Below the pieces are notes generated by a model, which was given only the letters and a program-made list of their open reading frames with translations, was not told the origin of the DNA and did no database searches. Below are positions 1 to 64,000 of a stretch of 64,000 bases of DNA, piece by piece. The position numbers and the translations under genes were made by a program. Source of the stretch: Parasphingopyxis lamellibrachiae (GTDB lineage: Bacteria; Pseudomonadota; Alphaproteobacteria; Sphingomonadales; Sphingomonadaceae); assembly GCF_003385775.1 (NCBI RefSeq), contig NZ_QRDP01000004.1, positions 1,597,763 through 1,661,762 on the forward strand. The letters are read 5' to 3'. Position 1 is the stretch's first letter. Each line of letters begins with the position of its first letter.

Positions 1-449
1 GCTCGATCAGCTTCGATCATCCCGATCCGTCGATCTTCACGGTGCTGACATCGCCTTCGGCAAGCCCCGGCACCGCCAATTGCGATTTCGTGATCTTCCC
101 GCCGCGCTGGCTGGTCGGCGAAGACACGTTCCGCCCGCCCTGGTTCCACCGCAATATCATGAGCGAGTTCATGGGGCTCGTTCATGGCGAATATGACGCC
201 AAGGCCGGCGGCTTCGCTCCGGGCGGCGCGTCACTGCACAATTGCATGAGCGCGCACGGGCCGGACAAAACCTCGACCGAAAACGCGATGGTCACCGACC
301 TGAAACCGCAAAAGGTAGACGATACCATGGCCTTCATGTTCGAAAGTTGCCTGCCGATCCGGCCGACCCGCTTCGCCATGGACACATCCCTGCTGCAGAC
401 AGGCTATGACGAGTGCTGGGCTGGATTCGACAAGGCGAAGCTGCCTTAG
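1..449 (+). CDS. hmgA: Homogentisate 1,2-dioxygenase, C-terminal part (5' truncated by window edge)
   Basis: HmgA opens the ring of homogentisate to maleylacetoacetate in tyrosine/phenylalanine breakdown, using a non-haem Fe(II). Only the last 148 codons are present (frame begins at base 3), about one third of the usual 430-440 residue protein. The three iron ligands known from the family are visible: His in WFHRN, Glu in MSEFMGL and His in SAHGPD. The family's FRPPWFHRN and GGFAPGG blocks are also present. Translation ends with TAG at 447-449. The start and upstream neighbours lie outside the window. Identification is firm from motif order and spacing. Confidence 0.95.
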
Positions 450-495
450 ACCACTCCATTTCGTCAACGCTAAACCCGTCGGAGCACCGCACAAA

Positions 496-520
496 CGCTT
501 TGACGGGCTCAGCACGAGCG
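496..520. repeat. Degenerate copy of dispersed sphingomonad-type repeat
   Basis: CGCTTTGACGGGCTCAGCAC resembles the repeat arm seen at 10268-10285 (GTTCGACAAGCTCAGGGC), with several substitutions. It lies in the 78-bp gap between the convergent hmgA and MFS genes, a typical place for such repeats. Confidence 0.5.
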
Positions 521-527
521 CGGGAGT

Positions 528-1805
528 TCAGGCACGCGTTCGGGGATCGCGAACGAAACCTATCATCGCAATGAGCGCGGCGAGGATCAGGCCGATCGAA
601 ATCCAGAACAGCGGGACATAACCGAAGGACGCCGCGATGAGGCCGCCCGCGAGTGGCCCAAGCGCCGCCATACTCGTTTCCGCCGTTGTCGATAGCGCGA
701 GCCGCATCGGCAGGTCTTCCCGGCTACCGAATTCGAGCACGATGGTCGTCGCGCTCATCATATAGCCGGACATGGACGCCCCGATCCCAAGAAAGGCGAT
801 GAAGATAGGTATCGGGCCATTTGCGACGAGCAGCAAAGCGAGCGCCGCAAGCCAGACCAGCAAGGCGAGGATCATCGTCAACCGATAGCCGCGCCGATCC
901 CCCAAATGCCCCCAGAGCAGGTTCGAGATGGTATCCGCGCCGAGAAACGCGACCGTCAGCAGTCCAAGCGCCGCCCCGCTCAATTCCATCCGGTCGGCTG
1001 CGTAGAGAATGTAGAAGGGCATGGATATCCGGGCGGCAACCGCAAAAAGCTGGGCAATCACGAACCAGCGATAATCGCGGTCGGACAGCAATTCCGGAAA
1101 GTCGCGAAGCCGTTCCCGTATCGACATTTTCGGCCGCACCGTCGGCGGTTCGGGCTCGCGCACGAAACGGTAAAGGACGTAGAGGCCGATACTGGTCAGA
1201 ACGAAGCAGAGCAGGAATGTCGTCGCATAGCCATTGCCAAGCGTTTCATGTTCGATGAACCAGGCGCCGGCAAAATAGGAAAGCAAGGCCGCGATCCCCG
1301 CACCGGCGACATTGCGATAAGCCTGCAGGCGCCCGCGCCGAGCAATCGGAATAACCTTTGAAAGCAGCATCTGGAAAGCAACGCGCTGCTGCCCCTGGAA
1401 AAAGCCCAGCAGAAAAAGGAACAGGAATGTCGCGAACAGAAGGAGCGAACCGGTCAGGAAAAAGCCGGCAAGCGCCAGGCCCAGTATCTGCACGCGCATG
1501 GCGATGCCGATCTGGATCGCGCGCGGCATCACACGGGTCCGGTGCTCGAGATTGGACGCGCTGATCATGGGCGAAACGGCGGCCCCGGCCTGCAACAGCC
1601 CCTGTCCCAGCCCGACAAGAGCGTTCGAGCCGGTCAGCGCAAACAGATAGGCCGGCAGGAAAGTCGGCGCCATCAATATGCGAAACCCTGTCATGCCGAG
1701 CATGCCATGGGCGAAATGCGCTACATAGTTGGCGCGGAGATTGTTCTCGACGAACTGGTCATATTCGGCTTCCCGCCGCGCCAGATCAGCCGGACCGTCG
1801 CTCAC
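528..1805 (-). CDS. Major facilitator superfamily transporter
   Basis: A predicted inner-membrane carrier of about 425 residues with roughly twelve hydrophobic segments and short charged loops, the usual MFS layout. The substrate is not evident. As last gene of a leftward operon (fadB-like, amidase, acyl-CoA dehydrogenase, MFS), it may import or export a compound handled by that operon; this is inference. GTG at 1805 was chosen because longer starts, up to 1949, would overlap the acyl-CoA dehydrogenase by about 100 bp and add a Ser/Pro-rich tail with no membrane or domain character. No strong ribosome binding site is seen for any candidate, so the N-terminus is uncertain. Confidence 0.8.
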   Translation of the reverse strand: MSDGPADLARREAEYDQFVENNLRANYVAHFAHGMLGMTGFRILMAPTFLPAYLFALTGSNALVGLGQGLLQAGAAVSPMISASNLEHRTRVMPRAIQIGIAMRVQILGLALAGFFLTGSLLLFATFLFLFLLGFFQGQQRVAFQMLLSKVIPIARRGRLQAYRNVAGAGIAALLSYFAGAWFIEHETLGNGYATTFLLCFVLTSIGLYVLYRFVREPEPPTVRPKMSIRERLRDFPELLSDRDYRWFVIAQLFAVAARISMPFYILYAADRMELSGAALGLLTVAFLGADTISNLLWGHLGDRRGYRLTMILALLVWLAALALLLVANGPIPIFIAFLGIGASMSGYMMSATTIVLEFGSREDLPMRLALSTTAETSMAALGPLAGGLIAASFGYVPLFWISIGLILAALIAMIGFVRDPRTRA

Positions 1806-1848
1806 GGATGACGGCGGAGAGGCGGGTGGCGGAGAGGCAGTCGGACGA

Positions 1849-2934
1849 TCAATAGCTGTTGAGCTTGGCGAATCGCTCGCGGTGGTAGCCGGATCCGCCC
1901 CACTGGCTTTCCAGCACGCGGGCGCGCTTGAAATAGAAGCCCGCGTCATGCTCGTCGGTCATGCCGATGCCGCCATGAAGCTGAATCATCTCATGCGTCA
2001 GACGGTGGACCGTATCGTTTGCGGTGGCCTTGGCGACGGCAACCGTCTCAGCGGCGCTGCCAATATCCGTATCGAGGGCCTGAAGGGCGGCCTCGACGGC
2101 CGAACGCATCATCTCCAGATCGCCGAACATCTCGGCCATCCGGTGCTGGAGCGCCTGGAAGCTCGAGAGCACCTGCCCGAACTGGACCCGCGTTTTCAGA
2201 TAATCGTTGGTGGTTGCGAAAGCCTGCACGGCAAGCCCGAGCATCTCGGCACAGGCAATCACACGAGCGCAATCGAGAACCTTGCCACGCAGATCGTCTC
2301 CCCCTTCGGCGAGCCGGGAATCATTACCGATCGCGACATCGTCGAACGCGATTTCTGCATGGCTGCGGGAGTCGACAACGGCGCGCTTTGCCCGCGACAC
2401 GCCATCCGCATCGCCATCCACAAGGTAGAGCCCGTCTTTTGCCGCCACAACAAACAGGCTGGCACTATCGCCCTCGGCGACAAAGGCCTTAGCCCCGTTG
2501 ATCTTGCCGCCTTCCACTACGGTTTCGATTTTCTCGGGATTATGATGCGCGCCTTCGTCGATGGCCAGTGTCGCCACAAGTTCGCCGCTGGCGATTTTAG
2601 GCAGGTATTTGGCTTTTTGCGCATCGGACCCGCCCAGTATGATGGCCATTGCCGCCGTCGAGCTTGCCGCCAGAGGCGCCGCCGCAACGTTGCGGCCCAA
2701 CTCCTCGAGAACCAGCCCGAGACCGGCAAAACCGAAGTCGCTGCCGCCAAATTCTTCGGGAATGATGATTCCCGTCCAGCCCATCTCGGCCATCTGCGCA
2801 TAGACGGCAGGATCATAGCCTTCGGCATGGCCGGCATCTCGCGCCTTGCGGAAAGCGGCGACCGGATTTTCCTTGTCCGACCATTCGCGCGCCATATCGC
2901 GCAACATCACCTGTTCGTCTGTAAGACCTACCAT
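1849..2934 (-). CDS. Acyl-CoA dehydrogenase family protein
   Basis: An FAD-dependent alpha,beta-dehydrogenase of an acyl-CoA (361 residues). The N-terminal helical domain (DEQVMLRDMAREW), the PEEFGG block near residue 60 and the C-terminal GGIGMTDEHD motif are visible. The usual catalytic IYEGT stretch is missing; the C-terminus reads FYFKRARVLESQWGGSGYHRERF. That form is typical of the divergent ACADs that often work as heteromers in steroid or cyclic-acid breakdown, yet no second ACAD is adjacent. ATG at 2934 is preceded by AGAGGA at good spacing, which decides it over a longer frame to 2991. Operon partner of the amidase and the beta-oxidation gene upstream. Confidence 0.9.
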   Translation of the reverse strand: MVGLTDEQVMLRDMAREWSDKENPVAAFRKARDAGHAEGYDPAVYAQMAEMGWTGIIIPEEFGGSDFGFAGLGLVLEELGRNVAAAPLAASSTAAMAIILGGSDAQKAKYLPKIASGELVATLAIDEGAHHNPEKIETVVEGGKINGAKAFVAEGDSASLFVVAAKDGLYLVDGDADGVSRAKRAVVDSRSHAEIAFDDVAIGNDSRLAEGGDDLRGKVLDCARVIACAEMLGLAVQAFATTNDYLKTRVQFGQVLSSFQALQHRMAEMFGDLEMMRSAVEAALQALDTDIGSAAETVAVAKATANDTVHRLTHEMIQLHGGIGMTDEHDAGFYFKRARVLESQWGGSGYHRERFAKLNSY

Positions 2935-3018
2935 TGCTATCCTCTTTCGCTCGCCATCGGGGCGCCGTTGGTTTCCGTTAACGTCAAGCATAGTCGCGCG
3001 ACTATGGCAAGGGGAAGG

Positions 3019-4338
3019 CTAGGCCAGTTCCCCGATCATGCGGGCCAGGGCAACCACTGTCTGGTCGGCGTGGAAATCGCCGATGATCTGGAGCCCAATG
3101 GGCAGGCCGTCCGCATCTTCACCGATTGGAGCGCTGGCGGCAGGCAAGCCCGGATAGGTGGCTATGCTGACCCAGCCGAACTGCTCGCCGAACGGGCGTT
3201 CCTCGCCATTCACGACCAGCTTGCGTTCGCCCATCGGCACCGACGAATGCGGAAATGCGGTGGTGCCGGCATTGGGGCAGAGGATCGCGTCGAATTCGCC
3301 GAACAAGGCGCGGAACTGGCGTTGGGCCCGCGCCTGCTGGTCGAGGATGTCCATCCAGCCGGGGAAATCGGGCAGCGGATAGTCCGATGCCGGATCGCGG
3401 GCGGCCAGCACCGTCAGCAGCATATGGAGATATTGGCGATGCAGAGCGGCAAGATCGGGCAGCAGGTCGCTCTGCCGCGTAACCGCTGCGCCCGCGCGCT
3501 CGCAGCGCTCCACCGTCTCATCAATGGCTGCCGCAATCGCATCGTCGACAATCGCGAGGTCGCTGTCTGTCACGACGAGCAGGCGGCACTCATCCAGGTT
3601 CTTCCGCCGGGTTCGCGGCAGCGCGATATCCGATGTCAGGTCCAGCGCCAGAGCCAGGTCAGCGGCGCTGCGCGCAAGCGGCCCGGTGACCGAGAGCGGA
3701 ATATCGGCGCCATCCGTGCCAGGGAAGAAATGGCCTTCGAGCGGCACGACGCCATAGCTCGGCTTGAGCCCGTAGACGCCGCAAAAATTGGCCGGAATGC
3801 GGATCGAGCCGCCAATATCCGACCCATATTCAAGCGGCACCATTCCCGCGGCAAGCGCCGCCGCCGAGCCGCCCGACGAACCGCCAACGACCCGCGAAAG
3901 ATCGTGGGGATTGCCGGTTCGGCCATAGACCGGATTTTCTGACTGCCAGTCGGCCAGCATAGGCGGCACATTGGTTTTACCAAGCAGGATAGCGCCGGCC
4001 GATTTGAGGCGCTGGACCACGAGCGAATCCTTCTGCGCAACGAAGTCCTTCGCCGACTCAAGACCCCAGGTCGTTGGCAGGCCAGCAACGTCGTGCGATT
4101 CCTTGATCGTCATCGGCACCCCGAGCAGCGGTTTCGTCTCACCAGCGGTGTTTGCCTTGTCAGCCGCGCGCGCTGTTTCGCGGGCCCGGTCGAAATCGCG
4201 AACGACGACCGCATTGATGTCGCCATCCCGCTCTTCGATCCGGGCAATTGCCGCTTCGCATTCCGCTTCCGCGCTGGATTCGCCTCTGGCGATGGCCTGG
4301 GCGGTTTCGATGGCGGTCTTCTCGCTGACGCTAATCAT
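3019..4338 (-). CDS. Amidase (amidase signature family)
   Basis: Hydrolyses an amide bond through the Ser-cisSer-Lys triad of the amidase signature (AS) family. All three parts are visible: Lys79 in TIKES, the GGSSGGSAAA loop at about 152-160 with the cis-Ser, and the nucleophile Ser178 in SDIGGSIR. Length (439 residues) is normal. The ATG is preceded by GGAGAA. Substrate cannot be read from sequence: AS enzymes include general amidases, aryl-acylamidases and fatty-acid amide hydrolases. Its place between a fadB-like gene and an acyl-CoA dehydrogenase suggests it frees a carboxylic acid that is then activated to a CoA ester. Confidence 0.92.
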   Translation of the reverse strand: MISVSEKTAIETAQAIARGESSAEAECEAAIARIEERDGDINAVVVRDFDRARETARAADKANTAGETKPLLGVPMTIKESHDVAGLPTTWGLESAKDFVAQKDSLVVQRLKSAGAILLGKTNVPPMLADWQSENPVYGRTGNPHDLSRVVGGSSGGSAAALAAGMVPLEYGSDIGGSIRIPANFCGVYGLKPSYGVVPLEGHFFPGTDGADIPLSVTGPLARSAADLALALDLTSDIALPRTRRKNLDECRLLVVTDSDLAIVDDAIAAAIDETVERCERAGAAVTRQSDLLPDLAALHRQYLHMLLTVLAARDPASDYPLPDFPGWMDILDQQARAQRQFRALFGEFDAILCPNAGTTAFPHSSVPMGERKLVVNGEERPFGEQFGWVSIATYPGLPAASAPIGEDADGLPIGLQIIGDFHADQTVVALARMIGELA

Positions 4339-4373
4339 GGCATTCTCCGGGGAATCGTTGAGACTGAAGGCCG

Positions 4374-6425
4374 CTAGTTAAACCGCTCGCCTTTCTCCGC
4401 CTTATCCTTCAGCAGTTGCGACAGGCGGAAATTCTCGCCCAGTCGCTCCTTGTGCTTTTCAAGGCCGGCAACGACCGTGTCCAGCCCGATCGTATCGGCC
4501 CAGAACATCGGCCCGCCCGTATAAAGCGGCCAGCCATAGCCGTTGATCCAGACGACATCGATGTCGCTCGCCCGCTGCGCCATGCCTTCCTCCAGGATCA
4601 GCGCGCCTTCGTTGACCATCGGATAAAGCAGCCGCTCGCGAATCTCTTCCTTGGAGATATCGCGCTGTTCGACGCCCTGCTTCTCTGCGAAGTCTGCGAT
4701 CAGCTTTTTGACATCGTCGGACGGTGTACGCTGCCGCGCCTCGTCATAGTCATAAAAGCCTGCCCCGGTTTTCTGGCCGCGCCGGTCCATCGCGCACAGC
4801 GCGTCCCGGATGCTTTCGATCCGGGTCGGGTCGCGGTGCCAGCCGATATCGAGGCCGGCAAGATCGGACATCTGGAACGGCCCCATCGGAAAACCGAAAT
4901 CGAGCAAAACCTCGTCGACTTCCCAGTAATTGGCGCCTTCCATGATCAGCGCATTGGCCTGCCCTTGGCGCGGGCTGAGCATGCGGTTGCCGATAAAACC
5001 GTCGCAAACTCCGGCAACGACGGCGATCTTGCCGATCTTCTTGGCCAGCTTCATCGCCGTGGCGAGCACCTGATCGGCGGTCTTTTCGCCGCGCACCACC
5101 TCCAGCAGCTTCATGACATTGGCCGGCGAGAAGAAGTGCAGGCCGAGAACGGCTTCGGGACGCTTGGTCGCCGTCGCGATCTCATCGACATTCAGATAGC
5201 TGGTGTTGGAAGCAAGGAGCGCACCCTGTTTCACCACCGAATCCAGCTTGGCGAACACCTCTTTCTTCACGTCCATATTCTCGAACACGGCCTCGATAAC
5301 CAGGTCGCAATCAGCCAGATCGTCATAGTCCAGGGTCGGCGTCAGCAGGCCCATCGCCTGCTCAACCTGTTCGGCGGTCATCCGTCCACGCTTGGCCGTG
5401 CGTTCATAATTGGCGCGCATCACGCCCGTGCCGCGGTCCAGCGCCTCCTGTTCCATCTCAAGGATCGTCACCGGGATACCGGCGGAGAGGAAATTCATCG
5501 AAATGCCGCCACCCATCGTGCCGGCCCCGATCACGCCAACCTTTCTGATCGGCAGAAGTTCGATATCCCTGGCGATGCCTTCGATCTTGTTCGCGGCGCG
5601 CTCGGCGAAGAAATAATGACGCATGGCGGCCGATTGCGTGCCGCCCATCAACCCCATGAACAGCTCGCGCTCTTTCTTGACGCCGTCTTCATAGGACATC
5701 TCGCCGGCAGCTTTCACCGCCTCGATACCGGCGGCCGGTGCGTCGAAACCGCGCAGTTTGCGGCCATGTTTGGCGCGGAACTCGTCGAAGATCGCCGGAT
5801 TTTCGACGCCATCGCGGTTCGCTGTGCCCTCGCTCGAGCGCGGCACGGGCTTATCCGTCTGCGCGCGCGCAAAGGCGACCGCTTCTTCCGCCAGACTCTC
5901 TTCGCCGACGATCGCGTCGACCAGCCCGATGGCTTGGGCCTTGCTGGCCGCAATCGGATTGCCGACGACAACCATCGGCAGTGCGGCCTCCGCGCCTACG
6001 ACCCGCGGCAACCGCTGGGTACCGGCGGCACCGGGAATGAGCCCGAGCTTGACTTCAGGCAGGCCGAGTTTCGCGGAGGGAACGGCCACGCGGTAATGGC
6101 AGGCCAATGCAACTTCGCAGCCGCCGCCGAGCGCCGTGCCATGAATGGCGGCAACCACGGGCTTGTCGCTCGCCTCGATCGTATCGAGCACATCGCCCAG
6201 CCCCGGCCCCTGCGGCGGCTTGCCGAATTCGGTAATGTCCGCACCGGCAAAAAAGGTCCGTCCGTCACAGCGAATCACAACCGCTTTAACACTGTCGTCG
6301 CCAAGCGCTTCCTCGATACCATCGGCCAACCCCTGCCGGACAGCCTGGCCCAGCGCATTGACAGGCGGATTGTTTGAAATGATGACGAGCACATCGTCAT
6401 GACGTTCGGTGGTGATCACTGACAT
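4374..6425 (-). CDS. Bifunctional enoyl-CoA hydratase / 3-hydroxyacyl-CoA dehydrogenase (FadB/FadJ type)
   Basis: Carries two successive beta-oxidation steps: hydration of 2-enoyl-CoA and NAD-dependent oxidation of the 3-hydroxyacyl-CoA. The crotonase domain spans about 1-190, with the two catalytic glutamates expected at Glu104 (GGGCEVALA) and Glu124 (GLPEVKLGL). The NAD-binding domain follows, with [11 protein letters not shown] at 297-307 and the catalytic His in [16 protein letters not shown]-terminal helical dimerisation region completes the 683 residues, the usual length. First gene of a leftward operon with a good GGAGAA site before the ATG. No beta subunit (thiolase) is adjacent. It diverges from the acyl-CoA synthetase across 181 bp that should hold both promoters. 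Confidence 0.95.
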
Positions 6426-6606
6426 GGGGAATTCTCCGCTAGCGTTTTCTTTCGCTTGTCGCGCATCGACCGGGGGGCTGGCAAGGCTGACGTTACGTAA
6501 GGGGAAGCCGCCCCTTGTGATTAGGCGCTTCGCCTCATAGCAAGAGCAAAAGCCAGAAGCCGGGGAATCGCAAATCCACCGGCCATTCCTTTTGGAGAGA
6601 ATTTAC

Positions 6607-8367
6607 GTGACCGAGATCAATCTGAATCCCGACCATCCCGACTGGCCTGTTGTCTCCCTCGCGAGGGCCAATGCGATGCTGACCTCCGAAGGGAGTCCGT
6701 TCGAGACAGAGGTGGTGGAGATCAACGGCCGGCCGACGACAGTCTGGAAGAGCATCCCGCCCACCTTCGCCGATTTTGCCCGGCTCGCTCGCGCTGCCTT
6801 TGGCGACCGTGAGTTCATCATCTTCGAAGACGAACGGGTGACCTATGACGCCTGGTTCCGCGCGGCCGCAACGCTGGCGCATAAGCTGCGCGAAATGGGC
6901 GTCGAAAAAGGCGATCGCGTCGCACTTGCTGCGCGCAACCTGCCGGAATGGCCGGTGGCCTATTTCGCCACGCTTTCGCTCGGCGCTATCGCGGTTCCGC
7001 TCAACGGCTGGTGGACGGGCGGCGAGCTCGAATATGGACTGACGGACTCCGGGGCCAAAATTCTTATTGCCGATGGCTCGCTCTATCAGCGGATCAAGCC
7101 ACATCTCGAAAACCTGCCGACACTCGAGAATATTATCGTAACGCGGCCCGCCGGCGATCTCGATCAGGGGGTTATCGCCCTCGCCGATCTGATCGGAACG
7201 AGCCATGAATGGGCAGGCCTTCCCGACACGGACTTTCCCGAAGCCGATATCGGCCCGGAGACCGACGCGTCCATTCTCTATACGAGCGGCACGACCGGCC
7301 AGCCCAAGGGCGCGGTCGCAACGCATCGCAATTCGCTGACCAACCTGCTTTCCTCCGCCTATGCCACCACGCGCGGCGCGCTCCGGCGCGGTGAGGAGCT
7401 GCCGCCGCCCGGCACGCTGCCCGATCCGATGACGGTGCTGCTCGTCATCCCGCTGTTCCACGTTACCGGATGCACCGCCATGATGGGCCCGGTGATGGCC
7501 GGCGGATCGAAACTGGTGCTGATGCGCAAATGGGACACCGTTCGCGCGATGGAGCTGATCGAGCGCGAGAAGGTCACGCTGACTGGCGGCGTCCCGACGA
7601 TCGCCTGGCAGATTCTCGAACACCCCGACCGGGACAAATACGATCTTTCTAGCCTCGACAGCATCACCTATGGCGGTGCCCCGGCATCGCCCGATCTCGT
7701 CCGCAAGATCAAAAGCGATTTCAAATCCTCGCCAGCCATGGGCTGGGGGATGACCGAAACCTCGGGCACGGTGACCGGCCACAGCGCCGAGGACTATCTC
7801 AACCGCCCGGACAGCTGCGGCCCGCCCGTTCCGGTCGCGCAGCTCAAAATCATGTCGGAAGACGGTACGCGGGAGTTACCCGTAGGAGAGATCGGCGAAC
7901 TCTGGGCGTTTGGCGCGATGGTCGTCAAAGGCTATTGGAACAAGCCGGAAGCGAATGAGGAGGCCTTTGTCGACGGCTGGATCCGCACCGGCGATCTTGC
8001 GAAACTGGACGACGAAGGTTTCTGCTATATCTGCGACCGGGCCAAGGACATGATCATCCGCGGTGGCGAGAATATCTATTCGAGCGAAGTCGAGAACTGC
8101 CTCTACGATCATCCGGCCGTAACCGATGCCGCGCTGGTCGGTATTCCGCACAAGCAGCTCGGCGAAGAACCTGCCGCTGTCGTCCATTGCGCGCCCGGCC
8201 ATGAGGTGAGCGAGGCCGAGTTGCAAGCCTGGGTCGCCGAACGGCTGGCCAAGTTCAAGGTGCCGGTGAAGATCGTCTTTGTCGAAGAAACGCTGCCGCG
8301 CAACGCGAACGGCAAGATCCTGAAAAAGGATCTGCCGAAACTCTATTTTCCGGAGGCAGCAGCCTAG
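6607..8367 (+). CDS. Acyl-CoA synthetase (AMP-dependent synthetase/ligase)
   Basis: Activates a carboxylic acid to its CoA thioester via an acyl-adenylate. The P-loop YTSGTTGQPKG sits at about 225-235, the GWGMTETSG adenylate motif near 375, the GWIRTGDLA hinge region near 460, and the C-terminal lysine motif PRNANGKILKKD near 570. GTG at 6607 is chosen: GGAGAGA at 6594-6600 gives 6-nt spacing, whereas the in-frame TTG at 6592 overlaps that site. At 586 residues it is full length. Substrate is unknown; it faces a beta-oxidation operon and probably supplies it with acyl-CoA. It converges on the thioesterase gene with only 33 bp between. Confidence 0.93.
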   Translation: MTEINLNPDHPDWPVVSLARANAMLTSEGSPFETEVVEINGRPTTVWKSIPPTFADFARLARAAFGDREFIIFEDERVTYDAWFRAAATLAHKLREMGVEKGDRVALAARNLPEWPVAYFATLSLGAIAVPLNGWWTGGELEYGLTDSGAKILIADGSLYQRIKPHLENLPTLENIIVTRPAGDLDQGVIALADLIGTSHEWAGLPDTDFPEADIGPETDASILYTSGTTGQPKGAVATHRNSLTNLLSSAYATTRGALRRGEELPPPGTLPDPMTVLLVIPLFHVTGCTAMMGPVMAGGSKLVLMRKWDTVRAMELIEREKVTLTGGVPTIAWQILEHPDRDKYDLSSLDSITYGGAPASPDLVRKIKSDFKSSPAMGWGMTETSGTVTGHSAEDYLNRPDSCGPPVPVAQLKIMSEDGTRELPVGEIGELWAFGAMVVKGYWNKPEANEEAFVDGWIRTGDLAKLDDEGFCYICDRAKDMIIRGGENIYSSEVENCLYDHPAVTDAALVGIPHKQLGEEPAAVVHCAPGHEVSEAELQAWVAERLAKFKVPVKIVFVEETLPRNANGKILKKDLPKLYFPEAAA

Positions 8368-8400
8368 GCCATCAAATCGGCGGTGCTGAAATGCGGCGAC

Positions 8401-9180
8401 TTAGCTGAACAGCGCGACGCTTTGCATCCCGGCAAGCACGGCGGTTCCGTCCGTCGACCACAGGCCCATTTGCTGGCTGCTGTTGCCGTGGCGGACGAGA
8501 TCCGATTCCGTGCGCAACAGCCACCAGCCGTTTTCAGTCACCGGCGCGGGCTCAAGGATACTGGCGAACCAGTTGATTGAACTCACCGGTGCACCGCGCG
8601 ACTGCAGCGCCACAGCCGCCGGGGGCAGCGCATCGCCCATCACCATCATCTCGATCATCGGATCGATCCCGTCGCGTTCGGCAAGGCGCAGCCAGCGCGT
8701 AAAGCGCGGTAGGCCCTCGGCATCCGGATTGCGGCTTTCCCGATATTCGAAATGATGGGTGAAAAATTCGGGCGGACCGGAGCGCAGGGCGTCGTCGGGC
8801 GGCGGCGGGCCGATATTGGGCGCGTCGTGATGCGCATAATCGACCTCGGATTCCAGCGCCTGCATGAACACGTAAATCGCGCGCAGCCCCAGCCCTTTGT
8901 CGGAGTGGATGTCGGACTGGATAAAGGCCGCCGTCCGCCCGCGCCGCAGCAATTTGGTTGTAACGGTCACTTCGCCGGCAAGCGGGCCAATAAACGATAT
9001 CTGCGCAGAGCGGAGGGGCGGAAGATCGTCGGCGGACTGCTGCGCGGCATGCAGACCAAGCGCAGCGCTGAGCCCGCCATAGGCCGTACGGCCCTGCATC
9101 CAGGTCGAGGGAATCTCGACGGTGTACCCTTCGCCGGCAGGCGCGAAACTCTCGAGTATTTGTTGGAGATTGGTTGGCAT
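8401..9180 (-). CDS. Acyl-CoA thioesterase, double-hotdog (TesB-like)
   Basis: Predicted to hydrolyse acyl-CoA to free acid plus CoA. The 259 residues carry two hotdog halves. The N-terminal half has TWMQGRTAYGGLSAALG, the helix that starts the hotdog fold, and SFIGPLAGEVTV. The C-terminal half ends in HGNSSQQMGLWSTDGTAVLAGMQ-like sequence with the DGT block typical of TesB/4HBT_3 proteins. It is the last gene of a leftward run of oxidoreductases. It may balance CoA pools for the catabolic cluster; the exact chain length is not readable. Confidence 0.87.
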   Translation of the reverse strand: MPTNLQQILESFAPAGEGYTVEIPSTWMQGRTAYGGLSAALGLHAAQQSADDLPPLRSAQISFIGPLAGEVTVTTKLLRRGRTAAFIQSDIHSDKGLGLRAIYVFMQALESEVDYAHHDAPNIGPPPPDDALRSGPPEFFTHHFEYRESRNPDAEGLPRFTRWLRLAERDGIDPMIEMMVMGDALPPAAVALQSRGAPVSSINWFASILEPAPVTENGWWLLRTESDLVRHGNSSQQMGLWSTDGTAVLAGMQSVALFS

Positions 9181-9231
9181 ATTCTGGTCTCTGCATATTT
9201 CGTAGGTCGAAAGCTGGGCGGTTTTTTCCGG

Positions 9232-10188
9232 TTAAGGTCGCGGGATCGCCGCGACGATCGCTTCCGCCTGGGCGAAAAGTGCCGGATCGATCTCAAGGCC
9301 GCTCGCAGCGGCATTGTCGTCCAGCTGCTCCGGGCGGCTCGCCCCGACAATGGCCGATGCGACATTGGGCTCGCGCAAGACCCAGGCCAGCGCGAACTGC
9401 GCCATGCTGCACCCGGCTTCTTCGGCCAGCGGCCTGATCCGGTCGACGGCGCCGATCACCTCGGGTCGCATCAGAAGCTCCATAAAGCCTCCCATGGCAT
9501 CACTCGCCGCGCGGCTGTCTTCTGGTGGAGGAGCGTCGGCGCTATATTTGCCCGTGAGCACACCCTGCCCCAGGGGCGACCAGACAATCTGGGAAATTCC
9601 ATTGTCCACGCAAAGCGGAATGACGGCCTTTTCCGGCCTGGGCCAGAGAAGCGAATATTGCGGTTGGCTGGAGACGAATTTTTCAACGCCCGGCACCATA
9701 TCGAGAGCCGCCTGGATCTGATCGGGCTCCCATTCGGAAAAGCCGATATAGCGCACCTTGCCCGCCTGCACCGCCGCCGTCAGCGCGGCCATTGTTTCCT
9801 CCAGCGGAGTATTCGGGTCGTAGCGATGGCACTGATAGAGATCGACATAGTCTGTGCGCAGCCTTTCAAGAGACGCATCAAGCTGCTTCTCTATCTGCGC
9901 GCGCGAAAGCCCCTGATCTTCCTCGGCTTCCGACATTCTTCCCCAAACCTTGGTGGCAAGAACATAGCTGTCGCGCGCCCGGCTTTGCAGAGCTTCGCCG
10001 GTCACCAGCTCGGATGCGCCGCGCCCATAGACATTTGCCGTGTCGATGAAATTTATCCCGCGATCGAAGGCGCGGTCGATACAGGCAATGGCAGCATCTT
10101 TCTCAACCCCCACACCTGTGGTGAGCCAGGTGCCAAAAGCAATCTCGGATACTTCGAGATCGCTCGATCCCAATTTGCGATATTTCAT
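9232..10188 (-). CDS. Aldo/keto reductase
   Basis: An NADPH-dependent (beta/alpha)8 oxidoreductase of 318 residues. The AKR tetrad is visible: Asp and Tyr in FIDTANVYG, Lys in LATKVWG and His in YQCHRYD. The C-terminal cofactor site reads AIVGASRPEQLDDN. The overall pattern matches AKR13/voltage-gated K-channel beta-like reductases. ATG at 10188 has GGAGG upstream. A longer frame to 10251 is rejected because it would run through the dispersed repeat at 10201. The gene sits behind that repeat, so it may be transcribed separately from the three SDR genes. Confidence 0.92.
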   Translation of the reverse strand: MKYRKLGSSDLEVSEIAFGTWLTTGVGVEKDAAIACIDRAFDRGINFIDTANVYGRGASELVTGEALQSRARDSYVLATKVWGRMSEAEEDQGLSRAQIEKQLDASLERLRTDYVDLYQCHRYDPNTPLEETMAALTAAVQAGKVRYIGFSEWEPDQIQAALDMVPGVEKFVSSQPQYSLLWPRPEKAVIPLCVDNGISQIVWSPLGQGVLTGKYSADAPPPEDSRAASDAMGGFMELLMRPEVIGAVDRIRPLAEEAGCSMAQFALAWVLREPNVASAIVGASRPEQLDDNAAASGLEIDPALFAQAEAIVAAIPRP

Positions 10189-10200
10189 GCTTCCCAACCT

Positions 10201-10286
10201 CCGTTCGGGCTGAGCCTGTCGAAGCCCTGCCCTTCTTATCAGTGTTTTCAAATAAAAAAGGGCGACCGTTCGACAAGCTCAGGGCC
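10201..10286. repeat. Inverted pair of dispersed sphingomonad-type repeat (REP/BIME-like)
   Basis: A left arm at 10201-10227 (CCGTTCGGGCTGAGCCTGTC plus GAAGCCC) faces a right arm at 10268-10285 (GTTCGACAAGCTCAGGGC), with about 40 bp of A/T-rich DNA between. The arms can pair into a long hairpin. The left arm directly abuts the ribosome binding site of the aldo-keto reductase gene. A single left-arm copy recurs at 49632-49658. Confidence 0.8.
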
Positions 10287-10300
10287 AGTGGTTCGTTTCT

Positions 10301-11098
10301 TCAGAATTCCTTGCCGGGCCGCCGGGACAGGCCGACATCGAGATGCGCGCCGGCATCCAGCAGCAAAGTCTCTCCCGTGGCCAGCCGCGTCGCGCCATCG
10401 AGCAGAGTAACAATGCCGTCAGCGACATCTTCGGCCTGACCAGCATGAGCGAGCGGCACTTTCTCTGCGATGGATGCGTTTAGCGCTTTCAACCCCTCTT
10501 CGCCGAAACGATCGGCGAACCAGCCGGTGCCGACATAGCCCGGACAGACGGCATTGATGCGGATATCGGGGGCCAGCGCCCGGGCCAGCGATTTTGTCAT
10601 CGTGACCATCGCGCCTTTGGAGGCAGCATAGGCAACCGAAGAGCCATTGCCGAAAATTCCGGCGACGGACGCTACATTGACGATGGTTCCGCCACCCGCT
10701 TCCCGCATTGCCGGCGTACAGGCGCGGATCATCTCGAAAGCCGCGACGACGTTCAGCCGATAGATGGTCAGGAAATCCTCTGCATCGAGGGCATCCATAT
10801 CTTCATGGTTGGCGAATTTCGTCGTCCCGGCATTGTTGACGAGAAGATCGATCCGGCCCCATTCCGCTTTCACGGCTTCGGCCAGCCCGCCAGCCTCGCC
10901 GGCCGACAGGTCCGCCCGAAAAGCCTTCGCATTGCCTCCGCATTCGGCAGCAAGAGCCTCTGCATCGTCCTTGCTCTTCGAATAGTTGATCGCGACTTTC
11001 GCGCCGCGGCCGGCCAGCAACCTCGCCGTGGCCGCACCGATCCCCCGCCCGCCGCCGGTGACGATTGCCACTTTGCCTGCGAAAAAATCCTCTGCCAT
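10301..11098 (-). CDS. Short-chain dehydrogenase/reductase
   Basis: A classical Rossmann-fold SDR (265 residues) that oxidises or reduces a hydroxyl/carbonyl group with NAD(P). The cofactor motif TGGGRGIG lies at 14-21, NNAG near 90, the catalytic Ser region in NVASVAG and the YxxxK pair in YAASKG near 157. The start overlaps the stop of the preceding SDR gene (TGATG), so translation is probably coupled. Third of three consecutive but clearly different SDRs, suggesting successive hydroxyl oxidations on one substrate or 3-hydroxyacyl-CoA dehydrogenase activity. Confidence 0.93.
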   Translation of the reverse strand: MAEDFFAGKVAIVTGGGRGIGAATARLLAGRGAKVAINYSKSKDDAEALAAECGGNAKAFRADLSAGEAGGLAEAVKAEWGRIDLLVNNAGTTKFANHEDMDALDAEDFLTIYRLNVVAAFEMIRACTPAMREAGGGTIVNVASVAGIFGNGSSVAYAASKGAMVTMTKSLARALAPDIRINAVCPGYVGTGWFADRFGEEGLKALNASIAEKVPLAHAGQAEDVADGIVTLLDGATRLATGETLLLDAGAHLDVGLSRRPGKEF

Positions 11099-11901
11099 CA
11101 GTGTGCCGCCTGCTTCGGAAGCTGCCGCGTAACCGGATGGGATGAGGACAGCCCGCCATCGACCGCCAGCGCCTGGCCATTGACATAGCTGGCATCGTCA
11201 GACGCGAGGAACGTAACCGCACCCGCCAGTTCTTCCGGCTGGCCGCCGCGCTTCAGCGGATTGAGCTGGCCGATCTTCTCGAGCTTCCCGGCATCGCGCG
11301 CATAATCGAACACCGGCTTGGTCATGCCGGTTTCAATAATGCCGGGGCAAACCGCATTGATGCGGACATTGCTACCCGTCATCTGCTGCGCCGCCGTCTT
11401 GACGAGATTGATGACGCCCGCCTTGGAGGCGGAATAGGAGCTCGGCCCAGCGCCCGACCGGATGCCGGCCACCGAAGCCGTGCAGATAATCGCACCGCCG
11501 CCGCGTTTTTCTATCTCCGGCGCGGCATATTTGATCGCCAGATATGGCCCGATCAGGTTGACGCGCAGTATTTCGGCCCAGCTCTCTGCGTCTGAATCGA
11601 ACAGCCCGCCAGACAAGCCGCCGGTGATTCCCGCATTGGCGAAGACGATGTCGATCCCGCCATTTTCGGCTATCGCCCGGTCGACCAGCGCCTTCACATC
11701 GCTTTCGCTGCCGGCATCCATTTCGACGCCGATTGCAGTGCCGCCGTCGGCAGTGATCATCTGGACCGTTTCATGTACGGTCGGCATCTTGTCCGCCGCG
11801 ATCACCTTGCCGCCTTCCGCTGCAAAGCGCCTGGCGGTCGCCCGGCCGATGCCGGATCCCGCGCCCGTGACGATAATTGATTTTTCTTCGAAGCGGTTCA
11901 T
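11098..11901 (-). CDS. Short-chain dehydrogenase/reductase
   Basis: Classical SDR of 267 residues. TGAGSGIG is at 12-19, an acidic AADK follows beta-strand 2 (favouring NAD), then FANAGITGG near 90, and YSASKAG holds the catalytic Tyr and Lys. The PG motif after the active site ([12 protein letters not shown]) is intact. The SDR gene downstream starts within its stop codon. The substrate is unknown. Its two SDR neighbours and a phosphotransferase-family gene upstream imply a shared catabolic pathway. Confidence 0.93.
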
Positions 11902-11916
11902 GTGAATTCCCTTGAT

Positions 11917-12681
11917 CTAGATCGTGCGGCCACCATCGATAACCAGCACCTGACCGGTCATGAAGGTGGACGCGGAAGAGGCGAGATAAACGGCAGCGCC
12001 CGCAATTTCGGGCGGTTCGCCGATCCGCCCCAGCGGCGTCGTTGCATTTACCAATTCCGCCCGTTCGGGATTTTCCCAGAGGGCACGGGCCATGTCCGTG
12101 CGGATGAGCCCCGGCGCGATGCAGTTCACCCGGACATTGTCCGGCCCGAATTCATGGGCAAGGTTGCGCGCCATCTGCATATCGGCCGCCTTAGAGATGC
12201 AATAGGTGCCGATATCGACCGCCCCCCTGAGCCCGCCGATCGACGAGACGATAATGATCGAGCCCTCTTTGCGATCCCGCATTTCCGGCGCCACCATCTG
12301 GATCAGCCAGTGATTGGACAGGATATTATTGTCGAGGATCTTGCGAAACTGCTCATCCTCGATCGTCGACATCGGACCGTAATGCGGATTGCTGGCCGCA
12401 TTGCAGACAAGGATGTCGATCCGGCCAAAGGCTTTGCGCGTCTCATCGACAAGATTCTGGAGATCGTCTTTCGAAGAGATGTTCGCCGGAACGGAAATGG
12501 CCGTGCCTTCTCCATGGTCCGCATTGATCGCGGCGGCGACCGCATCGCAAGGCTCCTGCTTGCGGCTAGAAATGACAACCTTTCCGCCATTGGCCGCCAA
12601 CTGTTCGGCCGTCGATTTGCCGATCCCGCGCGAAGAACCGGTGATGATTGCTACTTTACCGTCGAGATTGAACTGAGACAT
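11917..12681 (-). CDS. Short-chain dehydrogenase/reductase
   Basis: Classical SDR of 254 residues: TGSSRGIG near 15-22, CNAASNPHYG near 90-100, the catalytic Ser in IIVSSIGG, and YCISKAA with the Tyr/Lys pair. The SNP sequence after the NAAS motif resembles that of DHRS4/carbonyl-reductase-like SDRs. ATG at 12681 has AAAGGA at proper spacing and is preferred to an in-frame TTG two codons upstream. First SDR of the operon, 17 bp after the phosphotransferase-family gene. Confidence 0.93.
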   Translation of the reverse strand: MSQFNLDGKVAIITGSSRGIGKSTAEQLAANGGKVVISSRKQEPCDAVAAAINADHGEGTAISVPANISSKDDLQNLVDETRKAFGRIDILVCNAASNPHYGPMSTIEDEQFRKILDNNILSNHWLIQMVAPEMRDRKEGSIIIVSSIGGLRGAVDIGTYCISKAADMQMARNLAHEFGPDNVRVNCIAPGLIRTDMARALWENPERAELVNATTPLGRIGEPPEIAGAAVYLASSASTFMTGQVLVIDGGRTI

Positions 12682-12698
12682 GGGCAATCCTTTCGCTT

Positions 12699-13763
12699 TC
12701 AGGCCGGCGCTCCGGCAGCGCGGGCGAAACCCCAGGCGGCCTGGGCCAGCTCGGGTACACGCTTAGAGCGTTCTTCCGCTTCCGCCGAAGACGCCGTGCC
12801 ATCGAGCCAGCGCTTCTTGATGCCCTGCAGAATCCCGGTCAGCCGGAACAGGTTATAGGCGAAATACCAGTTGAGATCGGGCACGGAATCGCGGTTCGTC
12901 AGCTCGCAATACAGCGCCGTCGCCTCTTCCAGCGTCGGAATGCCCGTCCCGGCAAGGTCCTGCCCGCCCAAAGACGCCGTGCCGGTTCCCTCCATGACCC
13001 AGTTCTGGGCGAGATAGGTAAAATCGGCCAGCGGGTCGCCAAGGGTCGACAGCTCCCAGTCGAGAACGGCAAGCACCTCGGGCCGGTCAGGCGCATAGAT
13101 CATATTGTCGATCCTGTAATCGCCATGGATTACTGACGTACGCGTCTGTTCGGGCACGGTTTTCGGCAACCATTCTATCAGCCGCTCGACCTCGTCGATC
13201 GTTTCGGTTTCGGAGCGGCGATACTGTTTAGTCCAGGTGTTTATCTGGCGTTCGAAATAGTTTCCGGTCTTGCCGTGATTTTCGAGGCCGATCTCCCTGT
13301 AATCCAGATTGTGCAGCCGGGCGAGCGTACCGATCATCGAGCGGTAGATCGATGTCCGCTCGGCGGGCTCCTGCTCGGGAAGCATTCCATCCCAGAAGGT
13401 ACGCCCCTCCACCATTTCCATGATGTAAAAGGCCGAGCCGACAACATCATCGTCTTCGCACAGCGCATAGGGCCTGGCGACGGGGAAGCCCGTGGGATGC
13501 AGCCCCGCTATCGCCCGATATTCGCGCTCCACGGCATGGGCGGAGGGCAGGATCGGGCCGAAAGGCTTGCGGCGCAACACCAGCGAGCGCCCAGCCTGGT
13601 CTTCAACCCGGTATGTCGGGTTGGACTGGCCACCGGCAAATTTCACATAGGAAGCCAGCCCGGCAAAACCTTCGACATGCTCACGCATCCATGCGTCGAG
13701 ATTGTCCTCGTTCAACCGGTCCTTCTCGGCAACACCTTCCGCGCTGATCGCTTTTTCGCCCAT
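12699..13763 (-). CDS. Phosphotransferase (APH/ACAD10-type kinase-like) family protein
   Basis: A 354-residue protein with the aminoglycoside-phosphotransferase fold. The nucleotide-binding beta sheet includes YVKFAGGQSNPTYRV and LVLRRKPFGP; the catalytic loop is VIHGDYRIDNMIY and the metal-binding segment VLDWELSTLGDP. In bacteria this subgroup lies next to acyl-CoA dehydrogenases and SDRs, and its human relatives ACAD10/11 use the same domain to phosphorylate 4-hydroxyacyl-CoA. A role in hydroxyacyl-CoA catabolism is therefore more likely than antibiotic resistance. ATG at 13763 with ACAGGA upstream is chosen over a longer frame to 13826. First gene of the leftward operon. Confidence 0.88.
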   Translation of the reverse strand: MGEKAISAEGVAEKDRLNEDNLDAWMREHVEGFAGLASYVKFAGGQSNPTYRVEDQAGRSLVLRRKPFGPILPSAHAVEREYRAIAGLHPTGFPVARPYALCEDDDVVGSAFYIMEMVEGRTFWDGMLPEQEPAERTSIYRSMIGTLARLHNLDYREIGLENHGKTGNYFERQINTWTKQYRRSETETIDEVERLIEWLPKTVPEQTRTSVIHGDYRIDNMIYAPDRPEVLAVLDWELSTLGDPLADFTYLAQNWVMEGTGTASLGGQDLAGTGIPTLEEATALYCELTNRDSVPDLNWYFAYNLFRLTGILQGIKKRWLDGTASSAEAEERSKRVPELAQAAWGFARAAGAPA

Positions 13764-13929
13764 CACTGAATCCTGTTTCAAAATGTCCCGAAACTTGACG
13801 TAAGCGTAACCCGGAGCTGCGACCAAGTCGAGTGCCGGAATCGCCTATTTCCGCACAAGGCTTGACGGAGCGCCGCCGGTGACCCTTCATACGAAAACCG
13901 AAGACCCTTCCCTGCATGAGGATATCGCT

Positions 13930-15693
13930 ATGCACACGCGCCGCTTTCTGCTCCCCCTCTTACTTGGCTGCGCGCCCCTGGCGCTTCCCGCCGCGGCAGC
14001 TTCGGCCACGCAAAACGTAGTACCGGCAAGCGCCGACGAGCAGTTGCGCGCGCTTTACGAAGCGGACTGGGCATGGAACATGGAGGAGTTCGCGCAAGTC
14101 CATGATGCCGATGGCCAGCTCGCCAGCGGCGACCGTCTGCCTGCCGTCGATCCGGCGACCCAGCTGCGTCGCCTTGCACATTGGGAGGATATGCTGAGCC
14201 AGCTCGACGCAATCCCCGTCAGCGCACTTTCAGAGGCCGAAAGGATCAATGCATCGGTGTTCCGGACCAATCTGGAAAGCGCTGCCTCCGATGCGCGCTA
14301 CCGCGAATGGGAAATGCCACTCACGAGCGACACCTCTTTCTGGACAGGATTGAGCCCGCGCCCGGGCCGGCTGACAACGGCCGGGGATTTCGAACGCTAT
14401 ATCGGCCGGATGCGCGATATTCCGCGTTTTTTCGCCGAGAATATCGCCAATATGCGCGATGGCATGGCGCGCGGCTTTACCGTGCCGCAGGTAACGCTTG
14501 CAGGCCGGGACCAGTCTATGGTCGGCTATGCCGAAAGCGATGCCGAGGCCAATCCCTTCTACGCCGTTTTCCGGGATATGCCCGCCAGCATTCCGGCGGA
14601 CCGGCAAGCCGCTTTGCAGGCTCAGGCGCGCGCAGCTATCGCCGAAACAGTGGTGCCGGCCTATACAGAACTGCTGGCCTTTTACCGCGATGAGTATCAG
14701 CCTGCCGCCAGGACAACGACGGCCGCCAACGCTCTGCCCGATGGCGAGGCCTATTATGCCGCACAGATCCGCGAATATACGACGCTCGATCTGACGGCCG
14801 AGGAAATCCATCAGATCGGGCTGGGCGAGGTCGCCCGTATCCGCGCCGAGATGGATGCGACGATTGCGGAGAGCGGTTTCGAAGGAACGTTCGACGAATT
14901 TCTCGTCTTCCTGCGCACCGATCCCCAATTCTATGCGCAAACGCCCGAAGAGCTGATGATGTTTTCCGCCTATGTTGCCAAACGCGCGGACGCAACGATC
15001 GGCGATGTCATCGGCCTGCTGCCCCGCCGCCGGTTCACGATTCTGCCGGTGCCGGATGAAATTGCCCCCTATTATACGTCCGGGCGCGGCGGTCTCAGAA
15101 GCTGTTTGATGAACACCTATGACCTGCCGAGCCGGCCGCTCTACAATGCGCCCGCACTAACCCTGCACGAATGCGCGCCAGGCCATTCGATGCAGGCCGC
15201 TCTGGCCGAAGAACGCGACGCCGGACCCGAGTTCCGCCGCTACACCTATTTCTCCGGCTATGGCGAAGGCTGGGGCCTGTACACGGAATATCTCGGCATC
15301 GAGATGGGCATCTATCGCACGCCATATGAGAATTTCGGGCGGCTCTCCTATGAGATGTGGCGCGCAGCGCGGCTCGTTATCGATACGGGCCTGCATCACT
15401 ATGGCTGGCCGCGCCAGCAGGCGATCGACTATCTTGCCGCCAACACGGCGCTCTCCGATCTCGAGATCGAGAACGAAATCGACCGCTATATCAGCTGGCC
15501 CGGTCAGGCCCTTGCGTACAAGCTGGGCGAACTCACGATCCGGCGGTTGCGCAGTGAAGCCGAAGCAGCACTGGGCGAAAATTTCGACCGGCGGACCTTT
15601 CACGACGCCATACTTGCGATGGGCTCTGTTCCCCTCAGCACGCTTGAAGAAGAGATGCGCCGCTGGATGGCCCGTCAGAGCGGAACGCAATAA
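13930..15693 (+). CDS. Secreted DUF885 family protein (putative zinc peptidase)
   Basis: A 587-residue exported protein with a clear signal peptide (MHTRRFLLPLLLGCAPLALP, then an Ala-rich cleavage region near residue 25). The body is the helical DUF885 domain. It carries a candidate zinc site in TLHECAPGHSMQ (HExxxGH-like) and later AYKLGELTI. Many members occur in sphingomonads, often several per genome. Peptidase or carboxypeptidase activity is presumed from the metal motif and not proven for most members. The ATG at 13930 has GAGGA upstream; an in-frame upstream start lacks the signal peptide. Divergent from the APH-like gene. Confidence 0.88.
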   Translation: MHTRRFLLPLLLGCAPLALPAAAASATQNVVPASADEQLRALYEADWAWNMEEFAQVHDADGQLASGDRLPAVDPATQLRRLAHWEDMLSQLDAIPVSALSEAERINASVFRTNLESAASDARYREWEMPLTSDTSFWTGLSPRPGRLTTAGDFERYIGRMRDIPRFFAENIANMRDGMARGFTVPQVTLAGRDQSMVGYAESDAEANPFYAVFRDMPASIPADRQAALQAQARAAIAETVVPAYTELLAFYRDEYQPAARTTTAANALPDGEAYYAAQIREYTTLDLTAEEIHQIGLGEVARIRAEMDATIAESGFEGTFDEFLVFLRTDPQFYAQTPEELMMFSAYVAKRADATIGDVIGLLPRRRFTILPVPDEIAPYYTSGRGGLRSCLMNTYDLPSRPLYNAPALTLHECAPGHSMQAALAEERDAGPEFRRYTYFSGYGEGWGLYTEYLGIEMGIYRTPYENFGRLSYEMWRAARLVIDTGLHHYGWPRQQAIDYLAANTALSDLEIENEIDRYISWPGQALAYKLGELTIRRLRSEAEAALGENFDRRTFHDAILAMGSVPLSTLEEEMRRWMARQSGTQ

Positions 15694-15825
15694 GAGCCCC
15701 GGAGCTCAGCACTCGAATATAGCCGCACCAAGTATTGGCAAATTACGCCAACAGTACGCACATATCCTGTGCCGCAATGCATGCCTGATACTCCAAACTC
15801 CTGTAAATCTTCCATTTTCTGATTC

Positions 15826-15841
15826 TGGCACGACTCCTGCT
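15826..15841 (+). promoter_or_regulatory. Sigma-54 (RpoN) promoter of the psp operon
   Basis: TGGCACGACTCCTGCT matches the -24/-12 consensus TGGCACG-N4-TTGCW at all but one position, with GG and GC exactly 10 bp apart. It lies 64 bp before the small secreted-peptide gene that heads pspA and pspC. Psp operons in other proteobacteria are driven by sigma-54 with the activator PspF, so both position and family knowledge agree. No pspF gene is in the window. Confidence 0.85.
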
Positions 15842-15904
15842 TAGTTGTTGGCGTTACCGGCACAGTCGGAACACAGACACAGGCCAAGGTTCAGGAGACC
15901 TAAA

Positions 15905-16066
15905 ATGAACAACCAGAACAGCATACAGCAACGTTTCTTCGCTACGGTCGCAGCCGCTGCCGTTTCAACAATGTGCATCCTCGGCACGGTCGGCCCGGTC
16001 CAGGCAGGTAGTACTGCTACGCAGACCCAGTTCGCCCAGACCGCAACCCAGCAGAGTGCTGCCTAA
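15905..16066 (+). CDS. Small secreted peptide heading the psp operon
   Basis: 53 codons with a Lys/Arg-poor but recognisable signal peptide (hydrophobic FFATVAAAAVSTMCILGTV, then a VQAG cleavage site near residue 34). This leaves a mature peptide of about 19 residues rich in Gln, Thr and Ala (STATQTQFAQTATQ). The stop and the pspA start share bases (TAATG), so translation is coupled. It lies directly downstream of the sigma-54 promoter. I do not recognise a family. It may be an envelope-stress sensor, a lure for PspA/PspC, or mainly a leader that sets pspA translation. Confidence 0.7.
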   Translation: MNNQNSIQQRFFATVAAAAVSTMCILGTVGPVQAGSTATQTQFAQTATQQSAA

Positions 16067-16809
16067 TGGCCACCCGGCTCGACCTTGATCCGATCGCCTC
16101 GGCACCGGCTCGGGCGGGTGACTATGGCCAGGTGCAGATCCGCAGTCAGGGGGCCCGGCTCTTCTCGCGGATGCGCGATATCCTCGCCGCCAATCTTGCC
16201 GATATGCTCGATCACAGCCCCGAGCCCGAACAGATGATCCGGATGATCATCATCGAAATGGAAGAGACCCTCGTCCATGTGCGCGCCTCGACCGCGCGGA
16301 CGATCGCCGACCTGAAGGAATTGCAGGCCGCGCAAACCGCCCTCAGGACGATGGCCGAAAACTGGCACGAGAAAGCCGAACTGGCGATCAGCCGCGACCG
16401 CGACGATCTGGCGCGGCAGGCCCTGCTCGAAAAGAACAAGGCCGATGCGCGCATTGCCGAGCTCGACCGGGAAGTCGCCACGCTCGAAAAGGCGCTCAAT
16501 GCCAATCACACCGATATTTCCCGGCTCCAGGCCAAGCTCAGCGAAGCCTGCACCCGCCGGAGCAACATACGCGCCCGGCTGGAATCGGCCGAAAGCAGCA
16601 TCCGCCTGCGCGAACTGCTGAACGGCGGTGCTGTGCAGGACGCCTTTACTCGCTTCGACGCCCTCGAACGGAAAGTGGACGAAGCGGAAGGCCATGCCGA
16701 TGCAGCGGCCATCGGATCCGACGATGACGAATATGTCGCGCAAAATCGCAAGCTGAACGCAAAAGTAGATGCGGAACTCGCCGCAATGAAGAAATCATCG
16801 GCCGGCTAG
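16066..16809 (+). CDS. pspA: Phage shock protein A (PspA/IM30 family)
   Basis: A peripheral membrane protein of 247 residues, almost wholly helical coiled coil, that binds stressed inner membrane and, in known systems, holds the activator PspF in check. The family core is visible: LFSRMRDILAANLADML near 30-46, then a long heptad region with the Ala/Glu/Lys-rich segment KNKADARIAELDREVATLEK. The C-terminus ends in an acidic stretch (SDDDEY) and a final helix. It differs from E. coli PspA at the N-terminal amphipathic helix but keeps the length. Second gene of the psp operon, overlapping the small peptide gene by one base and 23 bp before pspC. Confidence 0.9.
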   Translation: MATRLDLDPIASAPARAGDYGQVQIRSQGARLFSRMRDILAANLADMLDHSPEPEQMIRMIIIEMEETLVHVRASTARTIADLKELQAAQTALRTMAENWHEKAELAISRDRDDLARQALLEKNKADARIAELDREVATLEKALNANHTDISRLQAKLSEACTRRSNIRARLESAESSIRLRELLNGGAVQDAFTRFDALERKVDEAEGHADAAAIGSDDDEYVAQNRKLNAKVDAELAAMKKSSAG

Positions 16810-16832
16810 GCCATCAAGACAGGAGAAGTGAG

Positions 16833-17162
16833 ATGGGATACAGTAACACAGGAAACATGGTCGTCCGCCAGGATCGCAAACTGCTCGGCGTGTGCGCCGC
16901 CATAGCCAACTCGCTGGGCGTCAATGCCATCTGGGTCCGCGTATCGGCCATCGCCCTCACGCTCTTCGTGACCGCCATGGTCATTCCCGTTTACCTGATC
17001 GCCGGATGGGGCCTGAGCAGGGCGCGCAAGAATCGCCAGCCTTCCCATGCCCCGCGATCCCGCTATCTCGGCTCGGAAGGCAGCCGTTACCTGTCCGAAA
17101 CGGATCGGCTGATCGGCCATCGCGACAGCGCCCTGGCCCGCGAGATCGACGCGCTGCGCTAG
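16833..17162 (+). CDS. pspC: PspC domain protein
   Basis: A 109-residue inner-membrane protein with the PspC domain (RKLLGVCAAIANSLGVNAIWVRV at about 13-35) followed by one strong membrane segment (IALTLFVTAMVIPVYLIAGWG). A basic, Arg/Ser-rich C-terminal tail probably faces the cytoplasm. PspC helps sense membrane stress and recruits or releases PspA. An RBS (AGGAGAAG) precedes the ATG. Last gene of the operon; no pspB is present, as is common in Alphaproteobacteria. Confidence 0.9.
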   Translation: MGYSNTGNMVVRQDRKLLGVCAAIANSLGVNAIWVRVSAIALTLFVTAMVIPVYLIAGWGLSRARKNRQPSHAPRSRYLGSEGSRYLSETDRLIGHRDSALAREIDALR

Positions 17163-17277
17163 ACGCTTCCCTCCAGAAAGGGATTGCCCGAACCGCGCGA
17201 CAACTCCGACCATGTTAGCGTGATTTTAACATCATCATGCCAAAGCGTACCCCTGTTTTCCGGGGGGAAAATTAAAA

Positions 17278-17667
17278 ATGTACAAGAACGACATGCTCGC
17301 CTTTGCTGGAGGCGAAAGGCGCTCTGGCGAACGCCGCGATCTCGCGGTGGATGCCCGGGCGCATTCTTTCGAGAAACGGCCGTGCCGCGTGCACGTCAGC
17401 AACCTCTCACCAAGAGGGTGCCAGCTCGATGCGTCCAGTCACACCAAGATCCAGGGCCTGATCTATCTCGATTTCGCGGGACTTCCGCTCATCGGAGCGA
17501 AAATCGTCTGGTTGGATGAATATCATGCCGGATGCGAATTCGTGACGCCGCTGACGCCAGACGAATTCGAGGTTCTTTCACAATCCGACTGGAGTTCCGA
17601 ACCCGCGGACCGGGGCAAAGCATCAGGCCAGAAAACGCCATGCGCCATGGCCCGGCATACTAGCTAG
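17278..17667 (+). CDS. PilZ domain protein (putative c-di-GMP receptor)
   Basis: A stand-alone 129-residue PilZ-like protein. The arginine-rich ERRSGERRD near 13-21 fits the RxxxR half of the c-di-GMP site, and NLSPRGCQL near 41-49 fits the D/NxSxxG half. Beta-strands of the barrel follow (IYLDFAGLPLIGAKIVWLDEYHAGCEF). It is therefore probably a cytoplasmic c-di-GMP effector, with target unknown. Related small PilZ proteins are numerous in Sphingomonadales. A purine-rich GGGGGGAAAA lies just before the start. Confidence 0.85.
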   Translation: MYKNDMLAFAGGERRSGERRDLAVDARAHSFEKRPCRVHVSNLSPRGCQLDASSHTKIQGLIYLDFAGLPLIGAKIVWLDEYHAGCEFVTPLTPDEFEVLSQSDWSSEPADRGKASGQKTPCAMARHTS

Positions 17668-17730
17668 CCGGGGAGCGGACGAATGCCAGCGCGCCGAGCC
17701 GCAAGGCGGGCCCCTGCCCCGAACTTTCCT

Positions 17731-19743
17731 CTACTCCGCCTCGGTTACCGAAGGCGCGTCTGCAAAGGGCCGGATCCCGAAATGCGGATAGATATCACTC
17801 GGGAAATAGATGGTACCGTTGGCCACCACCATCGCGATTGACTTGATCGCGCCGAGGTCCGTCGTCGGATCTCCGGGGACGAGGAAGAAATCGGCATAGT
17901 TGCCGCCCTCGATCGATCCCAGGTCCTCATCCTGCCCTAAATATTCGGCCATGCCGAGCGTCGCGAGGCTCAGCACTTCGGGGGCCGTGTAACCGGCGCG
18001 CTCGAACAACTCGAGCTCCCGGTGATAGGCGAAAGAGCCGCCCATATCGGTGCCCGGCACGATCAGGATACCGCGTTCGCGCATCATCGTGACGGTCCGT
18101 ATGATCTGGTCGAAAGCTCCGCGAAAGCGTTCGTCGGCGCCCTCCGCCGAAACATCGGACCAGGCTTGCTGCAGACTGCGCTGCTGGCCGATCGGCATAT
18201 GATCGAAAATGTCCGCAAAGCTCGGCGAGATTTCACCGTTGCGGCTAAGCAGCAGGCTTTCATGGATGGTGATCGTCGGGTCGATGGCGATATTGTTCTC
18301 GGCCATCAGGTTGATCGTATGCTGGACAGGCGCGCTATCGAGATCGAGCGCAGGGAGCCGGTCAAGCGCAGTGAGGCGCAGCAGCGTCCGGGTGTCTTCA
18401 TGCGGCTCGAGTACCCAGCCCAGCATCACCTGGTTGATATGGGTCAGCTCATCGAACCCGGCCTCGATCATCGCATTGGCGTTGGAAAAAGCCGGGACAT
18501 GGCCGGCGACGCGCAAGCCCAGCCGGTGGGCTTCGGCAACCAGCGTGGGCGCCCAGTCCGGCGTCATCGAATTGTAGAGCTTCACCTGATGGAAACCGCG
18601 CGCCGCATACCAGCGCACCTGAGCTAGCGCCTCTTCCTCGGTCGAGACCAGTTCGCCGGTCTGCGAACTGAATTCGCTCAGCCCCTCGATAAAGCCGCTG
18701 CGGGTGATGCGCGGGCCGGCGATCGTGCCATCGGCAATTCTGTCCATCAGTCCTTCGAGCACGTCCGTTTCATTGCCCATGTCGCGCACCGAAGTGACCC
18801 CGGCGGCGATATTGAGGAGCGCGACATTCTGCGAGATATGGCCGTGCATCTCGTACATGCCCGGAACCAGCGTTCCCCCGGCGCCGTCGATCACGGTTTC
18901 GCCTTCCGTCACCGGCGATCCGCCGGGCTGTACGCTGCTGATCCGTTCGCCATACCAGACGACATCGTACGGGCCTTCGCGCGTCATGGTTTCCGGATTG
19001 AACACCTGCACATTCCGGACGCGCACGGGTCCCTCGAAATTGCGCGCCGACTCCGCCTGGATCCGGACAAAGCGTTCGGTCGACAGGGTTTGGGCATAGT
19101 CGCGCAGCGCCGCATCCGCGGCCTCATAACCGGCGCGAATGATCGCAAAGCGCGGGCTCGCTACGGCAAACAGCACGCCATCGCCGTCCAGCATCACATA
19201 GCTGGGATTGAGGTCCAGCCCGGCAATCTCGTACGTTGTCGCCTCCACCGGCCCGTCCGGCCCTTCGAAAGTGGACGTCGCATGCGGGGTCAGGCTCGCC
19301 GTGCCGCCGGGCAGAACATCGAAACTGTGATCATTATCCGCAAGCAATGCGCGGGCGAGCAACGCCAGCGACCAGGGGCTGCCGCCCTGCGGGATATAGA
19401 ATTGGGCATCGGAGGCCGCAGCTGCCCCCTCGCCCGTCGCATCGCGCCAAGCCGCGTCGCCGTTCGACCAGCTGAATGTCTCGTCGACCGGATTGCCGAA
19501 GGTCGACGCCCCTTCGACCGTCCATCCCGTCGGCATGCCATTGTCGTCGAGCGTTATCGTTTCGGCGATCGTCGGCCCTCGCCCGTTATTCTTGTAATCA
19601 TAATCGATGACGACCCGGCCGGCCTCCACATCCGCGTTCAGATGCCCGACATCGTTACCGCCCGACAGCACCCGGTATTCCCGCATTTCGGCGGCGGCGG
19701 GCGCAGCAAGAGCTACGGTGGCGAGCAAGAGATATTTGAACAT
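17731..19743 (-). CDS. Secreted amidohydrolase family protein
   Basis: A 670-residue exported metal-dependent hydrolase. A signal peptide (MFKYLLLATVALAAPAAAE) is followed by about 230 residues of beta-rich N-terminal sequence. Then comes the amidohydrolase barrel with HxH in EMHGHISQ, a Lys in QVKLYNS (likely carbamylated), His in AGHVP and LTHINQ, and Asp in PGTDMGG. Members act on dipeptides, imidazolone-like rings or acyl amides; substrate is not evident here. The start at 19743 has AAGGA upstream and begins at the signal peptide; a longer frame to 19779 would bury it. Divergent from the L,D-transpeptidase gene. Confidence 0.88.
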   Translation of the reverse strand: MFKYLLLATVALAAPAAAEMREYRVLSGGNDVGHLNADVEAGRVVIDYDYKNNGRGPTIAETITLDDNGMPTGWTVEGASTFGNPVDETFSWSNGDAAWRDATGEGAAAASDAQFYIPQGGSPWSLALLARALLADNDHSFDVLPGGTASLTPHATSTFEGPDGPVEATTYEIAGLDLNPSYVMLDGDGVLFAVASPRFAIIRAGYEAADAALRDYAQTLSTERFVRIQAESARNFEGPVRVRNVQVFNPETMTREGPYDVVWYGERISSVQPGGSPVTEGETVIDGAGGTLVPGMYEMHGHISQNVALLNIAAGVTSVRDMGNETDVLEGLMDRIADGTIAGPRITRSGFIEGLSEFSSQTGELVSTEEEALAQVRWYAARGFHQVKLYNSMTPDWAPTLVAEAHRLGLRVAGHVPAFSNANAMIEAGFDELTHINQVMLGWVLEPHEDTRTLLRLTALDRLPALDLDSAPVQHTINLMAENNIAIDPTITIHESLLLSRNGEISPSFADIFDHMPIGQQRSLQQAWSDVSAEGADERFRGAFDQIIRTVTMMRERGILIVPGTDMGGSFAYHRELELFERAGYTAPEVLSLATLGMAEYLGQDEDLGSIEGGNYADFFLVPGDPTTDLGAIKSIAMVVANGTIYFPSDIYPHFGIRPFADAPSVTEAE

Positions 19744-19912
19744 CGGGGGGATCCTTGGTGTTTGGCGTTGCTGCGCCATCCTTCTCAGCCGAACGGGCGA
19801 ACGTCAACTGGACACCCAGCGGGACCGAGAGCCTATCGGCAGCGCCGCATAATTAAGCCCCGCTTAACCATGTAGTTTTGCCCTGCATTTCGGGCTACCA
19901 TGCCGAATTACA

Positions 19913-20749
19913 ATGCGAATCTTTGTGAAAATTATCGCTCTGGCGGCTCTGTTCGGCACGATCGCGATGCCCGTAAGCGCGCAGTGGCTGGGCCCAGACG
20001 ACGTTGTGGTAACCGCGCGCTCCTATGGCCCGATCCACCCATATCGCGCTGCTGTTGAGGCAGCTTACGGCGCCGAGACCGACCCGGCACGCCGCGCCAT
20101 CCTGTCCGCCAATCTTGATCGCTGGCGCGCCCTGCCATCCGAGCTGGGACAGCGCCACCTGATGGTCAACGTGCCGGCACAAGAGGTAGTATTGTGGGAA
20201 AATGGCGTACCGGTCGCGCGCTGGGATGTCATCGTCGGCCGCCCCCGGACGCCAACCGTATCCTTCAGTGCAGAGATTAGCGGCGTGAACCTCAACCCCT
20301 GGTGGTATGTTCCGCAGAGCATCGTGCGGGAAAGCGTCGGTGCGCTTGTCCGCAACAATCCCGCCGAAGCGCGGCGACGCGGCTATGTCGCGTCGGGCGG
20401 CAGCTATCGCCAGCGTCCCGGCCCCGGCAATGCCCTTGGCCGAATGAAGCTGGTCATGCCCAATTCTCATTCCATCTATTTGCACGATACGCCCGCGCGG
20501 CACCTGTTCGACCGCGAGGTTCGCACCTTCAGCCATGGCTGCATCCGGGTTCGGGATGCGATGGGTTTTGCGGCAAGGCTTGTCGGGGTGAGCCGTTCCG
20601 AACTCGAGGCAATGGCGGCCAGCGGACAAACGCGCACCGTATCGCTGGCCGCGCCGGTTCCGGTCCACATCACCTATTTCACTGCCGTGCCGGGGCCTTC
20701 CAGCCAGCTGGACTATCTGAACGATATCTATGGACGGGACCCGGCCTGA
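19913..20749 (+). CDS. L,D-transpeptidase (YkuD family), periplasmic
   Basis: Forms 3-3 cross-links in peptidoglycan or attaches proteins to it. A signal peptide (MRIFVKIIALAALFGTIAMPVSAQ) leads to the YkuD domain. The conserved His is in YLHDTP and the catalytic Ser-His-Gly-Cys block is FSHGCIRV. The LMVNVPAQEV strand marks the domain start near residue 85. A region of roughly 60 residues before the domain is shared by larger YcbB-like enzymes only in part; at 278 residues this is a short form. No operon partners. Confidence 0.92.
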   Translation: MRIFVKIIALAALFGTIAMPVSAQWLGPDDVVVTARSYGPIHPYRAAVEAAYGAETDPARRAILSANLDRWRALPSELGQRHLMVNVPAQEVVLWENGVPVARWDVIVGRPRTPTVSFSAEISGVNLNPWWYVPQSIVRESVGALVRNNPAEARRRGYVASGGSYRQRPGPGNALGRMKLVMPNSHSIYLHDTPARHLFDREVRTFSHGCIRVRDAMGFAARLVGVSRSELEAMAASGQTRTVSLAAPVPVHITYFTAVPGPSSQLDYLNDIYGRDPA

Positions 20750-20803
20750 AATGGCCGCAATTCGTCGCCCGAATCCGGCAGGACTTTAGGCTGAGGCAGA
20801 AAA

Positions 20804-20880
20804 TGGTCGGGGAGAGAGGATTCGAACCTCCGGCCCCTGCCTCCCGAAGACAGTGCTCTACCTGGCTGAGCTACTCCCCG
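20804..20880 (-). tRNA. tRNA-Pro (anticodon CGG)
   Basis: The minus strand folds as a complete 77-nt cloverleaf. Acceptor CGGGGAG pairs with CTCCCCG, the discriminator is A, and CCA is encoded (TGG at 20804-20806). The D arm contains AGCTCAGCCAGGTAGAGC. The anticodon stem CTGTC/GGCAG encloses TTCGGGA, giving CGG, which reads CCG (Pro). The T loop is TTCGAAT. No integrase or att duplication is seen beside it. Confidence 0.96.
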
Positions 20881-21005
20881 ACCGGTGCGTCCGGTCCGCA
20901 GCGATGCGGACCCACCGGGAGACAGACGCGGCTCTATACGGGCGTGATGCGCTGCTTTCAACTGCTGTTTCGCAACGCTCGGACCAAAAAACGGGAGATC
21001 GGGAA

Positions 21006-21791
21006 TCACGCGCGCTCCGGGCGCTCCTCCCGGAACCGCGCGCCCCATTCTTCGCTCACCGCATCTCGCAGAATTTCAAGATCGACATCAGCGATAAGGG
21101 TTTCCGGAACGGGCAGGTCCAGAAGGCTGCAGACAGAACCGGCAAAAGCAGCCGGATCGGCGCAGATATCCTCATAGTAGACGATCGGCGCTGTCTTCCC
21201 GATCTGCGCCAGAAAGTCCGCGAAGTCGCGCTCGTTGCGTTCGATACGATTGAGGTTTCTGGCGATAGTGTCGGCATCATAGTCGGATATCGAAACCGGC
21301 CGAGCGTCCTGCTGGTTCGAATGGAACCGCCCGCTGAGTTCGGCCTTGGTCAGGGAAACGGCCTGTGCCACCCGGTCGCGCCGTCGGAGCAGGAGGAACC
21401 GGGTTCGCGCGAGCATCTGATCGAGAAACCCCAGATGGGCCGCCGCAGCAAGAACCGAAAAACCTGCTTTATAGCCAAAGGCCTGCGGCGTACCGCGATG
21501 ACCGATCATCCATTGTGCTGCGCTGTGGCAGTCGGGAAGTGATCGCCGTTCGGCAATAGCCGCGAGCTGATCGGGCGCGAAATTTTCGCCCACCTGATTG
21601 AAATAGGGCGTGTTCGCGAGCAGGCGCCCGGCATAGCTGCTGCCCGAGCGCGATGCGAAGAGGATCGTGACAATTTTGGGTGGAGCCTCGAACCGCCGCG
21701 CGGGAAGGTCGCCAAGCGCGGCGGCTGTCGCCGCCATCCGCTCCGGGCCGATATAGCGCGCCACAAGCGCCAGAAGATCGGCTCGCGTCAT
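21006..21791 (-). CDS. Stf0-like sulfotransferase
   Basis: A 261-residue protein with the PAPS-binding signature of Stf0 sulfotransferases. The 5'-phosphosulfate loop is in FASRSGSSYAGRLLANT near 45-60 and the 3'-phosphate segment in LRRRDRVAQAVSLTKAEL near 135-150. These enzymes sulfate a hydroxyl, for example on trehalose or another glycan or lipid; the acceptor is unknown. ATG at 21791 has AAGG in front and leaves 37 bp to the D-aminoacylase gene. An upstream in-frame start would overlap that gene. Probably co-transcribed with the aminoacylase. Confidence 0.8.
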   Translation of the reverse strand: MTRADLLALVARYIGPERMAATAAALGDLPARRFEAPPKIVTILFASRSGSSYAGRLLANTPYFNQVGENFAPDQLAAIAERRSLPDCHSAAQWMIGHRGTPQAFGYKAGFSVLAAAAHLGFLDQMLARTRFLLLRRRDRVAQAVSLTKAELSGRFHSNQQDARPVSISDYDADTIARNLNRIERNERDFADFLAQIGKTAPIVYYEDICADPAAFAGSVCSLLDLPVPETLIADVDLEILRDAVSEEWGARFREERPERA

Positions 21792-21828
21792 GGAGCCTTG
21801 CGAAGATTTTCTCACGATGGGGGGCGGT

Positions 21829-23571
21829 TTACTCCGCCGCTTCGGCCATCTCAACCGTTTGCGGTCCGCGGATCAGCCCGCCGGGGAAAGCGCCCGTCAT
21901 TTCGCCGTTCCTGAAGGTCACTTGTCCCGACTTGATAGTCGCGACATAGCCGGAAGCCTTTTGCAGCAGCCGTTTGCCGCCTGCGGGCAGGTCGAAGGCA
22001 AGCCAGGGCTTGCCAAGCGCTATCTTGTCCATATCGATCACGTTGATATCGGCGAGATAGCCTGAGGCGAGAACACCGCGATCGCCCAGCCCGTAGAGCC
22101 GCGCCGTATCGTGGGACTGGCGCCTGATCGCATTTTCGAGTGTGATCCGGTTGCCGCGCTTCCGGTCGCGCACCCAGTGCTGGAGCATGAAGGTCGGCGA
22201 GGCTGCATCGCAGATCGTGCCGCAATGGGCGCCGCCGTCGGACAGCGAATTGACCGTATCCTCGGCATGCTGGAGCGGCTCAAGAAAGTCGAGATTACCC
22301 TCGGCATAGTTGAGAATCGGAAAATAGATGAACCCCTTGCCATCGTCCTTCATCAAAAGGTCGTACGCATATTCGGCGGGCTCTGTTCCGGCCGCTCCGG
22401 CCCGGGCAAGGATCGTCGCATCCTGCGGCGGTTCGTAGTCGAAATCCTCGTCCATTTCGAAAAACATGCCCCAGCCATTGGCGACGATCATCAGCAACTC
22501 GAGAAGATCGCTTTCGGGATAGACGCTTTCTTCCGCGAGCAGCTTGGCCTTGAATGCCGGATCCTTGAGTTTTTCCAATGCCTCTTCCCAGGGCATGTCT
22601 TCCAGCGGCTGCCAGCTCGGCTTGAATTTGAACGGATGGACCGTCCCCTGCCAGGCCATGATGATGCCATTGCCGCGCAACGCGATCTGGGCGACGATAT
22701 TGGCGCCATTGTCGTTTTCGGCGCGCATCGTCGAGATCTGCTCGTCGAGCGGCAGCTCCTTGGCGATCGACTGGAGTGCAGCAAAGGTTACCGGAAGCCC
22801 TGTTTCGCGGGACAGCGCACCCATCCATTCGAACTCGTTCCACTCTCGCTTGAGATCGCTGGCCATTTCAAAGACGCCATAGCCAACGCGGCCCATCGCC
22901 CGGCCGATCTCAACCAGCTCTTCCGCCGTCGCGGTCGTGCCCGGTACGAGCTCGCCATCGACCGATTTGTGGAGCACGGTGCGGCTCGTCGAAAAACCGA
23001 GTGCGCCGGCGCGCACGCCCTCCTCGACGATGCGGCCCATCTCGGCGATCTCGTCTTCAGTCGGCACGACGCCGGGCTGTTCGCGGTCGCCGAGCACATA
23101 GGCCCGCACTGCGCCGTGCGGCACATGCGTCGCGACATCGACGGTCCGCGGCATTTCTTCGAGCGCATCGAGATATTCGGGGAATGTTTCCCAGTTCCAG
23201 CTCATCCCTTCAGCGAGCGCGGTTCCGGGAATATCCTCAACTCCCTCCATCAGGCCGATCAGCCAGTCATGCCGATCGGGTTTGGCCGGCGCAAAACCGA
23301 CACCGCAATTGCCCATGACGACAGTGGTAACGCCGTGCCAGCTTGACGGGGCCATCTCCTGATCCCAGGTCGCCTGCCCGTCATAATGGGTATGCACGTC
23401 GACAAAACCGGGCGCGACAATCTTGCCAGTTGCATCGATCTCTTCACGACCCGCTTCACCGACTTCCCCGATCTGCGTTATGGTATCGCCGTCGACAGCA
23501 ATATCCGCCGTAAAAGGCGCGCCTCCGAATCCATCGACAATGGTGCCGCCGCGAATAACCAGATCGTGCAT
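21829..23571 (-). CDS. N-acyl-D-amino-acid deacylase (D-aminoacylase) family amidohydrolase
   Basis: A 580-residue metal-dependent amidohydrolase. The N-terminal beta domain [14 protein letters not shown] leads to the metal motif [13 protein letters not shown] (HxH near 60-62). The cluster [11 protein letters not shown], the [14 protein letters not shown] segment with a metal Asp, and a C-terminal beta domain follow. This pattern is typical of D-aminoacylase or dihydroorotase-like enzymes cleaving N-acyl groups. Proteins of this exact type are often annotated as amidohydrolases with no proven substrate. The start has GGAGAGG upstream. Cytoplasmic (no signal peptide). Confidence 0.9.
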
Positions 23572-23712
23572 CGAATCCTCTCCTTTACGTCTCCGTAAAG
23601 GGCCATAGCCTATTTTGATCTGGCGATCATCTTTTTGATGCCGGGAAAGTTAATCGGGCTCTGCCCGCCCGGATCTTAATGCATCGAAGGCTGTACACGG
23701 CCTGGCATTGGA

Positions 23713-25023
23713 TCAGTCGTCGCGCGCCGCGATCATCTGCTGGATAGCCACGAATTTCTCGCGCGGGCTGCCCTCCCGGGCACGCTCGGCTTCTGCTTCC
23801 TCGATCTTTTTCCAGTCTCTGAATGTCACGACATCGACATCGCGCTCGGCGAGCAGGGCATCAAGACCCGCGCGCCCCGCCTTACCGCCGCCATCGCCGA
23901 TATCCGCGGCAATCAGATCGACAACGGAATAGCCGTCCGGTCGGTTGGTGCCGATCGTACCGGTCGGCCCGCGCCGCGCCCAGCCGACGCAATACAGGCC
24001 CGGCATAATGCGTCCCTCATCATTGGCGAAACGCCCACGGCCATGCTCAAAAGGCACGCCTTCGATGGGCGGCGTGCGATAGCCGATACAGGTCACGACC
24101 ATGGAGGCAGGGATGGTGTAAGTTTCACCCGTTCCATGGCTGCGAAGATCGGCATCGAGCTCGGTCCGCTCGACGACGATGTGCTCAACCTTGCCGTCCC
24201 CTTCGATCCGGACCGGCGATGCGAAGAAATCGAAATCGATCTCTATGCTCTTGTCCGCCCGGAAGGATTCAGGGATCGCTGCAAATTCGCGCAGGAATGT
24301 TACCGATTTTCGCATGCCCGGCTCGAGTAGCGCATCGGCGCCTTCCTCTGGCAGGTCAGCCCGGTCTACTCTCGGCACCGCCCGTTCCAGCCGTCCAAGC
24401 TCGCCCAACTCCTTCGGGGTCATCGCAATCTGGTGCGGACCGCGACGTCCAAGCAGGGAGATGTGCTGTGTCTTCGCTGTTTCGAGCTGTTCATACGCAT
24501 GCAGCACGATATCGGAGCCTGCGAATTCGTCGGGTGTTTTCGACAATACGCGCGCGACATCCAGGGCAACATTGCCATTACCGATCACGACGACATGGGT
24601 TCCATCCAGCGGCGGATCGATCTCGGCAAAATCCGGATGCCCATTATACCAGCCGACAAAGCCCGCGCTGCCGAACACGCCGGGCAGATCCGCACCCGGT
24701 ATTTCAAGCGCCCGGTCATTGGGCGCGCCCGTCGCCAGAATCACCGCGTCATAATGCGCCTGGAGCTCTTCGATACTAACCTGCTCACCGACCGTGAGAT
24801 TGCCGACGAACCGCACATTCTCGTTCAGCGCGACCTTCTCATACCGTCTGGCGACATTCTTGATAGACTGGTGATCGGGCGCGACGCCGAAACGGATCAG
24901 ACCGTAAGGCACCGGAAGCCGGTCGATCATGTCGACACACACATCGTCTCCGAAAAGCTTCTGCGCGGCCTCCGCAGAATAATAGCCCGCCGGCCCGGAA
25001 CCGATAATCGCGATATGGCGCAT
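23713..25023 (-). CDS. Ferredoxin-NADP(+) reductase (adrenodoxin reductase/FprA type)
   Basis: A 436-residue flavoprotein that passes electrons between NADPH and a ferredoxin. The FAD motif GSGPAGYYSAEAA starts at residue 8, DRLPVPYGLIRFGVAPDH near 35-52, the NADP motif VIGNGNVALDVARVL near 148-162, and WARRGPTGTIGTNRPDG in the C-terminal FAD region. These are hallmarks of the adrenodoxin-reductase family rather than plant-type FNR. ATG at 25023 with GGAAGGGA upstream is chosen; a longer frame to 25137 lacks homology-like sequence. It is a plausible reductase for the CYP153 pair at 43-46 kb, by inference only. Confidence 0.92.
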   Translation of the reverse strand: MRHIAIIGSGPAGYYSAEAAQKLFGDDVCVDMIDRLPVPYGLIRFGVAPDHQSIKNVARRYEKVALNENVRFVGNLTVGEQVSIEELQAHYDAVILATGAPNDRALEIPGADLPGVFGSAGFVGWYNGHPDFAEIDPPLDGTHVVVIGNGNVALDVARVLSKTPDEFAGSDIVLHAYEQLETAKTQHISLLGRRGPHQIAMTPKELGELGRLERAVPRVDRADLPEEGADALLEPGMRKSVTFLREFAAIPESFRADKSIEIDFDFFASPVRIEGDGKVEHIVVERTELDADLRSHGTGETYTIPASMVVTCIGYRTPPIEGVPFEHGRGRFANDEGRIMPGLYCVGWARRGPTGTIGTNRPDGYSVVDLIAADIGDGGGKAGRAGLDALLAERDVDVVTFRDWKKIEEAEAERAREGSPREKFVAIQQMIAARDD

Positions 25024-25322
25024 CAGCGCATCCCTTCCGCCCATGGTCTGCCGGGATGCTAGCGCGCTGGGCGGTCGAGGCAAGCTAAAGGAGCACCCGC
25101 CCTGTTGGTTGCATACGGCATTCGCGGATCGGCTCATTATTCAGCCTCGTCGGCCAACCTGCCTTCCTTGCCTGGACGCGATGGCCTCAATTCGGGCAAT
25201 TGCCATAAACGGTGATCGCGATCACCGCCTGTTAAGGTGCGACGGGCAATAAGATGCCAGACGAAATATTGATTTCCGGCCCTGTGGCCGTTAGTTGGGG
25301 CTATCTCCCCGGAGGAAGAAAA

Positions 25323-25862
25323 ATGGTTAAGATTCAGCGCAAAACGAACCTTCTGGTCGGTGCGCTCATGATCGCACTTCTTGCCCAACCTGTATCGGCC
25401 TTCCAGTTTGGCGGCATACTGGGTGGGCGGTCATCCAGTTCAAGCGACGGCGAGAATAATTGCGACACGATGGGGGAATCCGCCGGTCGCTCGGTATTGG
25501 GCGGCTTGCTGGGAAGCGCAGCGCGCTCGCTGGGGATTCCGACCTTCGTCCCCTCAGCGCAGTTTTCCGATGTACTTGCAACGGAGATAGCCTGCCGACT
25601 GGATGAAGACGAACAGCAAAAGGCTGCCGACGCCACAGTAGAAGCGACACGTAGCGGCGAAGTGGGCTCCACCGCCAACTGGTCCAGCGACTCACGCCGG
25701 GGCGTGCGCGGATCGTCAACCGTGACGGGCCGAACACAGCGCGCCGGTGGCGCCGATTGCCTGCAGGTCACGGATGTTGTCATCGTCGATGGTGAAGAAA
25801 CGACCGTACCCAAAACGATGTGCCGCGTACCACCGCAAACCCGCTATGTATTGGCAGCCTGA
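25323..25862 (+). CDS. Exported protein resembling RT0821/Lpp0805-type surface antigens
   Basis: 179 residues with a clear signal peptide (LLVGALMIALLAQPVSAFQ). A Gly/Ser-rich segment (FGGILGGRSSSSSDGENN) and an amphipathic helix, then a C-terminal block GGADCLQVTDVVIVDGEET with two Cys (CLQV...TMCRVP), follow. That tail resembles the surface-antigen domain that ends 17-kDa Rickettsia-type proteins, where C...C bracket a short beta region. No lipobox is seen. A strong GGAGGAAG site precedes the ATG. Four bases separate it from the ClpP-like gene, so the two probably act together in the envelope. The function is unknown. Confidence 0.7.
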   Translation: MVKIQRKTNLLVGALMIALLAQPVSAFQFGGILGGRSSSSSDGENNCDTMGESAGRSVLGGLLGSAARSLGIPTFVPSAQFSDVLATEIACRLDEDEQQKAADATVEATRSGEVGSTANWSSDSRRGVRGSSTVTGRTQRAGGADCLQVTDVVIVDGEETTVPKTMCRVPPQTRYVLAA

Positions 25863-25865
25863 CCG

Positions 25866-26567
25866 ATGAACCGAATTCAAACCCTTTTCGCGATCGGCGC
25901 ATCCATGTTGTGCGCAAGCGCCGCGCCCGGCCAGCAGACTGATTCTTCCAATCCCACATGCCCTGCCGAGCCGAATTGGGCCGCCAATCAGATCATGGAA
26001 CTTACGCCGCTCGATCGCGGTGATCACCGGGTCTTGCTGGCTGAAGGCATGATCACGGCGGGTCTTGCCGACCGGCTGCGCGACGCGCTCGACGCCGATG
26101 ATACGATTTCGGAAATCTGGCTGCGCTCACCCGGCGGCGATGCCTATGCCGGGAACGAGGCCGGCCGGATGCTACGGACCAACTATCCGGGCATCGTCAC
26201 CCGCATTCCGGCGGGTTGGGCCTGCTTTTCCGCATGCAACTTCGTCTTCATGGGCGGACAGCTCCGAGTGGTGGAGCCCAACGGCCAGTTCATGGTCCAT
26301 ATGTTCACCCATACCGGTAACCGGGATATTGTCCGGCAGGAGGTCGAAGGCGGGACCGACAGCGCCATCGATTTCATCGCCGATATCGAGCAATCGAGTG
26401 CGCAGCTTGCGACCGAGGATAACGACTTTTTGATCCGGATGGGCGTCTCCCGCAGACTGCTTCGCGAGGTCATGTATGCCACCCAAGCGGTGGGCGAGGG
26501 CGAGACCCGCCGCTGCCTGACGCAGGACGAGGCCTATGACTATAATGTGGCCAATATCCGCGAATAG
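25866..26567 (+). CDS. Exported ClpP-like (crotonase-fold) putative serine protease
   Basis: 233 residues with a signal peptide (MNRIQTLFAIGASMLCASAAPGQ). The body has the ClpP/SppA pattern: IWLRSPGGDAYAGNEAGRML near 84-103 (oxyanion loop), a candidate nucleophile Ser122 in WACFSACNFVFMGG, and a candidate His145 in GQFMVHMFTH. This matches predicted periplasmic proteins of the COG3904 kind. The Ser is flanked by two Cys, which is unusual and could form a disulfide. It starts 4 bp after the surface-antigen-like gene. Protease activity is inferred from the motif only. Confidence 0.75.
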   Translation: MNRIQTLFAIGASMLCASAAPGQQTDSSNPTCPAEPNWAANQIMELTPLDRGDHRVLLAEGMITAGLADRLRDALDADDTISEIWLRSPGGDAYAGNEAGRMLRTNYPGIVTRIPAGWACFSACNFVFMGGQLRVVEPNGQFMVHMFTHTGNRDIVRQEVEGGTDSAIDFIADIEQSSAQLATEDNDFLIRMGVSRRLLREVMYATQAVGEGETRRCLTQDEAYDYNVANIRE

Positions 26568-26616
26568 CCGGCGTCACGGCCAATCCCGCATGAGATAGCG
26601 ATCCCGGCAGGCCTTC

Positions 26617-27471
26617 CTAGTGTGGAGATAGATGGTCAAGCAGATCGTGGATAACAGCCTCCGAGCCGAGAATCCTGTTATGGCCATGGCCCTCGGTACG
26701 GACCAGATGCGCCTCGGGCCAGATCCGCGCGATCCTGTCCCCGTCGCCGGGACGCACAACCTTGTCGTCGCTGTCATAGGCAATCATCAACGGGGCATCG
26801 GCGTCGCGTTCCCATGCCATGCCATTTTCCAGATCCGTCCAGCTGCACGAAAACTGATCCGCGATCATGGGTTTGATCCGGTCTAGCACGGGTTCGGGTG
26901 CACCCATTGCCCGCATGCGCTCGATCGGCACATAGGGCAGGAAAGGCGCTGCCAGACATGCATAACGGTCTGCCCGGATGCCATGGGTCCGGCGCCCGCG
27001 CATGATCGCCAGGGCCCCTGCCGAATGCCCGACCCATGCATAGGGCGTTTGCCCTATATGATGCTGCAGGGCCGCGGCATCCTCCATGAAACGGTCGAAA
27101 CCCATCTCGCCATCGCCGGATTCTCCGTGCGATCCGGCATCGAAGAAAACAACCCGAAAATCATGTCCCGCCAGAAGATGCGCGAGACCGCTCATCTGCG
27201 CCCCTCGGCCGCCCCAGCCATGCACCAGATAGACAAGCGGGCCTTCGCCGATTTCCCAGCCGGCAAGCGCATCTCCGACGCCGAAGCGAAAGGCGGCGCA
27301 TCCCGCCAGTCTCGCTGCATCCTCGTCCCGCAAGGGCAGCCCGGCGGCGCGGTCGCTGCGCAGCTTCGCATAGAGCGCATTGGCCATTCCCTCGGCCTGG
27401 CGAGAGGATATTTCCCCGTTCTCGTCTTTTTTCGTCTTGTCGTCTGACTGGTCCCGCGTGGTGCTTTCCAT
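26617..27471 (-). CDS. Alpha/beta hydrolase
   Basis: 284 residues with an alpha/beta-hydrolase core: VYLVHGWGGRGAQM (oxyanion HGW) near 70, the nucleophile elbow WVGHSAGALAIMRG with Ser near 140, and a late His in TEGHGHNRIL. The start at 27471 has GGGAGA upstream; longer in-frame starts lack one and cross the operator. It is divergent from a TetR gene and probably under its control. Esterase or lipase-like activity is likely, substrate unknown. An acidic, Lys-rich N-terminal 30 residues precede the domain. Confidence 0.87.
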   Translation of the reverse strand: MESTTRDQSDDKTKKDENGEISSRQAEGMANALYAKLRSDRAAGLPLRDEDAARLAGCAAFRFGVGDALAGWEIGEGPLVYLVHGWGGRGAQMSGLAHLLAGHDFRVVFFDAGSHGESGDGEMGFDRFMEDAAALQHHIGQTPYAWVGHSAGALAIMRGRRTHGIRADRYACLAAPFLPYVPIERMRAMGAPEPVLDRIKPMIADQFSCSWTDLENGMAWERDADAPLMIAYDSDDKVVRPGDGDRIARIWPEAHLVRTEGHGHNRILGSEAVIHDLLDHLSPH

Positions 27472-27515
27472 GTTTCTCCCTTTCCGTGTCATTGACAGCG
27501 ACTCGTGAGAGATCA

Positions 27516-27533
27516 ATATAGACCAGTCAATAT
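27516..27533. promoter_or_regulatory. Palindromic operator between hydrolase and TetR genes
   Basis: ATATAGACCAGTCAATAT is an 18-bp imperfect palindrome (7 of 9 positions pair). It overlaps a possible rightward -10 element: TTGACA at 27493-27498 lies 18 bp before TATAGA, and TATAAT occurs at 27531-27536. It lies midway in the 89-bp divergent gap, the usual site for TetR autoregulation. Confidence 0.6.
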
Positions 27534-27560
27534 AATTGTACGGGAAGAAGATGGCCGACC

Positions 27561-28163
27561 ATGGCACCACCACAAAAACACAAAATCGCGATTGTCGAAA
27601 CGGCGATGAACCTGTTCAGGAAGAATGGTTATGCCGCTACGGGCCTGAATGCCATTGTCGAAGCGAGCGGCGCGCCCAAGGGTTCGGTGTATCACTATTT
27701 TCCGAAAGGCAAAGCATCGATAGCCGAAGCCGCCGTTCTGCTGGCGGGCGAGCGGACCGCCGCGACGCTCGACGCGCTTTGCACCAAGACAGGCAGCACT
27801 GGCGAGGCGATTACCGGGCATGCGAAGCTGCTTGTGCAATGGATGAAAAAATCCGGATTTCGCGATGGCTGCCCGATCACCACCACCCTGCTGGAACTGG
27901 CCCCCGCGGACCGCGCGGTTACGGCTGCGGGCCGGAACGCATATACGCAGCGTATTGATCGCCTCGCACGGCGGCTGGTGGAGGATGGTTTCGATCCATC
28001 CCGCGCCCGTAACCTGGCTACCCTGTGCACATCGGCGTTGCAGGGCGCCTTGATCCAGTCCCGCATCGAACGGAGCGGGCGGGCGCTGCTGGTAACGGCG
28101 CAGGAACTGGCCGCTCTTCTGGACAATGAAACGGACGACCATAACGCCATTGCCGGGCCGTAA
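27561..28163 (+). CDS. TetR/AcrR family transcriptional regulator
   Basis: A 200-residue repressor. The N-terminal helix-turn-helix is plain (IVETAMNLFRKNGYAATGLNAIVEASGAPKGSVYHYFPKG, residues about 10-50), followed by a variable ligand-binding domain of the LmrA/YxaF-like type (FRDGCPITTTLLELAPADRAV). It most likely represses the divergent alpha/beta hydrolase gene and itself through the palindrome at 27516-27533. The ligand is unknown. Confidence 0.92.
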   Translation: MAPPQKHKIAIVETAMNLFRKNGYAATGLNAIVEASGAPKGSVYHYFPKGKASIAEAAVLLAGERTAATLDALCTKTGSTGEAITGHAKLLVQWMKKSGFRDGCPITTTLLELAPADRAVTAAGRNAYTQRIDRLARRLVEDGFDPSRARNLATLCTSALQGALIQSRIERSGRALLVTAQELAALLDNETDDHNAIAGP

Positions 28164-28247
28164 GCGCACGGAGATCCGCCACCGGCCCCTGCGCATTCGC
28201 GTGCAAGTGATTGCTGTGTGCGCTGCCCGTGCTAAAGGGCGCGGGAA

Positions 28248-30050
28248 ATGACAGAGCTTAGCCATATCCGTAACTTCTCGATCATCGCCCATATCGATCA
28301 CGGGAAGTCGACCCTTGCCGACCGCCTGATCCAACAGACAGGGGGGCTGACGGAACGCGAAATGTCCGAGCAAGTCCTTGATAACATGGACATCGAGAAA
28401 GAACGCGGGATCACCATCAAGGCCCAGACCGTCCGCCTCAACTATACGGCGCGCGACGGCGAGACCTACGAACTCTCCCTGATGGACACGCCCGGCCATG
28501 TCGACTTCGCCTATGAGGTCTCGCGCAGCCTCGCCGCCTGCGAAGGCGCACTGCTCGTCGTGGATGCCGCCCAGGGCGTCGAAGCCCAGACGCTCGCGAA
28601 CGTGTACCAATCCATCGAGCATGACCATGAGATCGTGCCGGTCATCAACAAGATCGACCTCCCCGCCGCCGAACCCGAACAGGTCCGCGCGGAGATCGAG
28701 GAGGTCATCGGCATCCCGGCCGACGAAGCCGTGCTCGCCAGCGCGAAAACCGGCGAAGGCATCGAGGAAATCCTCGAACAGATCGTCCAGAAAATTCCGC
28801 CCCCCACAGGCGACCGCGACGCGCCCCTCAAGGCCATGCTCGTCGACAGCTGGTACGATCCCTATCTCGGCGTCGTCATCCTTGTCCGCGTGATCGATGG
28901 TGTCCTCAAAAAGGGCCTCAACATCAAATTCATGCAGAACGGCACGCAGCATCTGGTCGACCGCGTCGGCTGCATGCGCCCCAAGATCGAGCAGCTTGAG
29001 GAGCTCGGCCCCGGCGAGATCGGCTTCATCACCGCGCAAATCAAGGAGGTGGCGGACACCGCCGTCGGCGACACGATCACCACCGTCAAAAACCCCGCGC
29101 CCGAAGCCCTGCCCGGATACAAGGAAGTCCAGTCCGTGGTCTTTTGCGGTCTCTTCCCCGTCGATGCGGCAGACTTCGACAAGCTCCGCGAGAGCATCCA
29201 CAAACTGCGCCTCAACGATGCCAGCTTCACATTCGAGATGGAGTCGAGCGCCGCGCTCGGCCAGGGCTTCCGCGCCGGCTTCCTTGGCCTGCTCCACCTC
29301 GAAATCATCCAGGAACGCCTGACGCGCGAGTACGACCTCGACCTCATCACCACCGCGCCCTCGGTCGTCTACAAGCTCAGCATGACCGACGGGACGGAGA
29401 TGGAGCTGCACAACCCGGCCGACATGCCGGACGTGGTGAAGATCGCGAAGATCGAGGAGCCGTGGATCAAGGCGACCGTCTATGTGCCGGATGACTATTT
29501 AGGCCCGATCCTGAAGCTCTGCCAGGACAGGCGCGGCATCCAGAAGCAGCTGACTTATGTGGGCGGCCGCGCGCAGCTGGTGTACGAACTCCCGCTCAAC
29601 GAAGTGGTCTTCGATTTCTACGACCGGCTCAAAAGCATTTCACGCGGCTATGCCAGCTTCGACTATGAAGCCATCGGCCACCGCGAGGGCGACCTCGTGA
29701 AAATGAACATCCTCGTCAATGCCGAGCCCGTCGACGCGCTCAGCATGATCGTCCACCGCGCCGCCGCCGAAACCAGAGGCCGCCACATGTGCGAGCGGCT
29801 GAAAGATTTGATCCCGCGCCACCTGTTCAAAATCCCCGTCCAGGCAGCCATCGGCGGAAAGGTCATTGCGCGCGAAACCATCGGCGCCATGCGCAAGGAT
29901 GTGACCGCGAAATGTTACGGCGGCGATATTTCCAGAAAAAAGAAGCTGCTCGAGAAGCAAAAAAAGGGTAAGGCCAAGATGCGGGAGTACGGGAATGTGT
30001 CCATCCCGCAGGAGGCGTTTATTGCGGCGTTGAAGATGGGTGAAGAGTAG
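28248..30050 (+). CDS. lepA: Translation elongation factor 4 (LepA)
   Basis: A ribosome-associated GTPase of 600 residues, full length. G1 AHIDHGKST near 14-22, G2 region [11 protein letters not shown]3 DTPGHVDF, G4 NKID and G5 SAKTG are all present. The EF-G-like domains follow, and the C-terminal LepA domain ends [20 protein letters not shown]. The final codons are used with U/A-ending choices (TTT ATT) that differ from the C-ending body. The last 83 bp recur downstream at 30778-30859, evidence that the 3' end was rebuilt by an insertion. The RadC-like gene overlaps its stop. Confidence 0.97.
29968..30050 (+). repeat. lepA 3' end, upstream copy of an att-like direct repeat
   Basis: This 83-bp tail of the functional lepA gene is repeated in the same orientation at 30778-30859. 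Over the first 72 positions I count about 61 matches. Most differences are third-base changes that keep the peptide KMREYG(N/I)VSIPQEAF. The longest shared core is GCGTTTATTGCGGCGTT. Spacing between copies is 810 bp. Confidence 0.85.
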
Positions 30051-30765
30051 CTGGTTAACTCTGCCTGAAAGACATAAGGGTGATTTGCTTGCCCAAGATC
30101 TGATGCGCGCTGCCGTCATCCGGCGTGATTTTCGAGTATATTTCGAGCGGACCAAACTCTCGTCGGATGAGCAAACCCGGCTGCGAGAATCCTATTATGG
30201 CCCTCCCCCTCGCCGCTGGAGACACCAGATCGCGGAACTGAGCCTTGGCGTTTTCGGTATGGTATGGGTCGGTTGGCTGCTTGTAGAGCTTATATCCATT
30301 CCACCATTGTGGCTGCTTTTCTTCTCCGTTTTCACCGCTGTCGCCCTATGTACCTATAGGATCGTTCGGCAAGTAAAGAGGCGGTCCGTGCGTATTGACG
30401 GTTTTTCGATCGGAAAAGTGGCGGAAATCTGTAGACCGCTCATGGATCACGCCGTCGGCGAACGGTTCATCTTCATTGGAATATGTCGGAATTGGAATGA
30501 ATACAGCATTTGGACAATGGATGGTGGTGCCTATCGCGTTCCGATCAAACTACCAGCCATGTTGCGAGCCCTCGTCGAATGGGATGCAGGCACGGTAGTG
30601 CTTGCACATAATCACCCAAGCGGTCGCGCGGAACCAAGCGAGGCAGATATTCATGCGACACACAAAATCGCTGACGCTCTCCGGTTGCTTGACATGCGGT
30701 TGGCGGATCATCTGATTTTTGCCGGTGGGAACTATTATAGCTTCCGCGAAGACGGGAGAATGTAA
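30040..30765 (+). CDS. Membrane-anchored RadC/JAB (MPN) domain protein
   Basis: 241 codons from GTG at 30040, overlapping the lepA stop by 11 bp; ATG at 30103 is an alternative start. Residues 67-107 hold two hydrophobic segments ([14 protein letters not shown] and [15 protein letters not shown]). The C-terminal half is a RadC-type JAB domain with the metal motif [19 protein letters not shown] (His190, His192, Asp203) and the tail [17 protein letters not shown]. Ordinary RadC proteins are soluble, with a helix-hairpin-helix before the domain; here membrane segments take its place. RadC-family genes are frequent on mobile elements and their biochemical role is unsettled. The base composition is visibly more A/T-rich than in lepA. 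Confidence 0.8.
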
Positions 30766-30777
30766 ACTCGCTTTTCT

Positions 30778-30859
30778 GTAAGGCGAAGATGCGGGAGTAT
30801 GGGATTGTTAGTATTCCGCAAGAAGCGTTTATTGCGGCGTTAAAGATGGGGAGGAGTAG
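30778..30859 (+). pseudogene. Displaced, degenerate lepA 3' end
   Basis: A second copy of the lepA tail, reading [18 protein letters not shown] in frame and then losing the stop through a one-base deletion (GGGGAGGAGTAG against GGGTGAAGAGTAG). It has no gene body in front: the sequence just upstream is the end of the RadC-like gene. It is best explained as the original lepA end pushed downstream when an element inserted and supplied a new one. Confidence 0.8.
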
Positions 30860-30969
30860 TGCTGGCCAGAAGCTCAACGGCGATGGCACCAGCAGCCAAT
30901 TCGAATTGAAAGCTTAGTTTCTCGTGCAACCTTCATTGAGATTCATCTCTCATAGAGTAAGGTCGTCGT

Positions 30970-31749
30970 ATGGCGCGCAACTGGAATAAAGAAGAAACAT
31001 TGCTGGCACTAAGCCTATACCTGCAAACGCCCTATGGAAAAATTCACGATAGCAATCCAGACATTATAAAATTGGCAAAAGCGCTGGACCGGTCCAGCGG
31101 CTCCGTTGGGATGAAAATGCTCAATCTTGCAGCGCTAAACCCAAATGTTATCGCCAGTGGCAGAGTAGGATTACAAAACTACTCCAAGCTTGATGCGTCA
31201 ATCTGGCAGGAATATTCTTCCGATTGGGATGAACTCTCCAAACAAGCTGAAAAACTTGATTCCGTGTTTGCCAAGGGTCAACTGGCATCAAGCGTTGCGG
31301 AAACGAAAAGCACTTTCAATCTTCAGCCACCCACCGGCGCAACAATGGCCGAATCTCTTGTAGAACAGCGACGTGGGCAAAGTTATTTTCGCCGTATAGT
31401 TATGGCTAACTACCAAGAAAAATGTTGTATTACGGGTATCGCTGAACCGAAATTGTTGGTGGCCAGCCACATCAAATCTTGGAAAGCGGATGAAACCAAT
31501 CGCCTCAATCCGGCAAACGGACTGGCGCTCTCAGCAACCTTTGACAAAGCATTTGACAAGGGTTTGCTGACGATAAGTCACGATCTCCGAGTTAAAGTAT
31601 CAGATCGACTGCTAGCGCACCCAAATGCCGAAACACGAGAGTGTTTCGAGCCCTATCATGGTGTTCTAATAGCGGAGGCAGACCGTTTTGTGCCGCAGCA
31701 AGAGTTTATTGACTGGCACAACGACTTTTTCGAGAAGCAGGCAGCATAG
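30970..31749 (+). CDS. HNH endonuclease (HNH_2-type, predicted restriction-like nuclease)
   Basis: 259 residues. The N-terminal 60 (NWNKEETLLALSLYLQTPYG, then SSGSVGMKMLNLAAL) look like a small helical DNA-binding domain. A linker follows, then a C-terminal HNH_2-like fold: CCITGIAEPKLLVASHIKSW with His167, NRLNPANGLALS with Asn residues 177-183, and FDKAFDKGLLTI. This architecture is found in stand-alone predicted restriction endonucleases (COG3440-like). No methyltransferase is adjacent, so it may target modified or foreign DNA, or depend on the small downstream gene. Codon use and A/T content are unlike the neighbours, suggesting transfer. Confidence 0.85.
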   Translation: MARNWNKEETLLALSLYLQTPYGKIHDSNPDIIKLAKALDRSSGSVGMKMLNLAALNPNVIASGRVGLQNYSKLDASIWQEYSSDWDELSKQAEKLDSVFAKGQLASSVAETKSTFNLQPPTGATMAESLVEQRRGQSYFRRIVMANYQEKCCITGIAEPKLLVASHIKSWKADETNRLNPANGLALSATFDKAFDKGLLTISHDLRVKVSDRLLAHPNAETRECFEPYHGVLIAEADRFVPQQEFIDWHNDFFEKQAA

Positions 31750-31751
31750 AG

Positions 31752-31961
31752 ATGTATGAAATTCGTGTTCGCGAGCTTGGTTGCCGTGAAATCCTACAAA
31801 GACAACGTTTCAGCGCAGACACCTACGATGACGCTTTGAGGATACATGCAGAGTTTTGGAATGATCACTACGCTTACACGGATAGATTTACTTCCTCGCT
31901 ACTCTATAAGGAAATTGGACAGCGACAATGGCGGTTAGGCGCTTTGATAAACTGGCTCTGA
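31752..31961 (+). CDS. Small unknown protein downstream of HNH nuclease
   Basis: 69 codons starting 2 bp after the HNH stop, so surely co-transcribed. The protein is charged and aromatic (QRFSADTYDDALRIHAEFWN, then DHYAYTDRFTSSLLYKEIG) with no membrane segment or signal. I do not recognise a family. Tight linkage to a nuclease allows a role as inhibitor, immunity or accessory factor; that is speculation. It is A/T-rich like the HNH gene. Confidence 0.55.
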   Translation: MYEIRVRELGCREILQRQRFSADTYDDALRIHAEFWNDHYAYTDRFTSSLLYKEIGQRQWRLGALINWL

Positions 31962-32044
31962 GCGGAATCAGTTTCGTGTGAAGCACGGCAATCTAGAAAC
32001 ACTCTACGAAAAATTCGAAACCGTGGTGCTTTAAATCTGCCTAT

Positions 32045-32320
32045 CTACTTTCTCTCCTCCCTGTCCCTCATCACCCTTAGCTCCTGCTCATGGCCGCTCT
32101 GGTCGAGCAGGTCCTTGCCCTCCTCAGCCGCGCGCCAGGCGCGTTGGCGGGCGGCGGCGAGGAGGGTGGTCAGGGGGGCGCGTCTCTTCGCCATCGCCGG
32201 GCAGCCAGGGGCGTTCGGGGTCGCGCGTGCCGTTGGCGATGTCCACCAGCGCGCGCCGCGCCGCCAAATTCGATCACCAGCTCGATCCGGGTGAGCTGGC
32301 GCGCGTAAAAGTCCGTCCAT
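32045..32320 (-). pseudogene. Frameshifted remnant of a small protein gene
   Basis: Coding-like sequence runs through three frames in order. After the ATG at 32320, one base too many precedes DFYARQLTRIELVIEFGG. A shift then gives ALVDIANGTRDPERPWLPGD, and another gives RAPLTTLLAAARQRAWRAAE and on to a TAG at 32045. Joined, they form a plausible protein of about 90 residues with no obvious family. High GC sets it apart from the A/T-rich HNH genes. Sequencing error could give the same picture, but three indels in 276 bp argue for decay. Confidence 0.55.
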
Positions 32321-32588
32321 GCCCGATCCTATTCCCTGTCCTACACGCCCCGGTCTGCGCTATACTCTCCGCCATGCACCGCCCTCTTGCCTTTTCCGCT
32401 GCTCCCCGCGCGCAAAATCCGAATCCGATTTATCCCGCCGGAAGGTCACACTCGATTTTTCGGCTTTGGCGGTTTTCCGGGATTTTTTGCTCCGCCGTTA
32501 CCCCCGGCCTGTGTCAACCAGTGTCAACTTGATCGGAGAAGGTCTGAACCAGCTCATGTCATATAACCGCAACATGGAGGCCATCACA
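32321..32588. other. Intergenic stretch before the porin gene
   Basis: No supported gene. It contains a short direct repeat, GTGTCAAC twice within TGTGTCAACCAGTGTCAACT near 32510-32530, and ends at the Pho box. Together with the preceding pseudogene it leaves about 680 bp without an intact gene between the HNH cassette and the porin. Confidence 0.5.
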
Positions 32589-32606
32589 CCGTAACACTTC
32601 CGTCAT
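32589..32606 (+). promoter_or_regulatory. Pho box upstream of porin
   Basis: CCGTAACACTTCCGTCAT holds two 7-mers (CCGTAAC, CCGTCAT) spaced 11 bp apart, matching the PhoB-binding tandem of (C/T)TGTCAT units. It ends 37 bp before the porin start. A weaker TTGTCAT/GCTTCAT pair with the same 11-bp period lies at 32622-32639. Similar boxes precede phoU and pstS in this window. Confidence 0.7.
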
Positions 32607-32643
32607 AGAGCCGGGGCGAAATTGTCATCGGAGCTTCATCGAA

Positions 32644-34023
32644 ATGAAACATACCGCCCTTGCGCTGTCGGCCTGTGCCGCGGCGATGATCGTCAGCACA
32701 CCGGCACTTGCCAACGACGTGCCGCCAGAGGTTCAGGCCGAGCTGGAGGAATTGCGCAGCCGCGTGCAGACGCTGGAGGCCATGGTCGAGCAGCTGGTCG
32801 GTTCGCAGACCGCTGTCGCAAGCCAGGCGGCGGAGGCCAGCGCGGCGGCTGTCGCAGCGCAGGCGGTGGCCAGCGAGGCGAGCGAGGCTGTCGCGGCGGC
32901 CCCGAGCATATCGATGGGCGCGGCGCCGCGGGTGCGCACGGAAAGCGGCTGGGACTTCCGGCCGTTCGGGCGCATCCAGTATGACATGGGCTATGTCAGC
33001 GGGCGGGACCGGCTGATGGATCCGGGGCTGGGCTGGTCGAACGAGCTCAGGCGCGGGCGGATCGGCGTGCGCGGCGCAATACCAGGCGGTTTCGAATATA
33101 AGGTAGAGGTGGATTTCGCCGGCAACGACGTGACGCTCACCGATGCGCTGATCAGCTATGATGCGGGCGATTTCAAGATCACGGTCGGCCAGCATAATCC
33201 GTTCCAGTCGCTCGAGGAGCTGACATCGAGCCGCTTCACCAGTTTTATCGAGCGGGCGGCCTTTACCGATGCTTTCGGGTTCGAGCGGCGGGTCGGCCTG
33301 TCGGTGAATTACGCCAATGGCGATTTCCGCTGGGACGGCGGCGTGTTCACCTCCAATATCGACGACCTGACCAGTGACGAGCAGGACAGCTATTCCTTCG
33401 ATACGCGCGCCGTGTACAGCCCCGAAGTCGGCGGGGCGCAGCTCCATTTCGGCGGATCGCTGCACTGGCGGGACCTGCAGAGCCAGCCCGGCAATCGCTA
33501 TCGCCAGCGGCCGCTGGTCCATTCCACCGACACCCGGATGATCGCCACCCCCACCCTGCCCGTCACCGAAGAGACGAGCTACGGGCTGGAAGCGGCGGTG
33601 ATCCGCGGCCCCTTCCATGCGGTGGCCGAGGTCCACTGGCTGGAGGCCGAGCTGTTCGGCATGACCGACCCGACCTTTTTCGGCGGCTATGCCGAGGCCG
33701 GCCTGTTCCTGACGCCCGGCGACACGCGCGGCTATTCAGGCGGCAAGTTCAACCGCACACGCCCTGCGCGAACGGTTGATGAAGGCGGGATCGGCGCGGT
33801 GCAGATCAATGTCCGTTACGACTATCTCGACCTCAACGATGCGGGCGTGGTCGGCGGGCAGCAGAATCTGATCGGCGCGTCGGTGATCTGGACGCCCATC
33901 GATCATGCGCGGCTGTCGCTCAGCTATGGCCATATCGAATATGACGATGCTGCGATCCCCGCCGGGGCCGACAGAAATTATTCGGTCGACAGCTTCGGCG
34001 TGCGGGCCGAGGTGGATTTCTAG
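32644..34023 (+). CDS. Phosphate-selective porin O/P-like outer membrane protein
   Basis: A 459-residue outer-membrane beta-barrel. A signal peptide (MKHTALALSACAAAMIVSTPALAN) is followed by a coiled coil (PEVQAELEELRSRVQTLEAM) that probably trimerises or spans the periplasm, then an Ala-rich linker. The barrel runs from about residue 105 with alternating strands (FRPFGRIQYDMGYV, LSLSYGHIEYD) and ends in the terminal aromatic EVDF. The layout matches the OprO/OprP family that admits phosphate or polyphosphate. The Pho box directly upstream supports phosphate control. Converges on phoU. Confidence 0.87.
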   Translation: MKHTALALSACAAAMIVSTPALANDVPPEVQAELEELRSRVQTLEAMVEQLVGSQTAVASQAAEASAAAVAAQAVASEASEAVAAAPSISMGAAPRVRTESGWDFRPFGRIQYDMGYVSGRDRLMDPGLGWSNELRRGRIGVRGAIPGGFEYKVEVDFAGNDVTLTDALISYDAGDFKITVGQHNPFQSLEELTSSRFTSFIERAAFTDAFGFERRVGLSVNYANGDFRWDGGVFTSNIDDLTSDEQDSYSFDTRAVYSPEVGGAQLHFGGSLHWRDLQSQPGNRYRQRPLVHSTDTRMIATPTLPVTEETSYGLEAAVIRGPFHAVAEVHWLEAELFGMTDPTFFGGYAEAGLFLTPGDTRGYSGGKFNRTRPARTVDEGGIGAVQINVRYDYLDLNDAGVVGGQQNLIGASVIWTPIDHARLSLSYGHIEYDDAAIPAGADRNYSVDSFGVRAEVDF

Positions 34024-34068
34024 GGGCGGTTTCGCCGGGCCGGGCGGGCGCAGACCCACCGCACCGGC

Positions 34069-34767
34069 CTAGGCGGCCAGGCGATCGGCCTCGGGGTCGC
34101 GGACCTTGGGCTGGGCGCCTGTTACCGTATAGGTGACCATCTCGGCGATGTTCGTCGCCTGGTCGCCTATCCGTTCCAGATGCTTGCTGATGAAGAGCAG
34201 ATGCGCGGCCTGGCTGATCTGGCCCGGCTTCTCGATCATGAACTCGATCAGGGCCTGGGTCAGCTCGTCATGCAGGTCATCGACGATATCGTCCCGCGCG
34301 CACACTTCATCCGCCAGCTCTACATCGCCCTCGGCATAAGCGCGGACGACATCGACCAGCATCTCCTTAGCGGCATCGTTCATCGCGCCGATCAGCTTGC
34401 GCAGCTTTTTGGGGTATTTGGCGGTGACGCTCGATACGCGGCGCGCGATATTGCGGGCATAATCAGCGGTCCGCTCCAGCAGCGCGGCGATCTTGATCGC
34501 CGACACCAGCACCCGCAAATCGTCGGCCATCGGCGCGCGCAGAGCAATAACGTTGACCGCGGCGGCCTCGATCCGGGCGGCCAGCGTATCAATGTCGCGA
34601 TCGGCGATCACCACCTGTCCCGCCAGATCCGTATCGCGCTGTTCCAGCGCGCGGATCGCATCGGCCATGGCCAGCGATGTGCGCCAGCCCAGCTCGAGGA
34701 TATTGGCGCGCAGCTCGTTCAGCTCGTCGTCGAACGCCGATACCGTATGTTTCACTTCACCCGTCAT
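34069..34767 (-). CDS. phoU: Phosphate signalling regulator PhoU
   Basis: A 232-residue protein made of two similar three-helix PhoU domains. The motifs are seen twice: TLAARIEAAAVNVIALRAPM with ADDLRVLVSAIKIAALLERTAD in the first, and ELTQALIEFM with HLLFISKHLERIGDQATNIAE in the second. PhoU links the Pst transporter to PhoR and represses the Pho regulon when phosphate is plentiful. ATG at 34767 has GGAG upstream; an earlier in-frame GTG lacks one. It is usually last in pstSCAB-phoU, but here it stands alone with its own Pho box. Confidence 0.94.
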   Translation of the reverse strand: MTGEVKHTVSAFDDELNELRANILELGWRTSLAMADAIRALEQRDTDLAGQVVIADRDIDTLAARIEAAAVNVIALRAPMADDLRVLVSAIKIAALLERTADYARNIARRVSSVTAKYPKKLRKLIGAMNDAAKEMLVDVVRAYAEGDVELADEVCARDDIVDDLHDELTQALIEFMIEKPGQISQAAHLLFISKHLERIGDQATNIAEMVTYTVTGAQPKVRDPEADRLAA

Positions 34768-34797
34768 GACGGCCACTCCAAACACGCAATTACAAAT

Positions 34798-34815
34798 ATG
34801 ACATTTATGTTACAA
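34798..34815 (-). promoter_or_regulatory. Pho box upstream of phoU
   Basis: On the minus strand TTGTAACATAAATGTCAT contains TTGTAAC and ATGTCAT 11 bp apart, a near-consensus PhoB site 31 bp before the phoU start. The surrounding DNA is A/T-rich, as expected for a promoter. Confidence 0.75.
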
Positions 34816-35197
34816 CAAATGCGAGGCAAGTGCAATCGCGGCGTTTTTCGGGGCGTCGGCGTGACGGGCTTTCCTTCGGAACGCAAAACGGGCCGGCCAT
34901 CGGTATGAAGAACGCACCGAGCGCGACCGCGCCATTCGCTATGAGGAGAGGGCCGGGATTGCCTTCCTGCGCAACATCGACCCTGTGCAGCATCGGCCAT
35001 ATCGCGCGCCGCATCGACAGAGGCGGCCCGTCTCTCCGAGCGGGTCAGCGTTTTCCAGCCTCAGCTCCCGCTCGCGCCGATCGATATGAGCGCCGCCCAG
35101 GCCAATATCGCCATGATGATCGTGAGGCCGATCGCCAGGTAGCAGGTCATGCCGGTTTCCGGGAACAGGCTGCCGATAACATGGTCATGCTGCGCCG
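34816..35197. other. Intergenic region between phoU and the DUF1348 gene
   Basis: About 380 bp without a firmly supported gene. One small leftward reading frame (35061-35150) has membrane-like composition and is listed separately. Other frames here are Arg-rich and lack ribosome binding sites. No repeat or terminator was recognised. Confidence 0.5.
35061..35150 (-). CDS. Possible 29-residue membrane peptide
   Basis: ATG at 35150, preceded by GGAAACCGGC, opens 29 codons that form one continuous hydrophobic segment (YLAIGLTIIMAILAWAALI) with no charged residue. The composition is convincing for a transmembrane peptide, but nothing else confirms expression. It lies between the DUF1348 gene and phoU on the same strand. 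Confidence 0.3.
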   Translation of the reverse strand: MTCYLAIGLTIIMAILAWAALISIGASGS

Positions 35198-35608
35198 CTA
35201 CAGGCGGCGCTCGGATTGATCGATCGGGTGATCGTTAATGCTCGCATAGCGGCGGCGCATCAGCCCGTCGGCATCGAACTCCCACATCTCGTTGCCATGG
35301 CTGCGCCACCATTGCCCGTCGGTATCGCGCGATTCATATTCGAAGCGGACGGCAATCCGGTTGTCGGTAAAGGACCAGAGTTTTTTCTTCAGCCGGTAAT
35401 CGCTTTCGCGTGCCCATTTTTCCCGGAGGAAAGAGCGGATTTCGCCGCGCCCCCTGAGGAAACGATCGCGATTACGCCACTCGGAATCTTCCGAATAGGC
35501 AAGCGCAACCCGGTCCGGGTCGCAGCTGTTCCATGCGTCTTCAGCAGCCTGGACCTTCGCCCGGGCGCTCGCTTCAGTAAAGGGCGGGAGAATGGGTTGC
35601 GGCATCAT
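35198..35608 (-). CDS. DUF1348 (SnoaL/NTF2-like) family protein
   Basis: A small NTF2-fold protein of about 136 residues. The family pattern is strong: [20 protein letters not shown] at the N-terminus, then [28 protein letters not shown], and [16 protein letters not shown] near the end. Members are often annotated as nuclear transport factor 2 family; their function is unknown. Start at one of two adjacent ATGs (35608 or 35605), with GGAGA in front; a longer frame to 35743 overlaps the AhpD-like gene and the hairpin. Third gene of the operon controlled by the TetR at 37 kb. Confidence 0.85.
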
Positions 35609-35630
35609 GTGTCTCCGAAAGAAAAAGGGT

Positions 35631-35672
35631 GGCGGCCGGGAAGGGGGAGAGGGGGGGCGTTTCCCGGCCGCC
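35631..35672 (-). terminator. Hairpin with T-tract between AhpD-like and DUF1348 genes
   Basis: GGCGGCCGGGAA at 35631-35642 pairs perfectly with TTCCCGGCCGCC at 35661-35672 across an 18-nt loop. On the minus strand the stem is followed by ACCCTTTTTC, so it resembles an intrinsic terminator placed inside the operon, where it would reduce read-through to the DUF1348 gene. A sister hairpin with the same stem core sits at 36277-36308. Confidence 0.65.
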
Positions 35673-35684
35673 GAGGCAATTGGA

Positions 35685-36251
35685 TTAGGCGGCGCGCGCC
35701 AGATCGGGGGCCCAGCTGTTCGGCGCGAACGCAGCGTCGACATCGGTTTCCGCGATATGGTTGGTATAGTTGGACATCACCTTGAGCGCGGTTCCGAGAA
35801 TGACTTCGAGAACAGCCTGCTTCGTATAGCCAGCATCGAGAAATGCCCCGATATCGGCATCTTGCGGCCAGCCGCGCGTCTCGTTGATGACCGCAGCGAA
35901 GGTGCGCAGGGCTTCCAGCTTGGCGTCGGCAATCGGCGAGTTCGTGCGCAGGGCGTCGATCACATCGGTCGGAACGCCGGCACCCTGTGAAATGGTCGTG
36001 TGAGCGGCCATGCAATATGTGCAGCCGTTGAGCCGATTGTTGGTCATCAGGATAATCTGACGCTCGGTTTCGCTGAGGTCGGATTTATCGAAGATCCCGG
36101 CAAGCGTCATATAGCCTTCGAGAATTGCCGGAGCTTCAGCCATCGTGCCGAGCAGGTTGGGCACGAAGCCATAGGCTTTCCCGGCAGCTTCGAGCAGCGG
36201 CTTGGCAGCTTCGGGCGCGGTTTCGCCGCTATGGGTCGTGAATTCGGTCAT
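35685..36251 (-). CDS. AhpD-like carboxymuconolactone decarboxylase family protein
   Basis: 188 residues, all helical, with the alkylhydroperoxidase motif [17 protein letters not shown] (CxxC plus His, about 72-88), as in AhpD and YciW-like proteins. CMD-family proteins of this kind act as thiol peroxidases or disulfide reductases. A GGAGACGA site precedes the ATG, and the start overlaps the stop of the upstream secreted-protein gene (TAATG). The [15 protein letters not shown] block near 27-41 is typical of uncharacterised peroxidase-related members. Confidence 0.88.
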
Positions 36252-36724
36252 TATTCGTCTCCTTCAGGGTTAAGGTGGCGGCCGGGGAGGGTGCGGGCCC
36301 CGGCCGCCGGGGCGTCGATCGCAAGAGGGCATGCGATCGAAAAAGGTCGACATCCGCATGGCGACAAGGTCGCCATATTTCCCAAACGGGCATGGAGCGG
36401 TGTCGAGCAGGTGAAGTTCGAAGATTCAGGAGCGCGGCCGTAAAGACTGATGCCGCTCCCCGGGGAAAGACGATCCGTGCGGTTCCGGCCGAGCAGCGCG
36501 GGCGAGCGATGGTCGCCGAAATCGGGGCTATTGCCCGGTTCCGCGTCGAGATGGATCTTGAAATGGCCGGGTCCGTCCGGCGCGGTCGGTGCCGATGCAA
36601 GCGCGGCCGAGGCCAGCGACAGCGTCATGATCGTCGCAAGAAAAGTTATCATGAAGATCACAAGCGATGAGAGGAAATAGCGAAGGTCGCTCGTCCTGCG
36701 ATGATATTTGTAACCGGTACGCAT
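36251..36724 (-). CDS. Small exported protein, translationally coupled to the AhpD-like gene
   Basis: 157 codons from ATG at 36724, which has a strong AGGAGGA site. A long N-terminal region ends in a hydrophobic segment (FLSSLVIFMITFLATIMTLSLA) and a SAALASA cleavage-like site. The rest is Pro/Gly/Ser-rich with four Cys near 130-150 and no recognised domain. Its stop is fused to the next start, which supports real translation. The last third is encoded partly by a GC hairpin (36277-36308), so a frameshift or shorter functional form is possible. Confidence 0.55.
   Translation of the reverse strand: MRTGYKYHRRTSDLRYFLSSLVIFMITFLATIMTLSLASAALASAPTAPDGPGHFKIHLDAEPGNSPDFGDHRSPALLGRNRTDRLSPGSGISLYGRAPESSNFTCSTPLHARLGNMATLSPCGCRPFSIACPLAIDAPAAGARTLPGRHLNPEGDE
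36277..36308. repeat. Perfect 11-bp inverted repeat upstream of AhpD-like start
   Basis: GGCGGCCGGGG (36277-36287) pairs with CCCCGGCCGCC (36298-36308) around a 10-nt loop. It shares the GGCGGCCGGG arm with the hairpin at 35631-35672, one gene downstream. No T-tract follows on the minus strand, so it is not a classic terminator; it could affect mRNA stability or coupling. Confidence 0.65.
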
Positions 36725-36768
36725 GATGTCCTCCTGCCTGGCGGCGATCGGGCCCGACGACTCGGGTT

Positions 36769-36990
36769 AACCGATCTGTTAAGGTGATAGATAGAGACAT
36801 TAACTGATCGGTCAACCATATTTTTGATTTTTCTGGAATCTCTCTCGCCTGGAGCCCCCGATCGAGTTTATCTCCAGATAGAAACGGCATCATATATATT
36901 TGTTTTTATGTGTATTTTTCTATCAATTCTTGTTCGTCGAGACACCTTCTCCTTGAATCGCGCGAATGATTCTATATGTACCGATCAGTT
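36769..36990. promoter_or_regulatory. Three copies of a TetR-type operator in a divergent promoter region
   Basis: ACCGATCTGTT at 36770-36780, AACTGATCGGT at 36802-36812 and ACCGATCAGTT at 36980-36990 are the same near-palindromic motif (second and third are exact reverse complements). The first two lie 45-90 bp before the secreted-protein gene, and the third 26 bp before the TetR gene. The DNA between is A/T-rich. This is the expected pattern for autoregulation and control of the divergent operon. Confidence 0.7.
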
Positions 36991-37015
36991 CACTTTTTAC
37001 GTTGGAACCGGTGGT

Positions 37016-37603
37016 ATGAGTGCATCCAAGAGAGACGATCTGGTCCAGAACGCCCTGAAGGTTTTCTATCAGGGCGGGTTTCATGCAATCGGCATGGACC
37101 GGCTAGCCAGGGAAACCGGCGTTTCGAAAACCGCCATCTACAAACACTTCCGTACGAAGGAGGAACTGATCCTCGCGACACTGCGGCTGCGCGACGAACA
37201 GTTTCGTAACTGGCTGCGGCGACGAATGGAGGCGCTGGCGGCCGAGCCCAGGGACCAGCTTCTCGCGATATTCGATGCGCTGGCCGAATGGATCGAAGAG
37301 CCGAGCTTTCGAAGCTGCATGTTCGTGAAGGCGTCGGCGGAGTACCAGGAAAAAGGCCACCCGATTCACGCAACGGCTGCGGAGCATAAAAGGCTGTTGG
37401 CGGTCCACTTCACTGAGATCGCGCAAAAAGCCGGAGCGACCGAACCGGCAAAGCTCGCGCAGCAATTGCTGATCATCAAAGAGGGCGTGATCGTTCTCGC
37501 CCATCTCAATCAGGGGAACGATGTGGCCGCCAACGCCAAAACCCTCGCGCAAATCGTTATCGACGAAGCACTTCCCGAAGGAGCGGATCGGACCGAGCAA
37601 TAG
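37016..37603 (+). CDS. TetR/AcrR family transcriptional regulator
   Basis: 195 residues. The helix-turn-helix region spans about 10-50 (VQNALKVFYQGGFHAIGMDR, then TGVSKTAIYKHFRTKEELI), with a C-terminal domain carrying SFRSCMFVKASAEYQEKGHP as in regulators of the YcdC/BetI-like group. ATG at 37016 is chosen since the A/T-rich sequence upstream holds an operator; the open frame to 36824 is not coding-like. It probably represses the leftward operon (exported protein, AhpD-like, DUF1348) and itself. The inducer may be an oxidant or electrophile, judged only from the AhpD-like target. Confidence 0.92.
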   Translation: MSASKRDDLVQNALKVFYQGGFHAIGMDRLARETGVSKTAIYKHFRTKEELILATLRLRDEQFRNWLRRRMEALAAEPRDQLLAIFDALAEWIEEPSFRSCMFVKASAEYQEKGHPIHATAAEHKRLLAVHFTEIAQKAGATEPAKLAQQLLIIKEGVIVLAHLNQGNDVAANAKTLAQIVIDEALPEGADRTEQ

Positions 37604-37663
37604 GGCCGACAAGAATGAAGCGGCCGATCAACAAGGCACCTGGGCCTGTCTGTAATGGCGCAC

Positions 37664-37696
37664 AAAAAGGGCCGGGCAGTTTCCCGCCCGGCCCTT
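37664..37696 (-). terminator. Intrinsic terminator of pstS
   Basis: On the minus strand a perfect 9-bp stem (GGGCCGGGC/GCCCGGCCC at 37669-37677 and 37686-37694) is followed by TTTTTG. It lies 22 bp after the pstS stop and implies that pstS is transcribed alone, without pstCAB. Confidence 0.85.
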
Positions 37697-37717
37697 CATG
37701 GAAAATGATTGTTTTTC

Positions 37718-38764
37718 CTAGCTTTCGAAGTCGGCCGCAGTCAGCGCCGTCATCGCTTCGGCGCTGGCCGCGTTGGTTGCGCGCACATCGTCCGGATTGG
37801 CGATCATGCCTTCTTCGACCAGATAGCCGTCGGGGCCCCATGCGGACACATATTCAGCCACAAATTCGCGGAGGCCGCGGATCGCCTGCAGATGGTTGCC
37901 CTTGATATAGACGAACAGCGGCCGCGCGCCCGGATATTCGAAGCTCGCGATGCTGTCATAGGTCGGGGCGACGCCATCGATCGACACGCCGACGACCTGG
38001 CCCTCATTCTGTTCGAGGAAGCTATAGCCGAGAAGCCCGAGATAGCCGGGGTTCTGGGCGACGCGCTGGATGATCAGATTGTCGTTCTCGCCCGCCTCGA
38101 TAAAGGCCTGGTCTTCGCGGATCGCGGTGCAGACCCGGTCCTTGCGGTCTTCATCTTCCTCCTCGAGCGCGGCCATGGCGGGGTTGGCTTCGCAACCGGC
38201 TTCCATGATCAGCTCGATAAAGGCATCGCGCGTGCCGCTCGTCGTCGGCGGACCATAGACGCGGATGGGGGTGTCGGGCAGCGAGGGATCGATATCCGAC
38301 CAGGTCTCGGCCGTCTGCTCTTCGCCATAAGGTTCAGCCGCCAGCGCTTCGTAGATCTGCGCGCGGGTCAGTTCCATTCCCGGGCCTTCCGGCGATTCCA
38401 CAACGGCAAGTCCGTCGATACCAACCTGCAGCTCGATGATCTGGTCGACGCCATTTTCCTGGCATGTCGCGAATTCGCTGTCCTTCATCCGGCGCGAGGC
38501 ATTGGCGACATCGGGATGCTCGTCACCGACACCGGCGCAGAACAGCTCCATTCCGCCGCCCGTGCCCGTCGATTCTACAACCGGAGAGCCGAATTGCGGA
38601 TTGTTGCGGGCAAAATTCTCGGCCACTGCACGGGTAAAGGGGTAAACGGTCGAGCTGCCGACAACCGTGATAGCGCTTGCGCCGCTATCATTGCCTCCGC
38701 CGCCACAACCAGCCAGGGTCAGCGCCATAGCCGTCATCAGTCCTGAAATAAGGGGAGCGCGCAC
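37718..38764 (-). CDS. pstS: Phosphate ABC transporter substrate-binding lipoprotein PstS
   Basis: The periplasmic phosphate-binding subunit of Pst. A lipoprotein signal (LISGLMTAMALTLAGCGGGG, lipobox LAGC) is followed by the PstS signature ITVVGSSTVYPFTRAVAENF, then ESTGTGGGMELF and TTSGTRDAF, which contact phosphate. At about 348 residues it is a normal length. GTG at 38764 is preferred because GGAGGA lies 4 bp upstream; an in-frame ATG at 38776 overlaps that site and has none of its own. A Pho box lies 78 bp upstream and a terminator directly after. No pstC, pstA or pstB is in the window. Confidence 0.93.
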   Translation of the reverse strand: MRAPLISGLMTAMALTLAGCGGGGNDSGASAITVVGSSTVYPFTRAVAENFARNNPQFGSPVVESTGTGGGMELFCAGVGDEHPDVANASRRMKDSEFATCQENGVDQIIELQVGIDGLAVVESPEGPGMELTRAQIYEALAAEPYGEEQTAETWSDIDPSLPDTPIRVYGPPTTSGTRDAFIELIMEAGCEANPAMAALEEEDEDRKDRVCTAIREDQAFIEAGENDNLIIQRVAQNPGYLGLLGYSFLEQNEGQVVGVSIDGVAPTYDSIASFEYPGARPLFVYIKGNHLQAIRGLREFVAEYVSAWGPDGYLVEEGMIANPDDVRATNAASAEAMTALTAADFES

Positions 38765-38841
38765 ATTGTCCTCCATGTTTGATGTGCAAAAAGGGGCACA
38801 CCCAGCCGGGCCACCCTTGAACCGCCTAATGCGACATCTAT

Positions 38842-38859
38842 GTGACACTGGAGTTACAA
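38842..38859 (-). promoter_or_regulatory. Pho box upstream of pstS
   Basis: On the minus strand TTGTAACTCCAGTGTCAC has TTGTAAC and GTGTCAC 11 bp apart, a good match to the PhoB tandem site. It is the best placed of the three boxes: the space to the start fits a promoter with -10 about 10 bp downstream. Confidence 0.8.
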
Positions 38860-38946
38860 AGACGGCGATGATTTGCGCATCCAAAAGCGGCAAACCGACA
38901 TGCGCATTTGCTTCCCGCTCCCCTGGAAATCGACTAGAACATCCCG

Positions 38947-40041
38947 ATGGCGCTTGAAGACCTTACCTCCAAACCGTTCTTCGTCGACAAGAACCGGGCA
39001 TTCTGGGTGCTCCAGTCGGTTGGCTGGTCCGGCTATTTCATCCTGCGCGCGCTGGGCGGGATCGCCAACAATATGGGGCCGCTGTTCATTTTACCGACGG
39101 CGATCGCTACGGCGACCGGTTATTGCCTGACCCTGATCATGGCGGTCATCTTCCGCCAGCTTATAACCCGTCAGCCGCGCGTTACCTGGGGTGGATCGGT
39201 CACGGTCGTGCTGATCGCCTCGGCCATTTTCTCCTTCATCGAGGTGTGGGCTTTCACCGCTTTTTACCGCGGCGGCGAAATGCCTTCGGGATTGCAGTTT
39301 TTCGGAGCCATCCTGCTCGACTTCACCCTGCTCGTCGCCTGGTCGGGCCTCTATTACGGGATCAACTTCTACATCCTGATCGAAGAACAGAATGACCAGC
39401 TTCTGCGACTCGAAACGCAAAGCTCTAACGCGCAGCTCGCCATGCTTCGCTACCAGCTCAATCCGCACTTCCTGTTCAATACGCTGAACTCGATATCGAC
39501 CCTGGTGCTGCTGAAACAGACGGAGCGCGCCAATGCGATGCTCTCGCGCCTCTCCTCCTTCCTGCGCTATACGCTGGCCAATGAGCCGACCGCGCGGGTG
39601 CCGCTGGCGCAGGAGGTGGAAACGCTGAAACTCTATCTCGAGATAGAAAGGATGCGGTTCGAGGAGCGGCTGCGCCCGACCTTCGATATCGATCCCAGGG
39701 TTACCCGGGCCCGCCTGCCCTCATTGCTGCTGCAACCGCTCGTCGAAAATGCTATCAAATATGCGGTAACGCCGCAGGAGGAAGGCGCCGAAATCCGCAT
39801 TTCGGCGCAACAGGTCGGAAATCGCGTGCAGATCGCCGTGTCCGACACGGGACCGGGCTTGCAAGAGAAAGCCATAGCGCGCCAGAGTTCGACGGGCGTT
39901 GGGCTTGCCAATATCCGGGACCGGCTGGTTCAGGCTTTTGGCGAAGAACAACGATTTGACATTGAAACGAACGAAGATGGCGGTTTTCGCGTCCTCATCG
40001 AAATACCGCTCCAGTTCGACCAGGCAAAGGAAGCCGCATGA
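38947..40041 (+). CDS. LytS/YehU-type sensor histidine kinase
   Basis: 364 residues. Four membrane segments occupy about residues 25-150 (for example YFILRALGGIANNMGPLFIL and TVVLIASAIFSFIEVWAFTA). The His_kinase domain (PF06580 type) follows, with the phospho-acceptor in RYQLNPHFLFNTLNSIS, the N box LLLQPLVENAIKYAV and the G box DTGPGL...GVGLANIRDRL. There is no separate sensor domain, so the signal is probably perceived in or near the membrane. It overlaps the LytTR regulator by ATGA, giving a tight two-component operon. Confidence 0.93.
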   Translation: MALEDLTSKPFFVDKNRAFWVLQSVGWSGYFILRALGGIANNMGPLFILPTAIATATGYCLTLIMAVIFRQLITRQPRVTWGGSVTVVLIASAIFSFIEVWAFTAFYRGGEMPSGLQFFGAILLDFTLLVAWSGLYYGINFYILIEEQNDQLLRLETQSSNAQLAMLRYQLNPHFLFNTLNSISTLVLLKQTERANAMLSRLSSFLRYTLANEPTARVPLAQEVETLKLYLEIERMRFEERLRPTFDIDPRVTRARLPSLLLQPLVENAIKYAVTPQEEGAEIRISAQQVGNRVQIAVSDTGPGLQEKAIARQSSTGVGLANIRDRLVQAFGEEQRFDIETNEDGGFRVLIEIPLQFDQAKEAA

Positions 40042-40838
40042 CCATCCGCGCAATTATCGTCGACGACGAGCCGCTCGCCATTCAGGGGCTCCAGCTGCGC
40101 CTCGAACCGCATGACGATGTCGAGATTGTCGACACCTGCACCAACGGCCGCGAAGCCATCCGCTCGGTCAAGACGCATAAGCCAGACCTCGTGTTTCTCG
40201 ACATCCAGATGCCGGGGTTCGACGGTTTTTCCGTCGTCCAGGGGCTGATGGATATCGAGCCGCCGCTGTTCGTGTTCGTCACCGCCTATTCCGATCATGC
40301 GATCCGTGCCTTCGAGGCGCAGGCGGTCGACTATCTGATGAAACCGGTGGAGGACGACCGGCTGGCCGATACGCTGGCCCGGGTCCGCGAGAGGCTGGCG
40401 GAAAAGAACAGCAGCGAGGAAATCACCCGGCTGCGCGAAGTGCTGTCCGAAGTCGCGCCCGATGCGGCCGAGGATCTTGCCGCCGAAGGCGAGGCCCCCT
40501 CGGCCAGCCGCTATGAGAAGCTGATCAATGTGAAGGATCGCGGGCAGATCTTCCGCGTCGATGTCGACAGCATCGAACGGATCGATGCGGCCGGCGACTA
40601 TATGTGCATCTATACCGGCGACAACACGCTGATCCTGCGCGAAACGATGAAGGACCTGGAAAAGCGCCTCGACCCGCGCACCTTCCAGCGCGTCCACCGC
40701 TCGACGATCGTCAATCTCGATCTCGTCCGTCAGGTGAAGCCGCATACGAACGGCGAATGTTTCCTGGTGCTGGATTCAGGCGCGCAGGTGAAGGTCTCGC
40801 GCTCCTACCGCGATGTCGTGGCGCGGTTCGTGCATTAG
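40038..40838 (+). CDS. LytTR-family response regulator
   Basis: 266 residues. The receiver domain has acidic Asp9-Asp10-Glu11, phosphoacceptor Asp55 in LVFLDIQMPG, Thr in FVTAYS and Lys in YLMKPVED. After an acidic linker the LytTR DNA-binding domain runs from about 165 (LINVKDRGQIFRVDVDSIER to FQRVHRSTIVNLDLV and VKVSRSYRDVV). It binds DNA by beta-strands, not a helix-turn-helix. It is partner of the kinase just upstream; target genes are not evident. No LytTR direct repeat was recognised nearby. Confidence 0.94.
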   Translation: MTIRAIIVDDEPLAIQGLQLRLEPHDDVEIVDTCTNGREAIRSVKTHKPDLVFLDIQMPGFDGFSVVQGLMDIEPPLFVFVTAYSDHAIRAFEAQAVDYLMKPVEDDRLADTLARVRERLAEKNSSEEITRLREVLSEVAPDAAEDLAAEGEAPSASRYEKLINVKDRGQIFRVDVDSIERIDAAGDYMCIYTGDNTLILRETMKDLEKRLDPRTFQRVHRSTIVNLDLVRQVKPHTNGECFLVLDSGAQVKVSRSYRDVVARFVH

Positions 40839-40929
40839 GGTTGGAGGCTGCTTCCGACCCGGTAGCGGACAGTGCGTGATGGCGGAGCGACAGATGTCCG
40901 CCCATCCCTCCTTGCCGACGCGTTGGTTG

Positions 40930-42378
40930 CTAGTAGCACTCGGGAAAAATTGACTCTACATCCGACAATTCATAGCCGATTTCGGTGAGCTGCAAAGTGT
41001 CCCCGGTCCCGTCACCGCGCGCGTTGGTCTCGCTTGTTACCGCTGTCATGGAGTCGGTATCGATCTCGATCCGATGCGGCGGTCCGAAACCGCCGGCCAT
41101 GGATACCAGTGTCAGCGTAGTCGGGCTTCTCGCCCACTCAAAATAGGCGACCTGATGGTCCCGGTCGGGGAAGACTCTGATCCAGTTGAGCGGACACCCG
41201 GTTCTGACGAACTGACCGCCATCATAATCTATGGTTTCCATATCAATCGCGATCAGCGGCGTTTGATCGATTGCCTCCGTCTGATCCGGATCGGCCATGA
41301 TCCAATATTGGTTGTTTATTATCCCGGCCCCGTCGGCGATCCGGATGGATCGATCCGCCAGCGCGATGACGGCCGTCAGATCATATTCGTCATTGTGCAG
41401 GATTAGCGTGTCGGCCCCGCTATCTACGATGTCATACTCAACGAACTGGAGCCCGTTTTGTCCTTCACCCGCCCATTCAAGCCCCCAAAGGCCATTGGCC
41501 CGCACATAAAAGGATCCAGCACGAAAATCGACAGAATCTAACGGAAACTCACCCTCATCGTCCACGACTGTCGGAAGGGAAGCGGGTGTGAGCGAAGGCG
41601 CGCAATCACCAGCTTGCATGGGAATTCTGTCCGCTGAGACTCCGGTCAGTCTGATTTCTTCATAAGGATTGGGTTCAGATTGCCGTCGCACGATGGTCAT
41701 GAGCATGCGGCTCGGATAAATCGTAATCAGGACATCATTGATCTCATCGAAAATTTGATGGGCTTCATCGGACACTTGCCACACGCGGAAGATGTCGCAC
41801 CGTCCATCATTATTGCGTCTTACCCACCGGCCGGTTGAAACATTTCGCAATTGCCCGCCTTCGAAATCGATGGTTTCAATATACCACCCATCTGGTCGCG
41901 TAGGCCTTTCATAGTCGCGTTCGGCGGTTTCAATCGAGGTGAGCAGAAATCGTTCCTGTTGCGCGGATTCGCTCGGATCGGGTTGACTGGAAATGAAAAC
42001 CGCTTCCATCTGAAAAGCGAAAGTTGCGCTAACCAGGCGCTCCGGATCGTGCAGGAAGGCGTGATTGGGCGCGGTCCTGATTACATCATAGGCGAATGTC
42101 TCGCCGGTATCGGTTGTTTGAGTCCAGCCGGAGGACGATTCTTCGAACGTGCCGCCTTCGTAGCGCACGGTGGTCACCAACTCGGGCGATACGTTCAAAT
42201 CATAGCCTGGCATGCGGGGCGGCTCGGGTAGAGCCTGTGGATTTTCGTCCTGGCTCAACTCTGTTTGGGTGGCCGTCTGCGCCTGGGAGGGCATTGTCCC
42301 CACACCCAGTAGGGCCGAGATTACCAGCAGAAATCCTCTTTGCCCCCTGCACGCTTGGTTGATCGTCGTGATTTTCAT
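40930..42378 (-). CDS. Exported protein with four internal repeats, unknown function
   Basis: 482 residues. A signal peptide (FLLVISALLGVGTMPSQAQ) ends near 34. Four similar blocks begin near 69 (TTVRYEGGTFEESSSGWTQ), 168 (ETIDFEGGQLRNVSTGRWV), 281 (DSVDFRAGSFYVRANGLWGL) and 381 (ETIDYDGGQFVRTGCPLNWI), spaced 99-113 residues. Each starts with a beta-strand, a Gly and a Trp, and proceeds to an LTLV/LITI-type strand about 55 residues later. The protein is therefore probably four tandem beta-rich modules in the periplasm or on the surface. No family is recognised. A purine run (GGGGGGGGAG) lies before the ATG. Converges on the response regulator gene. Confidence 0.75.
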   Translation of the reverse strand: MKITTINQACRGQRGFLLVISALLGVGTMPSQAQTATQTELSQDENPQALPEPPRMPGYDLNVSPELVTTVRYEGGTFEESSSGWTQTTDTGETFAYDVIRTAPNHAFLHDPERLVSATFAFQMEAVFISSQPDPSESAQQERFLLTSIETAERDYERPTRPDGWYIETIDFEGGQLRNVSTGRWVRRNNDGRCDIFRVWQVSDEAHQIFDEINDVLITIYPSRMLMTIVRRQSEPNPYEEIRLTGVSADRIPMQAGDCAPSLTPASLPTVVDDEGEFPLDSVDFRAGSFYVRANGLWGLEWAGEGQNGLQFVEYDIVDSGADTLILHNDEYDLTAVIALADRSIRIADGAGIINNQYWIMADPDQTEAIDQTPLIAIDMETIDYDGGQFVRTGCPLNWIRVFPDRDHQVAYFEWARSPTTLTLVSMAGGFGPPHRIEIDTDSMTAVTSETNARGDGTGDTLQLTEIGYELSDVESIFPECY

Positions 42379-42705
42379 ACCGCTCCCCCCCCGGAAAGCA
42401 CCGCTAGAGCAGTCCAGAACTCATAACACCAGAACTGATTCAGACCGGTCGGCGGAGAACGTCGCGTATTGGGTAAATCCCGGCGCGCCCAAAAATGAGA
42501 TCCAACTGTCATGTTCAGCTCCGGCCCGGGAACGGACACTCCGGCAGACTGTGCGCCACCATCAGTTTCCTACCCATCATGGACAGTCCGACTGCGCGTA
42601 CTGCCCCCGATCGGAGGCTTCGGCGCCGCGCCTTGCCTTCACCGCAAGAAACGGGGGGACGCGCCCGGCCTGAGCCGCTAGAACAGAGCACAGGGAGACT
42701 CATCC
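42379..42705. other. Divergent intergenic region without recognised features
   Basis: 327 bp between the four-repeat protein and the PEP mutase-like gene. It should contain both promoters. No gene, repeat or clear operator was recognised. A GGGAGA site for the rightward gene ends it. Confidence 0.5.
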
Positions 42706-43479
42706 ATGACCGACCAGCAAGACCGCGCCCGCACCTTCCACGCCCTGCATGTTCCGGGCGATCCCCTGATCCTGTTCAATATCTGGGATGCGGGCAGCGC
42801 GCTGGCGGTGGCCAAGGCGGGCGCGAAGGCGCTGGCGACAGGGAGCGCGTCGGTCGCCGGGGCGCGCGGCTATAGCGATGCGGAGTCGCTGCCGATGCAG
42901 CAGGCTCTGACCAACGCAGAGCGGATCGTCGAGGCGGTGGACCTGCCGCTGACGGTGGATTTCGAGGGCGGTTATGCGGTGGAGCCCGTGCTTGTCGCGG
43001 TCCATGCCAACGCGATCATCGAAACCGGTGCTATCGGCATCAATTTCGAGGATCAGGTGATCGGCGGCAAAGGCCTTCATCCCGTCGAACTTCAAGCCGA
43101 ACGCATTGCCGCAATCCACACCGTGGCGGAGAGTGCGGGCGTGGATTTCTTCATCAATGCGCGCACCGATATGTGGCTGGGTGCCGGCCGCTCAACCGTC
43201 GCCGAAGACCAGCGCTTCGATGAAGCGGTTACCCGCGCCAAGGCCTATGCCGATGCCGGGGCCAGCGGCTTTTTCGCGCCCGGGCTGACCGATGAGAGCG
43301 AGATCGCCGCGCTGTGCGAAGCCTGTCCGCTGCCCGTCAATGCGATGATGTTCGACGCCATGCCGGACCATAAGCGGCTCGGCGAGCTGGGCGTCGCCCG
43401 GATCAGCCACGGCCCGGGCCCCTGGCGCGACGCGATGAGCGCGCTGACGGAAGCGGCGAAGCCCCTCTATTCAGGCTGA
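42706..43479 (+). CDS. Isocitrate lyase/phosphoenolpyruvate mutase family protein
   Basis: 257 residues with the ICL/PEPM barrel: LILFNIWDAGSA near 22, VDFEGGYAVEP (Mg-binding) near 86, IGINFEDQV near 110, and NARTDMWLG near 155. The catalytic KKCGH loop of isocitrate lyase is absent. The protein therefore belongs to the shorter group with oxaloacetate/oxalacetyl hydrolase or carboxyvinyl-type activity, usually annotated as PEP mutase-like. A GGGAGACTC site precedes the ATG. It stands alone. Confidence 0.87.
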   Translation: MTDQQDRARTFHALHVPGDPLILFNIWDAGSALAVAKAGAKALATGSASVAGARGYSDAESLPMQQALTNAERIVEAVDLPLTVDFEGGYAVEPVLVAVHANAIIETGAIGINFEDQVIGGKGLHPVELQAERIAAIHTVAESAGVDFFINARTDMWLGAGRSTVAEDQRFDEAVTRAKAYADAGASGFFAPGLTDESEIAALCEACPLPVNAMMFDAMPDHKRLGELGVARISHGPGPWRDAMSALTEAAKPLYSG

Positions 43480-43492
43480 GATTTTCGGCACT

Positions 43493-44755
43493 TCAATAGG
43501 TGCTGAGTTCGACCTGCATCTTCTTGTAGCCATGGACGAAACAGGCCGAGACGCGCTCGGGCTCGCCGATCACGTTCACGCGCAGCCGGCGCTTGGCCAT
43601 CTCTTCGAGCAACAGCCGCAGCTGGAGCTCGGCCAGCCGCGCGCCGACGCAGCGATGGATGCCATAGCCGAAGGAAAGATGCCGGCCGGGCTTGGGGCGT
43701 TCGAGCCAGATATCGTCGGGCCGGTCGAAGAATTTCTCGTCGCGGTTGGCCGAGATATACCACAGGATGATGGAATCCCCTTCCTTCACCTGATGCCCGA
43801 ACATTTCGTGATCCTCGGTCGCCGTGCGCCGCATATGCGCAAGCGGAGTCTGCCAGCGAATGATTTCCTGCACGGCCGCGGGAATCAAATCCGGATTCTG
43901 TTCAAGCTTCTCGCGCTCCTCGGGGAATTGCGACAGGCCATAGGCGCAAGCGGACATCGAGTTGCGCGTCGTATCGTTGCCGCCGACAATCAGCAGCATC
44001 AGATTGCCCATGAAGGTGAACTGATCCATGTCGCGCATCTCGCTGTGGATCATGCGTGAGATCAGGTCCGGCGCCTCGCCTTTTTCGAGCCGCTCGTCCC
44101 AGAGCCGCTGAAAATAGGCACCGGCTTCATAGATATGCGCAAGCTGCTCACGGCGACTTTCCTCGGTGAGCGAGCTTTCGACATCGCCCATCCAGTCCGA
44201 CCATTCGGTCAGTTTTCGGCGGTCTTCCCAGGGAAAGTCGAACAGGATCGCCAGCATCTGGGTGGTCAGCTCGATCGACACCCGATCGACCCAATCGAAA
44301 GGTTCGCCGACCGGCAGCGTATCGAAGAGTTCCGCCGTGCGGGCGCGGACTTCCCCGGTCATCCGTTCCATTTCGCTCGGTGTGAAGGCCGGCGCGATAA
44401 CCCGGCGCTGCTCGGTATGTTCGGGCCGGTCCATCGCGATGAACATAGGCAGCTTGATATTCAGGTCTTCGGGCATGTTTTCCGGATCGGTAACGATCGT
44501 GATACCCTGGGCCGAACTGTACAGGTCCGGCAGAGCCTCGATATGCTGGATTTCCTTGTAAGTGGTGACGTTCCAGTAATCGCCATAGGCGGAGCCCACA
44601 ACCTTGTTGATCGGCGCTTTTTCGCGCATTTCCTTGAAAATCGGTTGCCAGCGATCCTCGACATAAATGTCCGAAACACTCACATCCCAGGGATGCGGCG
44701 CTTCGACGACGACGGTCTCAACCGTCTCCTCAACCGGGGTTGCAGCTGTGGCCAT
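43493..44755 (-). CDS. CYP153-type cytochrome P450 (alkane/fatty-acid terminal hydroxylase)
   Basis: 420 residues. The I-helix oxygen site VGGNDTTRNS (about 257-266), ExxR motif QEIIRWQTPLAHMRR (296-310) and haem loop FGYGIHRCVGARLAE with Cys369 are intact. The QTPLAHMRR and WYISANRDE stretches are typical of CYP153, which hydroxylates terminal carbons of medium-chain alkanes or related chains. It needs a ferredoxin and a ferredoxin reductase, neither adjacent. ATG at 44755 with GGGAGA is preferred to GTG two codons earlier. Second gene of the pair. Confidence 0.93.
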   Translation of the reverse strand: MATAATPVEETVETVVVEAPHPWDVSVSDIYVEDRWQPIFKEMREKAPINKVVGSAYGDYWNVTTYKEIQHIEALPDLYSSAQGITIVTDPENMPEDLNIKLPMFIAMDRPEHTEQRRVIAPAFTPSEMERMTGEVRARTAELFDTLPVGEPFDWVDRVSIELTTQMLAILFDFPWEDRRKLTEWSDWMGDVESSLTEESRREQLAHIYEAGAYFQRLWDERLEKGEAPDLISRMIHSEMRDMDQFTFMGNLMLLIVGGNDTTRNSMSACAYGLSQFPEEREKLEQNPDLIPAAVQEIIRWQTPLAHMRRTATEDHEMFGHQVKEGDSIILWYISANRDEKFFDRPDDIWLERPKPGRHLSFGYGIHRCVGARLAELQLRLLLEEMAKRRLRVNVIGEPERVSACFVHGYKKMQVELSTY

Positions 44756-44829
44756 AATCACTCTCCCTCACATCTGTTCTTCCGCGTTTCCGCTTTTCGG
44801 GAAAGGCGTTCCCCCCGAAAAAGCGGCGC

Positions 44830-46170
44830 TCAATATTTCGAGAGCGTAACCGGCATTTTCTTGAACCCGTGGACGAAATTCGAATTCACGCGCTCGATTT
44901 CGCCGGTGATTGTCGGGCGCAGCCGCCGCTTCGCCATTTCTTCGAACAGCACCTGCAGCTGGAGCTCGGCAAGACGCGCACCGACGCAGCGATGGATGCC
45001 ATAGCCAAAGGCCACCTGACGCCGAGCATTTTCGCGATCGACGATCCAGTCATTGGCATTCTCGAACACGCTCTCGTCGCGGTTGGCCGAGATGTACCAG
45101 AGGATCATCCGGTCGCCCTTCTTGATCTTCTTCCCGTCAAGTTCGGTGTCCTGCATCGCCGTGCGCCGCATATGCGAGAGCGGCGTCTGCTTGCGAATGG
45201 TCTCGGACACCGCGTTCTTGATCAGGTCCGGATTCTCCTCAAGCTTGCGGGCCTGTTCGGGGAACTGGTTCATAAAATAGACGGCGCCGGACATCGAGTT
45301 GCGCGTCGTATCGTTGCCGCCAACGATCAGCAACGTGATATTGCCGAGGAAATTGCGCTCGTCCATATCGCCCAGCGCTTCCGAATGCGCCATCATCGAG
45401 AGGAGATCGGGGCCGGGATCGCTTTCCTTGCGCTGCTTCCACAGGGCCTGGAAATAGGCCGCAGCCTCCCACATCGCCTCGGCACGCTTGGGGCCGAGCT
45501 CGGGGTCCATCGCGGCAACCACATCGCCCATCCAGTCTGACCAGTAGGTCAGCTTGCGCCGGTCTTCCCAGGGAAAGCCGAACAGGATGGCGAGCATGCC
45601 CGTCGTCAGTTCGATCGACACCTTGTCGACCCAGTCGAATTCCTCGCCGATCGGCAGGCTGTCCAGCAGCTCGGCCGTCCGCGCGCGGACATTTTCGTCC
45701 AACCGGCTGATTTCGCTCGGCGTAAAGGCCGGGGAAACCGTGCGGCGCTGGGCCGTATGCTCGGGCCGGTCCATCCCGATGAACATCGGCAGAGCCATGG
45801 TTTCATCATCGCTGGAGTCGAGAATGGTGAAGCCGCCATTGCGCCAGTCCGAGCTGTAGATGTCGGGCAGCGATTCGACTTCGACGAGCGGCTTGTAGGT
45901 CGTCACCGACCAGAAAGCGCCGTACACGCTGTCCTTGCAATAATGGACGGGATCTTCGCGGCGCAGCTTTTCGAAAACCGGCTGCCAGCGATCCAGCGCA
46001 TAGAGTTCAGGCCGGCTGACATCAATATCTTCGAGCGGCGTATCGGCGGTCGCCAGCGGTTTTTCGAGCGTCGAGCGATCGATACCGTCGCGAAATTCGC
46101 GCGCCCATTCTTCGCGATAGAGTTGCTCAGGGGTCTTTTCAGGAATGTTGTGCGCGGGATGCGTCGCCAT
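44830..46170 (-). CDS. CYP153-type cytochrome P450
   Basis: 446 residues, close relative of the next gene downstream. An N-terminal extension of about 30 residues is present. I-helix VGGNDTTRNS (283-292), ExxR ETIRKQTPLSHMRR (323-336) and haem loop FGYGIHRCVGARLAE with Cys395 are intact. The two differ mainly in the N-terminal half (substrate recognition), suggesting distinct substrate ranges. ATG at 46170 has GAGGAGA upstream. A perfect-armed palindrome lies 109 bp before the start. Probably co-transcribed with the second P450, 74 bp downstream. Confidence 0.93.
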   Translation of the reverse strand: MATHPAHNIPEKTPEQLYREEWAREFRDGIDRSTLEKPLATADTPLEDIDVSRPELYALDRWQPVFEKLRREDPVHYCKDSVYGAFWSVTTYKPLVEVESLPDIYSSDWRNGGFTILDSSDDETMALPMFIGMDRPEHTAQRRTVSPAFTPSEISRLDENVRARTAELLDSLPIGEEFDWVDKVSIELTTGMLAILFGFPWEDRRKLTYWSDWMGDVVAAMDPELGPKRAEAMWEAAAYFQALWKQRKESDPGPDLLSMMAHSEALGDMDERNFLGNITLLIVGGNDTTRNSMSGAVYFMNQFPEQARKLEENPDLIKNAVSETIRKQTPLSHMRRTAMQDTELDGKKIKKGDRMILWYISANRDESVFENANDWIVDRENARRQVAFGYGIHRCVGARLAELQLQVLFEEMAKRRLRPTITGEIERVNSNFVHGFKKMPVTLSKY

Positions 46171-46278
46171 TTTTGTCTCCTCAGTGGCGCTCACCCCGGA
46201 ATGGCTCCGTGTTGCGGCGCGATCTCTGCCCTATTCTATAAGGCTAAATTTATCGGTAGCAAAATGAGACTGACACAA

Positions 46279-46294
46279 TTGACACGATTGTCAA
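46279..46294. promoter_or_regulatory. Palindromic operator upstream of CYP153 pair
   Basis: TTGACACGATTGTCAA has perfect 6-bp arms (TTGACA/TGTCAA) around CGAT. A partial third arm TGACACAATT lies directly beside it (46271-46280). It sits in the promoter region of the leftward P450 genes and overlaps a possible -35 element. The cognate regulator is not in the window. Confidence 0.6.
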
Positions 46295-46338
46295 TAGCCT
46301 GATCGTCCGGCTGCCGCTTGCCCGGGCCCAAATGTGCG

Positions 46339-47574
46339 TCAGGCAAGCTTGCCGCGAAACAGCGCACCTATCCGGGCGAATACCGAAGGCCCCGATTTCA
46401 GAACGCCCTTACGGAACCAGCGGGCGCCGAGCGAAATGGTGATCGAAACCCAGAGCAATTGCCAGGCAATGGCGGCAAGATGCGGCCAGAGGCGGGGATC
46501 GGACGCGCCCTTGGCGACCATCGCGAAGGGAGAGCTGAACGGAAACAGTTCGGCGAACAATGCCAGCGAGCTACCCGGCCGTGCCGCCGCTGCCGAGGCC
46601 AGGCCGAACATCGCCATCTGGAAAAAGGTGATCGGCAGCGACAGCATCTGGATCTCGCGCATCGAACTGGCCTGCCCGCCAACCGCCAGGAACACGGAGC
46701 CAAGCAGCAGATAGCCCATCGCGAAATAGGCGATCGCAAGCGCAAGGAAGGGGACGAACCCGATTGCCGGATCGAGCATGGTCAGCGCCGCGCCGCTGCC
46801 GGGAAGCGCCATGACAGCGAGCACCGCCAGCGTACCCCAGAAGGCCACGAAGAGCAGTGCCACGCCGAACAGGCCGACAAGCTTGCCGAGAAACACCGCT
46901 TCCAGCGGTACAGCGGCGGCAAGGATTTCGATCACCTTGTTGCCTTTTTCCTCGGCCAGAACGCTCACCGTCTGCCCGGCCAGGAGCAGGGTCAGCAGGA
47001 ACAGCAGGAACAGCGCGGCAAAGCCGAGCGATTGTTGCCCGCCTATCGTCGCACTGGTTCGCGCATAGGATTCCCGCTCGATCTCCACCACCGTTTCGCC
47101 CGGCGGCGTGCCGCCCTGACGGTCCCGCGCTGCTGTATCGGCAAGCAGGGCAAGATAATCCGCGCCGCGCGCACCGCTTCCGTAGATAATCCGCGGCGTA
47201 TCGGGAAAGCCGAAGAGCACGGCAGACACATCGATGCTACTCTCGGTGAACAGGGCGCGGGCCTGTTGCTCCGGATCGCCGCCCTGCGGCTCGCGGCGTT
47301 CCAGTTCAGCCGGGGCGATGCCAAGCGGGAAAGTCGCCCGGATGCGCTCATCGGCCGCCTCGATATAGGTTCCGTAATCCGCATCGGCGATGACAACGAG
47401 CCGCTGCGCATCGTCCCCGCTATCGGCAATCATCCGTGCGCCCGTTCCGCCGACCATGGCGAAAATCAGCATGAACAGGGGCGCGAGAAGGAACATCAGA
47501 AAGGCGGGCGTAGCAACGGTCGCAATGAAATCGCGGCGCGCAATCACGGCGGCCTGGTGCAGATGGTTGCTCAT
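46339..47574 (-). CDS. ABC-2 type transporter permease (NatB-like)
   Basis: 411 residues. One membrane segment lies near the N-terminus (FLMFLLAPLFMLIFAMVGG), then a large extracytoplasmic domain of about 150 residues, and five more hydrophobic segments (for example QSLGFAALFLLFLLTLLLAG and GALLFVAFWGTLAVLAVMAL). That is the ABC-2/NatB topology of exporters for sodium, peptides or drugs. The substrate is not evident. The start overlaps the stop of the ATPase gene (ATGA), so the two form one system. Confidence 0.88.
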   Translation of the reverse strand: MSNHLHQAAVIARRDFIATVATPAFLMFLLAPLFMLIFAMVGGTGARMIADSGDDAQRLVVIADADYGTYIEAADERIRATFPLGIAPAELERREPQGGDPEQQARALFTESSIDVSAVLFGFPDTPRIIYGSGARGADYLALLADTAARDRQGGTPPGETVVEIERESYARTSATIGGQQSLGFAALFLLFLLTLLLAGQTVSVLAEEKGNKVIEILAAAVPLEAVFLGKLVGLFGVALLFVAFWGTLAVLAVMALPGSGAALTMLDPAIGFVPFLALAIAYFAMGYLLLGSVFLAVGGQASSMREIQMLSLPITFFQMAMFGLASAAAARPGSSLALFAELFPFSSPFAMVAKGASDPRLWPHLAAIAWQLLWVSITISLGARWFRKGVLKSGPSVFARIGALFRGKLA

Positions 47575-48509
47575 GCTGCCTCCTCCGCTTCGCTTTCCAT
47601 CCGCTCGACAGTTTCCTCACCGACCAGCTTAACGAACACGTCGTGAAGGCTCGGTCGTTCCAGCGAGAGACCGGCAATCCCGTGTCCGCTTTCGAGCAGC
47701 ATCGCAAGCAGGGCCTCCATGCCGCTGTCGGGCACATTGAAAACATAGCCGCCATTTTCGCGCACCGCATCGGCGGGCAGCAGCGCGGCCAGGGCCTCGC
47801 CATTGTCGCGCGGCGTGTAATGCGCCTGCATCGGCATGGTCGCCCGCGCTTCGCCGACACTGCCTTCGTAACGCAGCCTGCCGCTGGCGATGATCGCCAG
47901 CCGGTCGCACAACCGCTCGGCATGGCCCATGACATGGGTGGAGAAGAGGATCGTCGCACCGCGATCGCGTTCGGCGAGGATCAGCGCCTCGAGCCGTTCC
48001 TGATTGACCGGATCGAGGCCGGAAAAGGGCTCGTCGAGCACGATCAGTTCGGGCCGGTGGACGATGGAACCCAACAGCTGCACAAATTGCGCCATGCCCT
48101 TGGACAGTTTCTTGATCTTGTCGTTCGCTGCATGGCCGAGCCCGGCATCCGCCAAAAGCAGATCGGCCCGCGACCGGCCTTCGGCCCAGGGAAGGCCGCG
48201 CAGCGCGCCCATAAAGGCGATGGCTTCGCGCGCCTTCATGCCGGGATAGAGGCCGCGTTCTTCGGGCAGATAGCCAATCCGGTTGCTGGCGGTTCGGGGT
48301 CTCGTCGTGCCAAGCAGTTCGCGATCGCCGCTATCGGGATCGATAATGCCAAGCAGCATCCGCAAGGTGGTTGTCTTGCCCGCGCCATTGGGGCCGAGAA
48401 TACCGTAAATGCTGCCGCGCGGCACCGAAATATCGACACCGTTAACGGCGCGCTTCGATCCGAAATTCTTGACAAGGGCCGTTGCTGAAAGGGCGGGTTC
48501 GACAGTCAT
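47571..48509 (-). CDS. ABC transporter ATP-binding protein (NatA-like)
   Basis: 312 residues. Walker [10 protein letters not shown] (about 39-47), Q-loop region [12 protein letters not shown], signature [13 protein letters not shown] (in place of LSGGQ; this LSKGM form is typical of the NatA group), Walker [14 protein letters not shown] and the H-loop STHVMGHAE are present. The C-terminal extension of about 90 residues resembles the DUF4162 domain of similar exporters. It drives export with the permease downstream. Start ATG at 48509, divergent from queG with 57 bp between. Confidence 0.93.
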
Positions 48510-48566
48510 ATCCGGGCCTTAGCGGGGCGATGGTTAAGAGGCCACCAACAAGTTAGAAGGAGTGCA

Positions 48567-49625
48567 ATGACCATCGACACTCTTTCCACCCGCCTGAAAG
48601 AGCAGGCGCTGGCCGAAGGTTTTGCCGCCTGCGGAATAGCGCCCGCCGATGCCGCGCCGAAAACGGCCGAACGGCTGCGCGAATGGCTGGCGGCGGGCGC
48701 GCATGGCGAGATGCTCTGGATGGAGAGCCGCGCCCATCACCGAGAGCGCCCCAAAGCGCTCTGGCCGGACGTGCAATCGCTGGTGATGCTCGGCATGAGC
48801 TATGCGCCGAAAGAAGATCCGCTGCGACTGGCGGGCGAGGCCGATATCGGCCGCATTTCCGTCTATGCGCAGGGCAAGGATTATCACGATCCCGTCAAAA
48901 AGGCGCTGAAGCGCGTCGCCCGCTGGCTGATTGCCGAGGCGGCGAAGGACGGAACGGAAGCGGACGTGAAAGTGTTCGTCGATACCGCGCCAGTGATGGA
49001 AAAACCCCTGTCGGAGGCCGCCGGAATCGGCTGGCAGGGCAAGCATACCAACCTGCTGAGCCGCGAGCATGGCAACTGGCTGTTCCTCGGCGCGATCTAC
49101 ACGACATTAAACCTCAATGCCGACACGCCCGCGACCGATCGCTGCGGCTCCTGCACCGCCTGCCAGACCGCCTGCCCAACCGATGCCTTCCCCTCGCCCT
49201 ATCGCCTGGATGCCCGGCGGTGCATTTCCTATCTCACCATCGAACATGCCGGCCCGATCCCGCACGAATTCCGCGAGGCTATGGGCAACCGCATCTATGG
49301 CTGCGACGATTGCCTCGCCGTCTGCCCGTGGAACAAGTTTGCCGATCAGGCCCGCGCCAACAAGGCCTTCGCGCCGCGTGCCGAACTCGCCGCGCCCGCC
49401 CTCGCCGACCTGCTGGCCCTCGACGATCCGGGATTTCGCAAGGTTTTCTCAGGATCGCCGATCAAGCGGATCGGGCGGAACCGGATGGTGCGCAACTGCC
49501 TGATCGCCGCAGGCAACAGCGGCGACGGGGCGCTCAAGGAGCCGGTGCGCGCGTTGCTCGGCGATCCGGACGAGGTTGTGCGGGAAGCGGCGGATTGGGC
49601 GGTGGGGCGGTTGCGCTCGTTCTAA
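48567..49625 (+). CDS. queG: Epoxyqueuosine reductase
   Basis: Reduces epoxyqueuosine to queuosine in tRNA anticodons, using cobalamin and two [4Fe-4S] clusters. At 352 residues it is normal. The N-terminal half has the cobalamin-binding fold with [12 protein letters not shown] near 150-165; the ferredoxin motifs are [12 protein letters not shown] near 193-204 and [10 protein letters not shown] near 243-252. A HEAT-like C-terminus follows. The ATG is preceded by GAAGGAG. Identification is firm. Confidence 0.95.
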
Positions 49626-49631
49626 CCCTTA

Positions 49632-49658
49632 CCGTTCGGGCTGAGCCTGTCGAAGCCC
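49632..49658 (+). repeat. Dispersed sphingomonad-type repeat, single copy
   Basis: CCGTTCGGGCTGAGCCTGTC followed by GAAGCCC is identical over 27 bp to 10201-10227. It begins 7 bp after the queG stop. No inverted partner is close by. Confidence 0.8.
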
Positions 49659-49703
49659 TGTGCTTTGGTTGTCAGACCCGGCCTGGCGGTCGAGCGGCCC
49701 CGG

Positions 49704-49766
49704 CCCGCACCCCCTCCCGGCCTCCCACGAATGTATCCTGAACGGGAGGTCGGGAGGGGGTGCGGG
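49704..49766. repeat. 23-bp inverted repeat (long GC hairpin) downstream of queG
   Basis: The arms 49704-49726 (CCCGCACCCCCTCCCG plus GCCTCCC) and 49744-49766 pair at 22 of 23 positions, with the exception a G-T wobble, around a 17-nt loop. It lies between the convergent queG and lipoprotein genes. It may act as a bidirectional transcription stop, though no T-tract follows, or be a dispersed repeat. Confidence 0.75.
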
Positions 49767-49788
49767 CGGAGAGGAAAATTCTGACGAA

Positions 49789-50145
49789 CTACCGCCGCGC
49801 CAGCGCCTCGACGCACGCCGCCCGGTCCACATCCTCACCCGCCGCGTTGCGCGCATCGACATAGGTGACGACCGGCTCGCGCCCGCTGCTCGGCGGATAG
49901 AGATAGGTGTCGAGCACGCAGCTTGCGCCCGCGAATTGCAATTTGCGCGCGCCGGCTTCGCGGAAATCCTGAATCGGGTTCCCGAACAGGCGGGTCAGCC
50001 CGGCGGCGTCCTGCCCGATCACCCGTTCCAGGCCTACGGTGTTGGTCATCGGGCGGCTGACCGCGGTGGGCACCGGCGCGGGCGCGGTGGCACAGCCGGC
50101 CAGCGCTGCCAGCCCCGAAATCGCTATCGTCTTACGCATCGTCAT
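49789..50145 (-). CDS. Small lipoprotein, unknown function
   Basis: About 118 residues with a lipoprotein signal (TIAISGLAALAGCATAP, lipobox LAGC). The mature part has one recognisable stretch, GLTRLFGNPIQDFREAGARK, common in small uncharacterised sphingomonad lipoproteins that resemble the SmpA/OmlA-type fold, and two further Cys that could pair. ATG at 50145 or 50139; both lie within the end of the EI24 gene, so the two are translationally linked. The role is unknown. Confidence 0.75.
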   Translation of the reverse strand: MTMRKTIAISGLAALAGCATAPAPVPTAVSRPMTNTVGLERVIGQDAAGLTRLFGNPIQDFREAGARKLQFAGASCVLDTYLYPPSSGREPVVTYVDARNAAGEDVDRAACVEALARR

Positions 50146-50818
50146 TGGTTCCCCCGTGCAGCATATGGGCCGCCATGGCTGCACTCAGCAGCGGCGCGAA
50201 CAGATTGACCACAGGAATCACGAACAGGCCAGCCGCGACAAGCCCGATCTGCATCCGTCTGCCGCGCGTCTCTCTCTTCCAGTCGCGCCACCGGTTTCGG
50301 GGAACATGGCGGATCGCCACCAGCTCGCCCAGATCGTGCGCGAGCAGCAGCGCGTTGACGGCCAGAAACAGCATGATCGTGCCGATGCCCGTCACCAGCA
50401 GCAGGATGTAGAGCGGCGCGGCGAGCAGGTTCCAGCCGATCGCCCGGCCGATCGAGGCCAACCCGACGCGGATCTGCGCGCCATAACTCGCCGGCTGCGC
50501 GGCCATGGCCTTGTCGGGATAATGTTTGCGTTCGACCGCATCGACGATCTCGTCTGTAAACAGGCTGATCACGCCCATCGCGACCGCCCGGAACAGCAGC
50601 CAGAAGCTGGCAAAGGCTATGATCGCCGCGCTCGCCGCCGCAGCCAGCCCGCCGCTTTCCGTCCAGCCGAGCCAGGCGAACAGGCCGAGCAGCGCCCAAT
50701 ATGTGGCGATGCCGAAGATCAGGAACAGGATCACCGTCAGGGCAACCGACTTGGCCAGCACTTTCAGGAAGGCCGGGTCGGCAAGCTGGCCGATGGAAAG
50801 GAGGAGCGCGCGAAACAT
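50132..50818 (-). CDS. EI24/CysZ-like membrane protein
   Basis: 228 residues with about five membrane segments (VALTVILFLIFGIATYWALL; ASAAIIAFASFWLLFRAVAM; AAPLYILLLVTGIGTIMLFL; and a C-terminal GLVAAGLFVIPVVNLFAPLL). The DEIVDAVERKHYP motif near 90-102 matches the EI24 domain shared with the sulfate transporter CysZ. A role in sulfate or other anion uptake is possible but untested. Start M at 50818 is chosen for its fit to relatives and AGGGGCG upstream; in-frame starts farther upstream add an Arg-rich tail. It overlaps the lipoprotein gene. Confidence 0.82.
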   Translation of the reverse strand: MFRALLLSIGQLADPAFLKVLAKSVALTVILFLIFGIATYWALLGLFAWLGWTESGGLAAAASAAIIAFASFWLLFRAVAMGVISLFTDEIVDAVERKHYPDKAMAAQPASYGAQIRVGLASIGRAIGWNLLAAPLYILLLVTGIGTIMLFLAVNALLLAHDLGELVAIRHVPRNRWRDWKRETRGRRMQIGLVAAGLFVIPVVNLFAPLLSAAMAAHMLHGGTNDDA

Positions 50819-50939
50819 GGCGCCCCTGATGCGGGGAGCCATGCGGCGCGTCAATCATGCGGTTGCGCGCCGAGCGGCTCCCCGCTAGGTCCTGCGCACC
50901 CAAATTCCTCCCTTCCAAACATCGCTGGAGCCTGCCCTC

Positions 50940-51938
50940 ATGTCCGAACCCACCCTCGATATTGTCGCCATCGGCAACGCCATTGTCGACGTGATCGCCA
51001 AGGCCGATGACGCGTTCATCGCCAGCGAAGGGCTGAGCAAGGGCGCAATGCAGCTGCTTTTCACCACCGAAGAGGCCGAAGCGCTTTACGCCAAGATGGG
51101 CCCGGGCGTGGAAGCCAGCGGCGGGTCTGCGGCGAACACCGTTGCCGGAATCGCCGCGCTGGGCGGCAAGACCGGCTTTATCGGCCAGGTTGCCGACGAT
51201 CAGCTCGGCAAGGTATTCAGGCATGATATCACTGCACTTGGCGTCGCATTCGACACTCCCGCCCGCGCAGGTGAACCGAAAACCGCGCGCTGCCTCATTC
51301 TGGTGACGCCAGATGGCGAGCGGACGATGAATACCTTTCTCGGCGCCTCGCAGCACCTGCCCCCGGCCGCGCTCGACGCCGATCTGATCGAAAGCGGCGC
51401 GATCCTCTATCTCGAAGGCTATCTCTGGGATCCCGAAGAGCCGCGCGCAGCGATGGATAAGGCTATCGACATCGCCCACGGCGCCGGACGGCGCGTCGCC
51501 TTCACACTCTCTGATGGTTTCTGCGTCGACCGCCATCGCGATGGTTTTCAGGAGCTGCTCGACAAGGGCCGGATCGACATCCTGTTCGCCAATGAAGACG
51601 AGATCAAATCGCTGAACGAAACGCAGGATTTCGACGCGGCAGTGGAAGCTACGGCGGCCAAGACGCCGATCCTCGTAGTCACGCGCAGCGAGAAGGGTGC
51701 GATTGCGGTCAAGGATGGCGAGCGCTTTTCAGTATCCGCCGAACCGATCGACAAGATGGTCGACGCGACGGGCGCAGGCGACCAGTTCGCCGCCGGCTTC
51801 CTTGCCGGGCAGGCCGAAGGCCGCTCGATCGAAGACAGCCTCACCATGGGCGCCGTATGCGCCGCCGAGGTGATCCAGCATTACGGTCCGCGGCCCGAAG
51901 CCGATATCAAGGCGCTGATTGCAAAACGGCTCGGTTAG
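50940..51938 (+). CDS. PfkB-family kinase, adenosine kinase-like
   Basis: 332 residues of the ribokinase (PfkB) family. The N-terminal AIGNAIVDVIAKAD and GGSAANTVAGIAALGG (about 60-75) and the C-terminal catalytic block MVDATGAGDQFAAGF (about 275-289, with the base Asp) are intact. Proteins of this exact type in Alphaproteobacteria are annotated as adenosine kinase, phosphorylating adenosine to AMP; a sugar kinase role cannot be excluded. It converges on the NSS transporter gene after 6 bp. Confidence 0.9.
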   Translation: MSEPTLDIVAIGNAIVDVIAKADDAFIASEGLSKGAMQLLFTTEEAEALYAKMGPGVEASGGSAANTVAGIAALGGKTGFIGQVADDQLGKVFRHDITALGVAFDTPARAGEPKTARCLILVTPDGERTMNTFLGASQHLPPAALDADLIESGAILYLEGYLWDPEEPRAAMDKAIDIAHGAGRRVAFTLSDGFCVDRHRDGFQELLDKGRIDILFANEDEIKSLNETQDFDAAVEATAAKTPILVVTRSEKGAIAVKDGERFSVSAEPIDKMVDATGAGDQFAAGFLAGQAEGRSIEDSLTMGAVCAAEVIQHYGPRPEADIKALIAKRLG

Positions 51939-51944
51939 CAGGCG

Positions 51945-53378
51945 TCAGCTTCCCAACAATCCGGGGAACAGTCCGAACAGCAGGATTAGCGTCACGGCGA
52001 GCGGACAGAGCCAGGCGATCAGGAAGCGCCACAGCGCGAACAATCCGCCTTCCAGCCCGGTCTCGGCGACGACGAGGTTCCGGTCCGCTTTCCAGCCGAT
52101 AAAGATCGCGGTCAGCAAAGCGGCGACGGGTAGCAGGATCGTGCCGACAACGCCGTCCAGCGCGTTCATGATATCGGCTTCGGCGAAGCTCGGCCAGAAG
52201 GAGAGCAGCCGGACATCGCTGAGGACGTTCAGCGACAGGGCGCAGAGCGCACCCACCGCGTAAATCGCACCGCCGGCAACGAGCGCCGCCCGATGGCGCG
52301 ACCAGGCGAAGCGGCGCATCGCCCAGGCCGTAACCGCTTCCAGCAGCGAGATCGAACTGGTCAGCGCGGCAAAAAAGATCAGCACGAAAAAGAGAAAGCC
52401 GATCAACGCGCCTGCGGGCATCGCATTAAAGGCGAGCGGCAGCGACCGGAAGATCAGCGTCGCTCCCGCAGCAGGGTCGAGGCCCGCGGCAAACACGATC
52501 GGGAAGATCATCAGGCCCGCAACGATAGCGACGCCGGTATCGGCCAGGCCGATCATCCCGGCCACCGGCGGCAGCCTGGTTTCGCGCGACACATAGGCAC
52601 CATAGGTGATCAGCGCCGCCGAACTGAGGCTCATCGAGAATAAAGCCTGGCCCAGCGCCTGGTTCATGATGGGCGGCGTCAGACGCGAAAAATCAGGCGT
52701 GAACAGGAAGGAAACCGCACGCGCAAATTCGCCGGTGAACGCGCCATAGGCGGTGATCGTGATGAGCAGCACGAAAAAGGCGGGCATCAGATAAGTGGCC
52801 GCCTTTTCGATTCCCGACAATACGCCGCGCGCCACGATCCAGATAGTAACACCCATAAACAGCGTATGCATGACGATCAGCAGCGGGACATTGGCGAATA
52901 GCGAGTCCATCCGGCCCCCAATTGCCTCGGGCGCTTCGCCGGCCAGTGCGCTTGCAAAGGGGTCGCCGGAGAAGAGTGCTCCGAAGAAATCCGCGCCCAT
53001 GACCCCGGCATAATAAATCACCCAGCCGGCAATGATGCTATAGGTCGAAAGGATGCAAAAGGCGGCGATGATGCCGATCCCGCCAAGGATTGCCCAGTTG
53101 GTGCTCACGCCGGAATCCTGGGCAACCTTGGCAACGCTTCCCGCCGCATCCTTGCGGCCATGGCGGCCGATAACGATCTCCGACAAGACCAGCGGCAAGC
53201 CGAGGAAAATCACGCAAAGGATATAGAAAAGGACGAACGCCCCGCCGCCATTTTCCCCGGCAAGCGTCGGAAAACGCCAGATATTGCCGAGCCCGACGGC
53301 CGCACCGACAGCCGCCAGAATAAAGGCCCAGCGGGACGACCAGCCGGCCTGCTCCGTCTCAACACCAGTTCCAGCCAT
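51945..53378 (-). CDS. Sodium-dependent transporter (NSS/SNF family)
   Basis: 477 residues with about twelve membrane segments. The NSS hallmark FILAAVGAAVGLGNIWRFPTLAGENGGGAF (split here: Na+ and substrate site in GAAVGLGNIWRFP near 25-37) is intact, as in LeuT-type amino-acid symporters. ATG at 53378 follows GGGGGA; the alternative GTG at 53390 overlaps that site. It is the downstream member of a tandem pair with the gene at 53475-54911. Confidence 0.93.
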   Translation of the reverse strand: MAGTGVETEQAGWSSRWAFILAAVGAAVGLGNIWRFPTLAGENGGGAFVLFYILCVIFLGLPLVLSEIVIGRHGRKDAAGSVAKVAQDSGVSTNWAILGGIGIIAAFCILSTYSIIAGWVIYYAGVMGADFFGALFSGDPFASALAGEAPEAIGGRMDSLFANVPLLIVMHTLFMGVTIWIVARGVLSGIEKAATYLMPAFFVLLITITAYGAFTGEFARAVSFLFTPDFSRLTPPIMNQALGQALFSMSLSSAALITYGAYVSRETRLPPVAGMIGLADTGVAIVAGLMIFPIVFAAGLDPAAGATLIFRSLPLAFNAMPAGALIGFLFFVLIFFAALTSSISLLEAVTAWAMRRFAWSRHRAALVAGGAIYAVGALCALSLNVLSDVRLLSFWPSFAEADIMNALDGVVGTILLPVAALLTAIFIGWKADRNLVVAETGLEGGLFALWRFLIAWLCPLAVTLILLFGLFPGLLGS

Positions 53379-53474
53379 CACATCCCCCACTCATGATGCG
53401 CGCATGCTTTCCGGCGCGCTACCGACAAAATAGGCACCGGACTCTCCATCTCCGGCACCCTTGGCTCCTCATTT

Positions 53475-54911
53475 CTAGCCGCCGAGCAGGCCCGGAAACA
53501 GGCCGAAGACCAGGATCAGCGCAACCCCGACCGGCGCCAGCCAGCACACCAGAAAACGCCAAAGCGCGAACATGCCGCCTTCAAGCCCGGTTTCATTCTC
53601 GACAAGCTTTTTGTCGGCACGCCAGCCGACGAAGATCGCCGTCAGCAGCGCCGAGACCGGCAACAGCACCTTGCCGGTAAAGCCGTCGACAACGTCGAAG
53701 ATATTGCTCTCGGCAAAGATCGACCAGAAGCCCAGCAGCCGCACATCGCCCCAGACGTTGAGGGACAACAGGCAGATGATGCCGAGCAGATAGGTGCCGA
53801 TGCTGAACACCGTTGCCGATTTGAGCCGCGACCATCCGCGCGCATTGATGCCCCATGATGTCGGCCCTTCAAGCAGCGAGATCGAGCTGGTCAACGCCGC
53901 GAAGAAGATCAGGATGAAGAACAGGAGCCCAACCAGCGAGCCCGCTGGCATCTGCTGGAAGGCAACAGGAAGCGACTGGAAAACCAGCGTCGGTCCGGCT
54001 GCCGGATCGAGGCCGACGGCGAAGACGATCGGGAAGATCATCAGGCCCGCAATGATTGCCACGCCGGTATCGGCGAGCGCAATCATGCCCGCCGTCGGCG
54101 CGAGCCTGGTTTCCTTCGACACATAAGCGCCATAGGTCATCAGTGCCGCCGAACCGAGGCTCATCGAAAACAGCGCCTGACCGAGCGCCGTATTCATCAC
54201 CGGCGCCGTGAGCTTCGAAAAGTCGGGCGTGAAGAGGAACGCCACCGCCTGGGAAAACTCCCCGACAAAAGCACCGTAAATGGTTATGACCAGCAGAAGA
54301 ACGAAAAAGGCCGGCATCAGGTAAAGCGCGGCCTTTTCAATCCCGTCATGTACCCCCCGCGCAATCACCCAGAAGGTAATACCCATAAACACCGTATGCA
54401 TAGCGATCAGCAGCGGAATATTGCCGAACAGATCTCCCATCCGGCCCTGGATCGCTTCCGGCGCTTCGCCGATCAGTGCCCCGGCAAAGGGCGCACCGGA
54501 AAAGAGCGCGCCAAAGAAGTCCGCGCCGAATACACCGGCATAATAGAGCACCCAGCCCGCAACGACGCTATAGAAACCGAGAATCATGAAAGCGGCAACG
54601 ACTTCGAATACGCCGAATATCGCCCATTTCTCGCTGACGCCGGATTCCCGGGCGACGTTGCGGACGCTGTCGACCGCATCGCTGCGCCCGGCCCGGCCGA
54701 TAAGAATTTCGGAGAGGATCAGCGGCAAGCCAATCAGGACAACGCAGCCGATATAAAAAAGGACGAACGCGCCGCCCCCATTTTCACCGGCAAGTGTCGG
54801 GAAACGCCAGACATTTCCAAGGCCGACAGCGGCCCCGACCGCCGCCAGGACAAAGGCCGTCCGCGAAGACCAGCCCGGTTGCGACGCTGCACCCCCTGCC
54901 GCTGCCACCAT
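53475..54911 (-). CDS. Sodium-dependent transporter (NSS/SNF family), tandem paralogue
   Basis: 478 residues, co-linear with the NSS gene downstream and alike in every membrane segment (AAVGAAVGLGNVWRFPTLAG; FIYGCVV-like segment 2; FGLFPGLLGG C-terminus shared exactly except the last residue). The pair is clearly a duplication that has diverged in the extracellular loops and around segment 6. Substrates are probably amino acids or similar amines. A GGGAGAGAG site precedes the ATG. About 96 bp separate the two genes, so one transcript is likely. Confidence 0.93.
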   Translation of the reverse strand: MVAAAGGAASQPGWSSRTAFVLAAVGAAVGLGNVWRFPTLAGENGGGAFVLFYIGCVVLIGLPLILSEILIGRAGRSDAVDSVRNVARESGVSEKWAIFGVFEVVAAFMILGFYSVVAGWVLYYAGVFGADFFGALFSGAPFAGALIGEAPEAIQGRMGDLFGNIPLLIAMHTVFMGITFWVIARGVHDGIEKAALYLMPAFFVLLLVITIYGAFVGEFSQAVAFLFTPDFSKLTAPVMNTALGQALFSMSLGSAALMTYGAYVSKETRLAPTAGMIALADTGVAIIAGLMIFPIVFAVGLDPAAGPTLVFQSLPVAFQQMPAGSLVGLLFFILIFFAALTSSISLLEGPTSWGINARGWSRLKSATVFSIGTYLLGIICLLSLNVWGDVRLLGFWSIFAESNIFDVVDGFTGKVLLPVSALLTAIFVGWRADKKLVENETGLEGGMFALWRFLVCWLAPVGVALILVFGLFPGLLGG

Positions 54912-54954
54912 AATCTCTCTCCCCTCTATTCTTTTGTTGCGCGGACCCTAACGG

Positions 54955-55335
54955 CTAGCCGCGCGCAAGCATAGGCCCGAGCGGTTTCCCGCCAAACAGA
55001 TGGACATGGAGATGGGGCACTTCCTGATGGCCGTGCCCACCGATATTGGCGAGAAGCCGATAGCCCGGCTCCACCAGATCCAGATCGCGTGCAATCTCGC
55101 CCACCTTGCGGACGAAATGGGCTATCTCGACATCGGGTGCCTTGGCCGCGAAATCGTCCCAGCTCACATATTCGCCTTTGGGGATGACCAGCACATGCAC
55201 CGGCGCCTGCGGATTGATATCCCTGAAGGCGAGGACATGCTCATCCTCGAACACTGTATCGTTGGGAATTTCGCCGCGCAGGATCTTCGCGAAGATATTG
55301 TCGGGGTCGTAAGGCTGGGTTGCGTCGATCGGCAT
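54955..55335 (-). CDS. HIT family protein (HINT-like nucleotide hydrolase)
   Basis: 126 residues. The histidine triad is in VPHLHVHLFGG near 106-116, with the N-terminal NIFAKILRGEIPND and LAFRDINPQAPVHVLVIPK blocks of HINT proteins. These enzymes hydrolyse AMP-lysine or nucleoside phosphoramidates. ATG at 55335 has AAAGGA at 6 bp; an in-frame ATG ten codons earlier has a site too close to it, and the still longer frame is not coding-like. It lies in the cytoplasm and stands alone. Confidence 0.93.
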   Translation of the reverse strand: MPIDATQPYDPDNIFAKILRGEIPNDTVFEDEHVLAFRDINPQAPVHVLVIPKGEYVSWDDFAAKAPDVEIAHFVRKVGEIARDLDLVEPGYRLLANIGGHGHQEVPHLHVHLFGGKPLGPMLARG

Positions 55336-55441
55336 GGATGATCCTTTGTCGTTGGCTTGCGCCATCCTATGATTGCGATCACAGCATATCCAGAGCGGTC
55401 GTGATAGCGCCGTTGTCCAACTTCGGGGGAAAGGGACCATA

Positions 55442-55897
55442 ATGACCATGATACGAACCGCCGCACTTCTGGCAGCGCTGAGCCTGCCCATAGCCGCAGA
55501 GGCGCAACCGACCGGCTTCGACGATTGCGAAAATGCCTGGCCCGCCCAGCTCGAGAACTTGGCGATAGGCGAGAATGGCGAGGGAATCCGCACATTCTAC
55601 GACGGCGCCGTCACGCTGTTGCAGATCGATACGATCGAACCGGCCGCGGCATCGGGCGGGTTCGTCGTGATGATGTGGACCGGCTCGGAACTCAGCGATC
55701 TCGACCGGTTGTGCTGGGTTACCGCCGGCCATGGCGGGATCGACGTCGATGCTACGACATCCAGCTACGATCCGGCCGAAGGGCTGACCCTGTCCGTTCC
55801 TACGAGCAGACACAGCCAAGAAGATGGGAGCCTGATCGAAGGGGCGATCCGGTTCCGCCTCAATGTCGATGCTGGCACGTTGACGCCACTCTACTGA
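55442..55897 (+). CDS. Small exported protein, unknown function
   Basis: 151 residues with a signal peptide (MIRTAALLAALSLPIAAEAQ). The mature protein is acidic, beta-rich and has two Cys (DDCENAW, LCWVTAG) that could form a disulfide. No family is recognised. An AAAGGGA site lies before ATG 55442; the frame upstream of that is not coding-like. It diverges from the HIT gene and ends 13 bp before the convergent MaoC gene. Confidence 0.7.
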   Translation: MTMIRTAALLAALSLPIAAEAQPTGFDDCENAWPAQLENLAIGENGEGIRTFYDGAVTLLQIDTIEPAAASGGFVVMMWTGSELSDLDRLCWVTAGHGGIDVDATTSSYDPAEGLTLSVPTSRHSQEDGSLIEGAIRFRLNVDAGTLTPLY

Positions 55898-55910
55898 GCT
55901 GGAGGCAGGC

Positions 55911-56369
55911 TTAGCCCGCCGGTTTCTTCTTCTGCAGGCCTGAGCGTTTGCAGGTGGCGACAAGATCGCCATGCTGGTTATAGGCCCGATGCTCGAACGT
56001 CACGATCCCCTGATCAGGACGGGACTTGGACTCGCGCAGGCCGACAACTTCGGTCTCGACCCGCACCGTATCGCCATGGAAAAGCGGCTTGGGAAAACGC
56101 ACTTCATCCCAGCCCAGATTCGCCACCGCCGTGCCAAGCGTCGTATCGCCAACCGATACGCCGACCATAAGGCTGAGCGTGTAGCAGCTGTTGACGATCC
56201 GGGTGCCGAACTCGGTTTCGGCTTTGCAATATTCCTCATCGAGATGGAGCTGGGCCGGATTGTGGGTCATCGTCGTGAATAACACATTGTCGGTTTCCGT
56301 GATCGTCCGGCGGATCGGATGATCGAACGTCTGCCCGATTTCGAGTTCGTCGAACCATTTGCCTGCCAT
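55911..56369 (-). CDS. MaoC-like (R)-specific enoyl-CoA hydratase family protein
   Basis: 152 residues, hotdog fold. The [22 protein letters not shown] opening, the hydratase-type [17 protein letters not shown] block with Asn/His near 33-45, and the [20 protein letters not shown] strand are typical of MaoC dehydratases, including mesaconyl-CoA hydratase-like members. It probably hydrates an enoyl-CoA. The ATG at 56369 has GGAG upstream. Divergent from the flavin reductase and near the CoA-transferase operon. Confidence 0.88.
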
Positions 56370-56533
56370 TGTCGCTGCTCCGTTGGATGTTGCTTTCAGC
56401 GCTCTTAGCAAGAAGAAACGCCCGCGAAAATCGGCGCGGACGGCCTGTTGTCGACCGATTCACGAATCCTGCCTACAGCGCGCCCGCAATTGCGTTCCCT
56501 TGCACCGGCGTGCGGCGGGCCTATAGCGGCCCC

Positions 56534-57043
56534 ATGCCGACACCGACGCCAGATCACCGTTCGGGCTCTGACAGCCGCACCCTGCGCGACGCGCTGGGCT
56601 GTTTCGGCACCGGGGTTACCGTCGTCACGACGCTGGACCGCGACGACGCGCCGGTCGGACTGACCGCCAACAGCTTCACCTCGGTTTCGCTCGATCCCGA
56701 ATTGCTGCTGGTCTGCCTGAACAAGAAATCGGCGACGCTGCCCTGGTTCGAACGCGCGGAGGCTTTTGCGGTCAACGTCCTGCATATCGGGCAGCAGGAA
56801 ACGGCCCAGCGCTTCGCAACGCCGGATATCGACCGGTTCCGCGATACCGACTGGGAAGCCTGGTCGACAGGCGTGCCGATGCTCTGCGATTCCCTGGCCA
56901 ATTTCGAATGCGCCAAATTCGCCGAATATGATGGCGGCGACCATCTGATCCTGCTCGGCCGCGTAATCCGCGTCCGCTTCGACTCCGATCGCGATCCCTT
57001 GCTCTATTTTCGCGGCGGCTATCGCGCACTGCACTTCGACTAG
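56534..57043 (+). CDS. Flavin reductase family protein
   Basis: 169 residues. The flavin reductase domain is plain: RDALGCFGTGVTVVTT near 17-32, LTANSFTSVSLDPELLLVCL near 43-62, FAVNVLHIGQQETAQRFA near 79-96 and GDHLILLGRVIRV near 138. These NAD(P)H:FMN/FAD reductases supply reduced flavin to a separate monooxygenase, or act as such themselves. No partner monooxygenase is adjacent. The ATG at 56534 is chosen from family fit; the ribosome site is weak, so the start is uncertain. Confidence 0.88.
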   Translation: MPTPTPDHRSGSDSRTLRDALGCFGTGVTVVTTLDRDDAPVGLTANSFTSVSLDPELLLVCLNKKSATLPWFERAEAFAVNVLHIGQQETAQRFATPDIDRFRDTDWEAWSTGVPMLCDSLANFECAKFAEYDGGDHLILLGRVIRVRFDSDRDPLLYFRGGYRALHFD

Positions 57044-57060
57044 GGACCAGCCGGGAAGGA

Positions 57061-58593
57061 TCAGTCGGCAAAGACGAAGAAATTGCGACCACCCCCTTCA
57101 CGCACGGTGACTTTCCGCCCGAACGGTTCGCCCTGCTGCAGCACGGCAAGCGTGTCCGTATCGTCAGGCGCGGCATTGGCCACGATCCGTGCGCCATCGT
57201 CCGTACGTGCGACAATAGCGGCAACCGTGCCCTTCTTGCCGGGGACGATCGTATAGGTTTCGACAAGCGCGCTGCCCGAATGGCTGTCGACAACCGGGCA
57301 TTTTTCCGGCTGGTCGTCCAGCGTCCGATACCTTTTCATTTCCGTCCAGTCGGCAGGCCGGCCGGCATAGATGCCGGTGGCATATTTGCTCATGAAACCG
57401 CCATTGGCGCCGATCAGGGCATGGCCGTCCGGATCAGCGCGCAGCCGCTGCACGGCTTCGGCGATCGCATGGGCGGAATAATTGTTGCCCGCGCCGCCGA
57501 AAAAGGGGAGGCCGCCGGTCAGCGTCAGGCCACGGGAATCGTCCGGAGCGACCCCGAACGCATCGAGAATGTTGAAGACGGGGATCGCGAAACAACTGTA
57601 CAGATCGAGGCAGGTGATATCGTCCATGCCAATCCCCGCAATCGCGAGCGCTTCCCCGACCGACCCGACCGACGCCGGGCTGGTCGCCATATCCGGCCGC
57701 TCGAGAACGGAGAGCTCTTTGGCATCCGTCACGGCGTGGATATGGACCCATTTTTCTTCCGCTATGCCAAGTGCCCGCGCCTTGCCAGCCGAGGCGATCA
57801 TGATCGCCGCCGCCTGATTCACCTGATCGCGCGCGACCGTCATCCGCGTATAGGGTTCGGCGACAATACGGTTGCGCTCGGTAACCGTGGCGAGTTCTTC
57901 GGCGGATCGGACGACCGGCGCGGCAGCATAGGAATTGGCCGCCGCCACTTCGCTGAACGGCGCGAACAGGGCCCCGATCTCCCGGCGATAGGCCTCGAGC
58001 CCGGTCCCCCGCTGCGCCCGCCGCGCATTCTCGAACAATGCATAGAGCGGGATCGGCGCGCCAAGGCCATGCGCGATCAGGGTTTTGTCGAGCAGGCCGC
58101 GCATCCCGAAGCCGCGATCCTCGAAGCTGCCCTCCACCTCTTCGCTCCAGTCCGGCTTTTCGCCCTTCGCCATCAGGGTCAACACGGTCGAAATGGCTTC
58201 CGATCCGACAATCGCGGCCACCTCCGACCGGCCCTCGGCAATATCCGATGCAAATTCGCCGACCAGCTTCTGGTTGCCCTGCCCGCCGACGATTTCGAGG
58301 ATTGCACGTTCCGGGTTCGCGCCCACGCGGGTGCCATAAGAACGGGCAGGATTGTTGGATTTGCCGAAGGGTACGGGCGCGCCCGGCGTGGAGATTTCGA
58401 ACTGGCGGATGGCAGCGATGGTATCGATCGCGCCGGCAAGATCGCCGCTTGCCCCGCTATCGGCGATGGCCGCAGCCAGCGCCTTGCCGCCAAGATCCAT
58501 TGGCGACAGCGCCCGGTATCCGGCATCGTCGGGGCGTTCAGCAAACTGGCCAACACCGATGATAACGGGTGTGGTGTCTGGAATGGCTGTCAT
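57061..58593 (-). CDS. Thiolase-like (acetyl-CoA acetyltransferase family) protein lacking the nucleophilic Cys
   Basis: 510 residues with a thiolase fold: DTIAAIRQFEIS, the N-terminal active-site region VGGQGNQKLVGEF, GSEAIS, CLDLYSCFAIPVF, a conserved His in GNNYSAHAIAEAV near 390, and a C-terminal domain of about 80 extra residues (VVDSHSGSALVETYTIVPGKK). The Cys normally found where VGGQGNQ occurs is missing, as in SCP-x/lipid-transfer-protein thiolases that act in retro-Claisen or aldolase steps, sometimes with a partner. It is the last of a three-gene operon (CoA-transferase, enoyl-CoA hydratase, this) joined by overlapping codons. Confidence 0.85.
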   Translation of the reverse strand: MTAIPDTTPVIIGVGQFAERPDDAGYRALSPMDLGGKALAAAIADSGASGDLAGAIDTIAAIRQFEISTPGAPVPFGKSNNPARSYGTRVGANPERAILEIVGGQGNQKLVGEFASDIAEGRSEVAAIVGSEAISTVLTLMAKGEKPDWSEEVEGSFEDRGFGMRGLLDKTLIAHGLGAPIPLYALFENARRAQRGTGLEAYRREIGALFAPFSEVAAANSYAAAPVVRSAEELATVTERNRIVAEPYTRMTVARDQVNQAAAIMIASAGKARALGIAEEKWVHIHAVTDAKELSVLERPDMATSPASVGSVGEALAIAGIGMDDITCLDLYSCFAIPVFNILDAFGVAPDDSRGLTLTGGLPFFGGAGNNYSAHAIAEAVQRLRADPDGHALIGANGGFMSKYATGIYAGRPADWTEMKRYRTLDDQPEKCPVVDSHSGSALVETYTIVPGKKGTVAAIVARTDDGARIVANAAPDDTDTLAVLQQGEPFGRKVTVREGGGRNFFVFAD

Positions 58594-59360
58594 TATTTGA
58601 ACTCCGGTTTTCTTTTCTCGAGAAATGCGCGCCCTCCCTCGGCGAAATCCGGGCCGGAGAATGCGTCGAAGAATTGGGCTGTTGTCTCGGCATCGTCATC
58701 CTGCTGCCCGTCGAGGATACGGCGAATGATCGCCTTGCTCGTGATCTGGCTGTGCGAAGAGGCCGAGGCCATGGTTTCGACCAGCTCCGCTGCTTCGGCA
58801 TAGGGATCGTCGGCAAGGATCGTGACCAGTCCGATATCGCGCGCTTCTTGTGCGGACAGAAGCTGGCCGGTGAACAGGATGCGCTTCGCTTGGGACGGCC
58901 CGACAAGATCGACCAGCAGCTTGGTATCGTGCAGCGGATAGACGATGCCCAGCCTGGCCGGCGTGATGCCGAAGCGCGCGCCGGGCCCTGCCACCCGCAT
59001 ATCGCAGGCGATGGCGATGCCGCAGCCGCCGCCGATACAGTCATGATCCACGATCGCTATGGTCGGCTTTGGCGCACGCGACAGTTCAACCTGGACCCGG
59101 CGGATCGCAGCCTGGTTTCTTGCACGCCATTCCGGATCGTCGACCCCGGCCACAAATTCGCCAATATCGGCTCCGGCGCTGAACGCACTCTCCTTGCGGC
59201 TGGCGTGAATGCTGAGCACCCGGACCGCGGTGTCGCCCATCGCATCGGCGAGCAGTTCGGGAAACAGCTCCCACATCTCCTGGGAGAAGGCATTGCGCTT
59301 GTCAGGCCGGTCTATGACCAGATGGGCGGTCCTGGCGGACTTTTCGAGGCGCAGCGTCAT
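58593..59360 (-). CDS. Enoyl-CoA hydratase/isomerase family protein
   Basis: 255 residues, crotonase fold. FSAGADIGEFVAG near 60-72 forms the oxyanion strand and VDHDCIGGGCGIAIACDMRV near 98-117 the second. The hydratase glutamate after GGGC is replaced by Gly-Ile (GGGCGIA), so classical hydration may not occur; a hydrolase or isomerase role is possible. ATG at 59360 overlaps the CoA-transferase stop (ATGA), and its own stop overlaps the thiolase-like start (TAATG). Confidence 0.87.
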   Translation of the reverse strand: MTLRLEKSARTAHLVIDRPDKRNAFSQEMWELFPELLADAMGDTAVRVLSIHASRKESAFSAGADIGEFVAGVDDPEWRARNQAAIRRVQVELSRAPKPTIAIVDHDCIGGGCGIAIACDMRVAGPGARFGITPARLGIVYPLHDTKLLVDLVGPSQAKRILFTGQLLSAQEARDIGLVTILADDPYAEAAELVETMASASSHSQITSKAIIRRILDGQQDDDAETTAQFFDAFSGPDFAEGGRAFLEKRKPEFK

Positions 59361-60445
59361 CCGTCCTGGTCCAGCTCCGGTGCAGGCCGGACCGGCACTC
59401 CCGGCTCTTCTAGAAAACGGATAGCCGGGCCGATCTGGTGCGTACCATCCCTTTCCACGAGCATCCCGCGTTCCGCCACAAGATCGCTGTCCAGCGCTTC
59501 GCGGAAATCGAGAATCGGCGCGAATGCGACATCCCTGTCGGCAAACCATGCGGCCCATTCATCGCGCGTTTTCGTGGCGAAGGTTTCGGCGAGAAAAGCG
59601 CGGAGCGGTGCCTGGGGTTCGCCTGCTCCCGCTTCGCCCAATTCTATCAGATCGGGCCGGTCAAGGGCTTCGAGCAGGTTGCGGACAAACTTCATCTCAC
59701 GCGCGCCGAGCACAACATATCGCCCGTCTTTCGTCGTATAGACGCCGTAAAAAGCCGCGCCGCCGAGCGACCGCTGCGATCCCGAGCGCGGCGACGCACC
59801 GCCGGCGATCGCGCTGCCGGCGGTATGCGCCCCCCAGGGCAGGAGGGCATCGAACATCGTCGCATCGATATAGTCCCCCCGGCCGCTCTTCTCGCGCCCG
59901 ATCAGCGCCATCAGGATGCCTGACAAAGCGGTCAACCCGGCCGCCATGTCGCCCGCTGCGACGCCTGGAACCACGGGAACGCCATCGGGCCCGTCATTCA
60001 CCGACAGAAACCCGGCAAGTGCCTGTACGGCCAGATCGTGCGCCGGGTGCTGCGCCATCGCGCCTTCCTGCCCGAAGGCCGAGATGGAGCAGTAAACGAT
60101 GCGCGGATTGATCGCCGAAACGGCGTCATAGTCGAAGCCCAGCCGCCGCATCACACCGGGGCGAAATCCTTCGACGAACACATCGGCATCGGCAATCAGC
60201 GCGCGCAGCCGTGCCTTGCCCTCTTCGCTCTTCAGGTCGAGCGCGATGCTTTTCTTGCCGCGATTGAGGCTGCGGTACCAGACGGACTGGCCCGCCTCCA
60301 TAGGCGGCATATCGCGCGCCGGATCGCCGGCGAGGGGCTCGATCTTGGTCACCTCGGCGCCCTGATCGGCCATCATCATCGTCGCCATCGGCCCCGGCAG
60401 GAACAGCGACAGATCCAGAACCTTTATACCGTCCAGCTTCGCCAT
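59357..60445 (-). CDS. CaiB/BaiF (family III) CoA-transferase
   Basis: 362 residues. The opening KVLDLSLFLPGPMATMMMADQGAEVTKIEP, the RGKKSIALDLKSEEG block and FRPGVMRRLGFDYD are classic for the family. The catalytic Asp is expected in QHPAHDLAVQALAGFLS. The enzyme moves CoA between an acyl-CoA and a carboxylic acid, or racemises 2-methylacyl-CoA (AMACR type). First gene of the operon with a hydratase-like and a thiolase-like protein, suggesting activation and shortening of a branched or cyclic acid. The start is at ATG 60445; a longer frame to 60511 has no support. Confidence 0.9.
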   Translation of the reverse strand: MAKLDGIKVLDLSLFLPGPMATMMMADQGAEVTKIEPLAGDPARDMPPMEAGQSVWYRSLNRGKKSIALDLKSEEGKARLRALIADADVFVEGFRPGVMRRLGFDYDAVSAINPRIVYCSISAFGQEGAMAQHPAHDLAVQALAGFLSVNDGPDGVPVVPGVAAGDMAAGLTALSGILMALIGREKSGRGDYIDATMFDALLPWGAHTAGSAIAGGASPRSGSQRSLGGAAFYGVYTTKDGRYVVLGAREMKFVRNLLEALDRPDLIELGEAGAGEPQAPLRAFLAETFATKTRDEWAAWFADRDVAFAPILDFREALDSDLVAERGMLVERDGTHQIGPAIRFLEEPGVPVRPAPELDQDG

Positions 60446-60663
60446 CGGGTCAGACCGCCGCTCTGTTACGAGGCGCGCAGAACCGCCACGGCAAGAGCTG
60501 ACTGTCGGCATCGCGCATTTTCATTCCCCTTGAGACAAGGCACCGGTGGAAAGCGGTGCCCGAGCCATGCCTTGAGCGCCGGACGCGTTTCGTCAAGTCT
60601 CTCCTTCGCTCCCGGAGCGCATCGATATTGGTGATGCGCTCTGTCTGGGCTAGGAACGAACCC

Positions 60664-61128
60664 ATGGCACAAAAATCACACACAGCGGCGCAGCTTGTTT
60701 CTTTGGCACGCGCAGCCGCAGCGCAGGCTCATGCCCCCTATTCGGGGTTTTCGGTGGGCTGCGCGATCGAGGCGGAAGACGGCAGGATCGCGGTCGGCAG
60801 CAATATGGAAAATGCCTGTTACCGACTGGGTACCTGCGCGGAAATTTCGGCCCTGACCTCCGCCCAGCAGACGTTCGGGCTCGGCAATGTCCGGCGGATC
60901 GCGGTCGCCGGCGGCCATATCGGCGACGATGGCGCACTGGCCGGAACGCAGGCCGTATTGCCGTGCGGGGGGTGCCGCCAGGCCATCGCCGAAGCGCGCG
61001 ATCTTTCGGGCGTCGATATCGAGATCGTCGCTTCGTCCGGCGATGGCGGCGCCATATCGACGCACCGGATATCGGCCCTGCTCCCGGCGAGTTTCGGCAC
61101 CGACAATCTGGACGATGCGAAGAACTAG
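60664..61128 (+). CDS. cdd: Cytidine deaminase
   Basis: 154 residues. Converts cytidine or deoxycytidine to uridine. The zinc motifs are present: ACYRLGTCAEISAL with Cys and the Glu proton shuttle, and PCGGCRQAIAE with the two other Cys; the HAPYSGFSVG block is also typical. The ATG at 60664 has AGGAA upstream. It converges on the 2OG-oxygenase gene with a 4-bp overlap of 3' ends. With the CNT transporter downstream it suggests pyrimidine salvage. Confidence 0.93.
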   Translation: MAQKSHTAAQLVSLARAAAAQAHAPYSGFSVGCAIEAEDGRIAVGSNMENACYRLGTCAEISALTSAQQTFGLGNVRRIAVAGGHIGDDGALAGTQAVLPCGGCRQAIAEARDLSGVDIEIVASSGDGGAISTHRISALLPASFGTDNLDDAKN

Positions 61129-62060
61129 ACCAGATTGATCTCGCGCAGCCGCTGCAGCAGATAGTCATGCGCGGAGATCGGCTCGGGATAGCGGTTGGGA
61201 TTGTCCTCAGAGATGCAGCTCGGCAGCGTCTCGATCATATAATCCGGCCGGAAATGCAGAAAGAACGGCATCGAATATCGCGCATGGCCGCGCCGTTCGG
61301 GCGGTGGATTGACCACACGGTGGGTAGTCGAGGGCAGGACGTGGTTGGTCAGCCGCTGGAGCATATCGCCGATATTAACGGCCAGCTCGCCTTCCTTCGG
61401 GGTTACCGGTAGCCAGTTCCCATTCCTGTCCAGCAACTGAAGCCCTGCCTCCTCGGCGCCCAATAAAAGCGTGATCGTATTGATATCCTCATGCGCCGCC
61501 GCACGTACGCCAGGCGCATCGGCGGGAACCGGCGGGTAGTGGATCAACCGCATCACCGAATTGCCATCCTCGACCGTATCGTCGAAAAAACCCGGCGTCA
61601 GGCCGAGATAGGTCGCGATCGCCGACAGGATGCGCTGCCCGGTCCGGTCGAACGCCGCGAACAGCCGTTCGAACACATCGTGAAAGCCTTTAACCTCATC
61701 GGGCCAGATATTGGGGGCCATGATATCGGCGAAGCGATGCCCCTCGGGAAGCGTGCGGCCGACATGCCAGAACTCCTTCAGGTCATAATCGGTGGCGTCC
61801 TTCGCCGTTTCGATACCGAACGGCGTATAGCCGCGCGCACCGCCGCCGCCTGCGATGAAATAGCGGCGCTTCACCGCTTCGGGCAGCGCGAAAAACTCGC
61901 GCATCCGGGCGTCGGCTTCGGCGATCAGATCGGATGGAACGCCATGATCGGAAACGACCGCAAAGCCGTATGTGGAGAAGGACCGGCCGATTTCCTGCGC
62001 AAATCCGGGCGCATCGCTATCCGCGTCGCTGAGAGAAACCGAGGCAATGGTATCGGGCAA
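61125..62060 (-). CDS. 2-oxoglutarate/Fe(II)-dependent oxygenase (isopenicillin N synthase-like)
   Basis: 311 residues. The N-terminal DIOX_N block (FAQEIGRSFSTYGFAVVSDHG near 20-40) precedes the double-stranded beta-helix with the iron triad His190-x-Asp192 (AAHEDINTIT) and His247 (STTHRVV), and the cosubstrate Arg in ARYSMPFF. It probably hydroxylates or oxidises a small molecule; members in bacteria of this group act on diverse substrates including ethylene-forming or lignan-type ones. No substrate clue from neighbours. Confidence 0.9.
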   Translation of the reverse strand: MPDTIASVSLSDADSDAPGFAQEIGRSFSTYGFAVVSDHGVPSDLIAEADARMREFFALPEAVKRRYFIAGGGGARGYTPFGIETAKDATDYDLKEFWHVGRTLPEGHRFADIMAPNIWPDEVKGFHDVFERLFAAFDRTGQRILSAIATYLGLTPGFFDDTVEDGNSVMRLIHYPPVPADAPGVRAAAHEDINTITLLLGAEEAGLQLLDRNGNWLPVTPKEGELAVNIGDMLQRLTNHVLPSTTHRVVNPPPERRGHARYSMPFFLHFRPDYMIETLPSCISEDNPNRYPEPISAHDYLLQRLREINLV

Positions 62061-62108
62061 GAGGCAATCCTGTGAGCAATCTGTGAAATCCGAATGACAC
62101 AGGGCTTA

Positions 62109-63350
62109 TCAGCTAAGCAAGAGCCCCGCGAGCGCCGCGCTCATCAGATTGGCGAGAGACCCCGCGGCGAGCGCCTTCAGGCCGAGCTTTGCGATCACCG
62201 GGCGCTGGTTCGGCGCAAGGCCGCCGGTAACCGCCATCTGGATCGCGATCGAACTGAAATTGGCAAAGCCGCACAGCGAGAAGGTGACGATCGCGTAGCT
62301 GCGCGGTGTGAGCTGCCCTTCCATCCCGCCCAGACTGATAAAGGCGACGAACTCGTTGAGCACGACCTTTTCGCCGAACAGGCTGCCGGCAAGGCCCGCC
62401 TCTTCCCAAGGCACGCCGATCAGGAACATGATCGGCGCGAAAATATAGCCAAGGAGCTGCTGGAAGGTCAGTGCTTCATAACCGAACCAGCCGCCGATAC
62501 CCGCGAGCAATCCGTTTGCCAGCGCAACGAGCGCGACAAAGGCGAGCAGCATCGCGCCCACGGCAACCGCGAGCTTTACGCCCGTCTGCGCGCCCTGGGC
62601 GGCCGCCATAATGACATTGGCCGGGGCCGGCTCCTCTTGCGAATCGACGGGCTGGGCATCGGGTTCGTCACAAGCGCCCGGCGCATCGGGCATGATGATC
62701 TTCGCCATCAATATGCCGCCGGGAGCGGACATGAAGGCCGCGGCGAGCAGGAAGGGCAGCGCCTCGCTGCCGAGCAGCGCCGCATAAGCCGCAAGAATCG
62801 TTCCCGCGACGCCGGCCATGCCGACAGCCATCATCGTGAACAGCTGCGCTTCGGTCAGCGAGGCCAGATAGGGGCGGATCACCAGCGGCGATTCGCTCTG
62901 GCCGACGAAAATATTGGCCGCCGCGCCCAGCGATTCCACACGCGTGATCCCGGTAACAAGCTGGATCGCGCCGCCGACCCATTTCACGATCAGCTGCATG
63001 ATGCCGAGATAATAGAGGATCGAAATCAGCGAGGCGAAAAAGATGATCACGGTCAGCGCGGAAAGGGCGAAACTGTTGCCCCCCATCTCGGGCGAGGCCA
63101 TCGGCCCGAAAATGAAGTTCGTTCCCTCCTGCGCATAGCCGAGCAAATTACTCACGCCGCGCGATGCGCCTTCGATTCCCGCCCTGCCCCATGGCGTATA
63201 CAGGACAAGAACCGCCATTCCCGCCTGCAGGCCGAAAGCGGCGCCAACGACCCGCAGCCGGATCGCCTTGCGGTTGGAAGACAGCAGGAAAGCCATGAGC
63301 AGGATCACCGCGATCCCCGCCAGGCTCATCAGGATGGAAGACGCGTTCAT
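62109..63350 (-). CDS. Concentrative nucleoside transporter (CNT/NupC family)
   Basis: 413 residues, inner-membrane Na+- or H+-coupled nucleoside symporter. The family motifs are [18 protein letters not shown] near 85-102 and [19 protein letters not shown] near 135-153, with [16 protein letters not shown] in the C-terminal half. ATG at 63350 starts directly behind the stop of the LOG-family gene (TAATATG). Longer in-frame starts overlap that gene. Together with cdd and the LOG protein it forms a nucleoside/nucleotide group. Confidence 0.92.
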
Positions 63351-63351
63351 A

Positions 63352-63921
63352 TTACCAGACCATCCCCTTCTCGGCCCCGTTTTCCGCGGTTTCGAGCTGT
63401 GTGATTGCATCGTTTATATCGGTGGCGACGAGCAGATGCCCGCGCCGCGCCGGGGAAATGAACCCGCTTTCGACAACCTGGTCGATAAAGCTGATCATCG
63501 AATCCCAGAACCCGGCAACATTGAGCAGCAGGAAGGGCTTGGCATGATAGCCGAGCGCATTCCAGGACCAGGCCTCGAACAGTTCGTCCAGCGTGCCGAC
63601 GCCGCCCGGCATCGCCACAAAACCATCGCAAAGGTCCGTCATCTTCGCCTTGCGCTCATGCATGGACGGCACGATGTGCAGTTCCGTCAGGCCCCGATGC
63701 GCAACCTCCAGATCGACGAGCGCTTCCGGGATCACTCCATGGACTTCGCCCTTGGCCTCGAGAACGGCATCGGCGATCACGCCCATCAGGCCGAGCTTCC
63801 CGCCGCCATAGACCAAGCCGATATCCCGTGCCGCCATTTCGCGGCCAAGAGCCACGGCGGCCTCGGCAAATTTCGGCTCCGCACCGGAATTCGACCCACA
63901 ATACACGGCCAGTCTACGCAT
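63352..63921 (-). CDS. LOG-family / TIGR00730 Rossmann-fold protein (cytokinin riboside monophosphate phosphoribohydrolase-like)
   Basis: 189 residues with [21 protein letters not shown] near 38-48 and the family mark [12 protein letters not shown] near 105-116 holding the catalytic Arg/Glu region (HERKAKM upstream). LOG proteins remove ribose 5-phosphate from nucleoside monophosphates. In bacteria they release free bases from AMP or CMP, or act in stress. The stop overlaps the neighbourhood of the CNT transporter start, so the two are likely co-translated. Confidence 0.92.
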
Positions 63922-64000
63922 TCTCGTTCGCCCCCCTCAAAGGCTCGCCAGGCCGTTGGCATGCAGACCGGCGCGCCACTTGTAAACGGTCAATCAGCCG
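63922..64000. other. Window edge, no gene assigned
   Basis: 79 bp upstream of the LOG-family gene. All three leftward frames contain a stop close to the edge, and no start is seen, so no partial gene is assigned. One leftward frame has 18 codons ending TGA in front of the LOG gene, too short to interpret. Confidence 0.4.

Follow-up and report, generated by a model that had tools for sequence, protein, structure and literature searches.

Orphan lepA tails in sphingomonads suggest gene acquisition without a nearby integrase

Integrative elements use and rebuild the 3′ ends of genes, with tRNA genes, guaA and prfC among their sites. The lepA gene studied here, in a 64-kb stretch of Parasphingopyxis lamellibrachiae DNA (the window), resembles such sites in that a conserved gene was used and kept intact and a displaced fragment was left. 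It is unlike them in the lack of a nearby integrase in the searched genomes with displaced lepA tails, in its variable breakpoints, and in cargo that often amounts to one or two genes. lepA has also been named as a prophage site in Salmonella (quoted in a passage of PMC5502288).

As set out in parts of Jackson et al. 2009 (PMC2935791), Rhs C-terminal displacement involves laterally acquired 3′ ends, with the old ends present as dissociated downstream fragments in arrays, and homologous recombination with circular intermediates was proposed. As far as those parts go, the lepA site is alike in that the gene body is kept, the 3′ end is replaced and the old end is orphaned downstream (26 of 397 family genomes had orphan tails). 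However, a swapped Rhs tip is a different sequence, whereas the peptide encoded by the swapped lepA tail hardly differs and what is gained is the cargo behind it; furthermore, lepA is a housekeeping gene. Given these two differences, the lepA site would, by analogy, work like Rhs displacement as a variant rather than a member. The effector-immunity arrays of the Vibrio cholerae T6SS were attributed to putative homology-facilitated illegitimate recombination in the sections of Kirchberger et al. 2017 (PMC5361080) drawn on here. Judged by those sections, the two systems would share an upstream homologous anchor, a downstream illegitimate joint, and a newest unit beside the anchor with older remnants behind it; the anchor there is part of a secretion-system cluster and the remnants are immunity genes, whereas the anchors here are lepA and recN and the remnants are nonfunctional tails.

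According to excerpts from Oliveira et al. 2017 (PMC5635113), many hotspots are without integrases, some being free of mobile elements altogether, and recombination, inferred statistically within clades, is more frequent in the flanking core genes. The lepA site is similar to the hotspots of those excerpts in having variable genes between core genes, often with no integrase. Gene entry into such hotspots has so far mostly been inferred statistically, whereas orphan lepA tails would mark single events family-wide. The tails look like physical footprints of such events, readable in many genomes, that record which gene served as anchor, which cargo came in and perhaps in what order. If this is true, Rhs/T6SS-type displacement would extend to housekeeping genes, and there would be a simple marker for recently moved defense and toxin-antitoxin genes. 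Our analysis confirmed a recurrent, real phenomenon, explained in outline below. No literature on this lepA site in sphingomonads was found among the open-access matches listed, a set with few subscription papers.

The repeated lepA end and its surroundings

The original prediction had stated that the lepA 3′ end recurs behind the gene with 61 of 72 positions identical, that the differences are mostly synonymous, and that the second copy lost its stop by one base, and all of this proved essentially right. Copies A and B (Table 1) are in direct orientation, 810 bp apart from start to start, and identical at 62 of 73 ungapped positions (85%), while the second-best 73-mer on the + strand of the window reached 36/73 (mean 18.7, s.d. 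3.9). Nine codon differences are synonymous and one is nonsynonymous (N to I), compared to an expected synonymous share of ~21% for random changes (binomial p ~7e-6), and B is one base short near its end, which breaks the frame before the stop. The excess of synonymous differences argues that A and B are the ends of two lepA lineages, diverged mostly inside working lepA genes, and not the result of a decayed local duplication. Among the lepA loci examined, B was most similar to G003, a congener, and to one species of another genus. The G+C content was 0.523 for the insert and 0.468 for 30860-32040, compared to 0.609 for lepA and 0.612 for the window.

Table 1. Features of the lepA region, in window positions
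Feature	Position	Strand	Basis
lepA (elongation factor 4), intact, 600 aa; anchor gene	28248..30050	+	NCBIfam TIGR01393, E 4.3e-291
Conserved lepA block coding K-Q-K-K-G-K-A	29951..29974	+	lepA comparisons
Copy A, functional lepA 3′ end	29968..30050	+	window sequence comparison
RadC/JAB-domain ORF, cargo 1	30040..30765	+	PF04002, E 2.8e-22
Junction, 12 bp, RadC stop to copy B	30766..30777		sequence
Copy B, displaced out-of-frame lepA tail	30778..30859	+	62/73 identical to A
HNH endonuclease gene (restriction-enzyme like), cargo 2, behind copy B	30970..31749	+	PF13391, E 1.3e-10
69-codon ORF in variable segment, without family match	31752..31961	+	ORF list, family searches
Right border of variable segment, conserved with congeners	32069..32315		DNA identity 71-74% to G007, G005, G004
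Phosphate-selective porin, next gene conserved in the genus	32644..34023	+	PF07396, E 3.5e-61

With the RadC/JAB ORF in front of copy B and the HNH gene behind it, B separates two cargo units. The former ORF has up to 241 codons; its GTG start overlaps the lepA stop, so that the true start may lie further in. Its N-terminal half contains a hydrophobic stretch (by eye), and its translation carries the motif HNHPSG...PSEAD, which we take to be the JAB metal motif. The only solved relative found by sequence search was the RadC homologue 2qlc (E 1.8e-9). At 1e-15, matches came from 9 of the 397 family genomes, namely the own genome and eight with generic, partial RadC matches of 36-49% identity. 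No close relative of the gene was found in the 396 other family genomes or in a scan of genome contigs, plasmids held only distant JAB proteins, and PADLOC gave no match. The HNH gene matched PADLOC HNH PDLC04132 (E 1.1e-85) and scored far under the family cut-off for NF045808. No DNA match to the RadC gene, the HNH gene or the stretches around them was seen in the lepA loci examined.

In the genus, the porin stands at +257 behind lepA in G009, +1075 in G001, +3594 in G005, +3891 in G007 and +7043 in G003, which leaves a nearly empty gap of 256 bp in G009 and a gap of ~1.1 kb in G001. Different genes, several of them of defense type, occupy the gap in G000, G003, G005 and G007, i.e., there is accessory variation between the same core genes: G007 has HipA-like, DUF3037 and HNH proteins, G003 a DRT type 3 reverse transcriptase, and G005 a weak candidate defense match. 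The site in G004 is filled with a Vsr endonuclease and a cytosine methylase (phoU was found there, the porin was not), and the contigs of G002 and G008 stop before the gap can be read. Extra lepA tails were present in G001 and G002; within the available sequence, none were seen in G003, G004, G005, G007, G008 or G009, and G006 gave no lepA match. The RadC gene of the window was absent from all other congeners searched; the match in G001 is a generic RadC on a different contig. These data bear out the predicted insertion behind an intact lepA. Empty sites with a single B-like tail in relatives and different cargo between two tails in other genomes had been named as signs of it; G009 has a nearly empty gap, other congeners have other cargo, and different cargo between two tails was found elsewhere in the family (see below). 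Relatives all sharing both tails and the RadC gene had been named as the contrary sign, and no other searched congener has that gene.

Extra lepA tails and tail swaps across the family

When a 213-bp lepA end was used as the query against 397 family genomes, 37 gave at least two matches. On re-search, 26 of these, the own genome included, had a same-strand tail just downstream of lepA as judged by coordinates (G219 was counted among them, although its tail spans a contig break); nine had only weak matches of ~40 bits elsewhere, and G360 and G376 were other cases. Comparing each lepA region against itself revealed three more extra-tail cases in 40 single-match genomes, and 26/397 is therefore a lower bound. 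In whole-genome scans of the 37, strong tail copies adjoined lepA; the exceptions, in G219, G222 and G360, were pieces at a contig end or on a second contig. Displaced tails had 5′ ends that lay, relative to the lepA stop, between −38 and −796. Starts close to −77 were found in the window (−83), G001 (−85) and G002 (−76 to −78), and other tails began at −101, −132, −160, −188, −207, −274 and −796.

The genes between the tails were CcdAB in G035, ParE with PaaA2 in G061 and G375, ParE in G130, DUF2283 proteins in G063, G099 and G303, PhnA in G108, a Phenol_MetA protein in G267, an AAA ATPase in G025, and DUF6481 proteins in G364 and G227. Of 30 proteins searched against Pfam, comprising the porin, cargo and genes of the hotspot, seven were without a match at 0.01, and some of the further matches were under the cut-off of the family. 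Small foreign genes behind lepA, often of defense or toxin-antitoxin type, suggest integrase-free insertion next to essential genes.

Some loci showed particular arrangements. At L034 (G025), a displaced piece lies 4.3 kb behind lepA, after a 644-aa protein and the AAA ATPase, which PADLOC matches as IetA-like; the piece spans 794 bp, shares 97% identity with the intact gene and probably reflects a recent, large event. L033 (G002) has four consecutive lepA tails, one intact and three displaced, with proteins of 1076 aa and 212 aa, both without a Pfam match, between the last two. A common alternative lepA tail together with ~60 bp was seen in several genera (L054, L055, L056, L063, L068 and L078; L057, L072 and L080 are similar). 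These ~60 bp contain a G+C-rich hairpin (by eye), and the module lies inside or ahead of the displaced tail. The hairpin, seen beside tails with short gaps, was rejected as a dispersed repeat, since the exact pattern occurred once each, beside lepA, in eight of nine loci (8-18 kb) and was absent from the ninth.

Tail copies were found for lepA in 22 of 91 regions, many of them chosen for their tails, compared to 6 of 592 other ORFs, namely a paralogue-like pair, an antisense-like ORF, a chance match in ligA (L185), a kynureninase end in the hotspot and two recN genes. In the 40 regions from single-match genomes, which were picked against extra tails and from the best-scoring rows of the family search, the counts were 3/40 for lepA and 4/312 for other ORFs (p 0.035), the latter being three recN genes (one by chance) and one gene within the hotspot. 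Downstream tail copies occurred in 18 of 45 loci, many chosen for tails, compared to upstream head copies in 1 of 45. That single head copy, at L076 (G375), is a repeat of the lepA start upstream of the gene over 133 bp (84%).

Among 120 aligned lepA genes (one genome was present twice), the last 25 codons correlated with the rest of the gene at r 0.286, compared to a mean of 0.545 over windows; codons 1-50 correlated similarly poorly, with fewer comparisons there. Synonymous identity in the last 25 codons was the lowest of all 576 windows, which ruled out conservation of the tail by selection on DNA. Close lepA pairs had a tail distance of >0.5 in 6 of 17 cases and not in the other 11, one of which is the same genome twice. 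Synonymous codon differences were 0.056 in the rest of the gene and 0.636 in the tail for G223/G169, and 0.156 and 0.870 for G015/G132. In these two sister comparisons the switch is abrupt, at about −77 bp, and the swapped tail starts directly after the equivalent of the KQKKGKA block; in a third close pair, G168/G262, it is less sharp and closer to the stop. The abrupt sister tail swaps and the weak tail-body correlation point to recombination in the flanking core gene lepA, as expected of a hotspot of this kind.

In the near relatives G169 and G223, the site is empty in the former and filled in the latter, whose insert encloses the displaced native tail. In G169, an ABC-type ATPase gene stands directly behind lepA. 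G223 instead has an insert of ~6.5 kb with a hydrolase, a kynureninase, a decayed G169-type tail, a Z1-domain protein and a DNA methylase, past which it returns to 96.9% identity with G169 over 1473 bp. The decayed tail together with 32 bp of G169 downstream sequence is 85.5% identical over 69 bp, and ahead of it are short stretches that by eye resemble native intergenic DNA and the ATPase start.

We also asked which of the tails is native. Of 26 displaced copies compared with the nearest relative, with limits set by hand, one had no neighbors, leaving 25. The displaced copy was closer to the nearest relative in seven (by at least 5 points in six), and these cases show displacement. The intact tail was closer in 16, the window included, and the remaining two were a tie and L078, which was split between two equally near relatives. 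In the window, A was 89% and B 80% identical to the nearest relative, G007, compared to 90% for the gene body, and in G108 and G130 the intact tail was closer by wide margins. Decay of the orphan or a foreign displaced copy can both fit such intact-closer cases.

Recombinases, vehicles and the recN-ligA gap

In 23 genomes, the empty G169 and 22 that have displaced tails, no tyrosine recombinase (PF00589) was found less than 50 kb from lepA on its contig, counting the stronger matches listed, on contigs of which some are short; the closest among the matches listed was 57 kb away, in G130. The own genome has six tyrosine recombinase matches, none within 450 kb of lepA. Likewise, no serine recombinase (PF00239) was located within 50 kb of lepA among the matches listed for 32 genomes. 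G219 and G222, which have extra tails too, were outside these searches. An integrase screen with rebuilt seeds gave none in 95 lepA-region loci, three motif matches being judged chance. Integrase matches did occur in congeners that lack displaced tails: two in G003, 40-45 kb downstream of lepA and beyond the porin and phoU, one in G007, ~7 kb upstream, and a broken one in G004, ~14 kb upstream.

The original prediction had offered a tail-targeting site-specific element as one option and a recombination-borne cassette as another. The lack of a listed recombinase within 50 kb, the varied 5′ ends and the confinement of strong extra tails to positions beside lepA (the contig-end and second-contig pieces apart) argue against the former, and the latter fits best. 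As to a crossover core, the two sister switches lie near −77, yet displaced tails begin at varied positions in the range given above; the switch and the start of B at −83 could reflect a preferred site.

Candidate vehicles were searched as well. A gene transfer agent was rejected on the only marker tried, PF13547, which was absent from 60 genomes, with the positive control found in Caulobacter. Free lepA tails gave no match in phages. Among plasmids, 11 of 72,556 records matched, of which three were annotated lepA and the others, unannotated, probably represent lepA carried by large replicons. Neither search showed a donor molecule, and free tails on either kind of DNA were rejected. The one matching contig filed as viral, L153, appears microbial: its lepA is whole, and a PLD-like protein and two ORFs resembling adenine methylases (by eye) come after it.

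A comparable arrangement was seen behind recN. In G389 (L213, 6198-7636), the order is recN, cargo, a truncated ligA start, a displaced recN tail, another gene and ligA. The ligA fragment comprises the first 73 codons and is 94% identical to the intact ligA of the same genome, compared to at most 78.5% to other species among the best 20 matches listed. About 6 bp are shared at the ligA′/recN joint (by eye), and no core common to the recN and lepA sites was seen by eye. It looks as if two alleles, each reading recN-cargo-ligA, had been fused within ligA and recN, an end that broke in the neighboring core gene having been rejoined to the anchor gene. This gap speaks for an anchored process that is partly illegitimate and, by the same logic, for such a process at the lepA tails. 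The recN-ligA gap at L196 (G074, 7011-7953) also has a recN tail copy behind new cargo.

A proposed route of gene acquisition and its rivals

We consider it fairly probable that the lepA 3′ end is an anchor for integrase-free gene acquisition in the family, by a homologous crossover and an illegitimate second joint. The repeat, the swapped tails of some sisters, the varying cargo, the empty and filled sites and the lack of a listed recombinase within 50 kb of lepA in the searched genomes with displaced tails are observed; the crossover mechanism, the donor and the order of events in the window are what we infer. Incoming DNA from a related bacterium would bring its own lepA 3′ end plus other genes behind it, pair with the resident lepA, often near the KQKKGKA block, and cross over there by homologous recombination; since a working tail comes with the donor DNA, lepA would remain intact. 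At its far end the incoming DNA would be joined by illegitimate recombination, or by the joint that closes a circular intermediate, in some cases within the resident lepA tail; a linear molecule homologous at one end would fit as well as a circular one. The old tail would thereby end up as an orphan fragment downstream of the new cargo, and repeated rounds would stack cargo units with orphan tails in between. The order in the window would then read as the RadC-like unit 1, orphan tail B, unit 2 with the HNH endonuclease, and the native downstream segment. Several observations count against this route: the intact tail is closer to the nearest relative in 16 of the 25 cases, 11 of the 17 close pairs show no tail distance of >0.5, codons 1-50 also follow the rest of the gene poorly, the switch near −77 and the start of B could mark a preferred site, and the phage and plasmid searches showed no donor molecule. 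A wider reading, of which we are slightly more doubtful than confident, is that the housekeeping genes lepA and recN serve as family-wide docking ends for integrase-free stacking, each arrival swapping the tail synonymously and leaving an orphan as a record of the event, so that defense and toxin-antitoxin genes would spread without mobility genes of their own.

The abrupt switch near −77 in two sister comparisons could also be the work of a site-specific recombinase that acts in trans, or has been lost since, and inserts small cassettes with replacement tails at a lepA core at that position. The tails of the window, G001 and G002, which begin close to it, and the alternative tail with its ~60-bp module common to several genera would agree with this. 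However, we regard such a recombinase as unlikely: the other displaced tails begin at −101 to −796, the G168/G262 switch is less sharp and nearer the stop, neither a tyrosine nor a serine recombinase is listed within 50 kb of lepA in the displaced-tail genomes searched, and recN has a like architecture with no common core by eye. The stacked allele of the window (RadC, tail B, HNH) might have been imported ready-made by double homologous recombination, after displacement in another lineage. A is about as close to G007 as the gene body is, B is clearly more distant from it, and the nearest sequences to B are those of G003 and of a species of another genus, all of which such an import would explain; yet no relative with the RadC gene turned up in the 396 other family genomes or the genome-contig scan, and RadC, HNH and their surroundings had no DNA match in the lepA loci examined, and this course of events seems quite improbable to us. 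An old tandem duplication of the lepA end within the genome, followed by decay, would account for the closeness and direct orientation of the copies. It is hardly to be reconciled with nine of ten codon differences being synonymous although B is a nonworking tail, with cargo between tails that varies by genome, and with the swapped tails of some sisters, and we therefore hold it to be very improbable.

Two other stretches of the window were noted. The ~800 bp upstream of lepA (27450-28247, with a TetR-type gene) were unlike eight congeners in one alignment, so that lepA may have variable DNA on both sides. At 44830-46194, a 454-aa ORF on the − strand adjoins a copy of its own end (75% over 264 bp), probably a tandem paralogue.
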